Below the pieces are notes generated by a model. The model was not told the DNA's origin, searched no databases, and was given only the letters and a program-made list of their open reading frames with translations. This document shows, piece after piece, positions 1-64,000 of a stretch of DNA of 64,000 bases; within the stretch, counting starts at the first letter, position 1, and each line of letters opens with the position of its first letter. The translations under genes were made by a program, and so were the position numbers. Source of the stretch: Hypericibacter adhaerens (GTDB lineage Bacteria; Pseudomonadota; Alphaproteobacteria; Dongiales; Dongiaceae); the NCBI RefSeq assembly GCF_008728835.1, contig NZ_CP042582.1, forward strand, positions 2,569,001 through 2,633,000, given 5' to 3'.

Positions 1-1111
1 GGATCAGAAGCACGACGAAGGCGGCCCAGGCGATCAACCGCATCGAGAAAGCGACACGGTCGACCAGCACCGCCAGCAGCACGAGCCCGGTCATGAGGAA
101 GGCGCGCTGGGTCGGGATCGGGCTGCCGGCCAGCAGCGTGTAGAATCCGGCGCCGAGGATCGCTGCGAGTGCCGCCCATTTCTTGATCGGGTGGCGCAGC
201 GCCAGGGAGGGCCACAGCGCCATCAGGGCCCGAGTGCAGAAGAACAGGATCGCCGCCACGAAGCCCACATGAAGGCCGGAGATCGACAATAGATGCGCGA
301 GGCCGGAATCGCGCATCGCGGTCATGACCGGCTTGTCGATCGCGGTCTGCGTACCGGTGACGAGGGCGACCGCCATCGCGCCCTCCTGATCCGGCAGCAC
401 GGCCAGGATCCGCGCCGAGATCGCCGCGCGGATATCGGCAATGACGGTGTCGAGCCGGCCGGCCGCGATCTCGCCCGGTGTTTCGACCTCGGCACCGCCG
501 AACGCGAAGCCGATGGCGCCGATGCCGTTGAAGAACGCATCGCGCTGGAAATCGAACCCGCCGGGCGCGAAGGGCGGTGCCGGCGGCGAGAGCTTGCCCA
601 GCAGGGAAACGCGGTCTCCCGGCGTCAGCCCGGGCGTCTCGCGCATCAGCTTGATGCGCAGGCGTGCGGGGGTTGCGTCGGGGGCGATCCCGGCGATGAC
701 GGGATCGGCCAGCACCAGCCGCTGGCCCGACGGCAGCGGCTCGATATCGAGGATGCGCCCCGCGATCCGGACAGGCCCGATATCGCGCTCGAGGATCGGG
801 GCCGCCACCCAGGCGGTGCGAAGGCCGGCGGCGCCGAACCCGAGCGCCACCAAGGTCATCGCGGCGGCGAGCCCCATCAAGCCTGGCTGCCGCCGGCAAA
901 GGAGGCAGAGCAGGATTCCCAGAACGGCCAAGCCCGGCCCGAGCCAGAGCGGCGGCTCCTCCCGCAGGCCGAAATAGACCGCCACGCCGGTTCCGAGCGC
1001 CACGGGCGCCCAAAGCAGCCACTGGTCGCGCTCGGCCGCGAACCAGCGGCCCAGGCGCAGCCCGATCCGACCCAGTCCCAGGGTCGGGATGGTCAAGGCG
1101 GTCCCGCTCAT
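1..1111 (-). CDS. comEC: ComEC/Rec2 family DNA-uptake channel protein, N-terminal part
   Basis: Inner-membrane channel that passes single-stranded DNA into the cell in natural transformation. About 370 codons from an ATG at 1111 run off the left edge, so the C-terminal competence core and metallo-beta-lactamase-like domain are not visible. The reading begins MSGTAL and has early hydrophobic segments, a soluble DUF4131-like stretch, then the family hallmark HLLSISGLHVG near residue 270, followed by more membrane segments. It is divergent from the dioxygenase-family gene to its right. Proximity to gltX and gltA is common in alphaproteobacteria. Presence does not prove competence; many non-competent bacteria keep comEC. 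Confidence 0.9.
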   Translation of the reverse strand, partial: MSGTALTIPTLGLGRIGLRLGRWFAAERDQWLLWAPVALGTGVAVYFGLREEPPLWLGPGLAVLGILLCLLCRRQPGLMGLAAAMTLVALGFGAAGLRTAWVAAPILERDIGPVRIAGRILDIEPLPSGQRLVLADPVIAGIAPDATPARLRIKLMRETPGLTPGDRVSLLGKLSPPAPPFAPGGFDFQRDAFFNGIGAIGFAFGGAEVETPGEIAAGRLDTVIADIRAAISARILAVLPDQEGAMAVALVTGTQTAIDKPVMTAMRDSGLAHLLSISGLHVGFVAAILFFCTRALMALWPSLALRHPIKKWAALAAILGAGFYTLLAGSPIPTQRAFLMTGLVLLAVLVDRVAFSMRLIAWAAFVVLLI

Positions 1112-1260
1112 GTCCGGCTCCCCTGAAGCCAGACTAGCCCATTCCAGGGGCCGGGTCCCCAAAGGGGCGCTGGTTGGGCGCGCCGGATTCAGCCAGAATT
1201 GGCCCTTTCCGGCGGTGGGGCGGGCGTGTCCGGCCCCCGCAGCGAGGGAGAGAGACGGCC

Positions 1261-2142
1261 ATGCTCAGCGAGGCGCAGATCGACCAGTTCTGGCGCGACG
1301 GATATCTGGTGGTCCCGAATGCGGTGACGCCGGACCAGCTCGACGGGCTGCGCCGGGAGGTCGCGGGCTGGGTCGAGGAGAGCCGGCATCACCGCTCGCC
1401 CTTCGGTCCCCCCACCCTCGACGGACGGCCGCGCTTCGACATGGGCGAGGAGCATTCGGCCGAACGGCCGGCGCTGCGGCGGATCAACAATCCCTCCGAC
1501 ATCTCCGCCGCCTATATGGAGGTGGTGAAGAATTCCGCCATGACCGACATGGTGGCGGACCTGATCGGCCCCGATGTGAAGTTCCATCACTGCAAGATCA
1601 ATCTCAAGCTGCCGGGCACCAACACCGAGGTCGGCTATCACCAGGACTTCGCTTATACGCCCCACACCAACGACGACCTGGTCACGTCGCTGCTGATGCT
1701 CGACGACATGACCGCCGAGAATGGCTGCCTCAAGGTCATTCCCGGCAGCCATCGGGGACCGCTCTACTCGCTCTATGACGGCGAGCGCTTCACCGGCGCG
1801 GTCGCTCCGGCGGTCGAGCGCCGCTTCAAGCCCGAGGAGGTCTCGGTGATGGGGCCGGCCGGCAGCGTCTGTTTCATGCATACCTGCCTGCTGCACGGGT
1901 CGGACGCGAACCGCTCGACCCGGTCGCGCGGCCTCTATATCTGCGTCATGAGCGCCGCCGACGCCTTCCCGCTTTCCAGGAACGTGATGGCCAATCCCAA
2001 CGAAGGCATGATCCTGCGCGGCCACCCGACCCGCACGGCCCGGCTCGAAGCCCGCGACATCGAGCTGCCGATCGCCTATAAGCAGGCCTCGTTCTTCGTC
2101 GTCCAGGGACAGCGCTCGGCCTCGGCCGGCGGCCGTACCTGA
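1261..2142 (+). CDS. Phytanoyl-CoA dioxygenase (PhyH) family protein
   Basis: A 293-residue Fe(II)/2-oxoglutarate-dependent oxygenase of the PhyH family, which hydroxylates varied small molecules. The substrate cannot be told from sequence. The iron ligands are visible as H127-x-D129 in GYHQDF and the distal H212 in [10 protein letters not shown], with a following arginine (about R221-R223) suited to binding 2-oxoglutarate. PGSH at 161-164 is also typical. The ATG at 1261 follows a purine-rich GGGAGAGAG; an in-frame ATG at 1174 lacks a clear ribosome site. gltX starts 31 nt after its stop, so the two may be co-transcribed. It looks like an addition between comEC and gltX. Confidence 0.85.
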
Positions 2143-2173
2143 AACTTCCCCGTCCGCTCCCGTCAGAGATTGC

Positions 2174-3574
2174 ATGACTGTCATCACCCGCTTCGCCCCC
2201 TCGCCCACCGGTTATCTCCATATCGGCGGGGCGAGGACCGCGCTGTTCAATTGGCTCTATTCCCGCCACCACAAGGGCAAGGTGCTGCTGCGCATCGAGG
2301 ATACCGACCGCCAGCGCTCCACCGAGGCCGCGATCTCGGCCATCATCGACGGGCTGAACTGGCTCGGGCTCGATTTCGACGCAGCCCCGGTGTTCCAGTT
2401 CGCTCGCGCCCCGCGTCACGCCGAGGTCGCCCGCTCGCTGCTCGAGAAGGGCCGGGCCTATTACTGCTACTGCACGCCCGCCGAGCTGCAGGCGATGCGC
2501 GACCAGGCCAAGGCCGAAGGCAAGCCGATGCGCTACAACGGCTACTGGCGCGATCGCGATCCGCGCGAAGCGCCGCCGGGCGTGGCGCCGGTGATCCGCC
2601 TCAAGGCCCCGCAATCGGGCGAGACCGTGGTGATGGACCAGGTCCAGGGCGAGGTGCGGGTCGGCAACGAGCAGCTCGACGACATGGTGCTGCTGCGCGG
2701 CGACGGCACGCCGACCTACATGCTGTCGGTCGTGGTCGACGATCATGACATGGCGATCACCCATGTGATCCGCGGCGACGACCATCTGACCAACACCTTC
2801 CGCCAGGTCCAGCTCTACCAGGCGCTCGACTGGCACATCCCGACCTTCGCGCATATTCCGCTGATCCACGGGCCGGACGGTGCCAAGCTCTCCAAGCGCC
2901 ATGGCGCGCTCGGCGTCGATGCCTACCGGGATATGGGCTATCTGCCGGAAGCGTTGCGCAACTACCTGCTGCGGCTCGGCTGGGCCCATGGCGACGACGA
3001 GATCATCTCGACCGAGCAGGCGATCGAATGGTTCGACCTGCCCGCCGTCGGCCGCTCGCCTTCGCGCTTCGACTTCGCCAAGCTCGACAATCTCAACGGC
3101 CATTATCTGCGTCTCGCCGACAATGCGCGGCTGGCCGATCTCACCCTGCCGCGGATCGAGAAGCGGCTGGGCGGGCCTGCAGACGCGCAAGGCAAGCAGC
3201 GCCTCCTGGCCGGCATGAACGGCCTCAAGGAGCGGGCCAAGACCCTCGAGCAACTGGCCGACAGCGCCTTGTTCTACTTCAAGTCTCGCCCCCTCGCCTT
3301 CGAGCCCAAGGCCCAGGCCTTGCTGACGCCGGGCGCGCGAACGGCCTTGGCCGCGCTGATGAACCGGTTCGAGGGCTTGCCGGAATGGTCCGCGGCGACC
3401 CTGGAGGCGGCCACGCGCACTTATGCTCAAGAAGCAGGCATCAAGCTCGGCGATGTCGCCCAGCCGCTGCGTGCGGCCTTGACCGGTCAGACCACATCGC
3501 CGCCGATCTTCGAGGTCGCGGCATTGTTCGGGCGAAGCGAAACCCTCGCTCGAATCAAGGACATCGCCGCCTGA
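2174..3574 (+). CDS. gltX: Glutamate--tRNA ligase
   Basis: Class I aminoacyl-tRNA synthetase that charges tRNA-Glu; 466 residues, the usual length. The HIGH motif is HIGG at 16-19, inside [11 protein letters not shown]. The KMSKS motif is KLSKR at 238-242. The Rossmann catalytic core is followed by an alpha-helical anticodon-binding region to the C-terminus. Many alphaproteobacteria carry two GluRS copies, one of which also charges tRNA-Gln for later amidation; which type this is cannot be decided here. gltA follows after 124 nt with its own candidate promoter. Confidence 0.97.
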
Positions 3575-3594
3575 TCGCCGTCACCAATGGTTAA

Positions 3595-3623
3595 TTGAAC
3601 CTATCGAGGATAGGCACTACGTT
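3595..3623 (+). promoter_or_regulatory. Candidate sigma-70 promoter of gltA with an inverted repeat in the spacer
   Basis: TTGAAC (3595-3600), a 17-nt spacer and TACGTT (3618-3623) lie about 75 nt upstream of the gltA ATG. The spacer holds the dyad CCTATC-GAG-GATAGG (3600-3614), which could be a repressor operator. The -10 match is weak, so this is a candidate only. Confidence 0.4.
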
Positions 3624-3698
3624 TCGTTTCGGCCGCTCGGGGAATGCTCTCGGGGGAGTGCTGCGGCCGCCTGATGACCCAGTCGAAAGGTATCCGAG

Positions 3699-5027
3699 AT
3701 GGCCACAAAGTCTGGCGCAAAAACCGAACTTCAGTCCAAAGACAAGGTCACCGTCACCGACCATCGCAGCGGCAAGAGCTTCGACCTGCCGGTGCTCGAC
3801 GGCACCTTGGGGCCCTCGGTCATCGATGTGCGCAAGCTCTATGGCGATGACGGCTATTTCACCTACGACCCGGGCTTCACCTCGACCGGCAGCTGCCAGT
3901 CGAAGATCACCTATATCGACGGCGAGAACGGCGTGCTGCTCCATCGCGGCTACCCGATCGAGGAGCTGGCCGAGCATAGCGACTTCATGGAGGTCTGCTA
4001 TCTCCTGCTCCATGGCGAACTGCCGACCGCCAAGGAGAAGAAGGATTTCGAGCACAACATCACCTACCACACGATGCTGCACGAGCAGATCCACGCGATC
4101 TATCGCGGGTTCCGCCGCGACGCGCATCCGATGGCGCTGATGGTGGGCGTGGTCGGCGCGCTCTCGGCCTTCTATCACGACAGCCTGGATATTTCCGACG
4201 CGCGCCAGCGCGAGATCGCCTCGCACCGCCTGATCGCCAAGGTGCCGACGATCGCGGCCATGGCCTACAAATATTCGGTCGGCCAGCCCTTCGTCTATCC
4301 GCGCAACGACCTGGGCTTCGCCGAGAACTTCCTGCGCATGACCTTCGCCGTGCCGGCCGAGGAGTACAAGGTCAATCCGGTCGTCGCCAAGGCGATGGAC
4401 AAGATCTTCATCCTCCATGCCGATCACGAGCAGAACGCCTCCACCTCGACGGTGCGCGTGGCGGGCTCGAGCGGCGCCAATCCCTTCGCCTGCATCGCGG
4501 CCGGCATCGCCTCGCTCTGGGGTCCCGCCCATGGCGGCGCCAACGAGGCCGTGCTCGCCATGCTCCGCCAGATCGGCCACAAGGACCGCATCCCCGAGTT
4601 CATCAAGCGCGCGAAGGACAAGGACGATCCCTTCCGCCTGATGGGCTTCGGCCACCGGGTCTACAAGAACTACGATCCGCGCGCGGCGGTGATCCGCAAG
4701 TCCTGCCACGAGGTGCTGGATGCGCTGGGCATCCGCGACGAGCCCCTGCTCGACCTCGCCATGGAGCTCGAGCGGATCGCGCTCCATGACGAATATTTCG
4801 TCGAGCGCAAGCTGTTCCCGAACGTCGATTTCTATTCGGGCATCATCCTGCAGGCGGTGGGCTTCCCCACCTCGATGTTCACCGTGCTGTTCGCCGTCGC
4901 CCGCACCGTCGGCTGGGTGGCGCAGTGGAACGAGATGATCGAGGATCCCGAGCAGCGCATCAGCCGGCCGCGTCAGCTCTATACCGGCCACGACAAGCGC
5001 AGCTACACGCCGATCAACAAGCGCTGA
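3699..5027 (+). CDS. gltA: Citrate synthase
   Basis: Condenses acetyl-CoA and oxaloacetate to citrate, the entry step of the TCA cycle. 442 residues, typical of the hexameric type II (Gram-negative, NADH-sensitive) form. The catalytic triad is visible: H278 in GPAHGG, H319 in FGHRVY and D377 in NVDFYS. The ATG at 3699 gives the expected N-terminal domain. A strong hairpin terminator lies about 26 nt after the stop. Pairing with gltX is a common alphaproteobacterial arrangement. Confidence 0.98.
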
Positions 5028-5053
5028 GCGATCCGGCGCTGCCGACCGGCAAG

Positions 5054-5083
5054 AAAGGGCGGCCTTCGGGGCCGCCCTTTTTT
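5054..5083. terminator. Bidirectional intrinsic terminator between gltA and the convergent permease gene
   Basis: Stem GGGCGGCC (5057-5064) with GGCCGCCC (5070-5077), loop TTCGG. It is flanked by AAA on the left and TTTTTT on the right, so it can end transcripts from both strands. The stop codon of the minus-strand permease gene starts at 5083, directly at the T tract. Confidence 0.85.
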
Positions 5084-6198
5084 CATGGCTCGTTCGAGGA
5101 CGGGGCCGGCGGCTCCGGACCGGCCTTTGCGGCCGGCAGGCCCTCCGGCGCCTTGCGGCCGCCCATGGTCCACTCCATGAGCAGCGTGAATCCCAGCGCC
5201 AGCAAGGTCGGGCCGAGGAAGATGCCGATGAAGCCGAAGGCCAGCACGCCGCCGATCACGCCCAGGAAAACCAGCAGCAGCGGCAGGCGGCTCTCCCGGC
5301 TGATGAGATAGGGGCGGACGATGTTGTCGATGCCGCTGATGCTGAAGAAGCCCCAGATCGCCATGAAGATCGCCCAGCCGGGCTCGCCGGTATAGAGAAG
5401 CCAGATGGTGACCGGGACCCAGACCAGCGGCGGACCGCCGGGGATGAGCGACAGGACGAAGGTGAGGAAACCCAGCAGCAGCGTGCCGGGCACGCCGGCG
5501 ATCCAGAAACCGATCGCCGCCATGGCCGCCTGGGCGATCGCGGTGCCGATGATGCCGTAAACGACGCTCTTGGTGGTGCTGCCGGCGACGTCGAGCAGGT
5601 GGCGCGCCCGCGCGCCGGCAAAACGTCCGGCGGCCGTATGCAGCCGGTCGGCGGCGAGCTGCCCGTCGCGATAGACGAAGAAGCAGACCAGCACGCTGAG
5701 CGCCAGCTCCAGCACGCCGCGGCCGAGCGTGGCGCCGCTTTGCAGCGCCCACACCCGCGCCTGGCCGATATAAGGCCCGATCGCCGAGAGATAGGTCGTG
5801 CCCTCGTGGGCGAGCGCTTCCCAGTAGCGGCGGACTTCCGTCGAGATCAGCGGGATCTTGTCGACCCAGGGCGCCGGCTCCGGTATGCCCTGCGCGAGCA
5901 GCTCGCGGACCACTTCGGCGACGCTGGCGACATGCTGGGCGAGCGTGGCGCCGAGAAAGGCGAGCGGCACCACGAGCACCATCGCCACCAGCAGCGTCAT
6001 CGACAGGGCCGCCCAGAACTCGTTCCCGCCGAGCCGCCTCAGGAGACGCTGGTAGAGCGGCCAGGTGCTGTAGCTGAGGATGACGGCCCAGAGCAGCGAG
6101 GTCAGGAACGGCCGCATCACCAGGAGGCAGCCCACCACCAGCACCGCCAGGAGCGTCAGCCCGACGGCATATTCGGTCCGTGACGGTCTCAGCGCCAT
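5083..6198 (-). CDS. AI-2E family transporter (PerM-like permease)
   Basis: A 371-residue polytopic inner-membrane protein of the AI-2E exporter/PerM (formerly UPF0118) family. Two hydrophobic segments near residues 12-45 are followed by another pair, a soluble amphipathic stretch (about 90-140), and a C-terminal bundle containing GTAIAQAAMAAIGF, FVLSLIPGGPPLVW and FLGPTLLALG, which match the conserved family core. Members have been linked to autoinducer-2 export, Na+(Li+)/H+ exchange or small-molecule efflux; the substrate here is unknown. The C-terminal tail is rich in Pro and Ala. It is transcribed toward gltA and shares its terminator. Confidence 0.85.
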   Translation of the reverse strand: MALRPSRTEYAVGLTLLAVLVVGCLLVMRPFLTSLLWAVILSYSTWPLYQRLLRRLGGNEFWAALSMTLLVAMVLVVPLAFLGATLAQHVASVAEVVRELLAQGIPEPAPWVDKIPLISTEVRRYWEALAHEGTTYLSAIGPYIGQARVWALQSGATLGRGVLELALSVLVCFFVYRDGQLAADRLHTAAGRFAGARARHLLDVAGSTTKSVVYGIIGTAIAQAAMAAIGFWIAGVPGTLLLGFLTFVLSLIPGGPPLVWVPVTIWLLYTGEPGWAIFMAIWGFFSISGIDNIVRPYLISRESRLPLLLVFLGVIGGVLAFGFIGIFLGPTLLALGFTLLMEWTMGGRKAPEGLPAAKAGPEPPAPSSNEP

Positions 6199-6276
6199 GC
6201 ACCGGCCCCGTGCGATCGCGTCGAGTGTCCAGGGCTGGCCGGATGGCGGAGGCTCGACACGTCCCGGCCCGCCACC

Positions 6277-6693
6277 TTAGAGGGACTTCTCGATCAGCTC
6301 GATCTTGTACCCGTCCGGATCCTCGACGAAGGCGATGACGCTGCCGCCATGCTTCATCGGGCCCGGCGGGCGCGGGATCTTGACGCCTTCCTTGGCCAGC
6401 CGCTCGCAGGTGCCATAGATGTCGCCGACACCGATGGCGAGATGGCCGAAGGCGGTTCCCAGCTGATAGGGCTCCTTCTGCCCCCAATTGTGGGTCAGTT
6501 CGATGACGGCGGTGTCGTTCTCGTCGCCGAAGCCGACGAAGGCGAGCGTGAATTCCCCGCTGGGATAGTCCTTCCGCCGCAGCAGCTTCATGCCGAGCAG
6601 GCGGGTGTAGAAATCGATCGATTTGTCGAGATCGAGCACGCGCAACATCGTATGCAGGAGACGCGGCTGGGCATCATGGGCGGCGGTGTTCAT
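6277..6693 (-). CDS. gloA: Lactoylglutathione lyase (glyoxalase I)
   Basis: Converts the methylglyoxal-glutathione hemithioacetal to S-lactoylglutathione in cytosolic detoxification. 138 residues, close to the E. coli enzyme. Metal ligands by position are H14 (LLHTM), E65 ([10 protein letters not shown]), H84 (FGHLAIGV) and E132 (GYKIELIE). The short form without inserts suggests the Ni2+-type class. The start at 6693 adds about nine residues relative to E. coli; a later start is possible. It is downstream of lpxB on the same strand after a 48-nt gap. Confidence 0.95.
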
Positions 6694-6741
6694 CGTGTCG
6701 AAGGCCTCTCTCTGTCCTCGATGGCCAGGCTGGCACCTATC

Positions 6742-7944
6742 CTACAGGCGGGGGGCCGGCCTCGCCAGCAACTCCGCCAGCAGCGAAGCGGCGCGCTCGC
6801 TGGGCCGTCCCTCGATGGCCAGCCGCGCCATGATCTCCCGGAAGCCGGCCTTTTGCGCGGCTCCAGCCGCGGGATCGCGCAGCAATGTCAGCGCCGCCTT
6901 GACGAGCGCGTCAGGTTCGCAACGTTCTTGCAAGAATTCGGGAACCAGCGGCCGGTCGAGCAGCAGGTTGGGCAGCCCCGCATAACGAACCAGGGCCCAT
7001 CGCCGGATGATCGCGGCCGAAATCAGCCCGGTGCGATAGACGATGACCATGGGCGTGCCGGCCGCCGCCAGCTCCAGGGTCACGGTGCCGGATGCGGCGA
7101 GTGCCAGGTCGGCCACCGCCAGAGCCTCCTGTCTCCCGGCCTCGGTCTCGATCAGCAGGGGAGGACGCTGCCAGGATGCGAAGGCCGATCTCAATGCCGC
7201 TGCAAGCTGCGGTAGCGTCGGCACCAGGAAATGCAGCCGAGGCTCCTCGCGCTGCAGCCGTGCCGCGGTTTCCTTCAGCACCGGGAGGATATGCTGCAGC
7301 TCCCCGCGCCGGCTGCCCGGCAGAAGTGCGACAACCGGAGCGCCGTCGGCGATGGAGAGCCGCCGGCGGAAATCGCGGATCCGGTCGGGCGTCACCGGCT
7401 CGCGTTCGAGGACCGGGTGTCCGACATAGCGGCAATCGATGCCGGCGGCGGTGAAAAGCGGCGGCTCGAACGGCAGGATCGCGAGCAGGCGGTCCATGCG
7501 CCCGACCCAGCGGCGCAGCCGCCCCGGTCGCCAGGCCCAGATCGCGGGCGCGCCGTAATGGGCGGTCGCGACGCCGCTGCCGCGCAGCCGATCGAGCAGG
7601 CGGCCATTGAAGCCGGGGGAATCGATGGTGACGACGAGATCGGGGCGATCCTGGCGGATCGTTGCCGCCGTCTGGCGCAGCCGCCGCACCAGGCGCGGCA
7701 GGTGCGGCAGCACCTCGGCAAATCCCATCAGCGTCAGCTCGCGCATCGGGAAGAGGCTTCGCAGCCCCTCGCCCGCCATCGCCTCGCCGCCGATGCCGGA
7801 GAACGCGACCGCGCCCAGGCGACGCTTGAGCGCGGCCATGAGCTGCGCGCCCAGGCGATCGCCGGAGGGCTCGCCCGCCACGAGGAAGATCCGAGCCGGT
7901 GCGGCGCCGGCCTCCTGCGACGATGCCGCGGCGGACGAGGTCAC
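6742..7944 (-). CDS. lpxB: Lipid-A-disaccharide synthase
   Basis: GT19 glycosyltransferase joining UDP-2,3-diacylglucosamine and lipid X into the lipid A disaccharide at the inner membrane. About 400 residues. Signatures include the N-terminal FLVAGEPSGDRLGAQL, then PAIWAWRPGR, LLPGSRRGEL and the late ASGTVTLELA. The start is a GTG at 7944 whose last bases overlap the lpxI TGA (GTGA), a coupled junction; longer in-frame readings run through lpxI and lack homology. It ends the fabZ-lpxA-lpxI-lpxB run. Confidence 0.95.
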   Translation of the reverse strand: MTSSAAASSQEAGAAPARIFLVAGEPSGDRLGAQLMAALKRRLGAVAFSGIGGEAMAGEGLRSLFPMRELTLMGFAEVLPHLPRLVRRLRQTAATIRQDRPDLVVTIDSPGFNGRLLDRLRGSGVATAHYGAPAIWAWRPGRLRRWVGRMDRLLAILPFEPPLFTAAGIDCRYVGHPVLEREPVTPDRIRDFRRRLSIADGAPVVALLPGSRRGELQHILPVLKETAARLQREEPRLHFLVPTLPQLAAALRSAFASWQRPPLLIETEAGRQEALAVADLALAASGTVTLELAAAGTPMVIVYRTGLISAAIIRRWALVRYAGLPNLLLDRPLVPEFLQERCEPDALVKAALTLLRDPAAGAAQKAGFREIMARLAIEGRPSERAASLLAELLARPAPRL

Positions 7945-8777
7945 TCGCCCGTCTCGATCGCGACGAGGAACAGCCCGGCCTTGTCGGCCGCGGCGACCGT
8001 GGCCTCGAGGTCGATCACCAGCGTGCTGTCCGCGCCGATCGCGATCCCCGAGAAACCGGCAGCGGCGGCGCAGGCGATCGTGGCGGGGCCTATGGTGGGC
8101 GGATCGGCACGGCTTTCCTGCTGCGGCTTGCTGACCTTCACCAGCACCGGCCCGGCGCCGTCGCGGCGAAGCTTGCCGCTGCGCTCGATCAGCGCGTCGG
8201 TTCCCTCGACCGCCTCGACGCCCAGGACGAGACCGTCCTGAACGACCGCCGCATGGCCGATATCGAGGCGCCCGAGGGTGCGGGCGACCTTGGCACCGAG
8301 CGCGATATCGGCACTCTGTTCCACGGTCGGCGACAGGCGGCCCAAGGGGCCCGACGCCAGGCGGTCCTCGTCCAGAACCTCGGACGGCGCCCGGACAACG
8401 AATCCCTCCGCTTCGCAGGCGGCCACGATCGCCGTCATGAGCGCGTCGTCGCCCTTGTCGGCCTTGAGCGCGAACTCGGCCATGAACTTGGCCGCGCGCC
8501 AGTCGGGCCGCAGCGCGCGCCAGGAGGGACGCTCGACCTTGCCCGCGAACACGACCTCGCGGCAGCCGGCCTTGCGCAGCCGGTCGAATATCTCGCCCAC
8601 GGCGCCAAGCCGCACGGTCTGGAACGCGAGGCCGGACTGGAGCGCCGGGTCGGCATGGCCGTCGAGCAGCAGGAGCAGAAAGTCGCGGCCCCGGGCGAGA
8701 CATCGGTCGGCGATCCGGCGCGGCAAGATGCCAGCCCCGGCGATGATGCCGAGCTTCGGCGCGTCAGTAGCGACCAT
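7941..8777 (-). CDS. lpxI: UDP-2,3-diacylglucosamine pyrophosphatase LpxI
   Basis: Hydrolyses UDP-2,3-diacylglucosamine to lipid X, the step done by LpxH in enteric bacteria. LpxI (DUF1009) was first characterised in Caulobacter. 278 residues, with LGIIAGAGILPRRIAD at the start and a C-terminal domain containing PTIGPATIACAAAAGFSGIA. The ATG at 8777 overlaps the lpxA stop by 14 nt and matches the family N-terminus. It sits between lpxA and lpxB, the usual alphaproteobacterial place. Confidence 0.93.
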   Translation of the reverse strand: MVATDAPKLGIIAGAGILPRRIADRCLARGRDFLLLLLDGHADPALQSGLAFQTVRLGAVGEIFDRLRKAGCREVVFAGKVERPSWRALRPDWRAAKFMAEFALKADKGDDALMTAIVAACEAEGFVVRAPSEVLDEDRLASGPLGRLSPTVEQSADIALGAKVARTLGRLDIGHAAVVQDGLVLGVEAVEGTDALIERSGKLRRDGAGPVLVKVSKPQQESRADPPTIGPATIACAAAAGFSGIAIGADSTLVIDLEATVAAADKAGLFLVAIETGE

Positions 8778-9567
8778 GGCGCTGTCCCGGCTTGCAAAGC
8801 GATCGGGCTTTGCCGCCGCGGACGAACTCGAGCACGGGCTGGGCCAGGGGCTCGGCCGCATATTCCGCCGAGGCCCGCTCGGTGCGCTCGGCGAAGGTGC
8901 CGGGCCCTTCGAACAGGGCACGATAGACGGCCCGCAGCGTCAGGATGTCGTCGCGGTCGAAGCCGCGCCGCTTGAGGCCGACCAGATTGAGGCCCGACAG
9001 ATGCGCCGGGTTGCCGACCACCATGCCGAACGGCACGACATCCTCGGCGCAAGGCGTCATCCCGCCGATCATGGCATGGGCGCCGATGCGGACATGCTGG
9101 TGCACGGCCGTCAGCCCGCCGATCACCACATGGTCGCCGACGCTCACATGGCCGCCCAGCGTCGCCTGGTTCGCCATGATGACATGCGATCCGATATGGC
9201 AGTCATGGGCGATATGGACGCCGGTCATGAAGAAGCCGTTGTCGCCGACCGTGGTCCGCCCGCCCCCCATGGCCGTGCCGCGATTGATGGTCACATATTC
9301 GCGGATCCGGCAATCGCGCCCCACCTTCAGCTCGGTCGGCTCGCCTTCATAGCGCAGATGCTGCGGCGCCCCGCCCAAGGTCGCGAACTGGTGAACGACC
9401 GTGCCTTCGCCGATCTCGGTGCGGCCTTCGATCACCACATGAGCCTTGAGCTCGACAGCGCGACCGAGCACCGCGTCGGGACCGATGACGCAGTAAGGGC
9501 CGATCTCGACGTCGGCGGAAAGATGGGCACCCGCTGCGACAATAGCCGTCGGATGGATGCCGCCCAT
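8764..9567 (-). CDS. lpxA: UDP-N-acetylglucosamine O-acyltransferase
   Basis: First committed step of lipid A synthesis: transfer of an R-3-hydroxyacyl chain from ACP to O-3 of UDP-GlcNAc. 267 residues. A left-handed beta-helix of hexapeptide repeats fills the first about 190 residues, and an alpha-helical C-terminal domain follows. The catalytic region is HIAHDCHIG, with H118 and H121 matching E. coli H122 and H125. Start chosen at the ATG whose first base overlaps the fabZ stop (TGATG); a TTG one codon earlier is less likely. Confidence 0.96.
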   Translation of the reverse strand: MGGIHPTAIVAAGAHLSADVEIGPYCVIGPDAVLGRAVELKAHVVIEGRTEIGEGTVVHQFATLGGAPQHLRYEGEPTELKVGRDCRIREYVTINRGTAMGGGRTTVGDNGFFMTGVHIAHDCHIGSHVIMANQATLGGHVSVGDHVVIGGLTAVHQHVRIGAHAMIGGMTPCAEDVVPFGMVVGNPAHLSGLNLVGLKRRGFDRDDILTLRAVYRALFEGPGTFAERTERASAEYAAEPLAQPVLEFVRGGKARSLCKPGQRHGRY

Positions 9568-10037
9568 CAATCATCCCTGATCATGGCCGTGATGGTCGCC
9601 TCGGCGACCACATTGCCGTCGACCTTGGCTTCGCCGTTGAATTTCCAGACGCTGCCGCGGTTCCTGTCCTTGGTGACGTGAACCCGCATCTGGTCCCCGG
9701 GGACCACCGGGCGCCGGAAGCGCGCCCCGTCCACCGACATGAAATAGACGAGCTTGCCCTCGGCGGCCTTGCCCAGGGTATGGGCCACCAGGACGGCCGC
9801 GGTCTGCGCCATGGCCTCGATGATCAGCACGCCCGGCATGACGGGCTGGCGCGCGAAATGGCCCTGGAAGAAGGCTTCGTTGATCGACACGTTCTTGATG
9901 CCGACGGCGCTCACGTCGGCGATCAGGTCGACCGCCTTGTCGATCAGCAGGAACGGGTAGCGGTGAGGGATCATCTCCATGACCCGCATCACATCCACCG
10001 CGCCGATCGTTCGGCCCTGAGCCGCGCTCTCGCTCAT
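9567..10037 (-). CDS. fabZ: 3-hydroxyacyl-ACP dehydratase FabZ
   Basis: Hotdog-fold dehydratase of fatty acid elongation; it competes with LpxA for hydroxyacyl-ACP, which explains the pairing. 156 residues. The active-site pair H60 and E74 has the family spacing of 14, within QGHFARQPVMPGV and LIIEAMAQ; the usual proline after GHF is alanine here. A strong ribosome site AAGGAG precedes the ATG at 10037. lpxD, which normally precedes fabZ, is missing; 172 nt separate fabZ from skp. Confidence 0.96.
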   Translation of the reverse strand: MSESAAQGRTIGAVDVMRVMEMIPHRYPFLLIDKAVDLIADVSAVGIKNVSINEAFFQGHFARQPVMPGVLIIEAMAQTAAVLVAHTLGKAAEGKLVYFMSVDGARFRRPVVPGDQMRVHVTKDRNRGSVWKFNGEAKVDGNVVAEATITAMIRDD

Positions 10038-10209
10038 CTTGCCCTACTCCTTGAAGCGGCGTTCCGCGTCCCTAGCCCGTTCCATCGGTCCGCAGACGGC
10101 AATGACCGGCCGGCACACCCCCGAGGCACGGTCGATCTTAGCGCGAACTCCGTCGCGCCGGAACGTCCGCGGGGCCCGGTGTCGTCTAGCGTTCAGGGAG
10201 GTGACGGGC

Positions 10210-10800
10210 TTACTGGCTGGCCGGCTTGGGTATGGTCACCGACGGCAGCTTGGCATTGAGGCCCTTCAGCGCGTCGGCGGTGATGTCGAAGCTGTTCGCG
10301 CTCAGCGGCACGGCCCGCTTGTCGAGAACCAGGGTGAGGCTGCGCTGCTTGGCGATGTCGGTCAGCACCCCGGCCAGCGCCTGGCTGACCTGTCCCATGC
10401 CGGCATTGAACGCGTCCTCGAGCTGTTGCTTCAGCTTCTCGGAGTTCTGCCGCAACTGGTCCATCTGCTGGCGAAGCTGGTCCTGCTTCTTGGCGAAGTC
10501 GTCCGCCGACAGGGTCGCTCGCTGCTCGGCCAGCTTCTTGTCCGCGTCCCGCAGCGCGTTCTCCTGCTGCGCGATCTGGGCCTGATAGGCATCCTTCTGC
10601 TTGTCCACCTGGGCGCGAACCGATTTGGCCGCGGTGGAATCCCGCAGGATCTGCTGGATGTCGATGACGGCGATGTTGAGGGGAGCCTGCTGGGTTGCAG
10701 GCTGGGCCGTCTCAGCGTGCGCTCTCGGGGCTGCGCTGGGCGCCAACACGGCAAGCGCCAGCATGGCCAACGCCAGCTGGCGATACCTTGAGTTCTTCAT
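10210..10800 (-). CDS. skp: Periplasmic chaperone Skp (OmpH family)
   Basis: Periplasmic holdase that carries unfolded outer-membrane proteins to the Bam complex. 196 residues. A signal peptide covers about residues 1-29 (hydrophobic LALAMLALAVLAPSAA, then AHA cleavage). The mature protein has the IAVIDIQQIL strand, then a long Gln/Lys/Asp-rich coiled coil (about 65-140) forming the tentacles, and a C-terminal strand with SLTLVLDKRA. The ATG at 10800 is preferred to a GTG one codon earlier. It follows bamA by 6 nt, so is co-transcribed. Confidence 0.93.
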   Translation of the reverse strand: MKNSRYRQLALAMLALAVLAPSAAPRAHAETAQPATQQAPLNIAVIDIQQILRDSTAAKSVRAQVDKQKDAYQAQIAQQENALRDADKKLAEQRATLSADDFAKKQDQLRQQMDQLRQNSEKLKQQLEDAFNAGMGQVSQALAGVLTDIAKQRSLTLVLDKRAVPLSANSFDITADALKGLNAKLPSVTIPKPASQ

Positions 10801-10806
10801 CACTAC

Positions 10807-13101
10807 CTAGAATCTCGTTCCTACGCTGAAACGGAAGTACTCTTCCTTGTCGTAATCCTGCTTCACGATCGGATACGCCAAGTCCACGGCGATCGGTCCG
10901 AAGGGGGATTTCCAAGTAATGCCCGAGCCGATCGAAACGCGCAACACATTCTCGTCAACCGAGGTGGGGGTGCTCAGGTCCGAATTCCAAAGCGAACCAA
11001 AATCGGAGAAAACACGCCCACGGATTTGATATTCCTCAGGCAATCCGAGGGGAAAGGCGAGCTGGATGGAGCCCACGTAATACATGTTGCCACCCAGGAA
11101 GTCGCCCGTGGCCCGGTCGCGGGGGCCGAGGCCGCCGATCTTGAATCCGCGGAAGGTATTTCCGCCGAGGCTGAACGAATCGATGATTCGGACGTCGTCG
11201 CCAAAGACGCCCTGGATATAGCCCACCTGCCCTTCGGCGCTGGCGGTGATGTCGCCGAGGAAGGTGTAGTAGTAGCCGCCATAGACCTCGCCCGCGGCGT
11301 AATACACGTCGCCGCCCAGGCCCGAGAAGTCGGTCGACAGCTGCAGGTAATAGCCGGTGCGCGGATCGAAGCGGTTGTCGCGCCGGTCGTAGATCAGGTC
11401 CTGGCCGACCAGCGAGCTGTAGGAGACGCCCTTCTGCTGCTTGATGGCGAGCGAGGCATCGTTGTCGACGTCGTAGATGTCGTTGCGCGTGAAGCGATAC
11501 CGCCAAGTCTGGCGCAGATATTCCTGGATATCGTAGGCCGCGCGCAGGCCGCCGCCGAGACGGCTCTGCTGGAACGAGCTCTCGCTGCGGTCGGTCTCGG
11601 TGCGGAACGCATCGACGCCGGCCGCGATCGGCTCGTCCATGAAATAGGGATCGGTGTAGCTCAGATTGACCTGCGAATTGCGGCCCGAGATGGTGAAATC
11701 CAGCCGCAGATCCTGACCGAGGCCCAGCAGGTTGCGTTCGCGCAGGTTGATCTGGCCCAGCGGACCGTCGCCGGTGGAGTAGCCGATGCCGAAGGTCAAT
11801 TCGCCGGTCGACTGCTCCTCGACGTTGACCGCGAGGTCGATCTTGTCGGGCTCGTCCGCGGGTTTCGCGGAGATGTCGACCTTGCTGAAGAAGCCCAGGT
11901 TCTGGATGCGCTGGCGCGTGCGCGTGAGCTTGGTGCTGTTGAAGGCGTCGCCCTCGGAGATGCGGAACTCGCGGCGGATGACCTTGTCGAGCGTGCGCAC
12001 GTTGCCGGTGATGTCGATCCGGTTGACGAAGACGCGGGGCCCTTCCTCGACCACATAGGTCAGGTTGATGATCTTGTTGCCCTTGTCGTCGGTCGCGCGC
12101 TCCAGCCGGGGCTCGATCTTGACGAAGGCGTAGCCCAGCGTGCCGATCGCCGTCGTCATCTGGTCGATCGATTTCTGCACCGCGGAGGAATCGTAGGTAT
12201 CCCCTTCGCTCGTCTCCAGATATTGCTGAAGCGTCTCGGGATCGAGGTCCTTGAGCCGGGAATCGACGTTGATCTTGCCGAAGTTGTAGAGATCGCCTTC
12301 ATCGACCGTGAAGGTGATGAAGAATGATTTCAGGTCGGACGAGAGCTCGGCCACGGCCGACACGACCTCGAAATCGGCGTAGCCGTTCGAGGTGTAGTAT
12401 TTCGTCAGCGCATCCTGGTCCGCCGCGAGCCGGTCGGGATCGTAGATGTCGGAGTTGGTGAGGAAACGGTAGAAGGCCGTCTCCTTGGTCAGGATCTGGT
12501 CGCGCAGGGTGCTGTCGCTGAAGGCCTTGTTGCCGACGAAGTCGATGCGCTCGACCGTGGTCAACGAGCCCTCGTTGATCTCGAAGACCAGATTGACGCG
12601 GTTCTGGTCCAGCGGGATGACCTTGGGCTCGACGGTCGCCGCGTAGCGGCCCGAACGACGGTAGAGCTCGAGGATGCGCTTGGTGTCTTCCTGGACGCGG
12701 GTCTGGGTATAGACCGTGCGCGGACGCAGCTGCACTTCGCTCTGGAGCTGCTTGTCGTCGATGCGGTCGTTACCCTCGAACGCCAGCTCGTTGATGATCG
12801 GGTTTTCCTTGACCACCACCACGAGCGTCCGGCCGTCGCGCTGGAAGGTGACGTCCGCGAACAGGCCGGTGGCGAACAGCGCCTTGAGGGCGCGGTCCAC
12901 TCGCACCGGCTCGAACGGATCGCCCGGCGAAATCTGCATGTAGGAACGAACCGTTTCCGATTCGATACGCTGATTGCCTTCGACGCGGATGTCGGAGATC
13001 GGTTCGCCCGTGAAGAAGTCCTGGGCGTGTACCGCCTGCAGCAAGCCACCGGTCAGAAACAATCCAAGCGCCAGCAGGAAAACCTTGCACCAGACCCGCA
13101 C
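10807..13101 (-). CDS. bamA: Outer membrane protein assembly factor BamA
   Basis: Omp85-family core of the Bam complex, which inserts beta-barrels into the outer membrane. 764 residues. The signal peptide is about 1-26 (FLLALGLFLTGGLLQAVHA). Five POTRA domains occupy about 30-420, beginning with ISDIRVEGNQRIE. The 16-strand barrel follows and ends in a terminal Phe. The loop-6 motif appears as NTFRGFKIGG, with Phe in place of the usual Val/Ile before RGF. The start is GTG at 13101; no ATG lies near the signal peptide. rseP is 42 nt upstream and skp 6 nt downstream. Confidence 0.97.
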   Translation of the reverse strand: MRVWCKVFLLALGLFLTGGLLQAVHAQDFFTGEPISDIRVEGNQRIESETVRSYMQISPGDPFEPVRVDRALKALFATGLFADVTFQRDGRTLVVVVKENPIINELAFEGNDRIDDKQLQSEVQLRPRTVYTQTRVQEDTKRILELYRRSGRYAATVEPKVIPLDQNRVNLVFEINEGSLTTVERIDFVGNKAFSDSTLRDQILTKETAFYRFLTNSDIYDPDRLAADQDALTKYYTSNGYADFEVVSAVAELSSDLKSFFITFTVDEGDLYNFGKINVDSRLKDLDPETLQQYLETSEGDTYDSSAVQKSIDQMTTAIGTLGYAFVKIEPRLERATDDKGNKIINLTYVVEEGPRVFVNRIDITGNVRTLDKVIRREFRISEGDAFNSTKLTRTRQRIQNLGFFSKVDISAKPADEPDKIDLAVNVEEQSTGELTFGIGYSTGDGPLGQINLRERNLLGLGQDLRLDFTISGRNSQVNLSYTDPYFMDEPIAAGVDAFRTETDRSESSFQQSRLGGGLRAAYDIQEYLRQTWRYRFTRNDIYDVDNDASLAIKQQKGVSYSSLVGQDLIYDRRDNRFDPRTGYYLQLSTDFSGLGGDVYYAAGEVYGGYYYTFLGDITASAEGQVGYIQGVFGDDVRIIDSFSLGGNTFRGFKIGGLGPRDRATGDFLGGNMYYVGSIQLAFPLGLPEEYQIRGRVFSDFGSLWNSDLSTPTSVDENVLRVSIGSGITWKSPFGPIAVDLAYPIVKQDYDKEEYFRFSVGTRF

Positions 13102-13143
13102 GCGCCGCCCCCTAGTCGCGAACCCCCTTCGGCCAGACCCCCG

Positions 13144-14280
13144 TCAGCCGATCAGGGTTCGGAAATGCTTGAAAATCTCCAGCGACACCAGGTCATTCCA
13201 GGTCGCAAAGACGAATAGCGTCAATACCATAGCCAACCCGATCCGCAAACCCCATTCCTCGGCTCTGGCGGAGAGGCGCCGGCCGCGCGCGGCTTCGGCC
13301 ATGTAGAACACGAGATGCCCGCCATCGAGCATCGGTACCGGGAACAAATTGATCAGGCCGAGATTGATCGACAGCACGGCCGTGAAGGTGACCCAGGCCG
13401 GAAATCCGAGCTTGGCGACGTCGCCCGACATCTTGCCGATCCGCAGGATGCCGCCGAGCTCGCCGCTCGAGCGCGTGCCGACGATCATCTGCCACACGGC
13501 CTTGAGGATGTTGGAGGTGGCATTCGCGGTCTCGCGCAGCGCGGCTCCCGCCGCCTGCACAGGACCGTAATGGATGACTTCCGCGGTACCGTCGCTGCCG
13601 ATCCCGAGGCGGCCGGCGCTGTGCTGGTTGCCGAAATTGTCGGTCAGCACGACGACATCGGGAACCGCGTGGAGGGTCATCGGCTGACCGTCGCGCACGA
13701 GGTCGATGGCCAGAGGCTCGTTGAGGCCGATCTCCACGGTACGCGCGATCTGATCGAAGCGCGTCACGCTCTGGCCATTGAGGCTGACGATCTTGTCGCC
13801 GGGCAGGATCCCTGCCCGTGCGGCGGCGCTGCCCTCGACGACCGTGCCGATCGTGGTCGAGGAAACCTGCTGGCCGTAGCTGGTGAAGAGGATGGCGAAG
13901 ACGATGGCGGCGAAGACGTAGTTCGCCGCGGGACCGGCGACCACGATCGCCATGCGGCGGACCACCGGCTTGTGGAAGAAGGATACCGAGCGCTCGTGGG
14001 CGGTCATCGGCCGAGGCGCTTCGCCGGCCTCGGCATCCTCGCGGTCGCCGAACATCTTCACATAGCCGCCGAGCGGCAGGACCGAGACCTTCCAGCGGGT
14101 GCCATGGCCGTCGGTGAAGCCGAACAGCTCGGGGCCGAAACCGATCGAGAACACCTCGACCTTCACCCCGGCCCAGCGCGCGATCAGGTAATGGCCCAGC
14201 TCGTGGACGAAGACCACGACGGTCAGCACCGCGACGAAGCTGACGGGGTATTGCAGGACCGGCGGCAGGAAATCGAGCAT
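13144..14280 (-). CDS. rseP: Site-2 intramembrane protease RseP
   Basis: Zinc metalloprotease that cuts transmembrane substrates such as anti-sigma factors and signal-peptide remnants. 378 residues, shorter than E. coli RseP, consistent with one PDZ domain as in Caulobacter MmpA. The zinc site is HELGH at 26-30 in the first membrane segment; the third ligand lies in PMLDGGHLVFY near the C-terminus. The PDZ domain is about 130-215 (GSAAARAGILPGDKIVSLNG). ATG at 14280 chosen over an adjacent TTG. dxr, usual between cdsA and rseP, is absent. Confidence 0.95.
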   Translation of the reverse strand: MLDFLPPVLQYPVSFVAVLTVVVFVHELGHYLIARWAGVKVEVFSIGFGPELFGFTDGHGTRWKVSVLPLGGYVKMFGDREDAEAGEAPRPMTAHERSVSFFHKPVVRRMAIVVAGPAANYVFAAIVFAILFTSYGQQVSSTTIGTVVEGSAAARAGILPGDKIVSLNGQSVTRFDQIARTVEIGLNEPLAIDLVRDGQPMTLHAVPDVVVLTDNFGNQHSAGRLGIGSDGTAEVIHYGPVQAAGAALRETANATSNILKAVWQMIVGTRSSGELGGILRIGKMSGDVAKLGFPAWVTFTAVLSINLGLINLFPVPMLDGGHLVFYMAEAARGRRLSARAEEWGLRIGLAMVLTLFVFATWNDLVSLEIFKHFRTLIG

Positions 14281-14367
14281 CAAACAACCTCGGTTGCTCG
14301 TGACGTCATTGGCGGGGGGATCAATCTAGCGGAAAGGCGGCCGCGCACCGAACCCGTAAGCGCGAGG

Positions 14368-14397
14368 ACACTAGGCTAAGGGCAAACCAACTGACAA
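14368..14397 (-). promoter_or_regulatory. Candidate sigma-70 promoter of the rseP-bamA-skp transcript
   Basis: On the minus strand TTGTCA (14392-14397) is followed by an 18-nt spacer and TAGTGT (14368-14373), placing a start site about 80 nt before rseP. It lies in the gap where dxr would normally be. Confidence 0.45.
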
Positions 14398-14400
14398 GGG

Positions 14401-14428
14401 CTGAACAAGGGCCGCTTTGTGGTATAAT
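14401..14428 (+). promoter_or_regulatory. Candidate plus-strand promoter facing into the cdsA 3' end
   Basis: CTGAAC (14401-14406), 16-nt spacer and a perfect TATAAT (14423-14428). It points away from rseP, toward the 3' end of minus-strand cdsA, so any RNA would be antisense to cdsA. The dyad GTGGT-N16-ACCAC spans the -10 region. Function unknown; chance in this AT-rich patch is possible. Confidence 0.3.
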
Positions 14429-14454
14429 ATGAAAAATCAACCACTTATCTGAGG

Positions 14455-15303
14455 TCACGGCCAGTCGCTTGCAAGAGGTGCGACGCCGGTGACCAGCACG
14501 AATCCCGCAACCGCAAGGGCCACGGCCACCAGCCCGTCCACCCGGTCGAGCATGCCGCCATGGCCGGGGATCAGACCTGAACTATCCTTAACGCCGAAAT
14601 GCCGCTTCACCGCGGATTCGAAGGCATCGCCGGCCTGCTCGATGAAGGCGAGCAGGAAGCTGAGGCAAGCGAGCGGCCAGGGGCTCGCCTGCCCGATCCA
14701 CCGTGCGGCGACATAGCCGACGACCAGGGCGCCCAGCGCGCCCCCCGCCAGCCCCGCCCAGGTCTTGTTGGGCGAGATCCGGGGAATGAGCTTGGGCCCG
14801 CCGATGAGCTTTCCCGCCGCGTAGGCGGCGGTGTCGATCGCCCAGACCAGGATCAGCAGCCAGAGCAGCGTGGCGAGGCCGGCCTCGGGGATGTCGCGCA
14901 GCCACGCCAGGGACAACGCCGGCAGCGCCACATAGAGGATGCCGGCGGCGAGCCAGCCGGCATGAGAGGCGCCCTCCCGCATCCCGGCGGCCAGGCCCAG
15001 GAGCAAGGTTCCGCCGGCCAGGAGCCACAGGGCGAGATCGAGCCTTCCCGACAGCGGGAGCAGGACGACAACGGCCACCAGCGCCACCATCGCCCAGCCG
15101 ATCGCACCCATGGATCCGCGGCTGGTCAGACGGCGCCATTCCCAGCCCATGGCGCCGGCGGCGATGGCGATCAGGATTGTCCAGACGGGATTGCCAAGCC
15201 AGAGCGCGCCCAGCACCACCGGCATCAGGACCAGCGCGGCCAGAGCACGCCGCGTCAGCGAGCCGACGGCGCCTGGCGCGCCGGAACCGGCGGGCGCCGT
15301 CAC
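14455..15303 (-). CDS. cdsA: Phosphatidate cytidylyltransferase
   Basis: Makes CDP-diacylglycerol from phosphatidate and CTP, the branch point for all phospholipids. 282 residues with about eight membrane segments. The CDS signature is complete: SAVKRHFGVKD followed by SGLIPGHGGMLDRVD near residues 230-255. The start is a GTG at 15303 overlapping the uppS TGA (GTGA). An upstream in-frame reading extends into uppS and is Arg-rich, so it is rejected. Downstream is the 174-nt gap before rseP. Confidence 0.95.
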   Translation of the reverse strand: MTAPAGSGAPGAVGSLTRRALAALVLMPVVLGALWLGNPVWTILIAIAAGAMGWEWRRLTSRGSMGAIGWAMVALVAVVVLLPLSGRLDLALWLLAGGTLLLGLAAGMREGASHAGWLAAGILYVALPALSLAWLRDIPEAGLATLLWLLILVWAIDTAAYAAGKLIGGPKLIPRISPNKTWAGLAGGALGALVVGYVAARWIGQASPWPLACLSFLLAFIEQAGDAFESAVKRHFGVKDSSGLIPGHGGMLDRVDGLVAVALAVAGFVLVTGVAPLASDWP

Positions 15304-16028
15304 GCGGAACGGCCGTAGCGTCGTTCGCGCCCGCCGAACTCGTGGATGGCCGCTGCGAGGTCGTCCTTGCCGAAATCGGGCCAGAACTTGTCGACGAAGA
15401 CCAGCTCCGCATAGGCCGACTGCCACAGCAGGAAGTTGCTGATGCGCTTCTCGCCGCTGGTTCGGATCACCAGATCTGGATCCGGCATGTCGGCCGTGAA
15501 CAGGTAGTGCTGGATCAGGTTCTCGTCGATGCGCTCGGCCGAGAGACGTCCCTCGGCCACATCGAGCGCGATGCGCCGCGCCGCCGATGCGATCTCGGCC
15601 CGGCCGCCATAGGACAGCGCCATGGTAAGACGCATGCGAGCGTTGGCGCTGGTCAAGGCCTCGGCGCGCTCGATCAGGCGGACGATGGCGGGGCTCAGGC
15701 GCTGGCGGTCGCCGATGACCGACAGGCGGATCCCGTTGCGGTGCAGCTCTTCGACCTCGCGCTCCAGATAGAAGCGCAGGAGCTGCATGAGATCGTCGAT
15801 CTCGGCCGTTGGGCGGCTCCAGTTCTCCGACGAGAACCCGAACAGCGTCAGATAGCCGATTCCCAGCTCCACGGCCCCCTGTACGGTGCGCCTCGCCGCC
15901 TCGGCGCCGCGCTGATGGCCGATCACGCGCGGCAGGCCGCGGGCCTTCGCCCAGCGACCGTTGCCGTCCATGATGATCGCGACGTGCAGCGGCGCAACCT
16001 GATCGGAGGATACGGGCAGAGGTTCCAT
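15300..16028 (-). CDS. uppS: Undecaprenyl diphosphate synthase (cis-prenyltransferase)
   Basis: Extends farnesyl-PP with isopentenyl-PP to the C55 carrier used in peptidoglycan and polysaccharide export. 242 residues. The catalytic Asp is D21 in IIMDGNGRWAKAR; FGFSSENWSRP and the C-terminal DLVIRTSGEKRISNFLLWQ and FVDKFWPDF are also diagnostic. frr ends 2 nt upstream, and cdsA starts inside its stop codon, so translation is coupled. Confidence 0.96.
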   Translation of the reverse strand: MEPLPVSSDQVAPLHVAIIMDGNGRWAKARGLPRVIGHQRGAEAARRTVQGAVELGIGYLTLFGFSSENWSRPTAEIDDLMQLLRFYLEREVEELHRNGIRLSVIGDRQRLSPAIVRLIERAEALTSANARMRLTMALSYGGRAEIASAARRIALDVAEGRLSAERIDENLIQHYLFTADMPDPDLVIRTSGEKRISNFLLWQSAYAELVFVDKFWPDFGKDDLAAAIHEFGGRERRYGRSA

Positions 16029-16030
16029 AC

Positions 16031-16588
16031 TCAGACCTGAAGGATCTCCTTCTCCTTCTGGGCGAGCGCCTCGTCCACCCGCTTGATATGGCCGTCGGTC
16101 ATCTTCTGGACCTCGTCCGAGCGGTGGCGGTGATCGTCCTGGGAGATCTTGCCGTCCTTCTCCATCTTCTTCAGCTGATCCATGCCCTCGCGGCGCACAT
16201 TGCGGACGGCGACGCGCGCCTGCTCCGCATATTTATGCGCGATCTTGGTGAGCTCCTGGCGCCGCTCCTGGCTGAGCTCCGGGATCGGGATGCGGACCAG
16301 CTGGCCGTCGGTCACGGGATTGAGGCCGAGGCCCGCCTCGCGGATGGCCTTCTCGACCGCGACCACCAGGCCGCGATCCCAGACCTGCACCGAGATCAGG
16401 CGCGGCTCCGGCACGTTGACATTGCCGACCTGGTTGATCGGCATGTCGCTGCCATAGGCCTTGACCACGACCTTGTCGAGCAGATGGGCCGAGGCGCGGC
16501 CGGTCCTGAGGCCGGAGAACTCGCGCTGCAACGCCTCCAGCGCGCTGTCCATGCGGCGACGGAGGTCATTCATCATGGCGTCAGGCAC
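16031..16588 (-). CDS. frr: Ribosome recycling factor
   Basis: Splits post-termination ribosomes together with EF-G. 185 residues, standard length. The three-helix bundle includes [16 protein letters not shown] and the C-terminal [24 protein letters not shown] start at 16588 is chosen because GAGG sits 7 nt before it; ATGs at 16576 and 16573 have no ribosome site and would shorten helix 1. The pyrH stop is 2 nt upstream. Confidence 0.95.
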
Positions 16589-16590
16589 GG

Positions 16591-17349
16591 CTATACCTCG
16601 TCCGTAATGATCGTGAATTTGCCGCGTCCGGCGAGGACGTCGGCGAGCGCGCCATCCTTCTGCATCGAGAACACGACCACGGGAATCTTGCTTTCCCGGG
16701 CGAGCGAGATGGCGGAGGCGTCCATGACTTTGAGGTCCTTCGACAGGACCTCCAAATAGGTCAGGCGGTCGAAGCGCTTGGCATCGGGATGGAGCTTCGG
16801 GTCGGCGCTGTAGACGCCGTCGACCTTGGTGCCCTTCATCAGGGCCTGGCAGCCCAGCTCCGAGGCGCGCAAGGCGGCGGCCGTGTCGGTGGTGAAGAAG
16901 GGGTTGCCGGTGCCTGCCGCGCAGATCACCACGCGGCCCTTCTCCAGGTGGCGCTGCGCGCGCCGGCGGATATAGGGCTCGCAGACGGTGGACATCGGGA
17001 TGGCGGAGAGCACGCGCGTCTGCACGCCCATGTTCTCGAGCGCGTTCTGCATCGCGAGCGCGTTGATGACGGTGGCGAGCATGCCCATGTAGTCGGCGCT
17101 CGCGCGCTGCATGCCCTGGGCGGCGCCGGCGATGCCGCGGAAGATATTGCCGCCGCCGATGACGAGGCAGAGCTCGAAACCGAGCCGGCTCGCGGCCGCC
17201 ACCTCGCGCGCGGTGCGCTCGACCGTCGCCGGGTCCAGGCCGAACTCGCGCGAGCCCATCAGGGCCTCGCCGGACAGCTTCAGCAGAACGCGTCGGAAAC
17301 GACCGGGAACGTCGGCGGGGGTGGCCTTCTTCGCGAGTTGCTCCGACAT
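16591..17349 (-). CDS. pyrH: UMP kinase
   Basis: Phosphorylates UMP to UDP in pyrimidine nucleotide synthesis; hexameric amino-acid-kinase fold, usually GTP-activated and UTP-inhibited. 252 residues. Visible motifs are [13 protein letters not shown] near 20-32, IGGGNIFRG near 64-72, and [15 protein letters not shown] near 143-157. A short polar N-terminal extension of about 18 residues precedes the core. It lies between tsf and frr; a 150-nt gap with two hairpins separates it from tsf. Confidence 0.96.
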
Positions 17350-17436
17350 CGCTCCCTACCTCTTGGTCGTCCGGGCGGTCAACCGCCGGCGGCCGGGCGA
17401 TTCGGGCCCGGGCCGCGCGGGATCATACACCAAGCG

Positions 17437-17485
17437 GCCTGCCGCGGCAGGCTTCCGGGCGGGCGATCCCGCAAGACCGCCCGCC
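17437..17485 (-). terminator. Tandem hairpins between tsf and pyrH (possible attenuator)
   Basis: Two GC stems follow the tsf stop: GGCGGGCG with CGCCCGCC (17458-17465 and 17478-17485) and GCCTGCC-GC-GGCAGGC (17437-17452). Neither has a U tract, so partial termination or mRNA stabilisation is more likely than full termination. A TATGAT sequence (minus strand, 17422-17427) just beyond could be a -10 for pyrH, but no good -35 is visible. Confidence 0.4.
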
Positions 17486-17499
17486 GGCAACAGAGGTCC

Positions 17500-18426
17500 T
17501 CAATGGCCGAGCTGGGCCGCAACCTCCGCCGCGAAGTCCTTCTGCTCGCGTTCGATGCCCTCGCCCAGCGCCATCCGGACGAACCCGACCAGCTTCACCG
17601 GCGCGCCGACCGTCTTGGCGGCCTGTTCAACGATCTGCTTCACCCGGCTCTCGCCGTCGACGACATAGAGCTGCTCCAGCAGCACCACGTCCTCGTAGTA
17701 TTTCCGCAAGCGGCCTTCGACCATCTTGGCGATGATCTCCTCCGGCTTGCCCGACGCCCGCGCCTGCTCTGCCAGGATCGAGCGCTCGCGCTCGAGCTGC
17801 TTCGGGTCGACCTCGGCGATGGTCAGCGCCTGCGGGTTGGCCGCGGCCACATGCATGGCGAGCTGCTTGCCGAGCGCCGTCAGCTTCTCCTTGTCGCCGG
17901 TGGATTCCAGGCCCACCAGCACGCCGATCTTGCCAAGGCCGGGAACGGTCGCGTTGTGGACATAGCTGGCCACGATGCCCTGCCCCACCTTTACCTCGGC
18001 CGCACGGCGCAGATTCATGTTCTCGCCGATCGTGGCGATCAATTGCGTCAATTTCTCGGCCACGGATTTGCCTTCGCCGGGATAGGCCTGCTGGGCGAGG
18101 GCCGCGATATCGGCGCCCTTGGCGGCGGCGATCGCCGTCACCTTGCGGACGAAATCCTGGAACTGCTCGTTGCGCGCCACGAAATCGGTCTCGGCATTGA
18201 CCTCGACCACGGCGCCGTGCGTGCCTTCGGCGGCCACGCCGACGAGGCCCTCGGCCGCGACGCGGCCGGACTTCTTGGCGGCCGCGGCCAGGCCCTTCTT
18301 GCGCAGCCAGTCGACCGCCTGCTCCAGATCGCCGGCCGTCTCGTTCAGCGCCTTCTTGCAGTCCATCATCCCTGCGCCGGTCTTTTCGCGCAGTTCCTTC
18401 ACCAGCGCTGCGGATACCTCAGCCAT
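17500..18426 (-). CDS. tsf: Elongation factor Ts
   Basis: Nucleotide exchange factor for EF-Tu. 308 residues. The N-terminal UBA-like domain is [19 protein letters not shown] (9-27); the invariant TDFVARNE is at 80-87; the core subdomains and a C-terminal module follow. The ATG at 18426 is the family start; the open frame extends further upstream but is Arg-rich. It follows rpsB by 95 nt in the standard rpsB-tsf operon. Confidence 0.97.
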
Positions 18427-18521
18427 GTGATTCCTCGTCTCGTCTATCGGTTGGTGCGTAGGCCCGGCGGGCGACGCGAAGGCCAGGAGCCGGCCTTGGC
18501 GTCGCCCCGCCGTCGCGAAAA

Positions 18522-19304
18522 TCAGGCGGAGGGCTGGGCCTCGTCCTGGCCGGCCGACGGCAGCTGCTCGGCCGGCACCTGCTCGGCCTCGCCGACATCG
18601 GCGCCGGTGGCGATGGCCTCGGCCTGAAGACCGTCGAGGACGGCATCCGAGACGAGATCGCAATACATCGCGATCGCGCGCGTGGCGTCGTCATTCCCCG
18701 GGATCGGGTAGGTGATGTTCGCCGGATCGGAGTTGCTGTCGACCACGGCCGCGACCGGAATGCCCAGCTTGCGGGCCTCGGCGACGGCGATGGCTTCCTT
18801 GTTGGTGTCGATGATGAAGAGGATGTCCGGACGGCCGCCCATCTCCTTGATCCCGCCCAGCGCCCGCTCCAGCTTGTCGCGCTCGCGCGTCAGCTGCAGC
18901 AGCTCCTTCTTGGTGAAGCCCTGGCCGCCCTCGGCCAGCTTCTCGTCGAGCTCGCGCAGCCGCTTGATCGAGTTGGAGATGGTCTTCCAGTTCGACAGCA
19001 TGCCGCCGAGCCAGCGGTGATTGACGTAATACTGGCCGCAGCGCTTGGCCGCCTCGGCGATCTTGTCGGAGGCCGGCCGCTTGGTGCCGACGAAGAGCAC
19101 GCGCCCGCCGCCCGCGACCACGTCGCGGACCGCCTGCAGCGCCTGATAGAGCATCGGCACGGTCTGCTCGAGATCGAGGATATGGACGCCATTGCGGACG
19201 CCGAAGATGTACGGCGCCATCTTCGGATTCCAGCGGCGGGTGTGATGGCCGAAATGAACGCCAGACTCCAGGAGCTGGCGCATGGTGAAAGTCGGCATTG
19301 CCAT
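18522..19304 (-). CDS. rpsB: 30S ribosomal protein S2
   Basis: Small-subunit protein needed for S1 binding and 30S maturation. 260 residues, with [28 protein letters not shown] split by the S2 signature region and [18 protein letters not shown] in the middle. The C-terminal tail is acidic and rich in Glu, Gln and Ala beyond the E. coli length. First gene of the rpsB-tsf-pyrH-frr cluster, preceded by a 283-nt leader region that includes an AT-rich island. Confidence 0.97.
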
Positions 19305-19587
19305 GCGAGATACTTCCTTTTCCGGTTAGACCTCCGCGGGGCCGGGGAGACCGGAGGATCGGGCGAGCCGACCTCAGGCACCGGAGCGACGGACGGGATT
19401 TCTCCCCGCCCTGCCGCAAGCCCGCGCGTGTGGATTTGCGCGCCGGTTTTTAGCGATAAGCCCGCCGGAACGCAAGCTTAGCCCTGTCGCAGGGGCCAGG
19501 ACGGCGGAGCGGCCACGGTCAAATATGAAAAAGGTCTATTATCATATTGAATTATATCGATATTATTTCGAAATCTGAGATTCCAGG
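19305..19587. promoter_or_regulatory. rpsB upstream region with an AT-rich island
   Basis: This 283-nt gap separates dnaE (upstream, same strand) from rpsB. Positions 19521-19570 have only about 20 percent G+C, far below the surroundings, and hold the palindrome ATATCGATAT and the pair AATATGA/TCATATT. It could be an UP-element or protein-binding site for a strong ribosomal promoter. A weak promoter TTGCGT-N16-CTAAAA lies closer to rpsB on the minus strand. The long leader might allow S2 autoregulation; that is inference. Confidence 0.35.
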
Positions 19588-22500
19588 TCAGATCTCCTGA
19601 ACGTCGACGATTCCGGGAATGGCCTTGATCGCCGCCCGGGCCTGGGCCGACAGGGCGAAGGTCTCCTTCAGCGACATCTCGACCTCGTGGTCCCGGTCCA
19701 GTTCCAGCACCAGGGCCACCCGGCTCCGCCCCCGCCCCTGGCGCGCCAGGACGCTCTTCAGGCTCTCGACCGGCTTGGGGTCGTTCAGGAACACCCGGAG
19801 GCCCACGGCGGCCTGGGCGGCCGCCTGGTCGAGCGACACGATCGACTGGGCCGTCAGGCGGTAGCTCTCCTCCTCGACCCGGACATCGACCGTGACCAGG
19901 AGCGCCTTGCCCGGCTCCATCAGCTCGCGCGCGGCGGCCAGGGTTTCCGAGAACACCGTGACCTCGTACATGCCGCTGGCGTCGGTGAGCTGCAGGAAGG
20001 CGAAGCGATTGCCCTTGGCCGAGGTCCGCTCCTGCTTGCCCACCACGATGCCGGCGAGCTTGGCCCGGTTGGTGGGCCGCCCCGTGAGCCAGCCGCCCAG
20101 ACCGCCATAACGGACCGCGTCAAGCCGCTTCAGCGTGGTCTCGTAAGCGTCGAGCGGATGGGCCGACAGATAGAAACCGATCGCCTCGAACTCATGCTGC
20201 AGCCGGTCGATCGCGGGCCAATCGGGAATGTCGGGCAGCTGCAGCCGCGGCGGTTCGACCATGCCGCCGCCGAACAGGCTGACCTGGGCGCTGGTGCGCT
20301 CCTCGGCCGCCACGGTGGCGTGGCGCAGCACCTGCTCCACCGCCTCGAACACGCGCCGGCGGTTCGCGGAGAGGCGATCGAAGGCGCCCGCGGATGCCAG
20401 GCTCTCGAGCTGGCGCTTGTTCAGATGCTTGTGGTCGATCCGGCGCGAGAAATCGGCCAGGTCCTTGAAGGGGCCGTTGGCCTCCCGCTCCGCGACCATG
20501 GCCTCGATGGCACCGGCACCGACATTGCGGATGGCGGCGAGCGCGTAGCGGATGGCGAGCGCGCCGGTCTCGTCGCGCTCGACGGTGAAGCCCGCGCGCG
20601 ACCGGTTGATGTCTGGCGGCAGAAGCTTGATCTTCAGCCGCTCGAGCTCCTGGCGGAACACGTTGAGCTTGTCGGTGTTCCCCATGTCGTAGGTCATGGA
20701 GGCCGCGAAGAACTCGACCGGATGGTTGGCCTTGAGCCAGGCCGTCTGGTAGGCGACCAGCGCATAGGCCGCGGCATGGCTCTTGTTGAAGCCGTAGCCG
20801 GCGAACTTCTCGACCTGCTCGAAGATCTGCACGGCCTTGGCCTCGGCGACGCCGCGCTTCTTGGCGCCCTCGACGAAATCCTTCCGCTGGGCGTCCATCT
20901 CGGCCTTGATCTTCTTGCCCATGGCGCGGCGCAGCAGATCGGCGCCGCCCAGGCTGTAGCCCGAGAGCTCCTGCGCGATCTGCATCACCTGCTCCTGGTA
21001 GATCATGATCCCGAAGGTCTCCTTGAGGATTCCCTCGAGCGCCGGGTGCAGATAGTCCGGCTGCTCCTGGCCATGCTTGCAGGCGATGTAGTTCGGGATG
21101 TTGTCCATCGGGCCGGGGCGGTAGAGCGCCACGACCGCGATGATGTCCTCGAAACGGTCGGGCTTCATCTTGCGCAGCACGTCGCGCATGCCCGAACTTT
21201 CAAGCTGGAACACGCCCGTGGTCTCGCCCCGCCCCATCTGCTCGTAGCTCCTGGGGTCGTCCAGCGGCAGGTTGGCGAGATCCAGCTCCACGTTGCGCTC
21301 CCTGAGGAGCTCGCAGGCGCGCTGCAGCACCGTCAGGGTCTTGAGGCCGAGGAAGTCGAATTTCACCAGCCCGGCCTGCTCGACATATTTCATGTTGAAC
21401 TGGGTCACGGGCATGTCGGAGCGCGGGTCGCGATAGAGCGGCACCAGCTCCACCAGCGGCCGGTCGCCGATCACGACGCCCGCCGCATGGGTCGAGGCGT
21501 GGCTGTAAAGCCCTTCGAGCTTGATACCGACGTCGATCAGCCGCTCGACCTGCGGGTCGTCGTCGCGCATCTGCTGGAGCAGCGGCTCGCCCGCGACCGC
21601 TTCCGGGATCGAGACCGGCTTGGCCGGGTTGTTCGGCACCATCTTGCAGATGCGATCGACCTGGCCGTAAGGCATCTGCAGGGCCCGGCCGACCGAGCGC
21701 AGCGCCGCGCGGGCCTGCAGCTTGCCGAAGGTGATGATCTGCGCGACCCGGTCGCGGCCGTATTTCCCCTGGACGTAGCGGATCACCTCGTCGCGCCGGT
21801 CCTGGCAGAAATCGATGTCGAAGTCCGGCATCGACACGCGCTCGGGATTGAGGAAGCGCTCGAACAGGAGCTTCCAGCGCAACGGGTCGAGATCGGTGAT
21901 GGTGAGCGACCAGGCGACCACCGAACCGGCGCCCGAACCGCGCCCCGGCCCCACCGGGATGCCTTCGCGCTTGGCCCATTGGATGAAGTCGGCGACGATC
22001 AGGAAATAGCCGGCGAAGCCCATGCGGTTGATGACATCGAGCTCGAACTCGAGCCGCTGGCGATAGGGCTTGGCGCGTTCCTCGCGCTGCTCGGCGGTTT
22101 CGCCCGCCGGCGCGCCGGTCTCCATGCGCTGCGCGAGCCCGAGCTCGGCCTGGCGCCGCAGCTCCATCTCGGCAGCCTCGCCGTTGGGACCGGTGAAAGG
22201 CGGCAGGATCGGTTTGCGCGGGCTCGGCATGAAGGCGCAGCGCTGCGCGATCACGAGCGTGTTGTCGATCGCCTCGGGCAGGTCGGCAAAGAGCGCGCGC
22301 ATCTCGGCGGCGCTCTTGAAACGGTGCTCGGGCGTCTCGCGCCGGCGCTGGGCCTCGCCGACATAGCTGCCGGCGGCGATGCAGAGCAGCGTGTCATGCG
22401 CCTCGTACATCGCGCTGTCGGCGAAGAAGACGTCGTTGGTGGCCACGAGCGGCAGGTTCCGCGCATAGGCCATGTCGAGCAGGGCGGGCTCGATCCGCCG

Positions 22501-23061
22501 CTCCAGCGGCAGCCCGTGGCGCTGCAGCTCGACATAGAGACGGCCGGGAAACAGCCGCTCCAGGGCCGCGAGCGCCTCCGCCGCCGCCGGCGTCTGGCCG
22601 TCGCCGAGCAGGCGCCCGACGGCGCCGTGGGTCCCGCCCGTCAGCGCGATCAGCCCGTCGCTGGCGCCCTCGAGCTGTGCCAGGGTCAGCTGCGGCTCGC
22701 TGCCGGGCTCGCCCTCGAGGAACGAATGGCTCACCAGCCGCATCAGGTTGGCATAGCCGTTTTCGTTCTGGACCAGCAGCACCAGCTTGTCGGGGACGAC
22801 CCGATGGCCGGGCCGAGCCGCGCCGCCTTCGGCCGTCTCCCGGCGGATATTGAGCTGGCAGCCGACGATCGGCTGCACACCCGCATCCTTGGCCGCAAGC
22901 GCGAACTCGAGCGCGCCGAAGAGGTTGCCGCTGTCGGTGATGGCCACCGCCGGCATGGCGTTCTTCTTGCACAGCTCGACGAGCTGCTTGATCTTGAGCG
23001 CGCCTTCCGAAAGCGAATAGGCGGAATGGGTGCGCAGATGGACGAAATCGGCGTGAGGCAT
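19588..23061 (-). CDS. dnaE: DNA polymerase III alpha subunit
   Basis: Replicative C-family polymerase. 1157 residues. The PHP domain comes first (FVHLRTHSAYSLSEGALK, 6-23). The palm follows with GPGRGSGAGS (371-380) and the catalytic PDFDIDF (412-418; D413 and D415). Fingers, tandem HhH and OB domains follow; FAFLQLTDASGMYEVTVFSE lies in the OB fold. No separate exonuclease domain is seen, so it is DnaE1 type. The ATG at 23061 matches the family; a longer reading adds a Pro/Ala-rich leader. It is divergent from the DUF2264 gene and runs toward rpsB. Confidence 0.97.
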   Translation of the reverse strand: MPHADFVHLRTHSAYSLSEGALKIKQLVELCKKNAMPAVAITDSGNLFGALEFALAAKDAGVQPIVGCQLNIRRETAEGGAARPGHRVVPDKLVLLVQNENGYANLMRLVSHSFLEGEPGSEPQLTLAQLEGASDGLIALTGGTHGAVGRLLGDGQTPAAAEALAALERLFPGRLYVELQRHGLPLERRIEPALLDMAYARNLPLVATNDVFFADSAMYEAHDTLLCIAAGSYVGEAQRRRETPEHRFKSAAEMRALFADLPEAIDNTLVIAQRCAFMPSPRKPILPPFTGPNGEAAEMELRRQAELGLAQRMETGAPAGETAEQREERAKPYRQRLEFELDVINRMGFAGYFLIVADFIQWAKREGIPVGPGRGSGAGSVVAWSLTITDLDPLRWKLLFERFLNPERVSMPDFDIDFCQDRRDEVIRYVQGKYGRDRVAQIITFGKLQARAALRSVGRALQMPYGQVDRICKMVPNNPAKPVSIPEAVAGEPLLQQMRDDDPQVERLIDVGIKLEGLYSHASTHAAGVVIGDRPLVELVPLYRDPRSDMPVTQFNMKYVEQAGLVKFDFLGLKTLTVLQRACELLRERNVELDLANLPLDDPRSYEQMGRGETTGVFQLESSGMRDVLRKMKPDRFEDIIAVVALYRPGPMDNIPNYIACKHGQEQPDYLHPALEGILKETFGIMIYQEQVMQIAQELSGYSLGGADLLRRAMGKKIKAEMDAQRKDFVEGAKKRGVAEAKAVQIFEQVEKFAGYGFNKSHAAAYALVAYQTAWLKANHPVEFFAASMTYDMGNTDKLNVFRQELERLKIKLLPPDINRSRAGFTVERDETGALAIRYALAAIRNVGAGAIEAMVAEREANGPFKDLADFSRRIDHKHLNKRQLESLASAGAFDRLSANRRRVFEAVEQVLRHATVAAEERTSAQVSLFGGGMVEPPRLQLPDIPDWPAIDRLQHEFEAIGFYLSAHPLDAYETTLKRLDAVRYGGLGGWLTGRPTNRAKLAGIVVGKQERTSAKGNRFAFLQLTDASGMYEVTVFSETLAAARELMEPGKALLVTVDVRVEEESYRLTAQSIVSLDQAAAQAAVGLRVFLNDPKPVESLKSVLARQGRGRSRVALVLELDRDHEVEMSLKETFALSAQARAAIKAIPGIVDVQEI

Positions 23062-23204
23062 GAGCCCAGGATGGCATGGCCGGTCGGTGGCTGCCAGAGG
23101 ACCGGCAGGCGCCGGCGCGAAACCGGCGGACGGCCTGCCCGATCCGTCTTCCGCCTGACGGTTCGCCACGGAGTCCCGATGCCCGCGATGGACGACTCGG
23201 GAGA

Positions 23205-24629
23205 ATGAGCTTGCTCGCGCTGGCCATGCAGAACCAGGTGATCCGGGCCGGTGGCCAACCGTTGCGCCTGGGCGCGTGGCGCGCGCACGACAGCGAGCTG
23301 CAGCGGCGGTTCTCGGATGCCGGGGCTGCGGAGGAGAGCAACCATGTCTGGCTTTTTCGCTATCTCCTGACCGGCTTCCTCGAATGGCGCTCGGCCGATG
23401 GCGCGCGGGCCTTCTATCCCGGCCTGCCCAGCAATCACGGCGCCGATCTCGATGCGATCGAAGGCTTCAGCCGCTTCGCGCCTCTGATCGGCGCCTGGCT
23501 TGCCGCGGGGCGGTCCTCGACGGTCGAGACGCTGGAGGGAAAGCCCATCGATCTGCCGGCGCTGCTGCTCGAGGGTTTCACGGCCGGCACCGATCCCGGC
23601 GGTCCCGGCTATTGGGGCGTTCCGACCAAAACCGATCAGCGGATCTGCGAGGCCGCCGATATCGCGCTTGCGCTATGGCTGTCGCGCGACGCGGTCTGGC
23701 CGGGGCTCGACAGCGCGCAGCAAGGCCGCATCTTCGACTGGCTCGGCGTCCTCGCCTCGCTCAGGGTCCATGACAACAACTGGCATCTCTTCACCGTCAT
23801 CATCGTGTTGACGCTGGCGAAGCTCGAGGCCGGGACCCTGCCGCCCGGCGGGCGGACTCACTATGCCCGGGTGCGGGAGTTTCATCTGGGCCAGGGCTGG
23901 TTCGCGGATGGGAACCCGCTGCAGATCGACTATTACAACGCCTGGGGATTCCATTATCCCCTCTTCTGGGTCGGAGAGCTGGCGCCCCAGCTCGATCCCA
24001 CCTTCCTGGCGACCTGCCTCCAGGAATTCGCGGCGGGCTACAAGTTCCTCATCTCGCCCCGGGGACTGCCCATGATCGGCCGCAGCGTGACCTACCGCTT
24101 GGCCGTGCCGGCGCCGCTGATCGCCGCGCAGCGCCGGTATCCGGACGTCATCGCGCCGGGCCTGGCACGCCGGGCCCTGGCGGCGGTGTGGGCGCATTTC
24201 GTGGCTTGCGGCGCGTTGCGCGCCGGAATCGTGACGCAAGGCTACGAAGCCTCGGAACCCGCCCTGCTCGATCCCTACTCCGGACCGGCGAGCCCGCTCT
24301 GGTCGCTGCGCTCGCTGATCCTGGCACTCTATGAGCCGTCTTCGGCCCCGTTCTGGACCGCGCCGCTGCAACCGCTGCCGATCGAGGAGAAGGACTACAC
24401 CCTCTCTCTCCCGCCGATCGGATGGGAGATCGAGGGCCGCCGATCGACCGGCGAGATCGTCATTCGGCGCAGCGGGGAAATCGCGGAGGATCCCTTCATC
24501 CCCGCTCCCGTTCCGGCGCGCTGGCACCCCCTGTTCGGCCGGCCATTGCCCCGGCCGGCCAATTTCCGGGCGCGCTATCTCCGGCGCGAATACAGCTCCG
24601 CCCAGCCGTTCTGGCGAAACCCGGCCTAG
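23205..24629 (+). CDS. DUF2264 domain-containing protein
   Basis: A 474-residue protein matching DUF2264 features: an alpha/alpha-barrel-like N-terminal region with FYPGLPSNHGADLDAIEGFSR split into short motifs, then DGNPLQIDYYNAWGFHYPLFW broken around residues 240-260, and LPMIGRSVTYRLAVPA near 290-305. Family members are often near carbohydrate catabolism genes and look like glycoside-hydrolase-type barrels, but no activity is proven; function here is unknown. No signal peptide. The ATG at 23205 is chosen for its length match; the ribosome site is poor. It is alone on this strand, and its stop codon shares the CTAG palindrome with that of convergent lolD. It looks like an insertion between dnaE and lolD. 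Confidence 0.7.
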   Translation: MSLLALAMQNQVIRAGGQPLRLGAWRAHDSELQRRFSDAGAAEESNHVWLFRYLLTGFLEWRSADGARAFYPGLPSNHGADLDAIEGFSRFAPLIGAWLAAGRSSTVETLEGKPIDLPALLLEGFTAGTDPGGPGYWGVPTKTDQRICEAADIALALWLSRDAVWPGLDSAQQGRIFDWLGVLASLRVHDNNWHLFTVIIVLTLAKLEAGTLPPGGRTHYARVREFHLGQGWFADGNPLQIDYYNAWGFHYPLFWVGELAPQLDPTFLATCLQEFAAGYKFLISPRGLPMIGRSVTYRLAVPAPLIAAQRRYPDVIAPGLARRALAAVWAHFVACGALRAGIVTQGYEASEPALLDPYSGPASPLWSLRSLILALYEPSSAPFWTAPLQPLPIEEKDYTLSLPPIGWEIEGRRSTGEIVIRRSGEIAEDPFIPAPVPARWHPLFGRPLPRPANFRARYLRREYSSAQPFWRNPA

Positions 24630-25324
24630 GCCCGGCCGAGCTCGCCGTCGCGGATGGTGATGATGCGGTCCATCCGTGCCGCCAGATCGAGATTGTGCGT
24701 GGCGATCAGCGCCGCCAGGCCCAGCTCGTGCACCAGCCGCGCCAGCAGCGCGAACACGTCGCCCGCCGTGTGCGGATCGAGATTGCCCGTGGGCTCGTCC
24801 GCGAGCAGCAGCGCCGGCTTGTTCGCCAGGGCGCGCGCGATCGCGACCCGCTGCTGCTCGCCGCCCGACAGCTCCGCCGGCCGGTGGCGCTCGCGCTGGG
24901 AGAGGCCGACTTGGCCCAGCAGCTCGCGCGCCCTCGCCTCCGCCACGCGCCGGCGCGTGCCCGCAATCATCTGCGGGATCACGATGTTCTCCAGCGCCGA
25001 GAATTCCGGCAGGAGGTGATGGTACTGGTAGACGAAGCCGATGGTCATGCGGCGCACCGCCGTGCGCTCGGATTCCGACATGGCGGCCGCGTCGTGGCCC
25101 GCGATCTCGATCCGCCCCGCCTCGGCCGGTTCGAGCAGGCCGCAGATATGGAGCAGCGTCGATTTCCCCGAGCCGGAAGGGCCGATCATCGCCACCATCT
25201 CGCCACGGGCGACCTCGAGGCTGGCGCCGAGGATCACCTCGATGCGCGTGGCACCCGCACCGAAGCCGCGCTTCACATCCTGCAGCCGCAGGATGGGTCC
25301 CGATGCGCGCGAGGCGTCACTCAT
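24626..25324 (-). CDS. lolD: Lipoprotein-releasing ABC transporter ATP-binding protein LolD
   Basis: ATPase that powers release of outer-membrane lipoproteins to LolA. 232 residues. Walker A GPSGSGKST is at 48-56, signature LSGGEQQR at 152-159, Walker B LLLADEP at 172-178, and the His switch in ATHNLDL near the end. The MacB/LolD subfamily is supported by FVYQYHHLLPEFSALEN. It overlaps lolC by 8 nt, as expected for one complex. Confidence 0.95.
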   Translation of the reverse strand: MSDASRASGPILRLQDVKRGFGAGATRIEVILGASLEVARGEMVAMIGPSGSGKSTLLHICGLLEPAEAGRIEIAGHDAAAMSESERTAVRRMTIGFVYQYHHLLPEFSALENIVIPQMIAGTRRRVAEARARELLGQVGLSQRERHRPAELSGGEQQRVAIARALANKPALLLADEPTGNLDPHTAGDVFALLARLVHELGLAALIATHNLDLAARMDRIITIRDGELGRA

Positions 25325-26561
25325 AGCGGAGCGCCTCGACCGGATCGAGCCTGGCCGCGCGCCAGGAGGGATAGAGCGTCGCCAGCAGCGAGAGGCCCAG
25401 CGCCATGACGACCACGGCGATGACCTCGTTCCAGTCGATCACGGCCGGCAGCTTGGAAAGGAAATAGATCTCCGGCGAGAAGAGCTGGGTGCCGGTGAGC
25501 TTCTGCAGCCACTGGCGGATGGTCTCGATGTTCTCGCAGAAGGCGAGGCCCAGCACGAAGCCGAAGCCCGTGCCGACGATCCCGATGCTGGCGCCGGTCA
25601 TGAGGAAGATGCGCATGATCATGCCGCGCGTGGCACCCATGGTGCGCAGGATCGCGATCGCACGGCCCTTGTCCTTCACCAGCATGATCTGGCCCGAGAT
25701 GATGTTGAAGGCCGCGACGATGATGATCAGGGTCAGGATGATGAACATCACGTTGCGTTCGACCTGGACCGCATTGAAGAAGCTGGAATTGGCGCCCTGC
25801 CAGTCGTAGATCCGGTAGGGCGAGCCCAGGCGGATATAGAGCTCGCGCAGCGGCGCCGACATGCGGTCGGGATTCTGCACCATGACCTCGAGCGCGTTGA
25901 CCGCCTGCGGCAGCTTGAAATAGAGCTGCGCCGCTTCCATCGGCACATAGGCGAAGCTGCTGTCGTATTCGTACATGCCGATATCGAAGAGGGCCACGAC
26001 CTTGTAGGTCTTCATGCGGGGGATGGCGCCCATGAGCGTGGTCTGCCCCTGCGGCGTGACCAGCGTCACCTGACCGCCCACCGAGACTCCCATGCGCGCG
26101 GCCAGCCGGGAGCCCAGCGCGATCACGTCGGTGCCATGGAAATCGTCGAGCGTGCCGGCGACGATATGGTCGGCGATGACCTTGTGCTTGCGCAGGTCCT
26201 CGAGGTCCATGCCGTGGACCAAGGCGCCCGCCGCCTGCTCGCCCGCGGTCATCATCACCTGGCCCTCGATCATCGGCGTCACGGAGGCGATCTGGGGGAT
26301 CCCGCGGATCGCGTCGGCGACGCCTTGATAATCCAGGATCGGACCGTTGGCCGCCATGACGGTGGCATGCCCGTTGATGCCCAGGATCCGCGACAACAGC
26401 TCCTCGCGGAATCCGTTCATCACCGACATGACGATGATGAGGGTCGCCACGCCCAGCCCGATCCCCAACAGCGAGAAGCCGGCGATGACCGAGATGAACC
26501 CTTCGCGGCGGCGCGCGCGCAGATAGCGCATCGCCATCATGCGTTCGAAGGCGGAGAACAT
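25317..26561 (-). CDS. lolC: Lipoprotein-releasing ABC transporter permease (LolC/LolE family)
   Basis: Inner-membrane permease that extracts lipoproteins for LolA. 414 residues. One membrane segment at about 25-50 (FSLLGIGLGVATLIIVMSVM), a large periplasmic MacB-like domain (about 55-265), then three C-terminal segments including IIIVAAFNIISGQIMLVKD. Only one LolC/E-type gene is next to lolD, so the complex may be a homodimer of the LolF kind. ATG at 26561 starts MFSAFERMMAMRYL. proS is 29 nt upstream. Confidence 0.94.
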   Translation of the reverse strand: MFSAFERMMAMRYLRARRREGFISVIAGFSLLGIGLGVATLIIVMSVMNGFREELLSRILGINGHATVMAANGPILDYQGVADAIRGIPQIASVTPMIEGQVMMTAGEQAAGALVHGMDLEDLRKHKVIADHIVAGTLDDFHGTDVIALGSRLAARMGVSVGGQVTLVTPQGQTTLMGAIPRMKTYKVVALFDIGMYEYDSSFAYVPMEAAQLYFKLPQAVNALEVMVQNPDRMSAPLRELYIRLGSPYRIYDWQGANSSFFNAVQVERNVMFIILTLIIIVAAFNIISGQIMLVKDKGRAIAILRTMGATRGMIMRIFLMTGASIGIVGTGFGFVLGLAFCENIETIRQWLQKLTGTQLFSPEIYFLSKLPAVIDWNEVIAVVVMALGLSLLATLYPSWRAARLDPVEALRYE

Positions 26562-26590
26562 GAAGTGCCGGCTCCCTGCCCTGTCCGCGA

Positions 26591-27907
26591 TCAGAGGCCG
26601 AGCTTGGAGAGCGCGGAATCGAGCGACAGCTCCTGCTTCTCGCCGGTGGCGCGCCGCTTGAGCTCGACGGTGCCGCTGGCGAGCCCGCGCGGGCCCACCA
26701 CCAGCTGCCAGGGCAGGCCGATCAGGTCCATGGTCGCGAACTTGGCACCGGCCCGCTCGTCGCGGTCGTCGTAGAGCACCTCGATCCCGGCGGCACGCAG
26801 CTTGGCATAGATCTCGTCGCAGAACTTCGCCGCCGCCGGGTCCGTGACCTTGAGGTTCACGAGCCCGACATGGAACGGCGCCACGCTGTCCGGCCAGATG
26901 ATGCCGGCATCGTCGTGGCTGGCCTCGATGATGGCGCCCACCAGGCGCGAGACGCCGATGCCGTAGGAACCCATCTGGACGTAGGTCATCTCGCCATTGG
27001 GCCCGCTGACCTTGGCGCCGAGCGGCTCGGAATATTTCGTGCCGAAATGGAAGATATGCCCGACCTCGATGCCGCGCGCCTCGGCGCGGCGGTCGGCCGG
27101 GATCGCCTCGTAGCGCACCGGATCGTGCTTCTCGTCGGTCGCGGCATAGACGCCGGTCCAGCTCTGCACGATCGGCTCGAGGTCGCTGTCGAAATCGACC
27201 TCCAGCGCCAGCACGTCGCGCTCGATCAGGTCCTTGTGGCAATAGACCTGGCTCTCGCCGGTCTCGGCCAGGATGATGAACTCGTGGCTGAGATCGCCGC
27301 CGATGGGGCCGGTGTCGGCGGCCATCGGAATGGCCTTGAGCCCCATCCGCGCATAGGTCCGCAGGTAGGACACGAACATCTTGTTGTAGGCCCGGCGCGC
27401 GGCCGCATAGTCGATGTCGAAGGAATAGGCGTCCTTCATCAGGAACTCGCGTCCGCGCATCACGCCGAAGCGGGGCCGCACCTCGTCGCGGAACTTCCAC
27501 TGGATGTGATAGAGCAGCTTGGGCAGCTCCTTGTAGCTGCGCACCTCGTTCGCGAAGATGTCGGTGATCAGCTCCTCGTTGGTCGGGCCGTAGAGCATCT
27601 CGCGATCGTGGCGGTCGGTGATGCGCAGCATCTCCTTGCCGTAATCCCCGTAGCGCCCGGACTTCTTCCAGAGGTCGGCCGACTGGATGGTCGGCATCAG
27701 CACCTCCTGGCAGCCGGCCAGGTCCTGCTCCTCGCGGACGATCTGCTCGATGCGCTTCAGCACCCGGAACCCCAGCGGGAGCCACGAATAGATCCCGGCG
27801 CTGGCCTGGCGGATCATGCCGGCGCGCAGCATCAGCTGATGCGAGACGATCTGCGCCTCGGCGGGCGTTTCCTTGAGGGTGGGCAGAAAATATCTCGTCA
27901 GCCGCAT
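26591..27907 (-). CDS. proS: Proline--tRNA ligase (short form)
   Basis: Class II synthetase charging tRNA-Pro. 438 residues, much shorter than the 570-residue E. coli enzyme: the editing insertion between motifs 2 and 3 is absent, as known in alphaproteobacteria, which often use a separate YbaK/ProXp editing factor. Motif 2 is in [22 protein letters not shown] split around residues 150-170; motif 3 is [15 protein letters not shown] near 310; the anticodon-binding domain follows. ATG at 27907 ([13 protein letters not shown]) is the family start. Confidence 0.96.
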
Positions 27908-28000
27908 TGAACGTCCTTGGCTAGAGCGGGGGAGCCTTGGGGACCCTGGTCCCCGGCGCGCGTCAAGGCCGGGCCGGTCCCGCATCGGAAATGGGTCGGG

Positions 28001-28029
28001 ACTGTAGGCAATGGCCCCCGCCCTGTCCA
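28001..28029 (-). promoter_or_regulatory. Candidate sigma-70 promoter of proS-lolC-lolD
   Basis: TGGACA (minus strand, 28024-28029), 17-nt spacer, TACAGT (28001-28006), about 90 nt before the proS ATG. The 5' leader then contains the dyad GGGGACC-CT-GGTCCCC (27939-27954). This is one of the better promoter matches in the window. Confidence 0.55.
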
Positions 28030-28099
28030 TGGCGCGAGGCCCGCCCGTCCGGTCCCAGAGGACGGGACGATCTTGTCGAAAGGATGGCTGGTGCCGGGA

Positions 28100-28549
28100 T
28101 TAGCGGGTCTGGCCGAGGCCGCGGGCACAGGCCTCGGCGAGGGCGTCCGCTTCGGGATCGCCCAGGGGCCGGCCGTTGAAAGTGACGTTGCCGTTGAGAT
28201 CGGCGACCACGATCCCGATCTGGGCGTCCCCTTCGAAGAGCGGCGAGTTGGCGGGGATGTGATAGCGGTCCTGCAGATCGACATCGATCGGGATCGCGAT
28301 CAGCGGCGGCAGGTTGAGCTGCTGATTCGAGCCCGGCAGATCGGCTGGCGCCACCGGGTTGCCATAGGCGTCGACGCCCGGCTCGTAGGCGACGCCGGGC
28401 GGCTGGCGATACTTGACAAGGGCCTCGCAATCCTCCCTCTTCAAAGTCAGTTGCGGCTCGCCGGCCATGAGGGGCGGGGACCCCGGGGCGGAAAGACCCA
28501 GGAGGGCGAGCAGGAGCAACCGGGGGATGCGAGCGGACCAGCGCGGCAT
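28100..28549 (-). CDS. Small exported protein of unknown function
   Basis: 149 residues; family not recognised. Residues 1-29 look like a signal peptide (Arg-rich start, then LLLLALLGLSAPG). The mature part has a probable conserved core, VAYEPGVDAYGNPVAPADL (around 53-71), followed by short beta-strand-like segments and FNGRPLGDPEADALAEA. Two cysteines, one early in the mature part (DCEAL) and one near the C-terminus (EACARG), could form a disulfide in the periplasm. ATG at 28549 chosen so that the hydrophobic segment is N-terminal. It is divergent from the purine permease by 97 nt. Confidence 0.65.
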   Translation of the reverse strand: MPRWSARIPRLLLLALLGLSAPGSPPLMAGEPQLTLKREDCEALVKYRQPPGVAYEPGVDAYGNPVAPADLPGSNQQLNLPPLIAIPIDVDLQDRYHIPANSPLFEGDAQIGIVVADLNGNVTFNGRPLGDPEADALAEACARGLGQTR

Positions 28550-28646
28550 GCCGGAAGGTTGGCGCCGGGGGATTAAGAAACCCTCACCCGGCGACCGCCG
28601 CGGCGCTTCGGCCTGGGCAACCGCTCGGCGCATATAAGGGGCTACC

Positions 28647-29936
28647 ATGCTTGAAAAACTGTTCGACCTCACGGCGCACGGCACCACCGTGCGGCGCGAA
28701 ATCCTGGCCGGCGTCACGACCTTCCTGACCATGGCTTATATCATTTTCGTCAATCCGGGGATCCTGTCCGAGGCGGGGATGGATCACGGCGCCGTCTTCG
28801 TCGCGACCTGCCTGGCCGCCGCCTTCGGCAGCGCCTTCATGGGCCTGTTCGCGAACTACCCGATCGCGCTGGCGCCCGGCATGGGCCTCAACGCCTACTT
28901 CACCTACGCCGTCGTCAAGAGCATGGGCTACACATGGCAGATCGCGCTAGGCGCTGTCTTCCTGTCGGGCATCCTGTTCCTGATCCTCAGCATCCTGCCG
29001 GTGCGCGAATACATCATCAACGCCATCCCCAAGAGCCTGAAGATGGCGATCTCGGCCGGCATCGGCCTCTTCCTCGCCATCATCGGCCTGAAGGAGATGG
29101 GCGTCGTCGTCGCGGACCCCGCGACCTTCGTGACCCTGGGGCCGCTGACCAGCTGGCCGGTGATCCTGGGCTCGCTCGGCTTCGTGCTGATGGCGGCGCT
29201 CGATTCCAGGCGCGTGCCGGGCGCCATCATCATCGCGATCCTGCTGGTGACGGCCATCGGGGTGGCGCTGGGCGTCAGCCCGGCGCAGGGCGTGTTCTCC
29301 CTGCCGCCCAGCATCGCGCCGACCTTCCTGGCGATGGATATCGGCGGCGCCTTCAATCTCGGCCTCGCCGCGATCGTCTTCACCTTCCTCTTCGTCGACC
29401 TGTTCGACAATACCGGCACCCTGATCGGCGTCGCGCATCGTGCCGGGCTCCTCGACAAGGAGGGCAAGCTGCCGCGCATCGGCAAGGCGCTGATCGTCGA
29501 CAGCAGCTCGGCCATGGTGGGGGCGGCCCTCGGCACCTCGACCACGACCAGCTACATCGAGAGCGCGTCGGGCGTGCGCGCCGGCGGCCGCACCGGATTG
29601 ACCGCGGTCGTGGTGGCGATCCTGTTCCTGGCCGCCCTCTTCCTCTCGCCGCTGGCGGGAACGGTCCCCGCCTATGCCACGGCGCCGGCGCTGATCTTCG
29701 TCGCCTGCATCATGACCCGCGGCCTGACGGAGGTGGATTGGGAGGATGTCACCGAGTATGCGCCCGCGGTGGTGACCGCGATCGCCATGCCGCTGACCTT
29801 CTCGATCGCGAACGGCATCGCCTTGGGCTTCATCACCTATGCGGCGATCAAGCTGGTGGCGGGCCGCTGGCGCGAGATCCATCCGGCGGTCGCAATCCTG
29901 GCGATTGCCTTCATCTTGAAGTTCGCGCTGATCTGA
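28647..29936 (+). CDS. NCS2 family nucleobase permease, AzgA type
   Basis: Inner-membrane proton symporter for purine bases such as adenine, guanine or hypoxanthine. 429 residues with about 12-14 membrane segments. AzgA-clade hallmarks: MAYIIFVNPGIL (29-40), ALAPGMGLNAYF near 74-85, FVDLFDNTGTLIG near 245, and ALGTSTTTSYIESASGV near 291. Exact substrate not decidable. AAGGGG lies 5 nt before the ATG. A strong terminator follows, so it appears monocistronic. No purine riboswitch is seen in its 97-nt leader. Confidence 0.92.
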   Translation: MLEKLFDLTAHGTTVRREILAGVTTFLTMAYIIFVNPGILSEAGMDHGAVFVATCLAAAFGSAFMGLFANYPIALAPGMGLNAYFTYAVVKSMGYTWQIALGAVFLSGILFLILSILPVREYIINAIPKSLKMAISAGIGLFLAIIGLKEMGVVVADPATFVTLGPLTSWPVILGSLGFVLMAALDSRRVPGAIIIAILLVTAIGVALGVSPAQGVFSLPPSIAPTFLAMDIGGAFNLGLAAIVFTFLFVDLFDNTGTLIGVAHRAGLLDKEGKLPRIGKALIVDSSSAMVGAALGTSTTTSYIESASGVRAGGRTGLTAVVVAILFLAALFLSPLAGTVPAYATAPALIFVACIMTRGLTEVDWEDVTEYAPAVVTAIAMPLTFSIANGIALGFITYAAIKLVAGRWREIHPAVAILAIAFILKFALI

Positions 29937-29951
29937 GGCCGCGTGAGCCCC

Positions 29952-29991
29952 GCGGGCCGGTGCCGGAAGGGCGCCGGCCCGCTTGGTTTTT
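29952..29991 (+). terminator. Intrinsic terminator of the purine permease gene
   Basis: A 13-bp stem (29952-29964 with 29970-29982, one G-U pair) and a 5-nt GGAAG loop, followed by TTGGTTTTT. It starts 15 nt after the permease stop and isolates the permease from the downstream RNA gene. Confidence 0.85.
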
Positions 29992-30051
29992 GAGCGCCTT
30001 GCACCGGGCGTTGCCCGCCCCGGCGGCAGCGTTCGGAATGACGAAAATCGC

Positions 30052-30080
30052 GTGACGACAACGAGAAACTCCCATATATT
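30052..30080 (+). promoter_or_regulatory. Candidate sigma-70 promoter of the structured RNA
   Basis: GTGACG (30052-30057), exact 17-nt spacer, TATATT (30075-30080). Four of six and five of six positions match consensus. The expected start site is near 30087, at the edge of the first hairpin. Confidence 0.55.
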
Positions 30081-30086
30081 TCAATT

Positions 30087-30245
30087 GTGGTCGAACCGCC
30101 GGTTTCACCGGCGCGGCCCAGGTTCTGGGAGATGAGGGAGCGCCGAAGGCGCCCCGACGGTGGAAGCGCCAGCCCCAAATGGCGCGAGCCGCAAGGGATG
30201 GCACAGGAACCGAAGGCGAGCCGGGCAACCAGCTCGCTTTTTTTT
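30087..30245 (+). ncRNA. Candidate structured small RNA, family not recognised
   Basis: About 159 nt between a good promoter and an intrinsic terminator. Successive hairpins can be drawn: CGCCGG-TTTCA-CCGGCG (30097-30113), CCCAG-GTT-CTGGG (30117-30129), GGG-a-GCGCC-GAA-GGCGC-CCC (30136-30155), GCGCCA-N8-TGGCGC (30166-30185), and the terminator (30216-30237). GGTTC (30121-30125) could instead pair with GAACC (30207-30211), giving an alternative fold. I do not see the signatures of SRP RNA, RNase P RNA, tmRNA or the common riboswitches. It may be a trans-acting sRNA, a 6S-like RNA, or a terminated leader of the DUF2336 gene 288 nt downstream. 5' end and strand are inferred. Confidence 0.5.
30216..30245 (+). 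terminator. Intrinsic terminator of the structured RNA
   Basis: GCGAGC (30216-30221), 10-nt loop, GCTCGC (30232-30237), then eight T residues. With no protein gene ending upstream after the permease terminator, it argues for a separate RNA transcript on the plus strand. Confidence 0.85.
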
Positions 30246-30441
30246 GCCCGGAATCCAAGCTCATCCAGTATCCGGGAAACAGGCCCTAAGTAATTGTATT
30301 AACTATACCTGCCGATCCCTGCCGACGGCAGGCCGAGGCCTTAAGGCTCCTTAAAGCCGCGCGGGCGATAGTGGCCCCATCTTCAGCTTCCGACAGGCGA
30401 CCCATGAAGGCGGCTGCCGAGCCCTGCATCGAGACCGGGGC

Positions 30442-30463
30442 GGCGATTCCCGAAGGAATCGCC
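30442..30463 (+). other. Perfect 9-bp hairpin in the leader of the DUF2336 gene
   Basis: GGCGATTCC-CGAA-GGAATCGCC, about 70 nt before the start codon and without a U tract. A second small stem CCTGCC-GAC-GGCAGG lies upstream near 30319. The gene has no clear ribosome site, so leader structure may affect translation. Confidence 0.5.
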
Positions 30464-30532
30464 CGGCCCGTTTCCATTGTTGCGACGCCGCCGGCTCGCC
30501 AGCCCGCCCTGTGATCGCGCCCGCCGACGCCC

Positions 30533-31783
30533 ATGAACGCCGCCCCCGCCCGAGACGCGCTTCCCGATCCCGCCGCCTATGAGCGGGAGAAGAACCGCGC
30601 GGCCAATGCCGATCCGGCCGTGCGGCGCGAGCTGGCGCGCGAGCCGACGGTGCGGCCCGAGATCCTCTATTACCTGGCGAGCGACAGCGCCGCCGCCGTG
30701 CGCCGCGAGATCGCCACCAACCCGAGAACGCCGATCCAGGCCGACCTGCTGCTGCTCGAGGATCCCGACGAGCAGGTCCGGGCCGATCTGGCGCGGAAGG
30801 TGGCGCGTCTCCTGCCCGACCTCGGGCCGGACGCGCAGGCCCGCGTCCGGGACCGCATCGTCGAGATGGTGCGGGTGCTTGCGCGCGACGAGGTCGCCCG
30901 CATCCGCGCCATCGTCGCCGAGGCCCTGAAGAGCGCCGACAACGCGCCGCTGGACGTGATCCAGGCCCTGGCCCGCGATGTCGAGATCGGCGTCTGCACG
31001 CCGGTGCTGCGCTTCTCTCCCCTGCTGTCGGACGAGGATCTCCTGGCGATCATCGCCGCGCCGCCGGTCAAGGGCGCAACGCAGGCGATCGCGCAGCGCG
31101 AGGGACTCGGCAGCGCCCTGTCGGATGCGATCGCCGATGTCGGCGACGAGGCGGCGATCACCGCGCTCCTGGCCAACCCCTCGGCGCAGATCCGCGACGA
31201 GACGCTCGATCAGCTGGTCGACCGGGCGCCCGCCCATCCCCGCTGGCATCCGCCCCTGGTCGACCGCCCCGCCCTTCCCGCCCGGATCGTCGCCCGCATC
31301 GCCGTCTTCGTGGCGGCGACGTTGTTGTGGCGCCTCGACCAGCGCCAGGACCTCGATCCGGCCGCGCGCGATGCGGTGGCGGCCGCGGTCCAGCAGCGGC
31401 TTGCCGAACCCGACGTGGCGGCGGCGGTGGGGAAGAAGGAAAGCGCCGAGGACCGCGCGAAGAGGCTCCAGCAGCAGGGCAAGCTCGACGAGGCGAGCGT
31501 CGCGGCGGCGCTCGACAATGGCGACCGCGCCTTCGCGATCGCGGCGCTGGGGCTGTTGAGCGGGCTTGGCAGCGCGCTTGTCGGCAAGATCCTCTCGGCT
31601 CGCGGCGCCAAGGGCGTCGTGGCCCTGGCCTGGAAGGCGGGCATGAGCCCGCGCTTCGCGACCCAGATCCAGCTGCGGCTGGCCGGCATCCCGCCCAAGC
31701 AGATGCTGCAGACCCGGGGCGCCGCGGGCTGGCCGATGAACCCGGACGAGATGGCCTGGCATCTCGACTTCTTCGGCGGCTGA
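30533..31783 (+). CDS. DUF2336 domain-containing protein
   Basis: 416-residue cytoplasmic protein of DUF2336, a family found almost only in alphaproteobacteria. The N-terminal two-thirds is HEAT-like: repeated units such as ADPAVRRELAREPTVRPEIL and PRTPIQADLLLLEDPDEQVR, then NAPLDVIQALARDVEIGV, consistent with a protein-interaction scaffold. The last about 100 residues contain LDEASVAAALDNGDRAFAIA and are also helical. No catalytic motif. Some relatives have been linked to motility and stress signalling, but that is not shown here. The ATG at 30533 is fixed by an in-frame stop at 30512; no Shine-Dalgarno is evident. Confidence 0.85.
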   Translation: MNAAPARDALPDPAAYEREKNRAANADPAVRRELAREPTVRPEILYYLASDSAAAVRREIATNPRTPIQADLLLLEDPDEQVRADLARKVARLLPDLGPDAQARVRDRIVEMVRVLARDEVARIRAIVAEALKSADNAPLDVIQALARDVEIGVCTPVLRFSPLLSDEDLLAIIAAPPVKGATQAIAQREGLGSALSDAIADVGDEAAITALLANPSAQIRDETLDQLVDRAPAHPRWHPPLVDRPALPARIVARIAVFVAATLLWRLDQRQDLDPAARDAVAAAVQQRLAEPDVAAAVGKKESAEDRAKRLQQQGKLDEASVAAALDNGDRAFAIAALGLLSGLGSALVGKILSARGAKGVVALAWKAGMSPRFATQIQLRLAGIPPKQMLQTRGAAGWPMNPDEMAWHLDFFGG

Positions 31784-31797
31784 CGCCCGCTTTCGCC

Positions 31798-32337
31798 TCA
31801 GGCCTTGCGCGCCCAGGCCGGCTTGAGCTTCACGATCCGCTTATGGACCGGGCAGTCGTCCCGGTGCGCGCCGGGCAGATAGCCCAGGCTCATCAGGAAT
31901 TCGCCCACGATCTCGCCGCCGGTGAAGCGGAAGGTCTTCTTGAAGAGCTTGACCCATTCTTCCTTGCTCAGCGGATGGTGCGCATCGAGCCACCCGGCGA
32001 AGGAGCCGTGGCTTTCGCGCAGCGCCTGGATCCGCTGCGCATTCTCGATCGCCGCCTCGATCTTGAGCCGGTTGCGGATGATGCCGGCATCCTTGAGCAG
32101 CCGCGCCTTGTCGCGCGCCTTGAAGGCGGCGACCCTGTCGACATCGAAGCCCGCATAGGCCGCCTTGAAGGCCTCGCGCTTCTTCAGGATCGTCAGCCAG
32201 GACAGGCCGGCCTGATTGATCTCCAGCACGAGCCGCTCGAACAGGATGGTCTCGTCCTTGCTGGGGAAGCCGTATTCGCTCTCGTGATAGGGGCCGTGGA
32301 ACGGATGGCCGGGGGCGACGTCGCAATAGCTGCTCAT
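31798..32337 (-). CDS. tag: DNA-3-methyladenine glycosylase I
   Basis: Removes 3-methyladenine from alkylated DNA, starting base excision repair. 179 residues. Compared with E. coli Tag: zinc ligands C5, H18, H158 and C162 are all present with the right spacing (HxxxC at the end); the base-recognition Glu is E39 in LEINQAGLSW; KDAGIIRNRLKI is the HhH region. The common EWG is EYG here. Convergent with the DUF2336 gene; 12 nt downstream of DUF1467 on the same strand. Confidence 0.95.
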   Translation of the reverse strand: MSSYCDVAPGHPFHGPYHESEYGFPSKDETILFERLVLEINQAGLSWLTILKKREAFKAAYAGFDVDRVAAFKARDKARLLKDAGIIRNRLKIEAAIENAQRIQALRESHGSFAGWLDAHHPLSKEEWVKLFKKTFRFTGGEIVGEFLMSLGYLPGAHRDDCPVHKRIVKLKPAWARKA

Positions 32338-32349
32338 GGAAAGCCTCGC

Positions 32350-32586
32350 TCAGCCGGCCCGGAACGAAATCAGGTTGGAGCGCTGCAGGAAATAGAAACC
32401 GATCCAGATCACGGCCGAGATCAGCGTGGTGACGATGGCCTTCTTCACCAGCAGCGGGCGCGCCGGCGCGCTGTCGGCATGGCCCGGTTCGGTCTTCTCC
32501 GACACATGGACGCCCCAGGGCAGTACGGCAAAGAGCACCGTCCACCAGATGATCAGATAGACGACGATGCCGGTGACGGGGCTCAT
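32350..32586 (-). CDS. DUF1467 family membrane protein
   Basis: 78-residue inner-membrane protein with two helices: VTGIVVYLIIWWTVLFAVLP (4-23) and VTTLISAVIWIGFYFL (near 52-67), joined by a short charged loop. DUF1467 is alphaproteobacterial and usually follows mce, as here; function unknown. Its ATG overlaps the mce TGA (ATGA), so translation is likely coupled. Confidence 0.85.
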   Translation of the reverse strand: MSPVTGIVVYLIIWWTVLFAVLPWGVHVSEKTEPGHADSAPARPLLVKKAIVTTLISAVIWIGFYFLQRSNLISFRAG

Positions 32587-32987
32587 ACCTGCTCCAACTC
32601 GATCAGCGTGCCGACGAAATCCTTGGGATGGAGGAACAGCACCGGCTTGCCATGGGCGCCGATCTTGGGGTTGCCGTCGCCCAGCACCCGCGCGCCCTGC
32701 GCCTTGAGCCGGTCGCGGGCGGCGAGGATGTCCTCCACCTCGAAGCACAGATGGTGCATGCCGCCCGAGGGGTTGCGCTCCAGGAAGGAAGCGATCGGCG
32801 AGGCGTCGCCCAGCGGGTGCAGCAGCTCGATCTTGGTGTTGGGCAGCTCCACGAACACGACGGTGACGCCGTGCGCGGGCTCGGGCTGGGGCGGCGACAC
32901 CTTCGCGCCCAGCGTATCCCGGTAGGTCTTGGCGGCCGCCTCCAGGTCGGGGACGGCGATCGCCACATGGTTGAGGCGTCCGATCAC
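32583..32987 (-). CDS. mce: Methylmalonyl-CoA epimerase
   Basis: Interconverts the two methylmalonyl-CoA epimers in propionate degradation through methylmalonyl-CoA mutase. VOC-fold protein of 134 residues. Likely metal ligands: the His in GRLNHVAIAVPD, the His pair in GGMHHLCFEV, and Glu in TLIELEQV. The start is a GTG at 32987, giving MIGRLNH; the only start further upstream is a TTG with an unrelated 21-residue extension. Conserved neighbour of rnj and DUF1467. Confidence 0.9.
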   Translation of the reverse strand: MIGRLNHVAIAVPDLEAAAKTYRDTLGAKVSPPQPEPAHGVTVVFVELPNTKIELLHPLGDASPIASFLERNPSGGMHHLCFEVEDILAARDRLKAQGARVLGDGNPKIGAHGKPVLFLHPKDFVGTLIELEQV

Positions 32988-33055
32988 GGGGTTCTGGTTC
33001 CTGTCTTGATAGGCCGTTGGGAGTCTGCCCGAAGCCTCGCAAGGCTCCAAGAGGC

Positions 33056-34717
33056 CTAGAGCCGCACCAGATGAACCTCGGTCAGCGGCTTCTTTCCATG
33101 GAGATTCTGCAAGGTCTTGCGGATGGCAAGCCGGGCCGCCTCCTTGACGGTCGCATCGCTCTTCCGATCGGCAGGCCGGAGCTTGACCAGGGCGGTGCGC
33201 ACGGCATCGGCGGCATCCTCCCGGGCCTCCCCCATCTCGTCGGGCTCCAGCAGCCCCTGGATCGCGATCTGGGGCTCGGCGGCCAGGAGCCCGGTCTCGT
33301 CCAGCACCAGGGTCGCGACCGCGGTGCCGTTATGGAGCATGCGGTGGCGCAGCCGCATGGCCTCGCCGTCGAGCGACATCAGCACCTTGCCGTCGAGGCC
33401 CAGCCGGCCGGAAGGCACCTCCCCGATCTTGCGGGCCGGACCGGGTGCCAGGCGGATCACGTCGCCGTTGGTCGAGAGCACGGATTGCGGCACCTGACAG
33501 TCCTCCGCCAGGCGCGCATGGGCCGCGAGATGCCGGTACTCGCCATGGACCGGCACGGCGATCTGCGGGCGCACCCATTGATACATGGCGATGAGCTCGT
33601 CGCGGGCCGGGTGGCCCGAGACATGGATGGCATTGTCGCGCTCGGTCACGATCTCGACGCCGAGCTTGGCGAGATCGTTCTGCAGCCGGCCGATCGCGCG
33701 GTCGTTGCCGGGAATGACCCGCGAGGAGAAGAGCACGGCGTCGCCGGCCTCGAGCATGACCGCCGGATGCTCGCCTCGGGCGATGCGGGCCAGGGCCGAC
33801 CGCGGCTCGCCCTGGCTGCCCGTGCAGAGCAGTACCACCTTGTCGCGCGGCAGGAACCCCGCATCGTGTTCGCTGACGAATTCGGGCAGGTCGGCCAGAT
33901 AGCCCGTCTCGCGTGCCGCCTTGTTGATGCGCCAGAGCGAGCGGCCGACCAGCGCCGCATGGCGGTCGTGATGGGCCGCGGCCCGGGCGACGCTCTCGAG
34001 CCGCGCCACGTTGGAGGCGAAGCAGGCGACCGCGATCCGCCCCTGGAACCGCCCCATCATCTCGGTCAGGTTGGCCCGGACCAGCGATTCCGAGCCCGAA
34101 TGGCCCGGCACGAGCGCGTTGGTGGAATCGCACACCATCGCCAGCACGCCTTCCGCCCCCAGCTTCTTGAGCGCCGCCTCGTCGGTGACCTCGCCCACCA
34201 GCGGGTCGGGATCGAGCTTCCAGTCGCCGGTGTGGAGCACCGTGCCGCAGGGCGTGCGGATCGCGACGGCGTTGGGCTCGGGGATGGAATGGGTCAGCGT
34301 GATGAATTCGAGATCGAACGGCCCCACCTTGAACCGGCCGGAGAGCGGAACCTCGACGATCTCGGCCTCCTCCTCGATCCCGGACTCCACCAGCTTGCGG
34401 CGCAGGACCGACGCCGTGAAGGGCGTCGCATAGATCGGGCAGCCGAGATCGGGCCAGAGATAGGGCACGGCGCCGATATGGTCTTCATGCGCATGGGTAA
34501 GGACCAGTCCCGAAAGCCGGTCGCGATTGTCCTCGATGAAGCTGGGATCGGGCATGATCACCTCGATCCCCGGCGTCGCGTCGTCGCCGAAGGTGACGCC
34601 GAGATCGACCATGAGCCATTGGCCGGCATGACCATAGAGGGTGAGGTTCATGCCGATCTCGCCAGCCCCGCCCAAGGGCAGGAACAGGAGCTCGTCGGCG
34701 CCGGGTGGCTCGATCAT
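33056..34717 (-). CDS. rnj: Ribonuclease J
   Basis: Metallo-beta-lactamase/beta-CASP ribonuclease with endonuclease and 5'-3' exonuclease activity, used in rRNA and mRNA processing in alphaproteobacteria alongside RNase E. 553 residues. The zinc motif HAHEDH is at 75-80; further ligands are in LTHSIPEPN and LHTGDWK; beta-CASP motifs are FASNVARL, VSGHPARDEL and PVHGEYRHL. ATG at 34717 overlaps the coaX stop (ATGA). Confidence 0.95.
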   Translation of the reverse strand: MIEPPGADELLFLPLGGAGEIGMNLTLYGHAGQWLMVDLGVTFGDDATPGIEVIMPDPSFIEDNRDRLSGLVLTHAHEDHIGAVPYLWPDLGCPIYATPFTASVLRRKLVESGIEEEAEIVEVPLSGRFKVGPFDLEFITLTHSIPEPNAVAIRTPCGTVLHTGDWKLDPDPLVGEVTDEAALKKLGAEGVLAMVCDSTNALVPGHSGSESLVRANLTEMMGRFQGRIAVACFASNVARLESVARAAAHHDRHAALVGRSLWRINKAARETGYLADLPEFVSEHDAGFLPRDKVVLLCTGSQGEPRSALARIARGEHPAVMLEAGDAVLFSSRVIPGNDRAIGRLQNDLAKLGVEIVTERDNAIHVSGHPARDELIAMYQWVRPQIAVPVHGEYRHLAAHARLAEDCQVPQSVLSTNGDVIRLAPGPARKIGEVPSGRLGLDGKVLMSLDGEAMRLRHRMLHNGTAVATLVLDETGLLAAEPQIAIQGLLEPDEMGEAREDAADAVRTALVKLRPADRKSDATVKEAARLAIRKTLQNLHGKKPLTEVHLVRL

Positions 34718-35508
34718 CGGCGGCCGGCGTTGCCGCGCCCGTTATTGCGACGGTAGATCTCGACCAGGCCGCGCATGGTGATCTCGGGCTCGAGCCGCTC
34801 GATCGTCGGCGTGTTGCCGTGGAACAGCGGCGCCAGGCCACCGGTGGCGATGACGCGCATGGGCTTGCCCCACTCCTCGCGGATGCGCGCCACGACACCT
34901 TCGATCAGGCTGATATAGCCCCAATAGACGCCGGCCTGCATGGCGCCCAGCGTGTTCTTGCCGATCACGCGCGGCGGCTTCTCGACCGCGATGCGCGGCA
35001 GCTTGGCGGTGGCGCCGTGCAGCGCCTCCAGGCTCAGATTGATGCCCGGCGCGATCACGCCGCCGCAATAGTCGCCCGATTCCGCGATCACATCGAAGGT
35101 GGTGGCGGTTCCGAAATCCACCACGATCAGGGATTCGTCCGGCACCAGCAGATGGCCGCCCACGGCGTTGGCGAGCCGGTCGGCTCCGACTTCCTCCGGA
35201 CGGTCCATCAGCACCTTGATGCCGAGATCGATCCCCGGATCGCCGACAACGACGGGATCGGTGCGGAAATACTTGTCGCAGAGCTGGCGCAGGTTGAAGA
35301 GCGTCGGCGGCACCACCGTCGCGATCACGGTGCCGTCGATGTCCTTGGTGCGGAGGCCGGCATGTCCCATCAGCTGGTCGAGCCAGACCAGATATTCGTC
35401 GGCGGTCCGCGCCGGGCTGGTATGGAGCCGCCAGTCGCCGCGCAGACGGTCGCCGTCATAGACAGCGAACTTGACGTTGGTGTTGTTGGCATTGACGGCG
35501 AGCAGCAT
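34714..35508 (-). CDS. coaX: Type III pantothenate kinase
   Basis: Phosphorylates pantothenate in CoA synthesis; ASKHA fold, needs a monovalent cation. 264 residues. GADR with the likely catalytic D110 is at 108-111 and DFGTATTFD at 131-139. The N-terminal phosphate motif, normally DxGNT, reads NANNT (6-10): both Asp and Gly are replaced by Asn. The rest of the fold is intact, so it may be a lineage variant. birA ends 10 nt upstream. Confidence 0.93.
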   Translation of the reverse strand: MLLAVNANNTNVKFAVYDGDRLRGDWRLHTSPARTADEYLVWLDQLMGHAGLRTKDIDGTVIATVVPPTLFNLRQLCDKYFRTDPVVVGDPGIDLGIKVLMDRPEEVGADRLANAVGGHLLVPDESLIVVDFGTATTFDVIAESGDYCGGVIAPGINLSLEALHGATAKLPRIAVEKPPRVIGKNTLGAMQAGVYWGYISLIEGVVARIREEWGKPMRVIATGGLAPLFHGNTPTIERLEPEITMRGLVEIYRRNNGRGNAGRR

Positions 35509-35518
35509 GACCGCCCCT

Positions 35519-36298
35519 CTAGGATCGCTGATTCACAAGGCCCGGGAAGAAGACGTCGCCCGCGGTGAAGTTGCGCCGGCTCCCATCGGCGAGATCGAGC
35601 CAGAGCCGCCCCTCCTCGTCGAGCGTCGAGAAACGCCCCGCAACGGTCTCCTGTTCCAGGCGCACCTCGATCGGCTGGCCGATCCCGGCGGCCCGGCTCA
35701 TCCAGGCCGCCCGGGTCGGGCCGAACCCCTCGCGGCGGAAGGAGTCGTAACATCCCGGGAACCGGGCGGCAAAAGCAGCCAGCAGCAGGCCGGGGTCGGA
35801 CGGGCCTCCCTCCGCGGCCAGCGCCGTGGCGCGGTAGGGGGTATCGGCGGGATGGCTCGCCACGTTCACGCCGATGCCGAGAATGACCCAGGCCAGCCGC
35901 CCGTCCAGGCCCGGCTGGCCCTCGAGCAGGATGCCGCCGGTCTTGCTGCCGTCGATCAGCAGGTCGTTGGGCCATTTGAGCCGCACCCGCGCCTCGCCCC
36001 CGGGCAGCAGAGCTGCCAGCGCGCCGCCCATGGCCAGGGCCGCCACGAAGCCCAGCTTGGCCCCGTCGGCCGGCGGCAGGCCGGGACGCAGGAGCAGGGA
36101 GAGGTAGAGATTGCCCGGCGGCGAGGCCCAGCCCCTCCCCCGCCGGCCGCGTCCGGCCGTCTGCTCGCCGGCCCAGACCAGGCTGCCCTCGGGCGCCCCC
36201 TCGCCGGCCAGGCGCCGGCATTCCTCCATCGTGCTGCCGATGGTCGCGTGGGCGTGGAGGCGGAAGAAATCGGGAAGTGCGGGCGCGCCCGGCGTCAT
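35519..36298 (-). CDS. birA: Biotin--[acetyl-CoA-carboxylase] ligase
   Basis: Attaches biotin to carboxyl carrier proteins. 259 residues with no N-terminal helix-turn-helix, so it is a monofunctional ligase and not a repressor. The adenylate-binding loop GRGRRGRGW is at 49-57, KWPNDLL at 108-114, and K119 in [10 protein letters not shown] is the biotin-contact lysine. ATG at 36298 overlaps the nuoN stop (ATGA). birA after nuoN is a common alphaproteobacterial order. Confidence 0.95.
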
Positions 36299-37740
36299 CC
36301 GTGGAACAGGGCCGCCGCCGCGCTGTCGGCGCCCACGAGCAGCGAGGACGGCACGATGAAGAACAGAAGGATGATCACGGCGCTTACCGTCAGGATGCCC
36401 GCGAGCTCCCATTCCATCGGCTTGTCGAAGCCTTCGCGCGGCTCGTCGAAATACATGACCTTGATGATGCGCAGGTAATAGAAGGCGCCCACCACGCTCG
36501 CCAGCACGCCCAGCACCGCCAGCCAATAGAGGCCGGCATTGATGGCGGCCCGGAACACGAAGAGCTTGCCGAAGAAGCCCGCCAGCGGCGGGATGCCGGC
36601 CAGCGAGAACATGAAGATGGCGAGCGAGGCCGCCATCATCGGCCGCGTCTTGCCGAGGCCCGCGAGGTCCGTGATGCCCTCGACCATGCGGCCCTGCTGG
36701 CGCATCGCCAGGATGACGGCGAAGGTGCCGGCATTCATGACGACATAGAGCGCCATGTAGATCAGCATGCCGCTGACGCCCTCGGCCGTCCCGGCCGCGA
36801 GACCGACCAGCGCGTAGCCGACATTGGCGATCGAGCTGTAGGCCATCAGGCGCTTGATGTTGTTCTGGTTGATCGCGGCGACGGCGCCGAACGCCATGGA
36901 GGCGAAGGCGATGAAGCTCACGATCTGCTGCCAGTCGCCGACCATCCCGCCGAAGGGCCCGACCAGGACCCGGCCGAAGAGGCCGATCGCGGCCACCTTG
37001 GGCGCCATGGCGAAGAAGGCGGTCACCGGCGTCGGCGAGCCTTCATAGACGTCGGGCGTCCACATATGGAAGGGCACGGCCGAGACCTTGAAGGCCAGGC
37101 CCGCGATCAGGAACACCAGGCCGACGATGAGGCCCAGCGAGGGGGCCGTGCCGTTCAGGCCGGCGAGCAGCGTGGCGATCCCGTCGAACTTGGTGGTGCC
37201 GGCGAAGCCGTAGATCAGCGAGCTGCCATAAAGCAGCATGCCGGAGCTGAGCGCGCCCAGGACGAAATATTTGAGGCCCGCCTCGGTCGAGCGGATCGTG
37301 TCGCGGCGGAAGGCCGCCACCACATAGAGCGCCAGGCTCTGCAGCTCGAGACCGACATAGAGCGAGATGAGGTCGTTGGCCGAGATCATCAGCATCATGC
37401 CGAGGGTCGAGAACAGCAGCAGCACCGGGAACTCGAAGCGCGCCATCTGCTCGCGCTCGATATAGCCCAGCGACATGACCATGGCGGCCGCGGCCGCCAG
37501 CAGCACCAGCACCTTCACGAAGCCGGCATAGGAATCGGTCACAAAGAGACCGCCGAAGGCGTGGCCGGTGGCCGTGGGCGCCACCCAGACTAGGACGGTG
37601 GCGAGGATGAGCACGGCGACCACGAGCCAGGCGACGAGCCGCGTGGAATCGCCGCGGCGGAAGACGCCCAACATCAGCAGCACCAGGCCGGCGGCCGCGA
37701 CGACGATCTCGGGCAGGGCCAGGGAAAGCGATTGATTCAT
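36295..37740 (-). CDS. nuoN: NADH-quinone oxidoreductase subunit N
   Basis: Antiporter-like membrane subunit of complex I. 481 residues, about 14 helices. The core has [16 protein letters not shown], with the conserved Glu of the proton channel, and [20 protein letters not shown] with its Lys. It lies 17 nt after nuoM and ends the nuo operon proper. Confidence 0.97.
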
Positions 37741-37757
37741 GACCTGTCTCTTTCCCC

Positions 37758-39314
37758 TCAGTCCAGCGCCAGGGTGAGGCTCTTCCAGGAGCCTTCGATC
37801 ATCTCGGCCAGCCCCGGCGCCGGGTGTTGCGACAGCGAGGCCTGGTGCTGGGCGATCAGCTTCTCGACCGTAGGCGACATGAATTCCAGGAACGAGGCCG
37901 GATAGATGCCCATCCAGAGCACCAGCACCGCCAGCGGCGAAAACACCGCGATCTCGCGCCAGTTCAGGTCGAGGATCGACTGGAGGTCGGGCTTCTCCAG
38001 CTTGCCGAAGATGATGCGCCGGTAGAGCCAGAGCATGTAGGCGGCGCCCAGGATCATGCCGGTGGCGATCAGGAAGGCCACCCAGTTGTTGGCCTCGAAG
38101 GCGCCGACCATGACCAGGAACTCGCCGATGAAGCCGCTGGTGCCGGGCAGGCCGACCGAGGCCAGCATGAAGAGCATGAAGGCCGCCGCATAGAGCGGCA
38201 TGCGGTGCACCAGCCCGCCATAGCGCGCGATCTCGCGGCTGTGCATCCGGTCATAGACCACGCCGACGCAGAGGAAGAGCGCGCCCGAGACCACGCCGTG
38301 GCTCAGCATCTGGAAGAGCGCGCCTTCGATGCCCTGCTGCGTGAGCGTGAAGATGCCGACCGTGACGAAGCCCATATGGGCGACCGAGGAATAGGCGATC
38401 AGCTTCTTCATGTCCTCCTGGGCCAGGGCCACGAGGGAGGTGTAGATCACCGCCACGATCGAGAGCGTATAGATCAGCGGCGTGAAGAAGGCCGAGCCGT
38501 CGGGGAGCATCGGCACCGAGAAGCGGATGAAGCCGTAGGCACCCATCTTCAGGAGCACGCCGGCCAGGATGACCGAGCCCGCCGTGGGCGCCTCGACATG
38601 GGCGTCGGGCAGCCAGGTATGGACCGGCCACATCGGCACCTTGACCGCGAAGGAGGCGAAGAAGGCGAGCCAGAGCCAGGTCTGGAGGCCGGGCGCGAAC
38701 TGGTGCGCCAGCGCGGTCGGGATGTCGGTGGTGTGCAGCTCGAAATAGATGGCGAGGATCGCCAGCAGCATCAGCACCGAGCCGAGCAGCGTGTAGAGGA
38801 AGAACTTGAAGGCGGCATAGACGCGCCGCGGGCCGCCCCAGACCCCGATGATCAGGAACATGGGGATCAGCACGCCTTCGAAGAACATGTAGAACACGAC
38901 GAAATCGAGGGCGCAGAACATGCCCACCATCAGCGTCTCGAGCGCCAGGAAGGCGATCATGTATTCCTTGACGCGTACGGTGATGGCTTCCCAGCTCGCC
39001 AGGATGCAGATCGGCGTCAGGAGCGTCGAGAGCAGCACGAACAGCACCGAGATGCCGTCCACGCCCATGTGGTAGGCGATGCCGAACTGCGGGATCCAGT
39101 CGGCCTTCTCCACGAACTGGAAGTCGGCGCTCGAGCGGTCGAAGCCGAACCAGAGCTCGAGCGACAGCAGGAAGGTCACGAGCGAGGTCAGCAGCGCCAC
39201 GTTGCGGGCGTTGCGCGCGACCACCGCGGGCTCGCCGCGGACCAGCAGGATGAAGAACGCCCCCACCAGCGGCAGGAACGTCACGAGCGAGAGGATGGGA
39301 AGACCGCTGAACAT
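37758..39314 (-). CDS. nuoM: NADH-quinone oxidoreductase subunit M
   Basis: Second antiporter-like subunit of the complex I membrane arm. 518 residues, about 14 helices. [19 protein letters not shown] holds the channel Glu; [20 protein letters not shown] is the family signature with channel Lys. Starts 3 nt after the nuoL stop. Confidence 0.97.
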
Positions 39315-39317
39315 GAT

Positions 39318-41264
39318 CTAGCGCGCCTGCACGAAGAGATACCAGGTGATGAACAGGACCACGCCGATCAGCATCACGAACGCATAGTGATAGACATAAC
39401 CGGTCTGGAGCCGCCCCGCCCTGCGCGCCAGGTCGCGGGTGAGCGAGGAGACGCCGTCGGGCCCGAGCCCGTCGATGAGCGCGCCGTCGCCCTGCTTCCA
39501 GAACTCGTAGCCCAGCCAGCGCGCGGGCCGCACGAACAGCCAGTCGTAGAGCTCGTCGAAATACCACTTGTTGTAGACGAAGCGGTAGAGCGCGCCCACA
39601 TGCCGAACCAGCGCCGCCGGCAGGCCCGGCACGAGCATGTAGAAGACATAGGCGATGGCGATGCCGATAAGGCCCATGACCAGCGGCAGGATCCCGACCC
39701 ACGACGGCCCTTCATGCGCCGCCTCGATCGTGTTGTGGCCTTCGAGCACCAGCAAGGAATTGCGCCAGAACTCGCCCATATGGTGGCCGACGAAGAGGTC
39801 GAAGAAGAGGATGCCGCCGAAGACGGCGCCCAGCGCCAGCACGAAGAGCGGCACCAGCATCACCCAGGGCGATTCATGAACATGCTCCATCGTGTGATGG
39901 TCGGCCCTGGGCTCGCCATGGAAGGTCATGATCAGCAGCCGCCACGAATAGAAGGCGGTGAGCAGCGCCGCGGCGATGCCGAGCCAGAAGGCGTACTGCC
40001 CCACGGGGCTGTGCGCGGCCCAGGCGGATTCGAGGATCATGTCCTTGGAATAGAAGCCGGCGAAGCCGAACAGGCCCGGGATGCCGATGCCGGCGAGCGC
40101 CAGGCTGCCGATCCACATCAGCGCGTAGGTGATCGGGATCAGCTTCCAGATCCCGCCCATCTTGCGCATGTCCTGCTCGTGATGCATGGCGTGGATCACG
40201 GAGCCGGAGCCCAGGAACAGCAGCGCCTTGAAGAAGGCGTGGGTGAAGAGGTGGAACATCGCCGCGCCATAGGCCGAGACGCCGGCGGCGAAGAACATGT
40301 AGCCGAGCTGGCTGCAGGTCGAATAGGCGATGACGCGCTTGATGTCGTTCTGGCAGAGGCCGACGGTCGCGGCGAAGATCGCGGTCGAGGCGCCGACGAT
40401 GGTGACGACGGCGAGCGCCGTGGGCGCCAGCTCGAACATCGGCGACAGGCGGCAGACCATGAAGACGCCGGCCGTCACCATGGTGGCGGCGTGGATCAGG
40501 GCCGAGACCGGGGTCGGACCTTCCATCGCGTCCGGCAGCCAGGTATGGAGACCGAGCTGGGCCGACTTGCCCATGGCGCCCACGAACAGCAGCAGGCAGA
40601 GGGTGGTGAGCGTGTCCACCTTCATGCCGAGGAAGTTGATCGTGGTGCCGACCATCGAGGGGGCGGCGCCGAAGACGGTGTTGAAGTCGACCGACCGGAA
40701 CACGAAGAACACGCCCATGATGCCGAGCGCGAAGCCGAAATCACCGACGCGGTTGACCAGGAAGGCCTTGATGGCGGCGGCATTGGCCGAGGGCCGGTCG
40801 TACCAGAAGCCGATCAGCAGGTAGGAGCTGAGACCCACCCCTTCCCAGCCGAAGAAGAGCTGCATGAAGTTGTCGGCCGTCACCAGCGCCAGCATGAAGA
40901 AGGTGAAGAGGCTGAGATAGGCCATGAAGCGCGGGATCGACTTGTCCTCGGCCATGTAGCCGATCGAATAGACGTGGACCATCGAGGAGACGCCGGTCAC
41001 CACCACCAGCATCACCGCCGTCAGCGTGTCGATGCGGATCGCCCAGGAGAGCGTGAACTCGCCCGACTTGAACCAGGTGAAGAGCTCGGTCGTACGCGCA
41101 TTGCCGTCGAGGGCGACATCCACGAAGACGATCGCGGCGAGGACGGCCGAGATCAGCAACGCGCCCGTGGTCACGAACTGCGAGGCGCGATCCCCGATCA
41201 GCCGGCCGAAGCAGCCGGCGATGATCGCGGCCAGGAGCGGCAGGAAGACGATGGCGACATCCAT
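39318..41264 (-). CDS. nuoL: NADH-quinone oxidoreductase subunit L
   Basis: Largest antiporter-like subunit, with the C-terminal amphipathic lateral helix that braces the membrane arm. 648 residues, about 16 helices. FFGWEGVGLSSYLLIGFWY contains the channel Glu; SAQLGLHTWLPDAMEGPTP contains Lys and signature. Follows nuoK by 6 nt. Confidence 0.97.
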   Translation of the reverse strand: MDVAIVFLPLLAAIIAGCFGRLIGDRASQFVTTGALLISAVLAAIVFVDVALDGNARTTELFTWFKSGEFTLSWAIRIDTLTAVMLVVVTGVSSMVHVYSIGYMAEDKSIPRFMAYLSLFTFFMLALVTADNFMQLFFGWEGVGLSSYLLIGFWYDRPSANAAAIKAFLVNRVGDFGFALGIMGVFFVFRSVDFNTVFGAAPSMVGTTINFLGMKVDTLTTLCLLLFVGAMGKSAQLGLHTWLPDAMEGPTPVSALIHAATMVTAGVFMVCRLSPMFELAPTALAVVTIVGASTAIFAATVGLCQNDIKRVIAYSTCSQLGYMFFAAGVSAYGAAMFHLFTHAFFKALLFLGSGSVIHAMHHEQDMRKMGGIWKLIPITYALMWIGSLALAGIGIPGLFGFAGFYSKDMILESAWAAHSPVGQYAFWLGIAAALLTAFYSWRLLIMTFHGEPRADHHTMEHVHESPWVMLVPLFVLALGAVFGGILFFDLFVGHHMGEFWRNSLLVLEGHNTIEAAHEGPSWVGILPLVMGLIGIAIAYVFYMLVPGLPAALVRHVGALYRFVYNKWYFDELYDWLFVRPARWLGYEFWKQGDGALIDGLGPDGVSSLTRDLARRAGRLQTGYVYHYAFVMLIGVVLFITWYLFVQAR

Positions 41265-41270
41265 GGCCGC

Positions 41271-41579
41271 TCAGCCCTTCATCATGTTGATGTCTTCGAC
41301 GGCGATCGACCCGCGGTTGCGGAAATAGACCACCAGGATGGCGAGGCCGATCGCGGCCTCGGCCGCGGCCACGGTCAGGACGAACATGGCGTAGACCTGC
41401 CCCACCAGGTCGTTCAGGAAGACCGAGAAGGCGACCAGGTTGATATTGACCGCCAGCAGCATCAGCTCGACCGACATCAGGATGACGATCACGTTCTTCC
41501 GGTTCAGGAAGATGCCGAAGATGCCGAGCGCGAACAGGATCGCGGCGACGGTGAGATAGTGGCTGAGGCCGATCTGCAT
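41271..41579 (-). CDS. nuoK: NADH-quinone oxidoreductase subunit K
   Basis: 102 residues, three helices. Glu in [17 protein letters not shown] and a second Glu in [11 protein letters not shown] match the conserved proton-path carboxylates. 3 nt after nuoJ. Confidence 0.97.
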
Positions 41580-41582
41580 GGC

Positions 41583-42188
41583 TTAGACGCCGCTCCCCGT
41601 CGGCACATCCTTGACTTCAAGCGTTTCGGCGGCACGGCGCGAGACCTGGCGCGCGATCGACTGGCGGCGCACGTCGCGCCGGCGCAGCGTGAGGACGATG
41701 GCCCCCACCATCGCGACCAGCAGGATCAGGCCCGCCGTCTGGAACAGGAAGAAATAGTCGGTATAGAGCACCTGCCCCAGCGCGTGGGTGTTGGTCACGG
41801 TCGTAGGCGTGGGCGAGGCCGCGGCCTGCGGCGCGCCGGGCGCGATGGCCCAGCCGCCCACCACCAGCAGCAGCTCGACCACCAGGATCAACCCGATGAA
41901 GCCGCCGATCGGCAGGTAGGCGGCGAAGCCGCTCCGGAGCTCGGCGAAATTGATGTCGAGCATCATCACGACGAAGAGGAACAGCACCGCGACCGCGCCG
42001 ACATAGACCACGACCAGGATCATGGCCAGGAACTCGGCGCCGATCAGGATGAAGAGCCCGGCCGAGTTGAAGAAGGCCAGGATCAGGAACAGAACCGAAT
42101 GGACCGGGTTGCGCGAGGCGATCACCATCACGCCGGAAGCGAGCGTGATCGCCGCGAACAGGTAGAAGGCCAGGGCTTGAACGATCAT
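41583..42188 (-). CDS. nuoJ: NADH-quinone oxidoreductase subunit J
   Basis: 201 residues, five helices. NPVHSVLFLILAFFNSAGLF, then AEFLAMILVVVYVGAVAVLF, the conserved TM3 region with the pi-bulge. A Pro/Thr-rich loop (SPTPTTVTNTHA) precedes the last helix; a basic C-terminal tail is cytoplasmic. ATG at 42188; a longer reading runs into nuoI. Confidence 0.96.
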   Translation of the reverse strand: MIVQALAFYLFAAITLASGVMVIASRNPVHSVLFLILAFFNSAGLFILIGAEFLAMILVVVYVGAVAVLFLFVVMMLDINFAELRSGFAAYLPIGGFIGLILVVELLLVVGGWAIAPGAPQAAASPTPTTVTNTHALGQVLYTDYFFLFQTAGLILLVAMVGAIVLTLRRRDVRRQSIARQVSRRAAETLEVKDVPTGSGV

Positions 42189-42204
42189 GACGGCGCGCTC
42201 TCCT

Positions 42205-42693
42205 TCACCGATAAGGCGCGTCGGCGATGATGTTGGCGGCAAGCTGGGGCTCCCAGCGGTCGCCGTTCTCGAGCAGCTTCTCCTTGTTGTAGAGCAGCTC
42301 CTCGTGGGTCTCGGTGGCGAACTCGTAGTTCGGGCCCTCGACGATGGCATCGACCGGGCAGGCCTCCTGGCAGAGGCCGCAATAGATGCATTTCGTCATG
42401 TCGATGTCGTAGCGCGTGGTGCGCCGGCTGCCATCCTCGCGGGGCTCGCCCTCGATGGTGATCGCCTGGGCCGGGCAGATCGCCTCGCAGAGCTTGCAGG
42501 CGATGCAGCGCTCCTCGCCGTTGGGATAGCGGCGCAGGGCATGCTCGCCGCGGAAGCGCGGGCTGAGCGGCCCCTTCTCGTAGGGGTAGTTGATCGTCAC
42601 CCGCTGCCGGAACATGTAGCGGAAGGTCAGCCCCAGGCCCGAGATCAGCTCGGACAGCAGCAGCGATTTGGCACCGCGTTGCAGGACGGACAT
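42205..42693 (-). CDS. nuoI: NADH-quinone oxidoreductase subunit I
   Basis: Ferredoxin-like subunit carrying clusters N6a and N6b. 162 residues. The two [4Fe-4S] motifs are C63-x2-C66-x2-C69-x3-C73 and C102-x2-C105-x2-C108-x3-C112. ATG at 42693; an upstream TTG adds only six residues and is less likely. Confidence 0.97.
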
Positions 42694-42759
42694 CGGTCGA
42701 ACCTCTCTCAATCGGGGGGCGGAAGGACCCTTGGCCAGGCGGGTCCCCCGCCCTTCGTC

Positions 42760-43794
42760 TCAGTTGTGATGCGGCAGCCAGCCGAACGTCACCAGGACGC
42801 CGGCGGTCAGCACCACCCAGAACAGCGTGAACGGCAGAAACACCTTCCAGCCCAGCCGCATGAGCTGGTCATAGCGGTAGCGCGGGAAGGTCGCGCGCAC
42901 CCACAGGAAGCCGAACAGCACCAGCGCGATCTTCAGGAAGAACCAGATCGGACCCGGGATCCAGTTGAAGGGCGCGATGTCGAAGGGCGGCAGCCAGCCG
43001 CCCAGGAACAGCACGGTGGTCGAAGCGCTCATCAGGATCATGTTGGCGTATTCCCCGAGGAAGAAGAGCGCGAAGGTCATCGAGGAATATTCGGAGAAGT
43101 AGCCGGCGACCAGCTCCGATTCCGATTCCGGCAGGTCGAAGGGCGCGCGGTTGGTCTCGGCCAGGGCCGAGATGAAGAAGATCACGAACATCGGGAACAG
43201 CGGGATGATGAACCAGAGACCCCGCTGGGCCTCGACGATGGCCGAGAGATTGAGCGAGCCGACGCAGAGCAGCACGGTCACGATCACGAAGCCGATCGAG
43301 ACCTCGTAGGAGACCATCTGCGCCGCCGAGCGCAACGCGCCCAGGAACGGATATTTCGAGTTGCTGGCCCAGCCGGCCATGACGATGCCGTAGACGCCGA
43401 GCGAGGAGATCGCGAAGAGGTAAAGCACGCCGACATTGATATTGGCGAGCACCACGCCGCTGCCGAAAGGAATCACCGCCCAGGCGACCAGCGACAGGAT
43501 GAAGGTCAGCATCGGCGCCGCGACGAATACCACGCGGTTGGCGCCGGTCGGGATGATGGTCTCCTTGAAGAGCAGCTTCAGCCCGTCGGCGATCGGCTGG
43601 AACAGACCGAAGGGCCCGACCACGTTGGGGCCGCGGCGCAGCTGCATCGCCGCCATCACCTTGCGCTCGGCATAGGTCAGGTAGGCAACCGCTCCCAGCA
43701 AGGGCACCACGATGAAGAGGATCAGCAGCACCAGGGCGACCGTGGTGCCGAGATAGAGACCGAGCCCCAGATTGTTGACGAAGAAATCAGTCAT
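42760..43794 (-). CDS. nuoH: NADH-quinone oxidoreductase subunit H
   Basis: Membrane subunit that forms the quinone chamber with NuoB and NuoD. 344 residues, eight helices. [21 protein letters not shown], split around residues 38-58, and [21 protein letters not shown] are diagnostic. Its start overlaps nuoG by 8 nt, and 66 nt precede nuoI. Confidence 0.97.
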
Positions 43795-45847
43795 GGGTGC
43801 CCGTCTTCGCTTTGGGACCCAGGAACATCTCGCTGCATTCGGCCATGGTGGCCGAGGAACGGCTGATCGGGTCGGTCATGTAGAAATTGTCGATGGGGAG
43901 CCGGAACGGCGCGGCCTCCAGGTTGCCGGCCCTGCCGAAGCTGCCCCAGGCCGCCTTGGGTTTCTCCTCCAGGGCCGCGAGATCTGGGTGCTGCTTCAGG
44001 AGCTGCTGGCGCAGCTGGTCCAGGCTGTCGAAGGGCAGCTTCCTGCCGAGCCGCTCGGAAAGCGCGCGCAGGATGGTCCAGTCCTCGCGCGCGTCGCCGG
44101 GTGCGAAGGTGGCGAGGCGGCCCTGCTGCACGCGGCCCTCGGTGTTGACATAGGTGCCGCTCTTCTCGGTATAGGCGGCGCCCGGCAGGATCACGTCGGC
44201 GCGGTGCGCGCCGGCATCGCCGTGATGGCCCTGATAGATCACGAAAGCCTTGCCGAGGCGGCGGGTGTCGATCTCGTCCGCGCCCAGGAGATAGACGACA
44301 TCGATCGTGCCGCTGCCGGCACCTTCGAGGATGCCCCAGACGTTGCGGCCGTTCGCTCCCGGCACGAAGCCGATATCGAGCCCGCCCACGCGGGCGGCCG
44401 CGGTATGGAGCATGTTGAAGCCGTTCCAGTCCTCGCGGACCAGGTTGAAGCTCTCCGCAAGCTTGCGGGCGAGCGCCAGGACGGCGGCGCCGTCGGGGCG
44501 GCTGATGGCGCCCTGCCCCAGGATCAGCATCGGCTTCTTGGCGGCCTTGAGCTTTTCGGCGAAGGGATGGCGCCCCTCGGCGATCGCCGCCAGCGTGTCC
44601 GGGCCCGCCCCCAGCGTCTCGGCCGGGTAGGTCAGGTTGACGGCCGGCCCGACCGACGCGACGGTGAAGCCGCCCATCAGATGGCGCTTGCGCAGCCGCG
44701 CATTGATGAGCGGCGCTTCCCAGCGCGGGTTGGTGCCGATCAGGAGGCAGAGATCCGCCTGCTCGATGCCGACGATGCCGGTATTGAAGAGATAGCCGCC
44801 GCGCACCGAGGGGTCGATCGCGGCCCCGTCCTGGCGGCAATCCAGGTGGGGCGAACCCAGCGCGCCCATCAGACCCTTGAGCGCATACATGGATTCGAGG
44901 TCGCAGAGATCGCCGGCGATGGCGGCGACGCGCTCGCCCGGCACGCCCTTCAGGCGCTGGACGACCGCGGCGAAGGCCTCTTCCCAGCTCGCCGGCACCA
45001 GCTTGCCGTTCTGCCGGACATAAGGCCGGTCGAGCCGCTGGCGCTTGAGCCCGTCGCAGGCGAAGCGGGTCTTGTCGGAGATCCATTCCTCGTTCACCGC
45101 CTCGTTGAGGCGGGGCAGCACGCGCATGACCTCGCGGCCGCGGCTGTCGATGCGGATGGCGCTGCCGACCGCGTCCAGCACATCGACCGATTCGGTCTTC
45201 ACCAGCTCCCAGGGCCGCGCGCTGAAGGCGTAGGGCTTGGAGAGCAGCGCTCCCACCGGGCAGACATCGATCAGGTTGCCCGAGAGTTCCGAATTGATCG
45301 CCTGTCCCACATAGGTGACGATCTCCATATGCTCGCCGCGTCCGGCGGCGCCCATGGTCTCGATGCCGGCGATCTCGGTCGAGAAGCGCACGCAGCGCGT
45401 GCACTGGATGCAGCGGGTCATCGCCGTCTTGATCAGCGGCCCGAAATCCTTGTCGACCACGCCGCGCTTGGCCTCGCGGTAGCGGCTGCGGTCATAGCCG
45501 AAGGCCATGGCCTGATCCTGCAGGTCGCATTCCCCGCCCTGGTCGCAGATCGGGCAGTCGAGCGGATGGTTGATCAGCAGGAACTCCATCACGCCGTTGC
45601 GGGCCTTGTGGACCAGGGGCGTGTTGGTCTTGATCACCATGCCGTCGGCCACCGGCATCGCGCAGGAGGCGATGGGCTTCGGCGACTTCTCCATCTCGAC
45701 CAGGCACATGCGGCAATTGCCGGCGACCGAGAGGCGCTCGTGATAGCAGAAGCGCGGAATCTCGGCCCCGGCCAGCTCGCAGGCCTGGAGCACGGTCAGG
45801 CCCGCCGGCACCTCGATCTGTTGGCCGTCTATGGTCAGTTTCGGCAT
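43787..45847 (-). CDS. nuoG: NADH-quinone oxidoreductase subunit G
   Basis: Electron-wire subunit of the peripheral arm. 686 residues. [2Fe-2S] N1b: C34, C45, C48, C62. [4Fe-4S] N4/N5 sites: H94, C98, C101, C107 and C146, C149, C152, C196. A molybdopterin-oxidoreductase-like domain without cofactor residues follows. The extra N7 cluster seen in E. coli is not evident. Five nt follow the small membrane-protein gene upstream. Confidence 0.96.
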
Positions 45848-45852
45848 CGGTT

Positions 45853-46059
45853 CTAGTTCGCTCTAATTTCGCTGTGCCGGTCGACCGGCCAGCTCAGAAA
45901 CGCAAACAGCCAGACCGCGATCAGATTCGCCACCGGGAAGATCATCAGCAGCCCCCAGGCGCCGCTCAACCCGGCGCGCTTGGCGATCTGCCAGGCTGGC
46001 CATGCCGGGATCAGCAGAAGAAGCACGATGACCCAATGCCAAATACTGAGCGCGCCCAT
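45853..46059 (-). CDS. Small membrane protein in the nuo operon (copy 2)
   Basis: 68 residues with two helices: WHWVIVLLLLIPAWPAW and LLMIFPVANLIAVWLFAFL, joined by a basic loop QIAKRAGLSGAWG. It resembles the upstream gene at 46063-46266: both share PAWxIxxRxG, LLxxxP and a terminal SxWP or SWP, so the pair looks like a tandem duplication. It also recalls small DUF805/DUF5684-type proteins with a KAGxxGWxxxxP loop. Gaps of 3 nt before and 5 nt after place it firmly in the operon. Not a known complex I subunit; role unknown. Confidence 0.75.
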   Translation of the reverse strand: MGALSIWHWVIVLLLLIPAWPAWQIAKRAGLSGAWGLLMIFPVANLIAVWLFAFLSWPVDRHSEIRAN

Positions 46060-46062
46060 CGG

Positions 46063-46266
46063 TCAGACCTTCTGGCTTCGATCGAAATTGGGCCACCGGC
46101 TGTTCGCCACGACAAACAAGAGAATCAGGAAGCCAAGGAACGGAATGACGGCAAGCAGCGCCAGAACTGGCGTCATGCCCATGCGGCCGAGGATCTTCCA
46201 GGCCGGAATGATCCAGAGCACCACCATGACAAGCCAGCCGATGCCATCCATGCCCATCCCGTGCAT
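46063..46266 (-). CDS. Small membrane protein in the nuo operon (copy 1)
   Basis: 67 residues, two predicted helices: IGWLVMVVLWIIPAW and LALLAVIPFLGFLILLFVV, joined by KILGRMGMTPV. Met/Gly-rich N-terminus MHGMGMDG and a basic C-terminal tail after RWP. Paralogous to the next gene (45853-46059). It starts 3 nt after the nuoF stop and ends 3 nt before its paralogue, so it is almost certainly co-translated with complex I. Candidate assembly factor, accessory subunit or passenger. Confidence 0.75.
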   Translation of the reverse strand: MHGMGMDGIGWLVMVVLWIIPAWKILGRMGMTPVLALLAVIPFLGFLILLFVVANSRWPNFDRSQKV

Positions 46267-46269
46267 CGG

Positions 46270-47559
<1,290 letters not shown>

Positions 47560-47563
47560 CGCC

Positions 47564-48184
47564 CTACTCCCCCGCCTTTGCGCCGGCGTTCAGCAGCGTC
47601 GTCGGCCCGCCATCGGGTGCGGAACCCTGCCGCCCGCTCTGCGAACCGGTCTTCGGCTTCTCGCCCCGCGCCAGCGCATCGAGCACCGCCTCGAACCGCT
47701 TCGGATCGAGGTCCTCGTAGAAATCGTCGTTGATCTGGACCATCGGCGCGTTCACGCAGGCGCCGAGGCACTCCACCTCGATCAGCGAGAACTTGCCGTC
47801 GGGTGTCACCTCGCCCAGGCCGATGCCGAGCTTCTTCTCGCAAGCCTCGCGCAAGCCTTCCGAGCCGCGCAGCCAGCAGGGCGTGGTGCGGCAGAGCTGG
47901 ATATGGTTCTGACCGACCGGTTTGAGGTTGTACATCGTGTAGAAGGAAGCGACCTCGTAGACCCGGATCGGCGCCATGCCGAGAACCTGGGCCACATGCT
48001 CCATCGCCGCGCGCGGCAGCCAGCCGCCGGACTGCCGCTGCGCCAGCCAGAGCAGGCCCATCACGGCGCTCTGCTGCCGGCCGGCCGGGTAGCGCGCGAT
48101 GATCTTGTCGGCTTCCGCCTTGTTCTCGGGCGTGAAGGCGAAGCTGGTCGGCCCCGCGGGACTGGAAGACGGAGAGGCACTCAT
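47564..48184 (-). CDS. nuoE: NADH-quinone oxidoreductase subunit E
   Basis: Thioredoxin-like [2Fe-2S] subunit (cluster N1a). 206 residues. Ligands C98, C103, C139 and C143. The last about 35 residues (after [13 protein letters not shown]) form a Gly/Ser/Ala-rich tail beyond the conserved fold. ATG at 48184 overlaps the nuoD stop (ATGA). Confidence 0.96.
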
Positions 48185-49359
48185 CGATCGATCTCGCCGA
48201 ACACGATGTCCATGGAACCCAGGATCGCCACCGAATCCGCCAGCATGTAGCCGCGGCTGACATGGTCGATGGCCGCCAGATGCGGGAAGCCCGGCGCGCG
48301 AATCTTGCAGCGGTAGGGCTTGTTGCTGCCGTCCGACACCAGATAGACGCCGAACTCGCCCTTGGGCGCCTCGACCGCGGTGTAGGTCTCGCCGGGCGGC
48401 ACGTGGAAGCCCTCGGTATAGAGCTTGAAGTGATGGATCAGCGCTTCCATCGAGCGCTTCATGTCGCCGCGCTTGGGCGGCGTGATCTTGCGGTCGTCGC
48501 TGGTGGCGGGGCCGCCCGGCATCTCCTGGCAGCACTGCTTCACGATGCGCAGGGACTGGCGCATCTCTTCCATGCGCACGAGATAGCGGTCGTAGCAGTC
48601 GCCGGTCTTGCCGATCGGCACGTCGAATTTCATCCGGTCGTAGACCATGTAGGGCTGCGCCTTGCGCAGGTCCCAGGGCACGCCCGAGCCGCGCAGCATC
48701 GGACCGGTGAAGCCCCAGTCGAGCGCCTCGGCGGCGCTGATGATGCCGATATCGACCAGCCGCTGCTTGAAGATGCGGTTCTCGGTGAGCAGCCCTTCGA
48801 TATCGTCGAGGATCTTCGGGAAGCCCTCGGCCCATTTCATGATGTCGTCGAGGAGGCCCGCCGGCAGGTCCTGATGCACGCCGCCCGGACGGTAATAGGC
48901 GGCGTGGAGCCGCGCGCCCGAGACCCGCTCGTAGAACTCCATCAGGAGCTCGCGCTGCTCGAAGCACCAGAGGAAGGGCGTGACCGCGCCGACGTCCATG
49001 GCATAGGCCGGGACGTTCAGCAGGTGGTTGAGGATGCGCGTGATCTCGTCGAACAGCACGCGGATATACTGGCCGCGCAGCGGCACCTCGAGGCCCAGGA
49101 GCTTCTCGACGCCGAGCACGAAGGCATGCTCCTGGCACATCGGCGAGACGTAATCGAGCCGGTCGAAATAGGGGATCGCCTGGACGTAGGTCTTGTACTC
49201 GATCAGCTTCTCGGTGCCGCGGTGCAGGAGCCCGATATGCGGATCGAGCCGCTCGATCACCTCGCCGTCCATCTCCATGACCAGGCGCAGCACGCCGTGG
49301 GCCGCCGGATGCTGCGGCCCGAAATTCATGGTCAGCGGCTTGATCTGATTCTCGCTCAT
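48181..49359 (-). CDS. nuoD: NADH-quinone oxidoreductase subunit D
   Basis: 49-kDa-type subunit forming the quinone site with NuoB; descended from NiFe-hydrogenase large subunit. 392 residues, not fused to Nuo[21 protein letters not shown] and [12 protein letters not shown], with the quinone-site His, are at the N-terminus; [17 protein letters not shown] is near the end. ATG at 49359 overlaps the nuoC stop (ATGA). Confidence 0.97.
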
Positions 49360-49985
49360 GACGGCTTGTTCGCCTTCTCGTCGCCCGGCAGGCGCGTCAG
49401 GATCCCTTCCCAGGGGCTCTCGAAATCGAACACCCGGAAGTCCTGGACCAGCTTGACCTTGTCGTAGACGACCCGCTTCTGCTCCTCGTCGTAGCGGACC
49501 TCGACATAGCCGGTCAGCGGGAAGTCCTTGCGGAAGGGATGGCCCTCGAAGCCGTAGTCGGTGAGGATGCGGCGCAGGTCGGGATGATCGGAGAAGAAGA
49601 TCCCGTAGAGGTCCCAGGCCTCGCGCTCGAACCAGTTGGCCGAGTTGAAGACGCTCACGACCGAGGGCACCGGCTCGTCGGCGGTGGTTGCCACCTTCAC
49701 CCGGATCCGGTTGTTGTGCTTGATGCTCAGCAGATTGTAGACGACCTCGAAACGCTCCTCGCGCTCCGGATAGTCGACGCCGCAGACGTCGACGAGCTGC
49801 TTGAAGAGGCAATGGCTGTCGTCGCGCAGATAGGTCAGGACCTTCACGATCGAAGGCCGCGCCACCCAGACGATGAGCTCGCGGTTCTTAATCTCCCAGC
49901 GCGTGACCTCGGCCGGCATCGCGGCGGCGACATACTCGCCAAGGTCCTTGAGCGTGCCGGTCGCGATCTGAGGGGATTGCGTCAT
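49356..49985 (-). CDS. nuoC: NADH-quinone oxidoreductase subunit C
   Basis: 30-kDa-type peripheral-arm subunit. 209 residues. The signature ERESWDLYGI-like segment reads [20 protein letters not shown], followed by [21 protein letters not shown] 60-nt gap follows nuoB. Confidence 0.96.
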
Positions 49986-50045
49986 CGCCGGTCGGTTCTC
50001 GGTGTTGTGTCTCGGGTGTTGAGGAAGCTCGGAGAGGCTCGGCCG

Positions 50046-50570
50046 TCAGCGCGCGATCGTGGTGGTGCGCTTGATCTTCTTCTGCAGCTGCAGGATGCCG
50101 TAGACCAGCGCCTCGGCGGTCGGCGGGCAGCCCGGCACATAGATGTCGACCGGGACGATGCGGTCGCAGCCGCGCACCACCGCGTAGGAATAGTGGTAGT
50201 AGCCGCCGCCATTGGCGCAGGAGCCCATGGAGATGACCCAGCGCGGCTCGGGCATCTGGTCGTAGACCTTGCGCAGCGCCGGGGCCATCTTGTTGGTCAG
50301 CGTGCCGGCCACGATCATCACGTCGGACTGGCGCGGGCTGCCGCGCGGCACGATGCCGAAGCGGTCGAGGTCGTAGCGCGCCATATAGGCGTGCATCATC
50401 TCGACGGCGCAGCAGGCGAGCCCGAAGGTCATCGGCCAGAGCGAGCCCGTGCGGGCCCAGTTCACCAGCTTGTCGACCTGGGTGACGATGAAGCCCTTGT
50501 CCGACAGCTCCTGGCCGAGCGCGGCCACGACCTGATCGCGCGAGGGGCCGGTCGGTTGCATCAATCCCAT
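50046..50570 (-). CDS. nuoB: NADH-quinone oxidoreductase subunit B
   Basis: Carries cluster N2, the last iron-sulfur centre before quinone. 174 residues. Ligands C53, C54 (LACCAVEMM), C118 (GSCANGG) and C148 (PGCPPT). ATG at 50570 preferred because GGGAG lies 8 nt upstream inside nuoA; an alternative ATG three codons later overlaps the nuoA stop (TGATG). Confidence 0.96.
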
Positions 50571-50926
50571 TCCAAGGCTCCCTTCTTCCATTCGTAGGCG
50601 AAGCCCACGGTCAGCACGCCCAGGAACACCACCATCGACCAGAACCCGAAGACGCCGATGTCGCCCAGCGATACCGCCCAGGGGAACAGGAAGGCGACTT
50701 CCAGGTCGAAGATGATGAAGAGCAGCGACACGAGGTAGAAGCGCACGTCGAAGCGCCGGCGGGCATCGTCGAAAGCGTCGAAGCCGCACTCGTAGGGCGA
50801 CAGCTTCTCGGCATCCGGGTTCTGGCGCGCCACGATCAGGGAGGCCCCGACGGCGGCGCCGGCGACCGCGATGGCGATGGCCAGGAAAATGAGGATCGGG
50901 AGGTATTCCGCTAGCAGCGAGGACAT
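50561..50926 (-). CDS. nuoA: NADH-quinone oxidoreductase subunit A
   Basis: First gene of the complex I operon. 121 residues, three helices. [21 protein letters not shown], split around residues 43-62, is the conserved loop that contacts the quinone site; [12 protein letters not shown] is in helix 2. Overlaps nuoB by 10 nt. Confidence 0.97.
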
Positions 50927-51034
50927 GGGGCCCGTGGTCGCTCCGACATCGCAGGAAGGGAGTCGAGCCGCTGCAGCGCCGCGCGCCAGATTCGGCGCGG
51001 CGGGTCAGCTGCTCTCCCCCCAAAAGGCGCCGCC

Positions 51035-51063
51035 AATATAAGGCGGTGGCCTCTGAGCGGAAA
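51035..51063 (-). promoter_or_regulatory. Weak candidate promoter of the nuo operon
   Basis: TTTCCG (minus strand, 51058-51063), 17-nt spacer, TATATT (51035-51040), about 110 nt before nuoA. The -10 is good, the -35 poor. Nothing else in 50927-51210 looks like a gene. Confidence 0.35.
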
Positions 51064-51210
51064 GGACAAATCAACGGTGGCGAGAGCCCTTAGCGCGGAT
51101 GAAGGGCATGCTCTAACCCCGTGCCAAAGCGCCGCGATTCTTGCCCGCGCAAAAGGCACGGATGCGGTCGATTCGGTGTCGGATCGGAGACGGAATCGGG
51201 AGGGATGAAA

Positions 51211-51287
<77 letters not shown>

Positions 51288-51446
51288 GCGAAGGGCACCC
51301 CGTTTCGGGGCCGCTTCTAGTAAAGCCGCGACCCTCCCCTGTCAAGGAAAACGGCCGCTGCGTCAGGAAGCCTAACCCGAACCGGATTTATGTGGTCTTA
51401 AAGCCGCTTGGACGGCATCCGCCGGCGCCTTTGCGGAGGGCGGAAC

Positions 51447-51522
51447 TGGTGGGCGATGACGGGCTCGAACCGCCGACCCTCTCGGTGTAAACGAGATGCT
51501 CTACCAACTGAGCTAATCGCCC
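51447..51522 (-). tRNA. tRNA-Val (TAC)
   Basis: 76 nt with encoded CCA. Acceptor GGGCGAT pairs with the 3' ATCGCCC; anticodon loop TTTACAC gives anticodon TAC. It lies between hupB and tRNA-Asp on the same strand. Confidence 0.96.
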
Positions 51523-51600
51523 TGCCCGGCCTCGTCGACGGCGATCCCGCCGCCGGTCGGCATGGGGCGGCACTCTATCGAAATCGCGCCCGAAACGCGA

Positions 51601-51634
51601 CCGGCCGCCGCGCGGGTCCCGCGCAGGCGGCCGG
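51601..51634 (-). terminator. Large GC hairpin after hupB
   Basis: Nearly perfect 14-bp stem: CCGGCCGCC plus GCGCG on one side, CGCGC and GGCGGCCGG on the other, with one bulged base and a GGTCC-type loop. It lies 28 nt after the hupB stop. Only TCGCGTTTCGG follows on the minus strand, so termination efficiency is uncertain. Confidence 0.5.
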
Positions 51635-51661
51635 TGCGAAACCGGTGGGTCGCGCGTCGGA

Positions 51662-51934
51662 TCAGTTGACCGCGTCCTTGAGCGCCTTGCCGGCCTTGAA
51701 CTTGGGCTGCTTCGACGCCGGGATCTCGATCTTCTCGCCCGTGCGCGGGTTGCGTCCTTCGGACGCGGCGCGCTTCGTGACGACGAAGGTGCCGAAGCCG
51801 ACGAGCCGGACCTCGGTGCCCTTCTTCAGCGACTTGGTGATGACGTCGAAGACGGCATCGACGGCACGCGCCGCATCACCTTTGGACAAGCCGGTCTCGG
51901 TCGAGACATCGGCAATGAGGTCGTTCTTGTTCAC
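51662..51934 (-). CDS. hupB: DNA-binding protein HU
   Basis: Nucleoid protein that bends DNA; 90 residues, standard size. [19 protein letters not shown] is helix 1-2, [20 protein letters not shown] and [14 protein letters not shown] form the DNA-binding beta arm. GTG start at 51934 with GGGGG about 9 nt upstream. hupB next to lon is conserved in proteobacteria. Confidence 0.96.
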
Positions 51935-52026
51935 CGTGAGTACCCCCTTTATTTCGCATTGAGTTGGGCTGGGCGCCGTTGCTGGCGCGGATGGGAATTC
52001 GGCGGATTGGTGCGGGACAGCCGTGG

Positions 52027-52056
52027 ACTCTAGGCCGTCGTTTGCAAACCCGTCAA
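52027..52056 (-). promoter_or_regulatory. Candidate sigma-70 promoter of hupB with a palindromic spacer
   Basis: TTGACG (minus strand, 52051-52056), 18-nt spacer, TAGAGT (52027-52032), about 95 nt before hupB. The spacer contains the perfect palindrome GTTTGCAAAC (52040-52049), which may be an operator. Confidence 0.6.
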
Positions 52057-52104
52057 TTGGAGAACCGTGGATATCCCCAGGAAATGGGCGCCCTCAAAAG
52101 CATC

Positions 52105-52136
52105 GGGCGCGCGTTCCTATCATGGCTCGCGCGCCC
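52105..52136 (-). terminator. Candidate terminator of lon
   Basis: Minus strand GGGCGCGCG, 14-nt loop, CGCGCGCCC, then GATGCTTTTG. It starts 24 nt after the lon stop. The U tract is short, so termination may be partial. Confidence 0.5.
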
Positions 52137-52159
52137 GTGCCAACCCTCGAATTGTCGCG

Positions 52160-54568
52160 TCAGTGAGTGACGATGCCGCCGCGGCTTTCTTCCGCATCCT
52201 CGGTCGGCAACTTCCGCACCTCGTCGGGTTCGGTCCACTCGATCGGCGTCGGCTCCTTGGTCAACGCGTTGCGCAGAACCTCATCCGCGTTCGACACCGG
52301 GATGATCTTAAGCTCGCGTTTAACGTTGTCCGGTATGTCGGCCAAGTCCTTCTCGTTTTCCGATGGGATCATCACGATCTTCGTGCCCGCCCGCAGCGCC
52401 GCGAGCAGCTTTTCCTTGAGACCGCCGATCGGAAGCACGCGGCCGCGCAAGGTGATCTCGCCCGTCATGGCGACATCGCGCCGCACCGGGATTCCTGTCA
52501 AAACGGACACAATCGACGTGAACATCGCGATGCCGGCGGAAGGACCGTCCTTCGGCGTGGCCCCTTCGGGCACATGCACATGGATGTCCTTCTTCTCGAA
52601 CAGCGTCGGCTTGATGCCGAATGCGGTCGCCCGCGACTTCACGTAGCTCTCGGCCGCCTGGACGGATTCCTTCATCACGTCGCCCAGCTTGCCGGTCGTG
52701 ATCACACGACCCTTGCCGGGCAAGGTGACCGCTTCGATCTGCAGGATCTCGCCGCCGACCTCGGTCCAGGCCAGACCCGTGGTGATGCCCACCAGATCCT
52801 CGGCCTCGACCTCGCCGTAACGATAGCGGCGCACGCCCGCGTATTTCGCGAGGTTGCGGCGCGAGATCGTCACCTTCTTGAGATTCTTCATCAGAATCTC
52901 TTTCACGCTCTTGCGCGCCAGGTTGGCGAGCTCGCGCTCGAGGTTACGCACGCCCGCCTCGCGGGTGTAGTAGCGGATCAGGTCGCGCAGCGCGTCATCC
53001 GAGATGGCCCACTCGTTCTTCTTCAGGCCGTGCTCCTTCACCTGCTTCGGCAGCAGGTGGCGCTTGGCGATCTCCACCTTCTCGTCCTCGGTGTAGCCGG
53101 GGATGCGGATGACCTCCATGCGGTCGAGCAGCGGCTGCGGCATGCGCAGCGTGTTCGCCGTCGTCACGAACATGACGTCGGAGAGGTCGTAATCCACCTC
53201 GAGATAGTGGTCGTTGAAGGTCGAGTTCTGCTCGGGATCGAGGACCTCGAGCAGCGCCGCGGAGGGATCGCCGCGCCAGTCCGCGCCCAGCTTGTCCACC
53301 TCGTCGAGGAGGAAGAGCGGGTTCGAGGACTTCGCCTTCTTCATGCCCTGGATCACCTTGCCCGGCATCGAGCCGATATAGGTGCGCCGGTGACCGCGGA
53401 CCTCGGCCTCGTCGCGCACGCCGCCCAGCGACATGCGCACGAAGTTCCGGCCCGTGGCCTTGGCGATCGACTTGCCGAGCGAGGTCTTGCCCACGCCCGG
53501 AGGCCCGACCAGGCAGAGGATCGGCCCCTTGATCTTGTTCATGCGCTGCTGGACCGCGAGATACTCGAGGATGCGCTCCTTGACCTTCTCGAGACCGTAG
53601 TGGTCCGAGTTGAGCACCTTCTCGGCCAGCTTGATGTCGCGCTTGACCTTGGTCGGCTTCTTCCACGGAATCGACAGCATCCAGTCGAGGTAGTTGCGCA
53701 CCACCGTCGCCTCGGCCGACATCGGGCTCATGGAGCGGAGCTTCTTGACCTCCGCCTGGGCCTTCTCGCGCGCTTCCTTGGAGAACTTGGTCTTGGCGAT
53801 CTTCTCCTCGAGCTCGGCCAGCTCGTCGCGGCCGTCCTCGCCCTCGCCCAGCTCCTTCTGGATCGCCTTCAGCTGCTCGTTCAGATAGTACTCGCGCTGG
53901 GTCTTCTCCATCTGGCGCTTGACGCGGCTGCGGATGCGCTTCTCGACCTGCAGCACGCCGATCTCGCTCTCCATGAAGCCATAGACGCGCTCGAGCCGCT
54001 GCCCGACGGAGGTGGCCTCCAGCAGGTCCTGCTTCTCGGGGATCTTGAGCGAGAGATGCGAGGCGACCGTGTCCGCGAGCTTGCCCGGCTCCTCGATCTG
54101 GTTGATCGAGACCAGCACCTCGGGCGGCACCTTCTTGTTGAGCTTGATGTACTGCTCGAACTGGGACACCACGGTGCGGGCCAGCGCCTCGATCTCCTTG
54201 GTGTCGCCGGCCTCTTCCTCGAGCGGCTCGGCGAAAGCCTCGAAGAAGGCTTCGTTCTCGGTGTATTTCAGGATGCGCGCGCGCTTGCCGCCCTCGACCA
54301 GCACCTTCACGGTGCCGTCGGGAAGCTTCAGCAGCTGCAGCACGGTGCCGAGCGTGCCGACGCTGTAGATGTCGGCGGTGGTGGGGTCGTCCTGGGCCGC
54401 ATTCTTCTGGGTGACGAGCAGGATCTGCTTGTCATCCTTCATCACGTCTTCGAGCGCGCGGACCGACTTCTCGCGGCCGACGAACAGCGGAACGATCATG
54501 TGCGGGAACACGACAATGTCCCGCAGCGGAAGGACTGGATAGAGAGTGCCGTTCTGGGTTTCGATCAT
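52160..54568 (-). CDS. lon: ATP-dependent protease La (Lon)
   Basis: AAA+ serine protease degrading misfolded and regulatory proteins; in Caulobacter it controls DnaA and CcrM. 802 residues. N-terminal substrate domain ([20 protein letters not shown]), Walker A GPPGVGKT near 355, Walker B FLLDEVDK, and the catalytic dyad S677 ([10 protein letters not shown]) and K720 (GGLKEK). ATG at 54568 preceded by AGAGGA. Upstream is a heat-shock-type promoter. Confidence 0.97.
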
Positions 54569-54653
54569 GATTCCTCTTCGGGGGTCACCCGTCGGCCGGG
54601 GTGCTTGAGAAGACACCGCCAAGCCTCAAACTATAGCCCGATTCTCACCCTTC

Positions 54654-54681
54654 AAATGGTGAAAAACCGGCGATCTTCAAG
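54654..54681 (-). promoter_or_regulatory. Candidate sigma-32 (heat-shock) promoter of lon
   Basis: CTTGAA (minus strand, 54676-54681), 14-nt spacer, CACCATTT (54654-54661). The enteric consensus is CTTGAA-N13-15-CCCCATNT, so there is one mismatch. It lies about 85 nt before the lon ATG. A TATAGT nearer the gene (54630-54635) might serve housekeeping polymerase, but no -35 at normal spacing is seen. Confidence 0.65.
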
Positions 54682-54703
54682 GATGTGCCGGAAAGACGCC
54701 GGT

Positions 54704-54783
54704 GTTTCCGAGGCTTGCCCGAGGGCATGCCAGGCAACCCGGAAACGCATGCGACGGGAAGCGGCCCGCGAGGGTGGCGGGCC
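54704..54783 (-). other. Hairpins between clpX and lon
   Basis: GGCCCGC-N7-GCGGGCC (54763-54783) follows the clpX stop by 6 nt and may be a weak terminator without a U tract. Next is an imperfect long stem: CGGAAAC/GTTTCCG (54740-54746 with 54704-54710) enclosing TTGCC/GGCAA. Both lie upstream of the lon promoter. Confidence 0.4.
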
Positions 54784-54789
54784 CGGGGA

Positions 54790-56058
<1,269 letters not shown>

Positions 56059-56101
56059 AGAGGAACCGCTCGATCCCGATACGCCAACTCAACCTTGGGA
56101 A

Positions 56102-56131
56102 ATGTTAGCCGCAGCCTTCGCCGTCACACAA
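56102..56131 (-). promoter_or_regulatory. Candidate promoter of clpX
   Basis: TTGTGT (minus strand, 56126-56131), 18-nt spacer, TAACAT (56102-56107), about 45 nt before the clpX ATG. Moderate match only. Confidence 0.4.
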
Positions 56132-56258
56132 CGTCCAAATTCTCAATGGGCGCCGGGGGTTGCGGCATCGCATTCCGGCCTCGCCAGGCCGACTCGCCGA
56201 GCCTGGGCCGCAACGGTTCTGGGATAGCACCGGTACGGTCAAGAACTCGTTAATCTCT

Positions 56259-56912
56259 TCAGGCACTTGCGCCCGAAGTCTCTGATTCGTCAGAAGAAGG
56301 CCGCTTGTCGACGACTTCATCGATGAGGCCGAACTCCTTGGCCTTCTCCGGAGTCATGAAATTGTCCCGCTCCATCGACTCTTCAACCTTGTCCAGCGGC
56401 TGACCGGTATGCTTGGCGTAGATGGCGTTGAGCCGCGCCTTCACCGCCAGCACCTCGCGGGCATGGATTTCGATGTCGGTGGCCTGGCCCTGATAGCCGC
56501 CCGAGGGCTGATGGATCATCACCCGCGCATTGGGCAGGCAGAAGCGCTTGCCCTTGGCGCCCGCGGTGAGCAGCAGCGAGCCCATCGAGGCCGCCATGCC
56601 GATGCAGACGGTCGAGACGTCCGAGCGGATGTACTGCATCGTGTCGTACATCGCGAGCCCCGAGGTCACGACGCCGCCGGGCGAGTTGATATAGAGCGCG
56701 ATGTCCTTCTTCGGGTTCTCGGCCTCGAGGAACAGGAGCTGGGCGCAGACCAGGCTCGAGACCTGGTCGTTCACGGGGCCGACGAGGAAGATGATGCGTT
56801 CCTTGAGCAGGCGCGAGTAGATATCGAAGGCGCGCTCGCCCCGGTTGGTCTGCTCGACCACCATGGGCACGAGCAGGTTGGTGTAGGTCTCGACGGGATC
56901 GCGGTCGTACAT
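56259..56912 (-). CDS. clpP: ATP-dependent Clp protease proteolytic subunit
   Basis: Serine peptidase forming the 14-mer chamber for ClpX and ClpA. 217 residues. Catalytic triad S109 (GMAASMGS), H134 (VMIHQPSGG) and D183 (ERDNFM) with the exact E. coli spacing. Short propeptide ending near VPMVVEQT. The Ser/Glu-rich tail after VVDKRP is longer than in E. coli. 51 nt downstream of tig. Confidence 0.97.
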
Positions 56913-56963
56913 CTGGGTTCGTCCTCTAAGCCCCGACTCGGGGGCACATTCCGACAGCTTGCC

Positions 56964-58295
56964 TCAACTCTTTGCCGGCTGGTCGTCAAAAGTGACCTCG
57001 GCCAGCGGCACCTTGCGCTCGGAGACCTTGGCCTGATCCAGGATGTAGTCCACGACCTTCTCTTCGTAGAGCGGGGCGCGGATCTGGGCCAAGGCTTCGG
57101 GCGTGCGCTGGTAATACTCGATCACCTTGCGCTCGTTGCCGGCATAACGGCTGGCCTCGGCCATGATGGCGCGGCCAATCTCGTCGTTGCTCACCTCTAT
57201 ATTGTGTTGCCGTCCCACTTCCGAAAGGAGCAGGCCCAGCTTCACCCGGCGCTCGGCGATCTCCCGGTACTCCTTCTTGAGCTCGTCCTCGCTCTTGCCG
57301 GCATCGTCGGGATCGAGGCGGCCCGCCTGGCGGTCGGCCACGATCTGCTGCCAGATCGCATCGAACTCGGTGTCGACCAGGCCCGGCGGCAGGGTGAACT
57401 CATGGCCCGCCGCCAGCTTGTCGAGGAGCTGGCGCTTGAGCCGGCCGCGCGACAGCGATCCGGCGTCCCGCTCCAGCCGGCCCTTGATCTGCGTCTTGAG
57501 GGCATCGAGGGATTCCAGCCCCACCGACTTGGCCAGCTCGTCATCGACCACCACCGGCTGCGGCTCGCGCAACTCCTTGATGGTGATGTCGAACTTGGCG
57601 GGCTTGCCGGCCACTTCCGGGCTCGGGTAGGCCTCGGGGAAGGTCACGTCGATGGTGAAGCTGTCGCCCGGCTGATGGCCGATGATCTGGTCCTCGAAGC
57701 CGGGAATGGTGCTGCCGGAGCCGAGCTCCAGATAATGCCCCTCGGCCTTGCCGCCCTGGAACGGCACGTCGTCGATCTTGCCCTCGAAGTCGATCACGAC
57801 CACGTCGCCCTTCTGGGCGGGGCGCGGCGAAGCCACGGGCTGGCTGCGCTTCTGGCCGGCGGCGAAGCGGTCGAGCGCCTCGGTCACGTCCTTGTCGGTG
57901 ACCTCGGCGGCCAGCCGCTCGAGCTCGATCGCCTTGAAGTCCATCGGCTTGATCTCGGGCATGAGCTCGATGGCGAGGTTGTACTCCACATCCTCGCCCT
58001 CGGCGCCCTTGGTGATCTCGATGCGGGGCTGACCCGCGGCCTTGAGGCCGCGCTCGTTCAGCACCTGGAAGCTCGCATCCTGGACGGTGTCCTGGATCAC
58101 CTTGCCGCGCACGGAGGTGCCGAAGCGCTGCTTCAGAACCGGCATCGGCACCTTGCCCGGGCGGAAGCCGGGCAGCCGGACCTGGCGGCCATATTCCTGC
58201 AGCTCGTTCTCGATCTTCTTCTCGAAGTCCTTGGCCGGAATGACGATCTTGAACTCGCGCTTGAGGCCTTCGTTGGCCGTTTCTGTAACCTGCAT
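56964..58295 (-). CDS. tig: Trigger factor
   Basis: Ribosome-bound chaperone and peptidyl-prolyl isomerase. 443 residues. The ribosome-binding loop is in VRLPGFRPGKVPMPVLKQRFG (split near residues 38-58), the FKBP domain about 155-235 (GDVVVIDFEGKIDD), and the C-terminal chaperone domain follows. ATG at 58295 (MQVTETANEGLKREF) is the family start. tig-clpP-clpX-lon is a classic quality-control cluster. Confidence 0.96.
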   Translation of the reverse strand: MQVTETANEGLKREFKIVIPAKDFEKKIENELQEYGRQVRLPGFRPGKVPMPVLKQRFGTSVRGKVIQDTVQDASFQVLNERGLKAAGQPRIEITKGAEGEDVEYNLAIELMPEIKPMDFKAIELERLAAEVTDKDVTEALDRFAAGQKRSQPVASPRPAQKGDVVVIDFEGKIDDVPFQGGKAEGHYLELGSGSTIPGFEDQIIGHQPGDSFTIDVTFPEAYPSPEVAGKPAKFDITIKELREPQPVVVDDELAKSVGLESLDALKTQIKGRLERDAGSLSRGRLKRQLLDKLAAGHEFTLPPGLVDTEFDAIWQQIVADRQAGRLDPDDAGKSEDELKKEYREIAERRVKLGLLLSEVGRQHNIEVSNDEIGRAIMAEASRYAGNERKVIEYYQRTPEALAQIRAPLYEEKVVDYILDQAKVSERKVPLAEVTFDDQPAKS

Positions 58296-58373
58296 CGAAC
58301 CCTGTCCGTGTCGTCGCTGTCGCTCACGCCGAAGGGATGGTGGCAGGGCCATCCGGGATCAGCGCGAGCAGAT

Positions 58374-58393
58374 GGTCTGAAGGATTTCAGACC
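58374..58393 (-). terminator. Hairpin downstream of tRNA-Leu
   Basis: Perfect GGTCTGAA-N4-TTCAGACC stem 15 nt after the tRNA 3' end on the minus strand. No T tract follows, so it may be a processing or weak termination site. Confidence 0.4.
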
Positions 58394-58407
58394 CGGTTGC
58401 TCTGAAG

Positions 58408-58492
58408 TGGTGCGGGCGGAGGGACTTGAACCCCCACGACTTGCGTCACCAGATCCTAAGTCTGGCGCGTCTACCAATTCCGCCACGCCCGC
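58408..58492 (-). tRNA. tRNA-Leu (TAG)
   Basis: 85 nt with a long variable arm and encoded CCA. Acceptor GCGGGCG pairs with CGCCCGC; anticodon loop CTTAGGA gives TAG. The D arm GGCGGAATTGGTAGACGC is typical of leucine tRNAs. Confidence 0.96.
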
Positions 58493-58611
58493 TGATGGGA
58501 GGCGGGGCGGTTCCGGCCCAATGTGCCACCGCAGGGCGCGGTGTATAGCACAGATAATCCAGCCACAATAGGAAATCGCCGCCGGCCGGAACCCGCGCAA
58601 ATCCTAGGGAT

Positions 58612-59079
58612 TCAGCGCGAAAACCGGATCCAGGGACCGCTGGGCGCCCAGCCCCATTCGCAGGCGCGCCAGCCGCGGCGCTCGTAGAAGAAACAGGCCT
58701 TCCGGTTGCGCTCGTCGCATTTGAGCGAGGCGGATCCCGCGGTCGCGCGCAACGCCTGCTCCAGCAACGCGCTGCCGACGCCTCGGCCGTGAAAGACCGG
58801 CTCCACGAAGAGGCTGTGAACGAAACGGTCCGGCATGAAGACCGCGACGAAGCCGGCAATGGCCCATGGCGTCAGCGATGATGCCGGCGCGGGAAGCTCC
58901 GCCACCCAGAGCCGTTCGCCCTCGATGGCGCGATCGAAGTCCGAAAGGCGGACAGCATCCGCCGGCTCCCAGGGAAAGGCCACGCGCTGGGCCGCCACGA
59001 AGATGCGGGCGCAGGCATCGCGGTCGTGAGGATCGTAACCGCGCAGGCGCGGGCTCGCCGGAGCCGGTCGGATCGCCAT
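58612..59079 (-). CDS. GNAT family N-acetyltransferase
   Basis: 155-residue acetyl-CoA-dependent acyltransferase; substrate unknown. Motif A is VHSLFVEPVFHGRGVGSALL near 87-106 with the GRGVGSA pyrophosphate loop; motif B is NRKACFFYERRGWR. ATG at 59079 chosen. Lone gene between tRNA-Leu and nnr, 12 nt from the nnr stop on the same strand. Confidence 0.88.
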   Translation of the reverse strand: MAIRPAPASPRLRGYDPHDRDACARIFVAAQRVAFPWEPADAVRLSDFDRAIEGERLWVAELPAPASSLTPWAIAGFVAVFMPDRFVHSLFVEPVFHGRGVGSALLEQALRATAGSASLKCDERNRKACFFYERRGWRACEWGWAPSGPWIRFSR

Positions 59080-59091
59080 CAAGAACGCGTC

Positions 59092-60582
59092 CTAAGCTTC
59101 GAGCTTGGCGAGGATTTTGGGCAGCGCTTCAGGCAGATCCTCAGCAATCAACCCGCGGCCGACCGCGGCCCCGGCGGCCCCGTGAAGCCAGACGGCGGCG
59201 GCGGCGGCCTCGAAGGCCGGCATGCCTTGGGCCAGCAGCGTGCCGCAGATCCCGGCCAGCACGTCGCCGGTGCCGGCGCTGGCGAGGTCCGGTGGCGCAT
59301 TGTCGTTGATGACGGCGCGACCGTCCGGGGCGGCGATGACGCTGTCGGCGCCCTTGAACAGCACGATCCCGCCCAGGCGTGCCGCCGCCGCCCGCGCCCG
59401 GGCGAGCTTGCCCTGGTCGGCGGTCAGGTCGGGGAACAGCCGCGCGAACTCTCCGTCATGGGGCGTGACGATCAGGGGGCCCCGGAGTGCTGCTGTCAGC
59501 GTCTCGACCTTGCCGGCGAAGCTGGTGAGCCCATCGGCATCGAGGACGCAGGGACGGCCGGTGGCAAGCACCGCCAGCGCCAGATCGCGGGTGCCCTCCC
59601 CGACACCGCCGCCCGGCCCGATCACGCAGGCCGAGATGCGCCGGCTGTCCATCAGCCCGGCCAGGCCGCCGGGCTCGGGCAGCGGCAGGGTGATCAGCCC
59701 CGGCTGGTCGGCCGCATAGATCGGCAATGTCGCCGGCGGCGCCACCAGGGTCACCATGCCGGCACCCGCGCGCCGCGCCGCCCGTGCCGCCAACCGGCCC
59801 GCGCCGGTCATGACGCCGCCGCCGATCACCAGCAGATGGCCGCGCTTGTATTTGTGATCCTCGAGCCGGGGTCTGTGCAGCAGCGCGCGCCAGAGCGCGG
59901 GATCGTTGCGGGCGCAGCGCGGCTTGATCTGCGCCAGCACCTCGCGGTGGATGCCGATATCGGCCAGGTGGATCTCGCCCGCCAGCGCGCGGCCGGGCAA
60001 CAGGAGATGGCCCGGCTTGAGGCGGAAGAAGGTCACGGTCGCGCGGCAGCGCGGCGCCTCCCCCAGCACCCGCCCGCTGTCGCCATCGACCCCGCTCGGC
60101 ACATCGACGCCGACGCAGTCGAGGTCGAGGCGGTTGATCGCCGCGATGATCTCTTGCGCCGGGCCCTCGGGAGCCCGCGCCAGGCCGGCGCCGAACAACG
60201 CATCGATGACGAGCGGGTGCGTCTCGAGCAGCGACGGCGCGACGGCGGCAACCTTGCTGTCCCAGTCGGCGGCGGCCAGCGCCGCGTCGCTGCCTGCCTT
60301 CGGTGTGCCGAGAGCCGCGAGCGTCACCGGCCAGCCGGCCGCCTTGAGATGGCGGGCGGCGACATAACCGTCCCCGCCGTTGTTGCCGGGCCCGCACAGC
60401 ACCAGCACCGGCCGGCGGTTCCAGCGCAGCATCACGAAGCGCGCCACGGCGCGCCCGGCGGCTTCCATGAGCGTGATGCCGGCAATGCCGCCGGCGATCG
60501 TGAGCCGGTCGGCCTCGCGCATCTCGTCATTGCTCAGAACCTGGCCGGCATCTTGATCGAAGGGCAAGGGAGCGCCGGTCAT
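59092..60582 (-). CDS. nnr: Bifunctional NAD(P)H-hydrate epimerase/dehydratase
   Basis: Repairs hydrated NADH and NADPH. 496 residues. The N-terminal YjeF_N epimerase domain has GPGNNGGDG at 64-72 and VDVPSGVDGDSG; the C-terminal ribokinase-like ADP-dependent dehydratase has VIGGGVMTGAG, VTPHDGEFARLF and DLASAGTGDVLAG. ATG at 60582. Starts 11 nt after the aldolase gene's stop. Confidence 0.94.
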   Translation of the reverse strand: MTGAPLPFDQDAGQVLSNDEMREADRLTIAGGIAGITLMEAAGRAVARFVMLRWNRRPVLVLCGPGNNGGDGYVAARHLKAAGWPVTLAALGTPKAGSDAALAAADWDSKVAAVAPSLLETHPLVIDALFGAGLARAPEGPAQEIIAAINRLDLDCVGVDVPSGVDGDSGRVLGEAPRCRATVTFFRLKPGHLLLPGRALAGEIHLADIGIHREVLAQIKPRCARNDPALWRALLHRPRLEDHKYKRGHLLVIGGGVMTGAGRLAARAARRAGAGMVTLVAPPATLPIYAADQPGLITLPLPEPGGLAGLMDSRRISACVIGPGGGVGEGTRDLALAVLATGRPCVLDADGLTSFAGKVETLTAALRGPLIVTPHDGEFARLFPDLTADQGKLARARAAAARLGGIVLFKGADSVIAAPDGRAVINDNAPPDLASAGTGDVLAGICGTLLAQGMPAFEAAAAAVWLHGAAGAAVGRGLIAEDLPEALPKILAKLEA

Positions 60583-60593
60583 GCGAGCGCCTG

Positions 60594-61397
60594 TCAGGAA
60601 GACCGCGAGGACGGCTTGACGCGCTCGATCTGGGCGCGGACGGCCTCGCGCAGGATCGCCAGATCGGCGCTGCCCAGCACCAGTTGATAGCCCTCGGCGA
60701 AGAGCCGGTCGGCGGCGCGCGAGGCGGTCGGGATCGTGCCGAGCCAGCATTCCGATTTGCGCACGGCGCCTTCCACCTGCGCGATCGCGGCCTTGGCCTC
60801 CGGATGGTCGGGCTGGCCCATATGGCCCAGGCTCGCCGACAGATCGTGCGGCCCGATGAAGCAGAGATCGATGCCGGGCGTGGCCGCGATCGCCTCGGCC
60901 TCGGCCACGCCCCGCGCCGTCTCGATCTGGGCGATCACCAGGAGCGCCTCGTTGGCCTCGCGGATATAGTCGGCCGCGTTGACGCCGTAGGCCGAAGCGC
61001 GGATCACGGGAACGGCGACGCCGCGATACCCCTCGGGCGGATAGCGGCAGGCCGCGACGAAGGCCCGGGCCTCGGCCGCGCTGTTGATCGCCGGCGCCAT
61101 GATGCCGTCGACGCCGAGATCGAGCGCCCGCTTGATCCAGACCGGATCCATCGCCGGCACGCGGACGAGCGTCCAGGCGCCGCCGGAGCGGATTGCCGTC
61201 GCCATCGCATGCATGGTCTCGATGCCGATCGGGCTGTGCTCGGCATCGATCATGAGGCAGTCATAGCCCGCCGCCGCCATCATCTCGGCCACGCTGGGGC
61301 TGCCGGAATTGAGGAAGCTGCCGAAGAGCCGGCCGCCCGCCTTCAGATGCGCCTTCAGGCCGCCGAGCCCTGCCGCCTGCGCGCGGGCGCTCGTCAA
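60594..61397 (-). CDS. HpcH/HpaI aldolase family protein
   Basis: Class II pyruvate-type aldolase (HHED aldolase/2-dehydro-3-deoxyglucarate aldolase family); substrate not known. 267 residues, TIM barrel. Motifs: DCLMIDAEHSPIG near 46-58, VIAQIETARGVAEAE with metal-ligand Glu, and DLCFIGPHDLSASLG with metal-ligand Asp. The start is a TTG at 61397 overlapping the preceding TGA (TTGA); no ATG or GTG lies before the first conserved strand. Confidence 0.88.
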   Translation of the reverse strand: MTSARAQAAGLGGLKAHLKAGGRLFGSFLNSGSPSVAEMMAAAGYDCLMIDAEHSPIGIETMHAMATAIRSGGAWTLVRVPAMDPVWIKRALDLGVDGIMAPAINSAAEARAFVAACRYPPEGYRGVAVPVIRASAYGVNAADYIREANEALLVIAQIETARGVAEAEAIAATPGIDLCFIGPHDLSASLGHMGQPDHPEAKAAIAQVEGAVRKSECWLGTIPTASRAADRLFAEGYQLVLGSADLAILREAVRAQIERVKPSSRSS

Positions 61398-62839
61398 TTG
61401 ACGACCACCATGCAGCTGTCGCCGGGCGAGCGCGACATCAGCTCATGGCAGAGGCTCTGCGCGGCGTCGCGGTTGGATAGCGGCCCGCCGAACACGCGAT
61501 ACCAGATTCCGGACTCGTCGCCGAGATCGACCTTCTTGATCAGCAGCTGAAGCTGCCCGAAGAGGTCGGGGAAGGTCGCCTGGAAGCCTTGCCACTTGGC
61601 CTTGGCCTCCGCCTCCGTCCGGGTCGAGCTCAGCCAGACGCGCACCGCCGGCCCGGAAGCGGGCTGGTCGGTCGTCGGCACCGCCGCCTGCTGGGTGCTG
61701 CCGGGCGCGGCCGGCAGCGTGACACCGGTGCTCGCGGCGGGCGCCGTCGTCGTTGCCGGTGCGGATTGCGTGGGAACGAACGGCTTGGGCGTGGGGTTGA
61801 AGGGGTCTTCGTCGGTCGCGCTGGCGCTCGGCACATAGGACTGAGCGGCCGGCGCCGTGGCGCTGTTCGTGGCGGCGGCCGGCGCGGTCGTCGTGCTGGC
61901 GGGCGCCGTGGAGGTCGCCGTGACCGCGGTCGTCAGGGGCGATGCCGGCGTCGATGTCGCCGCGGTTGCCGTGGAGGTCCCGGGCGCCACAGTTTCGGCA
62001 CTCGTCGTCGTTGAAGCCGTGCTTGTGGACGTCGCCTGCTGGGCGGCCGCCATCGCTGCCTGTTCGGCCGCCTGGGCGGCGGCGTCGGCCTCGGCCTGGC
62101 GCTCCTTGTCGACCGACGAACCCTGCTGCCAGACCGGCGCATATTTCGTGTGGGCGGCGAGGATATCCTTGTCCAGGGTCGAGAGCCGCTGCTGGGCGGC
62201 CGGATTGCCGCCCTGAATGGCGGCCTCGTACCACTTCTTCGCCTCATCGAAGTTCCGCGGCACGCCTCTGCCCGAACGATACATCTCGGCCAGCGCGAAC
62301 TGCGCATCGGCCGAGCCCTGGGTCGCCGCCTGCCCGAACCACCAGGCGGCGTCGTTGTAGCTCTGCTGCAGCCCGCCATCGCCGCGATAGTAAATCAGCC
62401 CGAGATTGTACTCGGCCATGGGGTGGCCGCCCTCGGCCGCGAAGCGCCAGTAGCGGGCCGCCTGCTCCATGCTTTGCGGCACGCCCCGCCCCTGGGCGTA
62501 CATCAGCGCCAGGTTGTTCTCGGCCGCGGGCAGCCCCTGATCGGCGGCCTTCTGGTACCATTTCACGGCTTCGGCATAGTCGCGCTTCTCGACGCCGGCG
62601 CCGATCTCGTAGAGCAGGCCCATCCCGTGCTGGGCCCGGGCATCGCCGCCGTCGGCCAGCGGACGCCACTCCTTCGCCGCCGTGGCGAAGTCGCCCTTGT
62701 CGAAGGCCGCGAGCCCCGCCTCGTAGCTTTCCGCCCATGCCGGCGCGGCAACCAGCAATGCCAGCAGCAGGGTCGCGATGAAGCCGGCGGCGCGCAGGCC
62801 GTAAGCCCGTGTCGGATATGAGCGAATCATGCGCGGCAT
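61394..62839 (-). CDS. Sel1-repeat and SPOR-domain exported protein
   Basis: 481 residues. Signal peptide about 1-37 (FIATLLLALLVAAPAWA). At least five Sel1-type TPR units follow, e.g. ARAQHGMGLLYEIGAGVEKR and AAENNLALMYAQGRGVPQS, to about residue 215. A Thr/Ala/Ser/Pro low-complexity linker (about 250-385) leads to a C-terminal SPOR domain (VRVWLSSTRTEAEAKAKWQG and IWYRVFGGPLSNRDAAQ). SPOR binds denuded peptidoglycan at division sites, so a periplasmic, cell-wall role is likely. Start uncertain: ATG at 62839 used; 62830 is also possible. Confidence 0.85.
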   Translation of the reverse strand: MPRMIRSYPTRAYGLRAAGFIATLLLALLVAAPAWAESYEAGLAAFDKGDFATAAKEWRPLADGGDARAQHGMGLLYEIGAGVEKRDYAEAVKWYQKAADQGLPAAENNLALMYAQGRGVPQSMEQAARYWRFAAEGGHPMAEYNLGLIYYRGDGGLQQSYNDAAWWFGQAATQGSADAQFALAEMYRSGRGVPRNFDEAKKWYEAAIQGGNPAAQQRLSTLDKDILAAHTKYAPVWQQGSSVDKERQAEADAAAQAAEQAAMAAAQQATSTSTASTTTSAETVAPGTSTATAATSTPASPLTTAVTATSTAPASTTTAPAAATNSATAPAAQSYVPSASATDEDPFNPTPKPFVPTQSAPATTTAPAASTGVTLPAAPGSTQQAAVPTTDQPASGPAVRVWLSSTRTEAEAKAKWQGFQATFPDLFGQLQLLIKKVDLGDESGIWYRVFGGPLSNRDAAQSLCHELMSRSPGDSCMVVVN

Positions 62840-62910
62840 GATGCCTGGGCCGGAAACCATGTGCAATGCGACCCTCAACGCCGCGCCGGGTAGCGGGAAT
62901 TCGCGCCCGT

Positions 62911-63321
62911 TCAGTTCACCGGCCCGCCGGGCTCGTTGTCATTGTCGCTTTCCGCCGGCGGATCCTGGTTCGTGGGACCCGCCTGGTGATGCACCATCTT
63001 CCAGCGGCCGCGCTGGCGGATGAAGCAATTGGTCGCGACCAGGAAGCCGGCGCCGATCACCTCGAAGCAGATGACGATGGCGCTGTCGCCATGCTGAAAC
63101 ACGCGGGGGCTGCGGCAGCTTATGTCCGGGGCGTTCCGGCCGGTCAGGATCGCCCGCCAGCTGGCCAGGACCGTCTCGCGATCGGTCAGCGGCGCCCAGC
63201 CGGGATGGATGCAGACCACCGGCGCGTCCTTGGCCCAGAGATCCTCCATGGCGGCGGTGTCGCGATCGGCGAAGGCCCGGTAGAAGGCCTCGTTGGCGAA
63301 CAGGATGGCGTCGCGATCCAT
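62911..63321 (-). CDS. SnoaL-like (NTF2-fold) domain protein
   Basis: 136 residues. Typical SnoaL_3/DUF4440 pattern: [24 protein letters not shown], split near residues 5-28, then [21 protein letters not shown] and [12 protein letters not shown]. Cone-shaped fold used by ketosteroid isomerases and many proteins of unknown role; activity not predictable. Acidic Asn/Asp-rich C-terminal tail. ATG at 63321. Confidence 0.85.
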
Positions 63322-63431
63322 CGCACCCCGTGGCTTCCCGCCATCCGGGCGGTCGCGGGGCCCGCGCTCGTCCGGAAAGCCGTCTGGCGGCAAGCCCGAG
63401 AGGGCCGCCAGCGATGTTCAAGGAGAGAAAC

Positions 63432-63509
63432 TGGGGCGAGCGATGGGACTTGAACCCACGACATCCAGATCCACAATCTGGCGCTCTAACCAACTGAGCT
63501 ACGCCCGCC
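63432..63509 (-). tRNA. tRNA-His (GTG)
   Basis: 78 nt with encoded CCA and the extra G(-1) that pairs with C73, giving the 8-bp acceptor GGCGGGCG/CGCTCGCC unique to histidine. Anticodon loop TTGTGGA. Confidence 0.96.
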
Positions 63510-63792
63510 GCCGCGGCGGTTAAGTAAAGGGTGGCCGCGGTGCCGTCAAGCCGGCCGGCCCGCCGCCTTATGCCGCTTTGCCCGCCGGATGCCCCACCCC
63601 GCCCCGGCTTCTCGCAGGTAAGCGAAAAAACGTCGCGGCCAGAAAAGCCTGCTCCTCGCCGTACCGCGATTTAGGCTAGCCAATAACGGCTCCCCACCGG
63701 AAAGATGGGTTCCCCCGCCAAGCGCGGTCGGGACCGGTTCCCCGGGGAGCCCAAACATCGCCGCCCACCACCAATCAGGAGATCAGGGGACA

Positions 63793-64000
63793 ATGCTGCA
63801 ACTCGCCTCGGGCATGAGCCGCCTCGGCACCGAATCCGCCTTCGAAGTGCTGGCCCGCGCCAACGCGCTCGCCGCCGCGGGCAAGAGCATCATCAACCTC
63901 GGCATCGGCCAGCCCGACTTCAAGACGCCGGCCCATATCGTCGAGGCCGCGATCAAGGCGCTGAAGGACGGCCATCACGGCTATACCCCGGCCAACGGCA
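63793..64000 (+). CDS. Pyridoxal-phosphate aminotransferase class I/II, N-terminal part
   Basis: First 69 codons, cut by the right edge. Begins MLQLASGMSRLGTES and contains INLGIGQPDFKTPAHIVEAA and GHHGYTPANG, which match the N-terminus of type I aspartate/aromatic aminotransferases. The PLP-lysine lies outside the window. GGGGA precedes the ATG. The 283-nt gap after tRNA-His shows no clear promoter. Confidence 0.88.
   Translation, partial: MLQLASGMSRLGTESAFEVLARANALAAAGKSIINLGIGQPDFKTPAHIVEAAIKALKDGHHGYTPANG

Follow-up and report, generated by a model that had tools for sequence, protein, structure and literature searches.

Within the 64,000-nucleotide stretch of Hypericibacter adhaerens DNA analysed here (the window, from genome G000), a compact transcription unit lies on the + strand between an NCS2-type permease gene and a DUF2336 gene. 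The initial annotation had described it as an unassigned structured RNA gene and offered three readings, i.e. a new sRNA family, a divergent 6S-like RNA or a leader terminating before DUF2336. The features of the locus are as follows.

28647-29936, + strand: NCS2-type permease gene, upstream neighbour (Pfam PF00860)
29952-29982: 13-pair GC-rich hairpin with T-rich tail just 3' of the permease gene, probably the permease terminator
30052-30080, + strand: promoter GTGACG-N17-TATATT (boxes GTGACG at 30052-30057 and TATATT at 30075-30080)
30087-30245, + strand: sRNA gene, candidate alphaR8 sponge (5' end inferred from the -10 box)
30089-30118, + strand: 5' hairpin (from the fold, with one two-sided compensatory change, G-C to A-U, relative to genome G001)
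30115-30131, + strand: putative alphaR8 pairing site GGCCCAGGUUCUGGGAG, widened by the cofold to a duplex of 21 contiguous pairs at 30111-30131
30121-30126, + strand: 5' arm GGUUCU of a long-range helix, overlapping part of the alphaR8 pairing site
30136-30155, + strand: second hairpin (from the fold and comparison with G001)
30158-30191, + strand: third hairpin, with CCCCAAA in its loop (from the fold and comparison with G001)
30206-30211, + strand: 3' arm GGAACC of the long-range helix, pairing with 30121-30126
30212-30245, + strand: intrinsic terminator and U-tract, also present in G001
31798-32337, - strand: tag, methyladenine DNA glycosylase gene, a frequent neighbour of such units (Pfam PF03352)

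The sigma-70-like promoter noted previously is confirmed as the sole promoter-like site in 29500-30800, where shuffled sequences lead one to expect 0.1 (sd 0.2), and its box and spacing are kept in G001, the other genome of the genus, and also in G003, though the -10 element differs there. The four hairpins and the GGTTC/GAACC long-range pairing of the initial annotation are all recovered in the minimum-energy fold of the window RNA, which combines the 5' hairpin and the terminator with two internal hairpins and the long-range GGUUC/GAACC helix; at -75.6 kcal/mol (z = -2.21, with 2 of 200 shuffles equally or more stable) this fold is above chance, not extreme in GC-rich DNA. The terminator folds as a stem of 10 pairs (30212-30221 with 30232-30241), the last of which take the first Us of the eight-T run that ends at 30245, as had been read from the sequence; the terminator scan gave a 5-pair version. 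G001 carries the unit at 87% identity, and comparison of the 45 drawn pairs between the two genomes leaves 42 unchanged, one changed on both sides (G-C to A-U), two changed on one side via G.U and none broken, with 4 of the 20 changed columns falling within the 90 paired columns. On our own reading of the alignment, the innermost C-G pair of the second hairpin also becomes G-C in G001 if the loop gap is set beside it. Judged by this sequence evidence, 30087-30245 is very probably a real small-RNA gene, free-standing and with its own promoter and terminator.

No Rfam family matches 30087-30245 at the gathering level and a relaxed search gives chance-level matches only, supporting the proposal of a new sRNA family without an Rfam entry. 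The 6S reading, for which length and free-standing architecture alone would speak, has in our view a negligible probability: the genome's 6S gene sits elsewhere (G000:C1:4389591-4389750, 54.8 bits, above the family cut-off), the 6S covariance model (RF00013) finds no match in the window, and the unit fold lacks a single long hairpin with a central bubble. Separately, a hidden small open reading frame within the unit was rejected, because the G001 unit differs by one- and two-base indels and because an ATG follows the SD-like motif in none of 44 units.

That the unit is instead a leader or attenuator of DUF2336 has its position in its favour, the unit ending approximately 290 nt upstream of the DUF2336 start on the same strand, but the relatives make this very improbable. 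In G001 the start of a PAS-GGDEF gene (L002:2-1345, minus strand, upstream of DUF2336) intervenes between the two, in G003 tag directly follows the unit, and elsewhere the related units adjoin tag, the permease or neither; amongst 40 other loci, each about 3-4 kb long, 20 include tag in the flank, and DUF2336 is not a constant neighbour, so that the unit does not always precede it. Moreover, the downstream gene may have a promoter of its own in the AT-rich stretch TAAGTAATTGTATTAACTATA, which follows the terminator and is shared with G001. Together with a CCTTAAG..TCCTTAAAGC stretch it lies at 30286-30360, where both are conserved with G001 and may serve that gene as promoter or operator. At 30400-30532, only the first codons of the PAS-GGDEF gene seem to be left (ATGAAGGCGGCTGCCGAGCCC...), so that the window lineage has probably lost this gene. 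Of the initial interpretation, which proposed no mechanism, the free-standing RNA gene and the new family are retained and the 6S and DUF2336 readings are set aside.

A two-sequence covariance model of the unit found 2 of 17 order-level genomes convincingly and gave no convincing match beyond the genus; over 385 genomes of the class, G000 was the only convincing match and three others were taken as chance (two of these look, by their letters, like a pilin gene and a ribosomal-protein gene). Scanning the named genome collection for a pattern produced 19 scattered matches, and of the five of these loci that were run against the model none was credible, whilst BLASTN against 61 genomes returned one long match besides the genome itself, in G001, and the plasmid collection a single 22-nt match. 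The family was revealed by the sequence downstream of the permease in relatives, initially G003, G044 and G174 and then others. Amongst 50 permease orthologs examined (47 from 289 class genomes, plus those of G001, G002 and G003), 25 have a unit within 420-600 nt downstream and 25 have none in that interval; six permease genomes without a linked unit (G250, G150, G110, G071, G261 and G108) carry one elsewhere. A sequence profile built from 21 units, promoter included, and run over the 385 class genomes gave full-length matches (model start <=25, end >=105) in at least 56 of these sampled genomes, and the shorter matches, where checked, are the antisense of alphaR8 genes. At least 34 full-length matches were new, of which 28 were taken in and those of G355, G324, G328, G086, G175 and G385 left out, so that 53 units were read, 25 by position and 28 by profile. 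Within the window's family the unit occurs in 15 of 17 genomes, none being found in G002 and G016; the 12 family units beyond those of G000, G001 and G003 are weak profile matches (E 4e-5 to 0.35) that were accepted on promoter and core.

Conservation accordingly reaches beyond the genus, with related units in many alphaproteobacteria, most of which fit the alphaR8 of the genome that carries them (see below). These comprise a promoter (GTGAC-N17-TANNNT), a 5' hairpin, a core, hairpins and a terminator, and often adjoin an NCS2 permease and/or tag gene. Amongst the open-access papers listed by literature searches, judged by title and opening of the abstract, we found no account of such units outside Caulobacter.

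The central stretch of the window RNA mirrors, as its reverse complement, a second sRNA encoded in this genome, a relationship that lay beyond the view of the initial annotation. Many relatives share the core GGCCCAAGUUUAGGGAGGAA, which is reverse-complementary to the alphaR8 sRNA (suhB/MmgR in Rfam and SisA-D in Caulobacter). These genomes carry their alphaR8 genes at other loci, typically as GGGCGUUUCCUCCCUAAACUUGGGCCGUG with a terminator behind it, so that the complementarity between unit and alphaR8 is one in trans. The alphaR8 of the window genome has CUCCCAGAACUUGGGCC in place of CUCCCUAAACUUGGGCC and the window RNA has GGCCCAGGUUCUGGGAG in place of GGCCCAAGUUUAGGGAG, and the 17 nt at 30115-30131 are complementary to the target-binding stretch of the genome's own alphaR8 except for one G.U. 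The sequence CTCCCAGAACYTGGGCC matches without mismatch at two sites in 5.87 Mb, one in the window RNA and one in the alphaR8 gene, and nowhere with a single mismatch; at <=3 mismatches there are 86 sites, vs 76 for a reversed control pattern.

When the two RNAs are cofolded with folding competition included, the 21 contiguous intermolecular pairs give a ddG of -15.6 kcal/mol. Shuffling the window RNA yields a mean of -7.3 (sd 3.0), with 3 of 300 shuffles as strong; measured against shuffled alphaR8 the gain is unremarkable, the mean being -11.5 (sd 3.9) and 37 of 300 shuffles equalling it. The predicted pairing covers CUCCC of the alphaR8 10-mer plus the next 12 nt and not the whole of UUUCCUCCCU, since the purine run opposite UUUCCU is degraded in the window's family. 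The site is also partly closed, either by the GGUUC/GAACC helix or by a local CCCAG/CUGGG hairpin.

The two RNAs vary together between genomes, in comparisons that cover some alphaR8 copies per genome rather than all. CAGAAC in alphaR8 is matched by GUUCUG in the unit in G000, G001 and 11 further family members, CUGAAC by GUUCAG in G003 and G005, CUAGAC by GUCUAG in G177, G049 and G274, ACUCAGG by CCUGAGU in G284 and G189 (longer forms ACUCAGGCC with GGCCUGAGU), and CUCAAC by GUUGAG in G110, there in one of the two alphaR8 copies read; other genomes have the pairs CUCGGG/CCCGAG and CUUGGG/CCCAAG. Length is matched in places as well: in G177, G049 and G274, two of the three alphaR8 copies have a one-base insertion that recurs in the unit, next to a mismatch, and in G200 both unit and alphaR8 have one extra base, with one mismatch. 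The genus of the former three carries three alphaR8 genes side by side (G049:C7:54432-55030, L131; G177:C4:3801090-3801687; G274:C1:743793-744391), and it is two of these tandem genes whose one-base insertion is matched in the sponge.

Duplex energies were compared between cognate and re-paired combinations of unit and alphaR8. The alphaR8 RNA was read for 22 of the 25 permease-linked units (none was found in G240, and G289 and G074 were left out) and recognised for 18 of the 28 profile-recruited units, none being recognised for the other 10. For the former 22 genomes the cognate mean was -51.1 vs -46.7 (sd 0.70) after re-pairing, a difference reached in 0 of 100,000 permutations; for the 18 later genomes it was -55.78 vs -53.02 (sd 0.66; 3 of 100,000), and with one genome per genus, 11 of these 18, the count was 154 of 100,000. 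Twenty-six genomes, one per genus, gave -52.97 vs -49.33 (sd 0.56; 0 of 100,000) and 52 genomes -51.66 vs -46.78 (sd 0.51; 0 of 100,000), all these permutations leaving shared ancestry in. The same signal would arise if units had been born repeatedly, each from the alphaR8 of its own genome. Within the window's family alone, the test on 15 genomes is not significant (-48.11 vs -47.48, sd 0.44; 9839 of 100,000), because 13 of the 15 alphaR8 cores there are identical. In several genomes the own alphaR8 pairs no better than those of others, i.e. G163, G075 and G219 in the 22-genome test and G319, G071 and G340 amongst the profile-recruited units.

A further question is which strand carries the gene. 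Like alphaR8/MmgR/SisA (RF00519, suhB), the unit has a core, and in many relatives a 5' hairpin, that can be read as the reverse complement of the alphaR8 core and terminator; it differs from alphaR8 in that promoter and terminator lie on the opposite strand, and the window unit is about twice as long. Were the functional gene an alphaR8 paralogue on the opposite strand, with the + strand promoter incidental, one could understand why Rfam suhB matches the opposite strand at 6 of 16 related loci (34-36 bits, below the cut-off of 41) and reaches that cut-off, at 41 bits, on the opposite strand of the G150 unit, why a strict terminator search, which succeeds for 31 of 53 units on the + strand, also finds terminator-like sites on the - strand for 21 of 53, and why for 38 of 53 units the - strand gives the better-folding 5' hairpin. 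Over the full unit, the + strand is the more stable one in only 23 of 53. Nevertheless, we regard this reading as improbable. The promoter pattern TGAC-N15..19-TA occurs on the + strand in 49 of 53 units, a count that for the 28 profile units is partly by construction because the profile includes the promoter, and on the - strand in none, with 3.3 expected after shuffling; amongst the 25 units recruited by position it is present in 22. At the window locus itself there is no suhB match, matches in relatives being to the opposite strand only; a search for - strand terminators gave none in the window unit or in G001, and the window helices contain G.U pairs that would be A.C on the - strand. The - strand hairpins and terminators fit a unit that mirrors the alphaR8 terminator, which suggests descent from an inverted alphaR8 copy. 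Some loci may be read on both strands, a candidate being the sponge-like unit at G150:C4:106291-106428 (L233).

As to the + strand transcript, we consider it likely, from its letters, that 30087-30245 is a free-standing, terminated sRNA acting in trans as an alphaR8 sponge. An RNA of the alphaR8/MmgR/SisA family is mirrored in this transcript, which would thereby probably capture and silence it. It would be transcribed from its own sigma-70-like promoter, and GCGCGGCCCAGGUUCUGGGAG (30111-30131) would pair with the alphaR8 stretch CUCCCAGAACUUGGGCCGUG, i.e. the 3' half of the anti-Shine-Dalgarno core running into the terminator stem. Such pairing would mask the target-binding site of alphaR8 and probably speed its decay, and mRNAs repressed by alphaR8 would consequently be released. 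Transcription itself, help from Hfq, the direction and outcome of control and its physiological trigger (carbon starvation in the Caulobacter case) are points that we infer.

This proposal resembles what Vogt et al. (2025, PMC12559287) describe for CrfA of Caulobacter crescentus. CrfA uses a G/A-rich stem loop to bind UUUCCUCCCU, the alphaR8 core of SisA-D; in a manner that depends largely on Hfq it brings SisA down about five-fold, and SisA targets are freed under carbon starvation; SisA represses a large regulon in Caulobacter (PMC12559287), and the alphaR8 RNA MmgR limits carbon storage in Sinorhizobium (PMC8844928). In both the window RNA and CrfA, a G/A-rich segment is set against the alphaR8 core, with the same target family. 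The CrfA site G49-C63 (15 nt) and its mutated part G49-G54 (6 nt) fit, in length and end letters, GUUUAGGGAGGAAUC and GUUUAG from the common core of the units, a correspondence drawn from the coordinates in PMC12559287 and not from comparison of CrfA letters; a text search of the literature for TTTAGGGAGG with Caulobacter gave a sole match, concerned by its title with promoter prediction. Unlike CrfA, known here by its description in PMC12559287, the window pairing would not span all of UUUCCUCCCU but would take in the 10-mer's 3' half together with AGAACUUGGGCC just after it, and an additional long-range helix partly closes the window site. QrrX, SroC and other bacterial sponge RNAs named in PMC12559287 are similar in that one RNA neutralises an sRNA, but have other targets and occur in other bacteria. 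Computation establishes the gene anatomy, the conservation, the unique complementarity and the co-variation of the two RNAs, and as far as its letters indicate the window RNA shows the features that a CrfA-like action requires of the sequence.

The pairing could also be real and the control reversed: alphaR8 would then chiefly act on the RNA, or the RNA would be an sRNA of dual function that also has mRNA targets, and titration would not be its role. The RNA outside the core is mostly free for other functions, and alphaR8 over-expression in Caulobacter also reduces full-length CrfA (PMC12559287). Set against this, the RNA is unlike an mRNA, with an ATG within 13 nt after the SD-like GGGAGG in 0 of 44 units, and the tested precedent, CrfA, is described there as a sponge; we judge the reversed arrangement unlikely.

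Beyond the proposed sponge at this locus, a wider reading may be drawn, although we lean slightly against it: alphaR8 would have a dedicated, class-wide antagonist that arose as an inverted alphaR8 copy with a promoter on the antisense strand, that has co-evolved with it in trans base for base and in places in length, and that mirrors the alphaR8 terminator hairpin and could unfold the Hfq-anchoring 3' end, with some loci perhaps read on both strands and CrfA as one lineage. If true, CrfA would exemplify a layer of control that extends across many alphaproteobacteria, and an antagonist so widespread would make regulation of the alphaR8 network directly testable in many species, for which the matched sponge and target variants provide ready-made compensatory pairs. 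The unit family could be curated for Rfam.

Finally, the -35 box of the units is mostly [G/A]TGAC and not TTGAC, often preceded by a run of A (e.g. L101, L117 and L118); besides serving as a -35 element, the box may be bound by a regulator.
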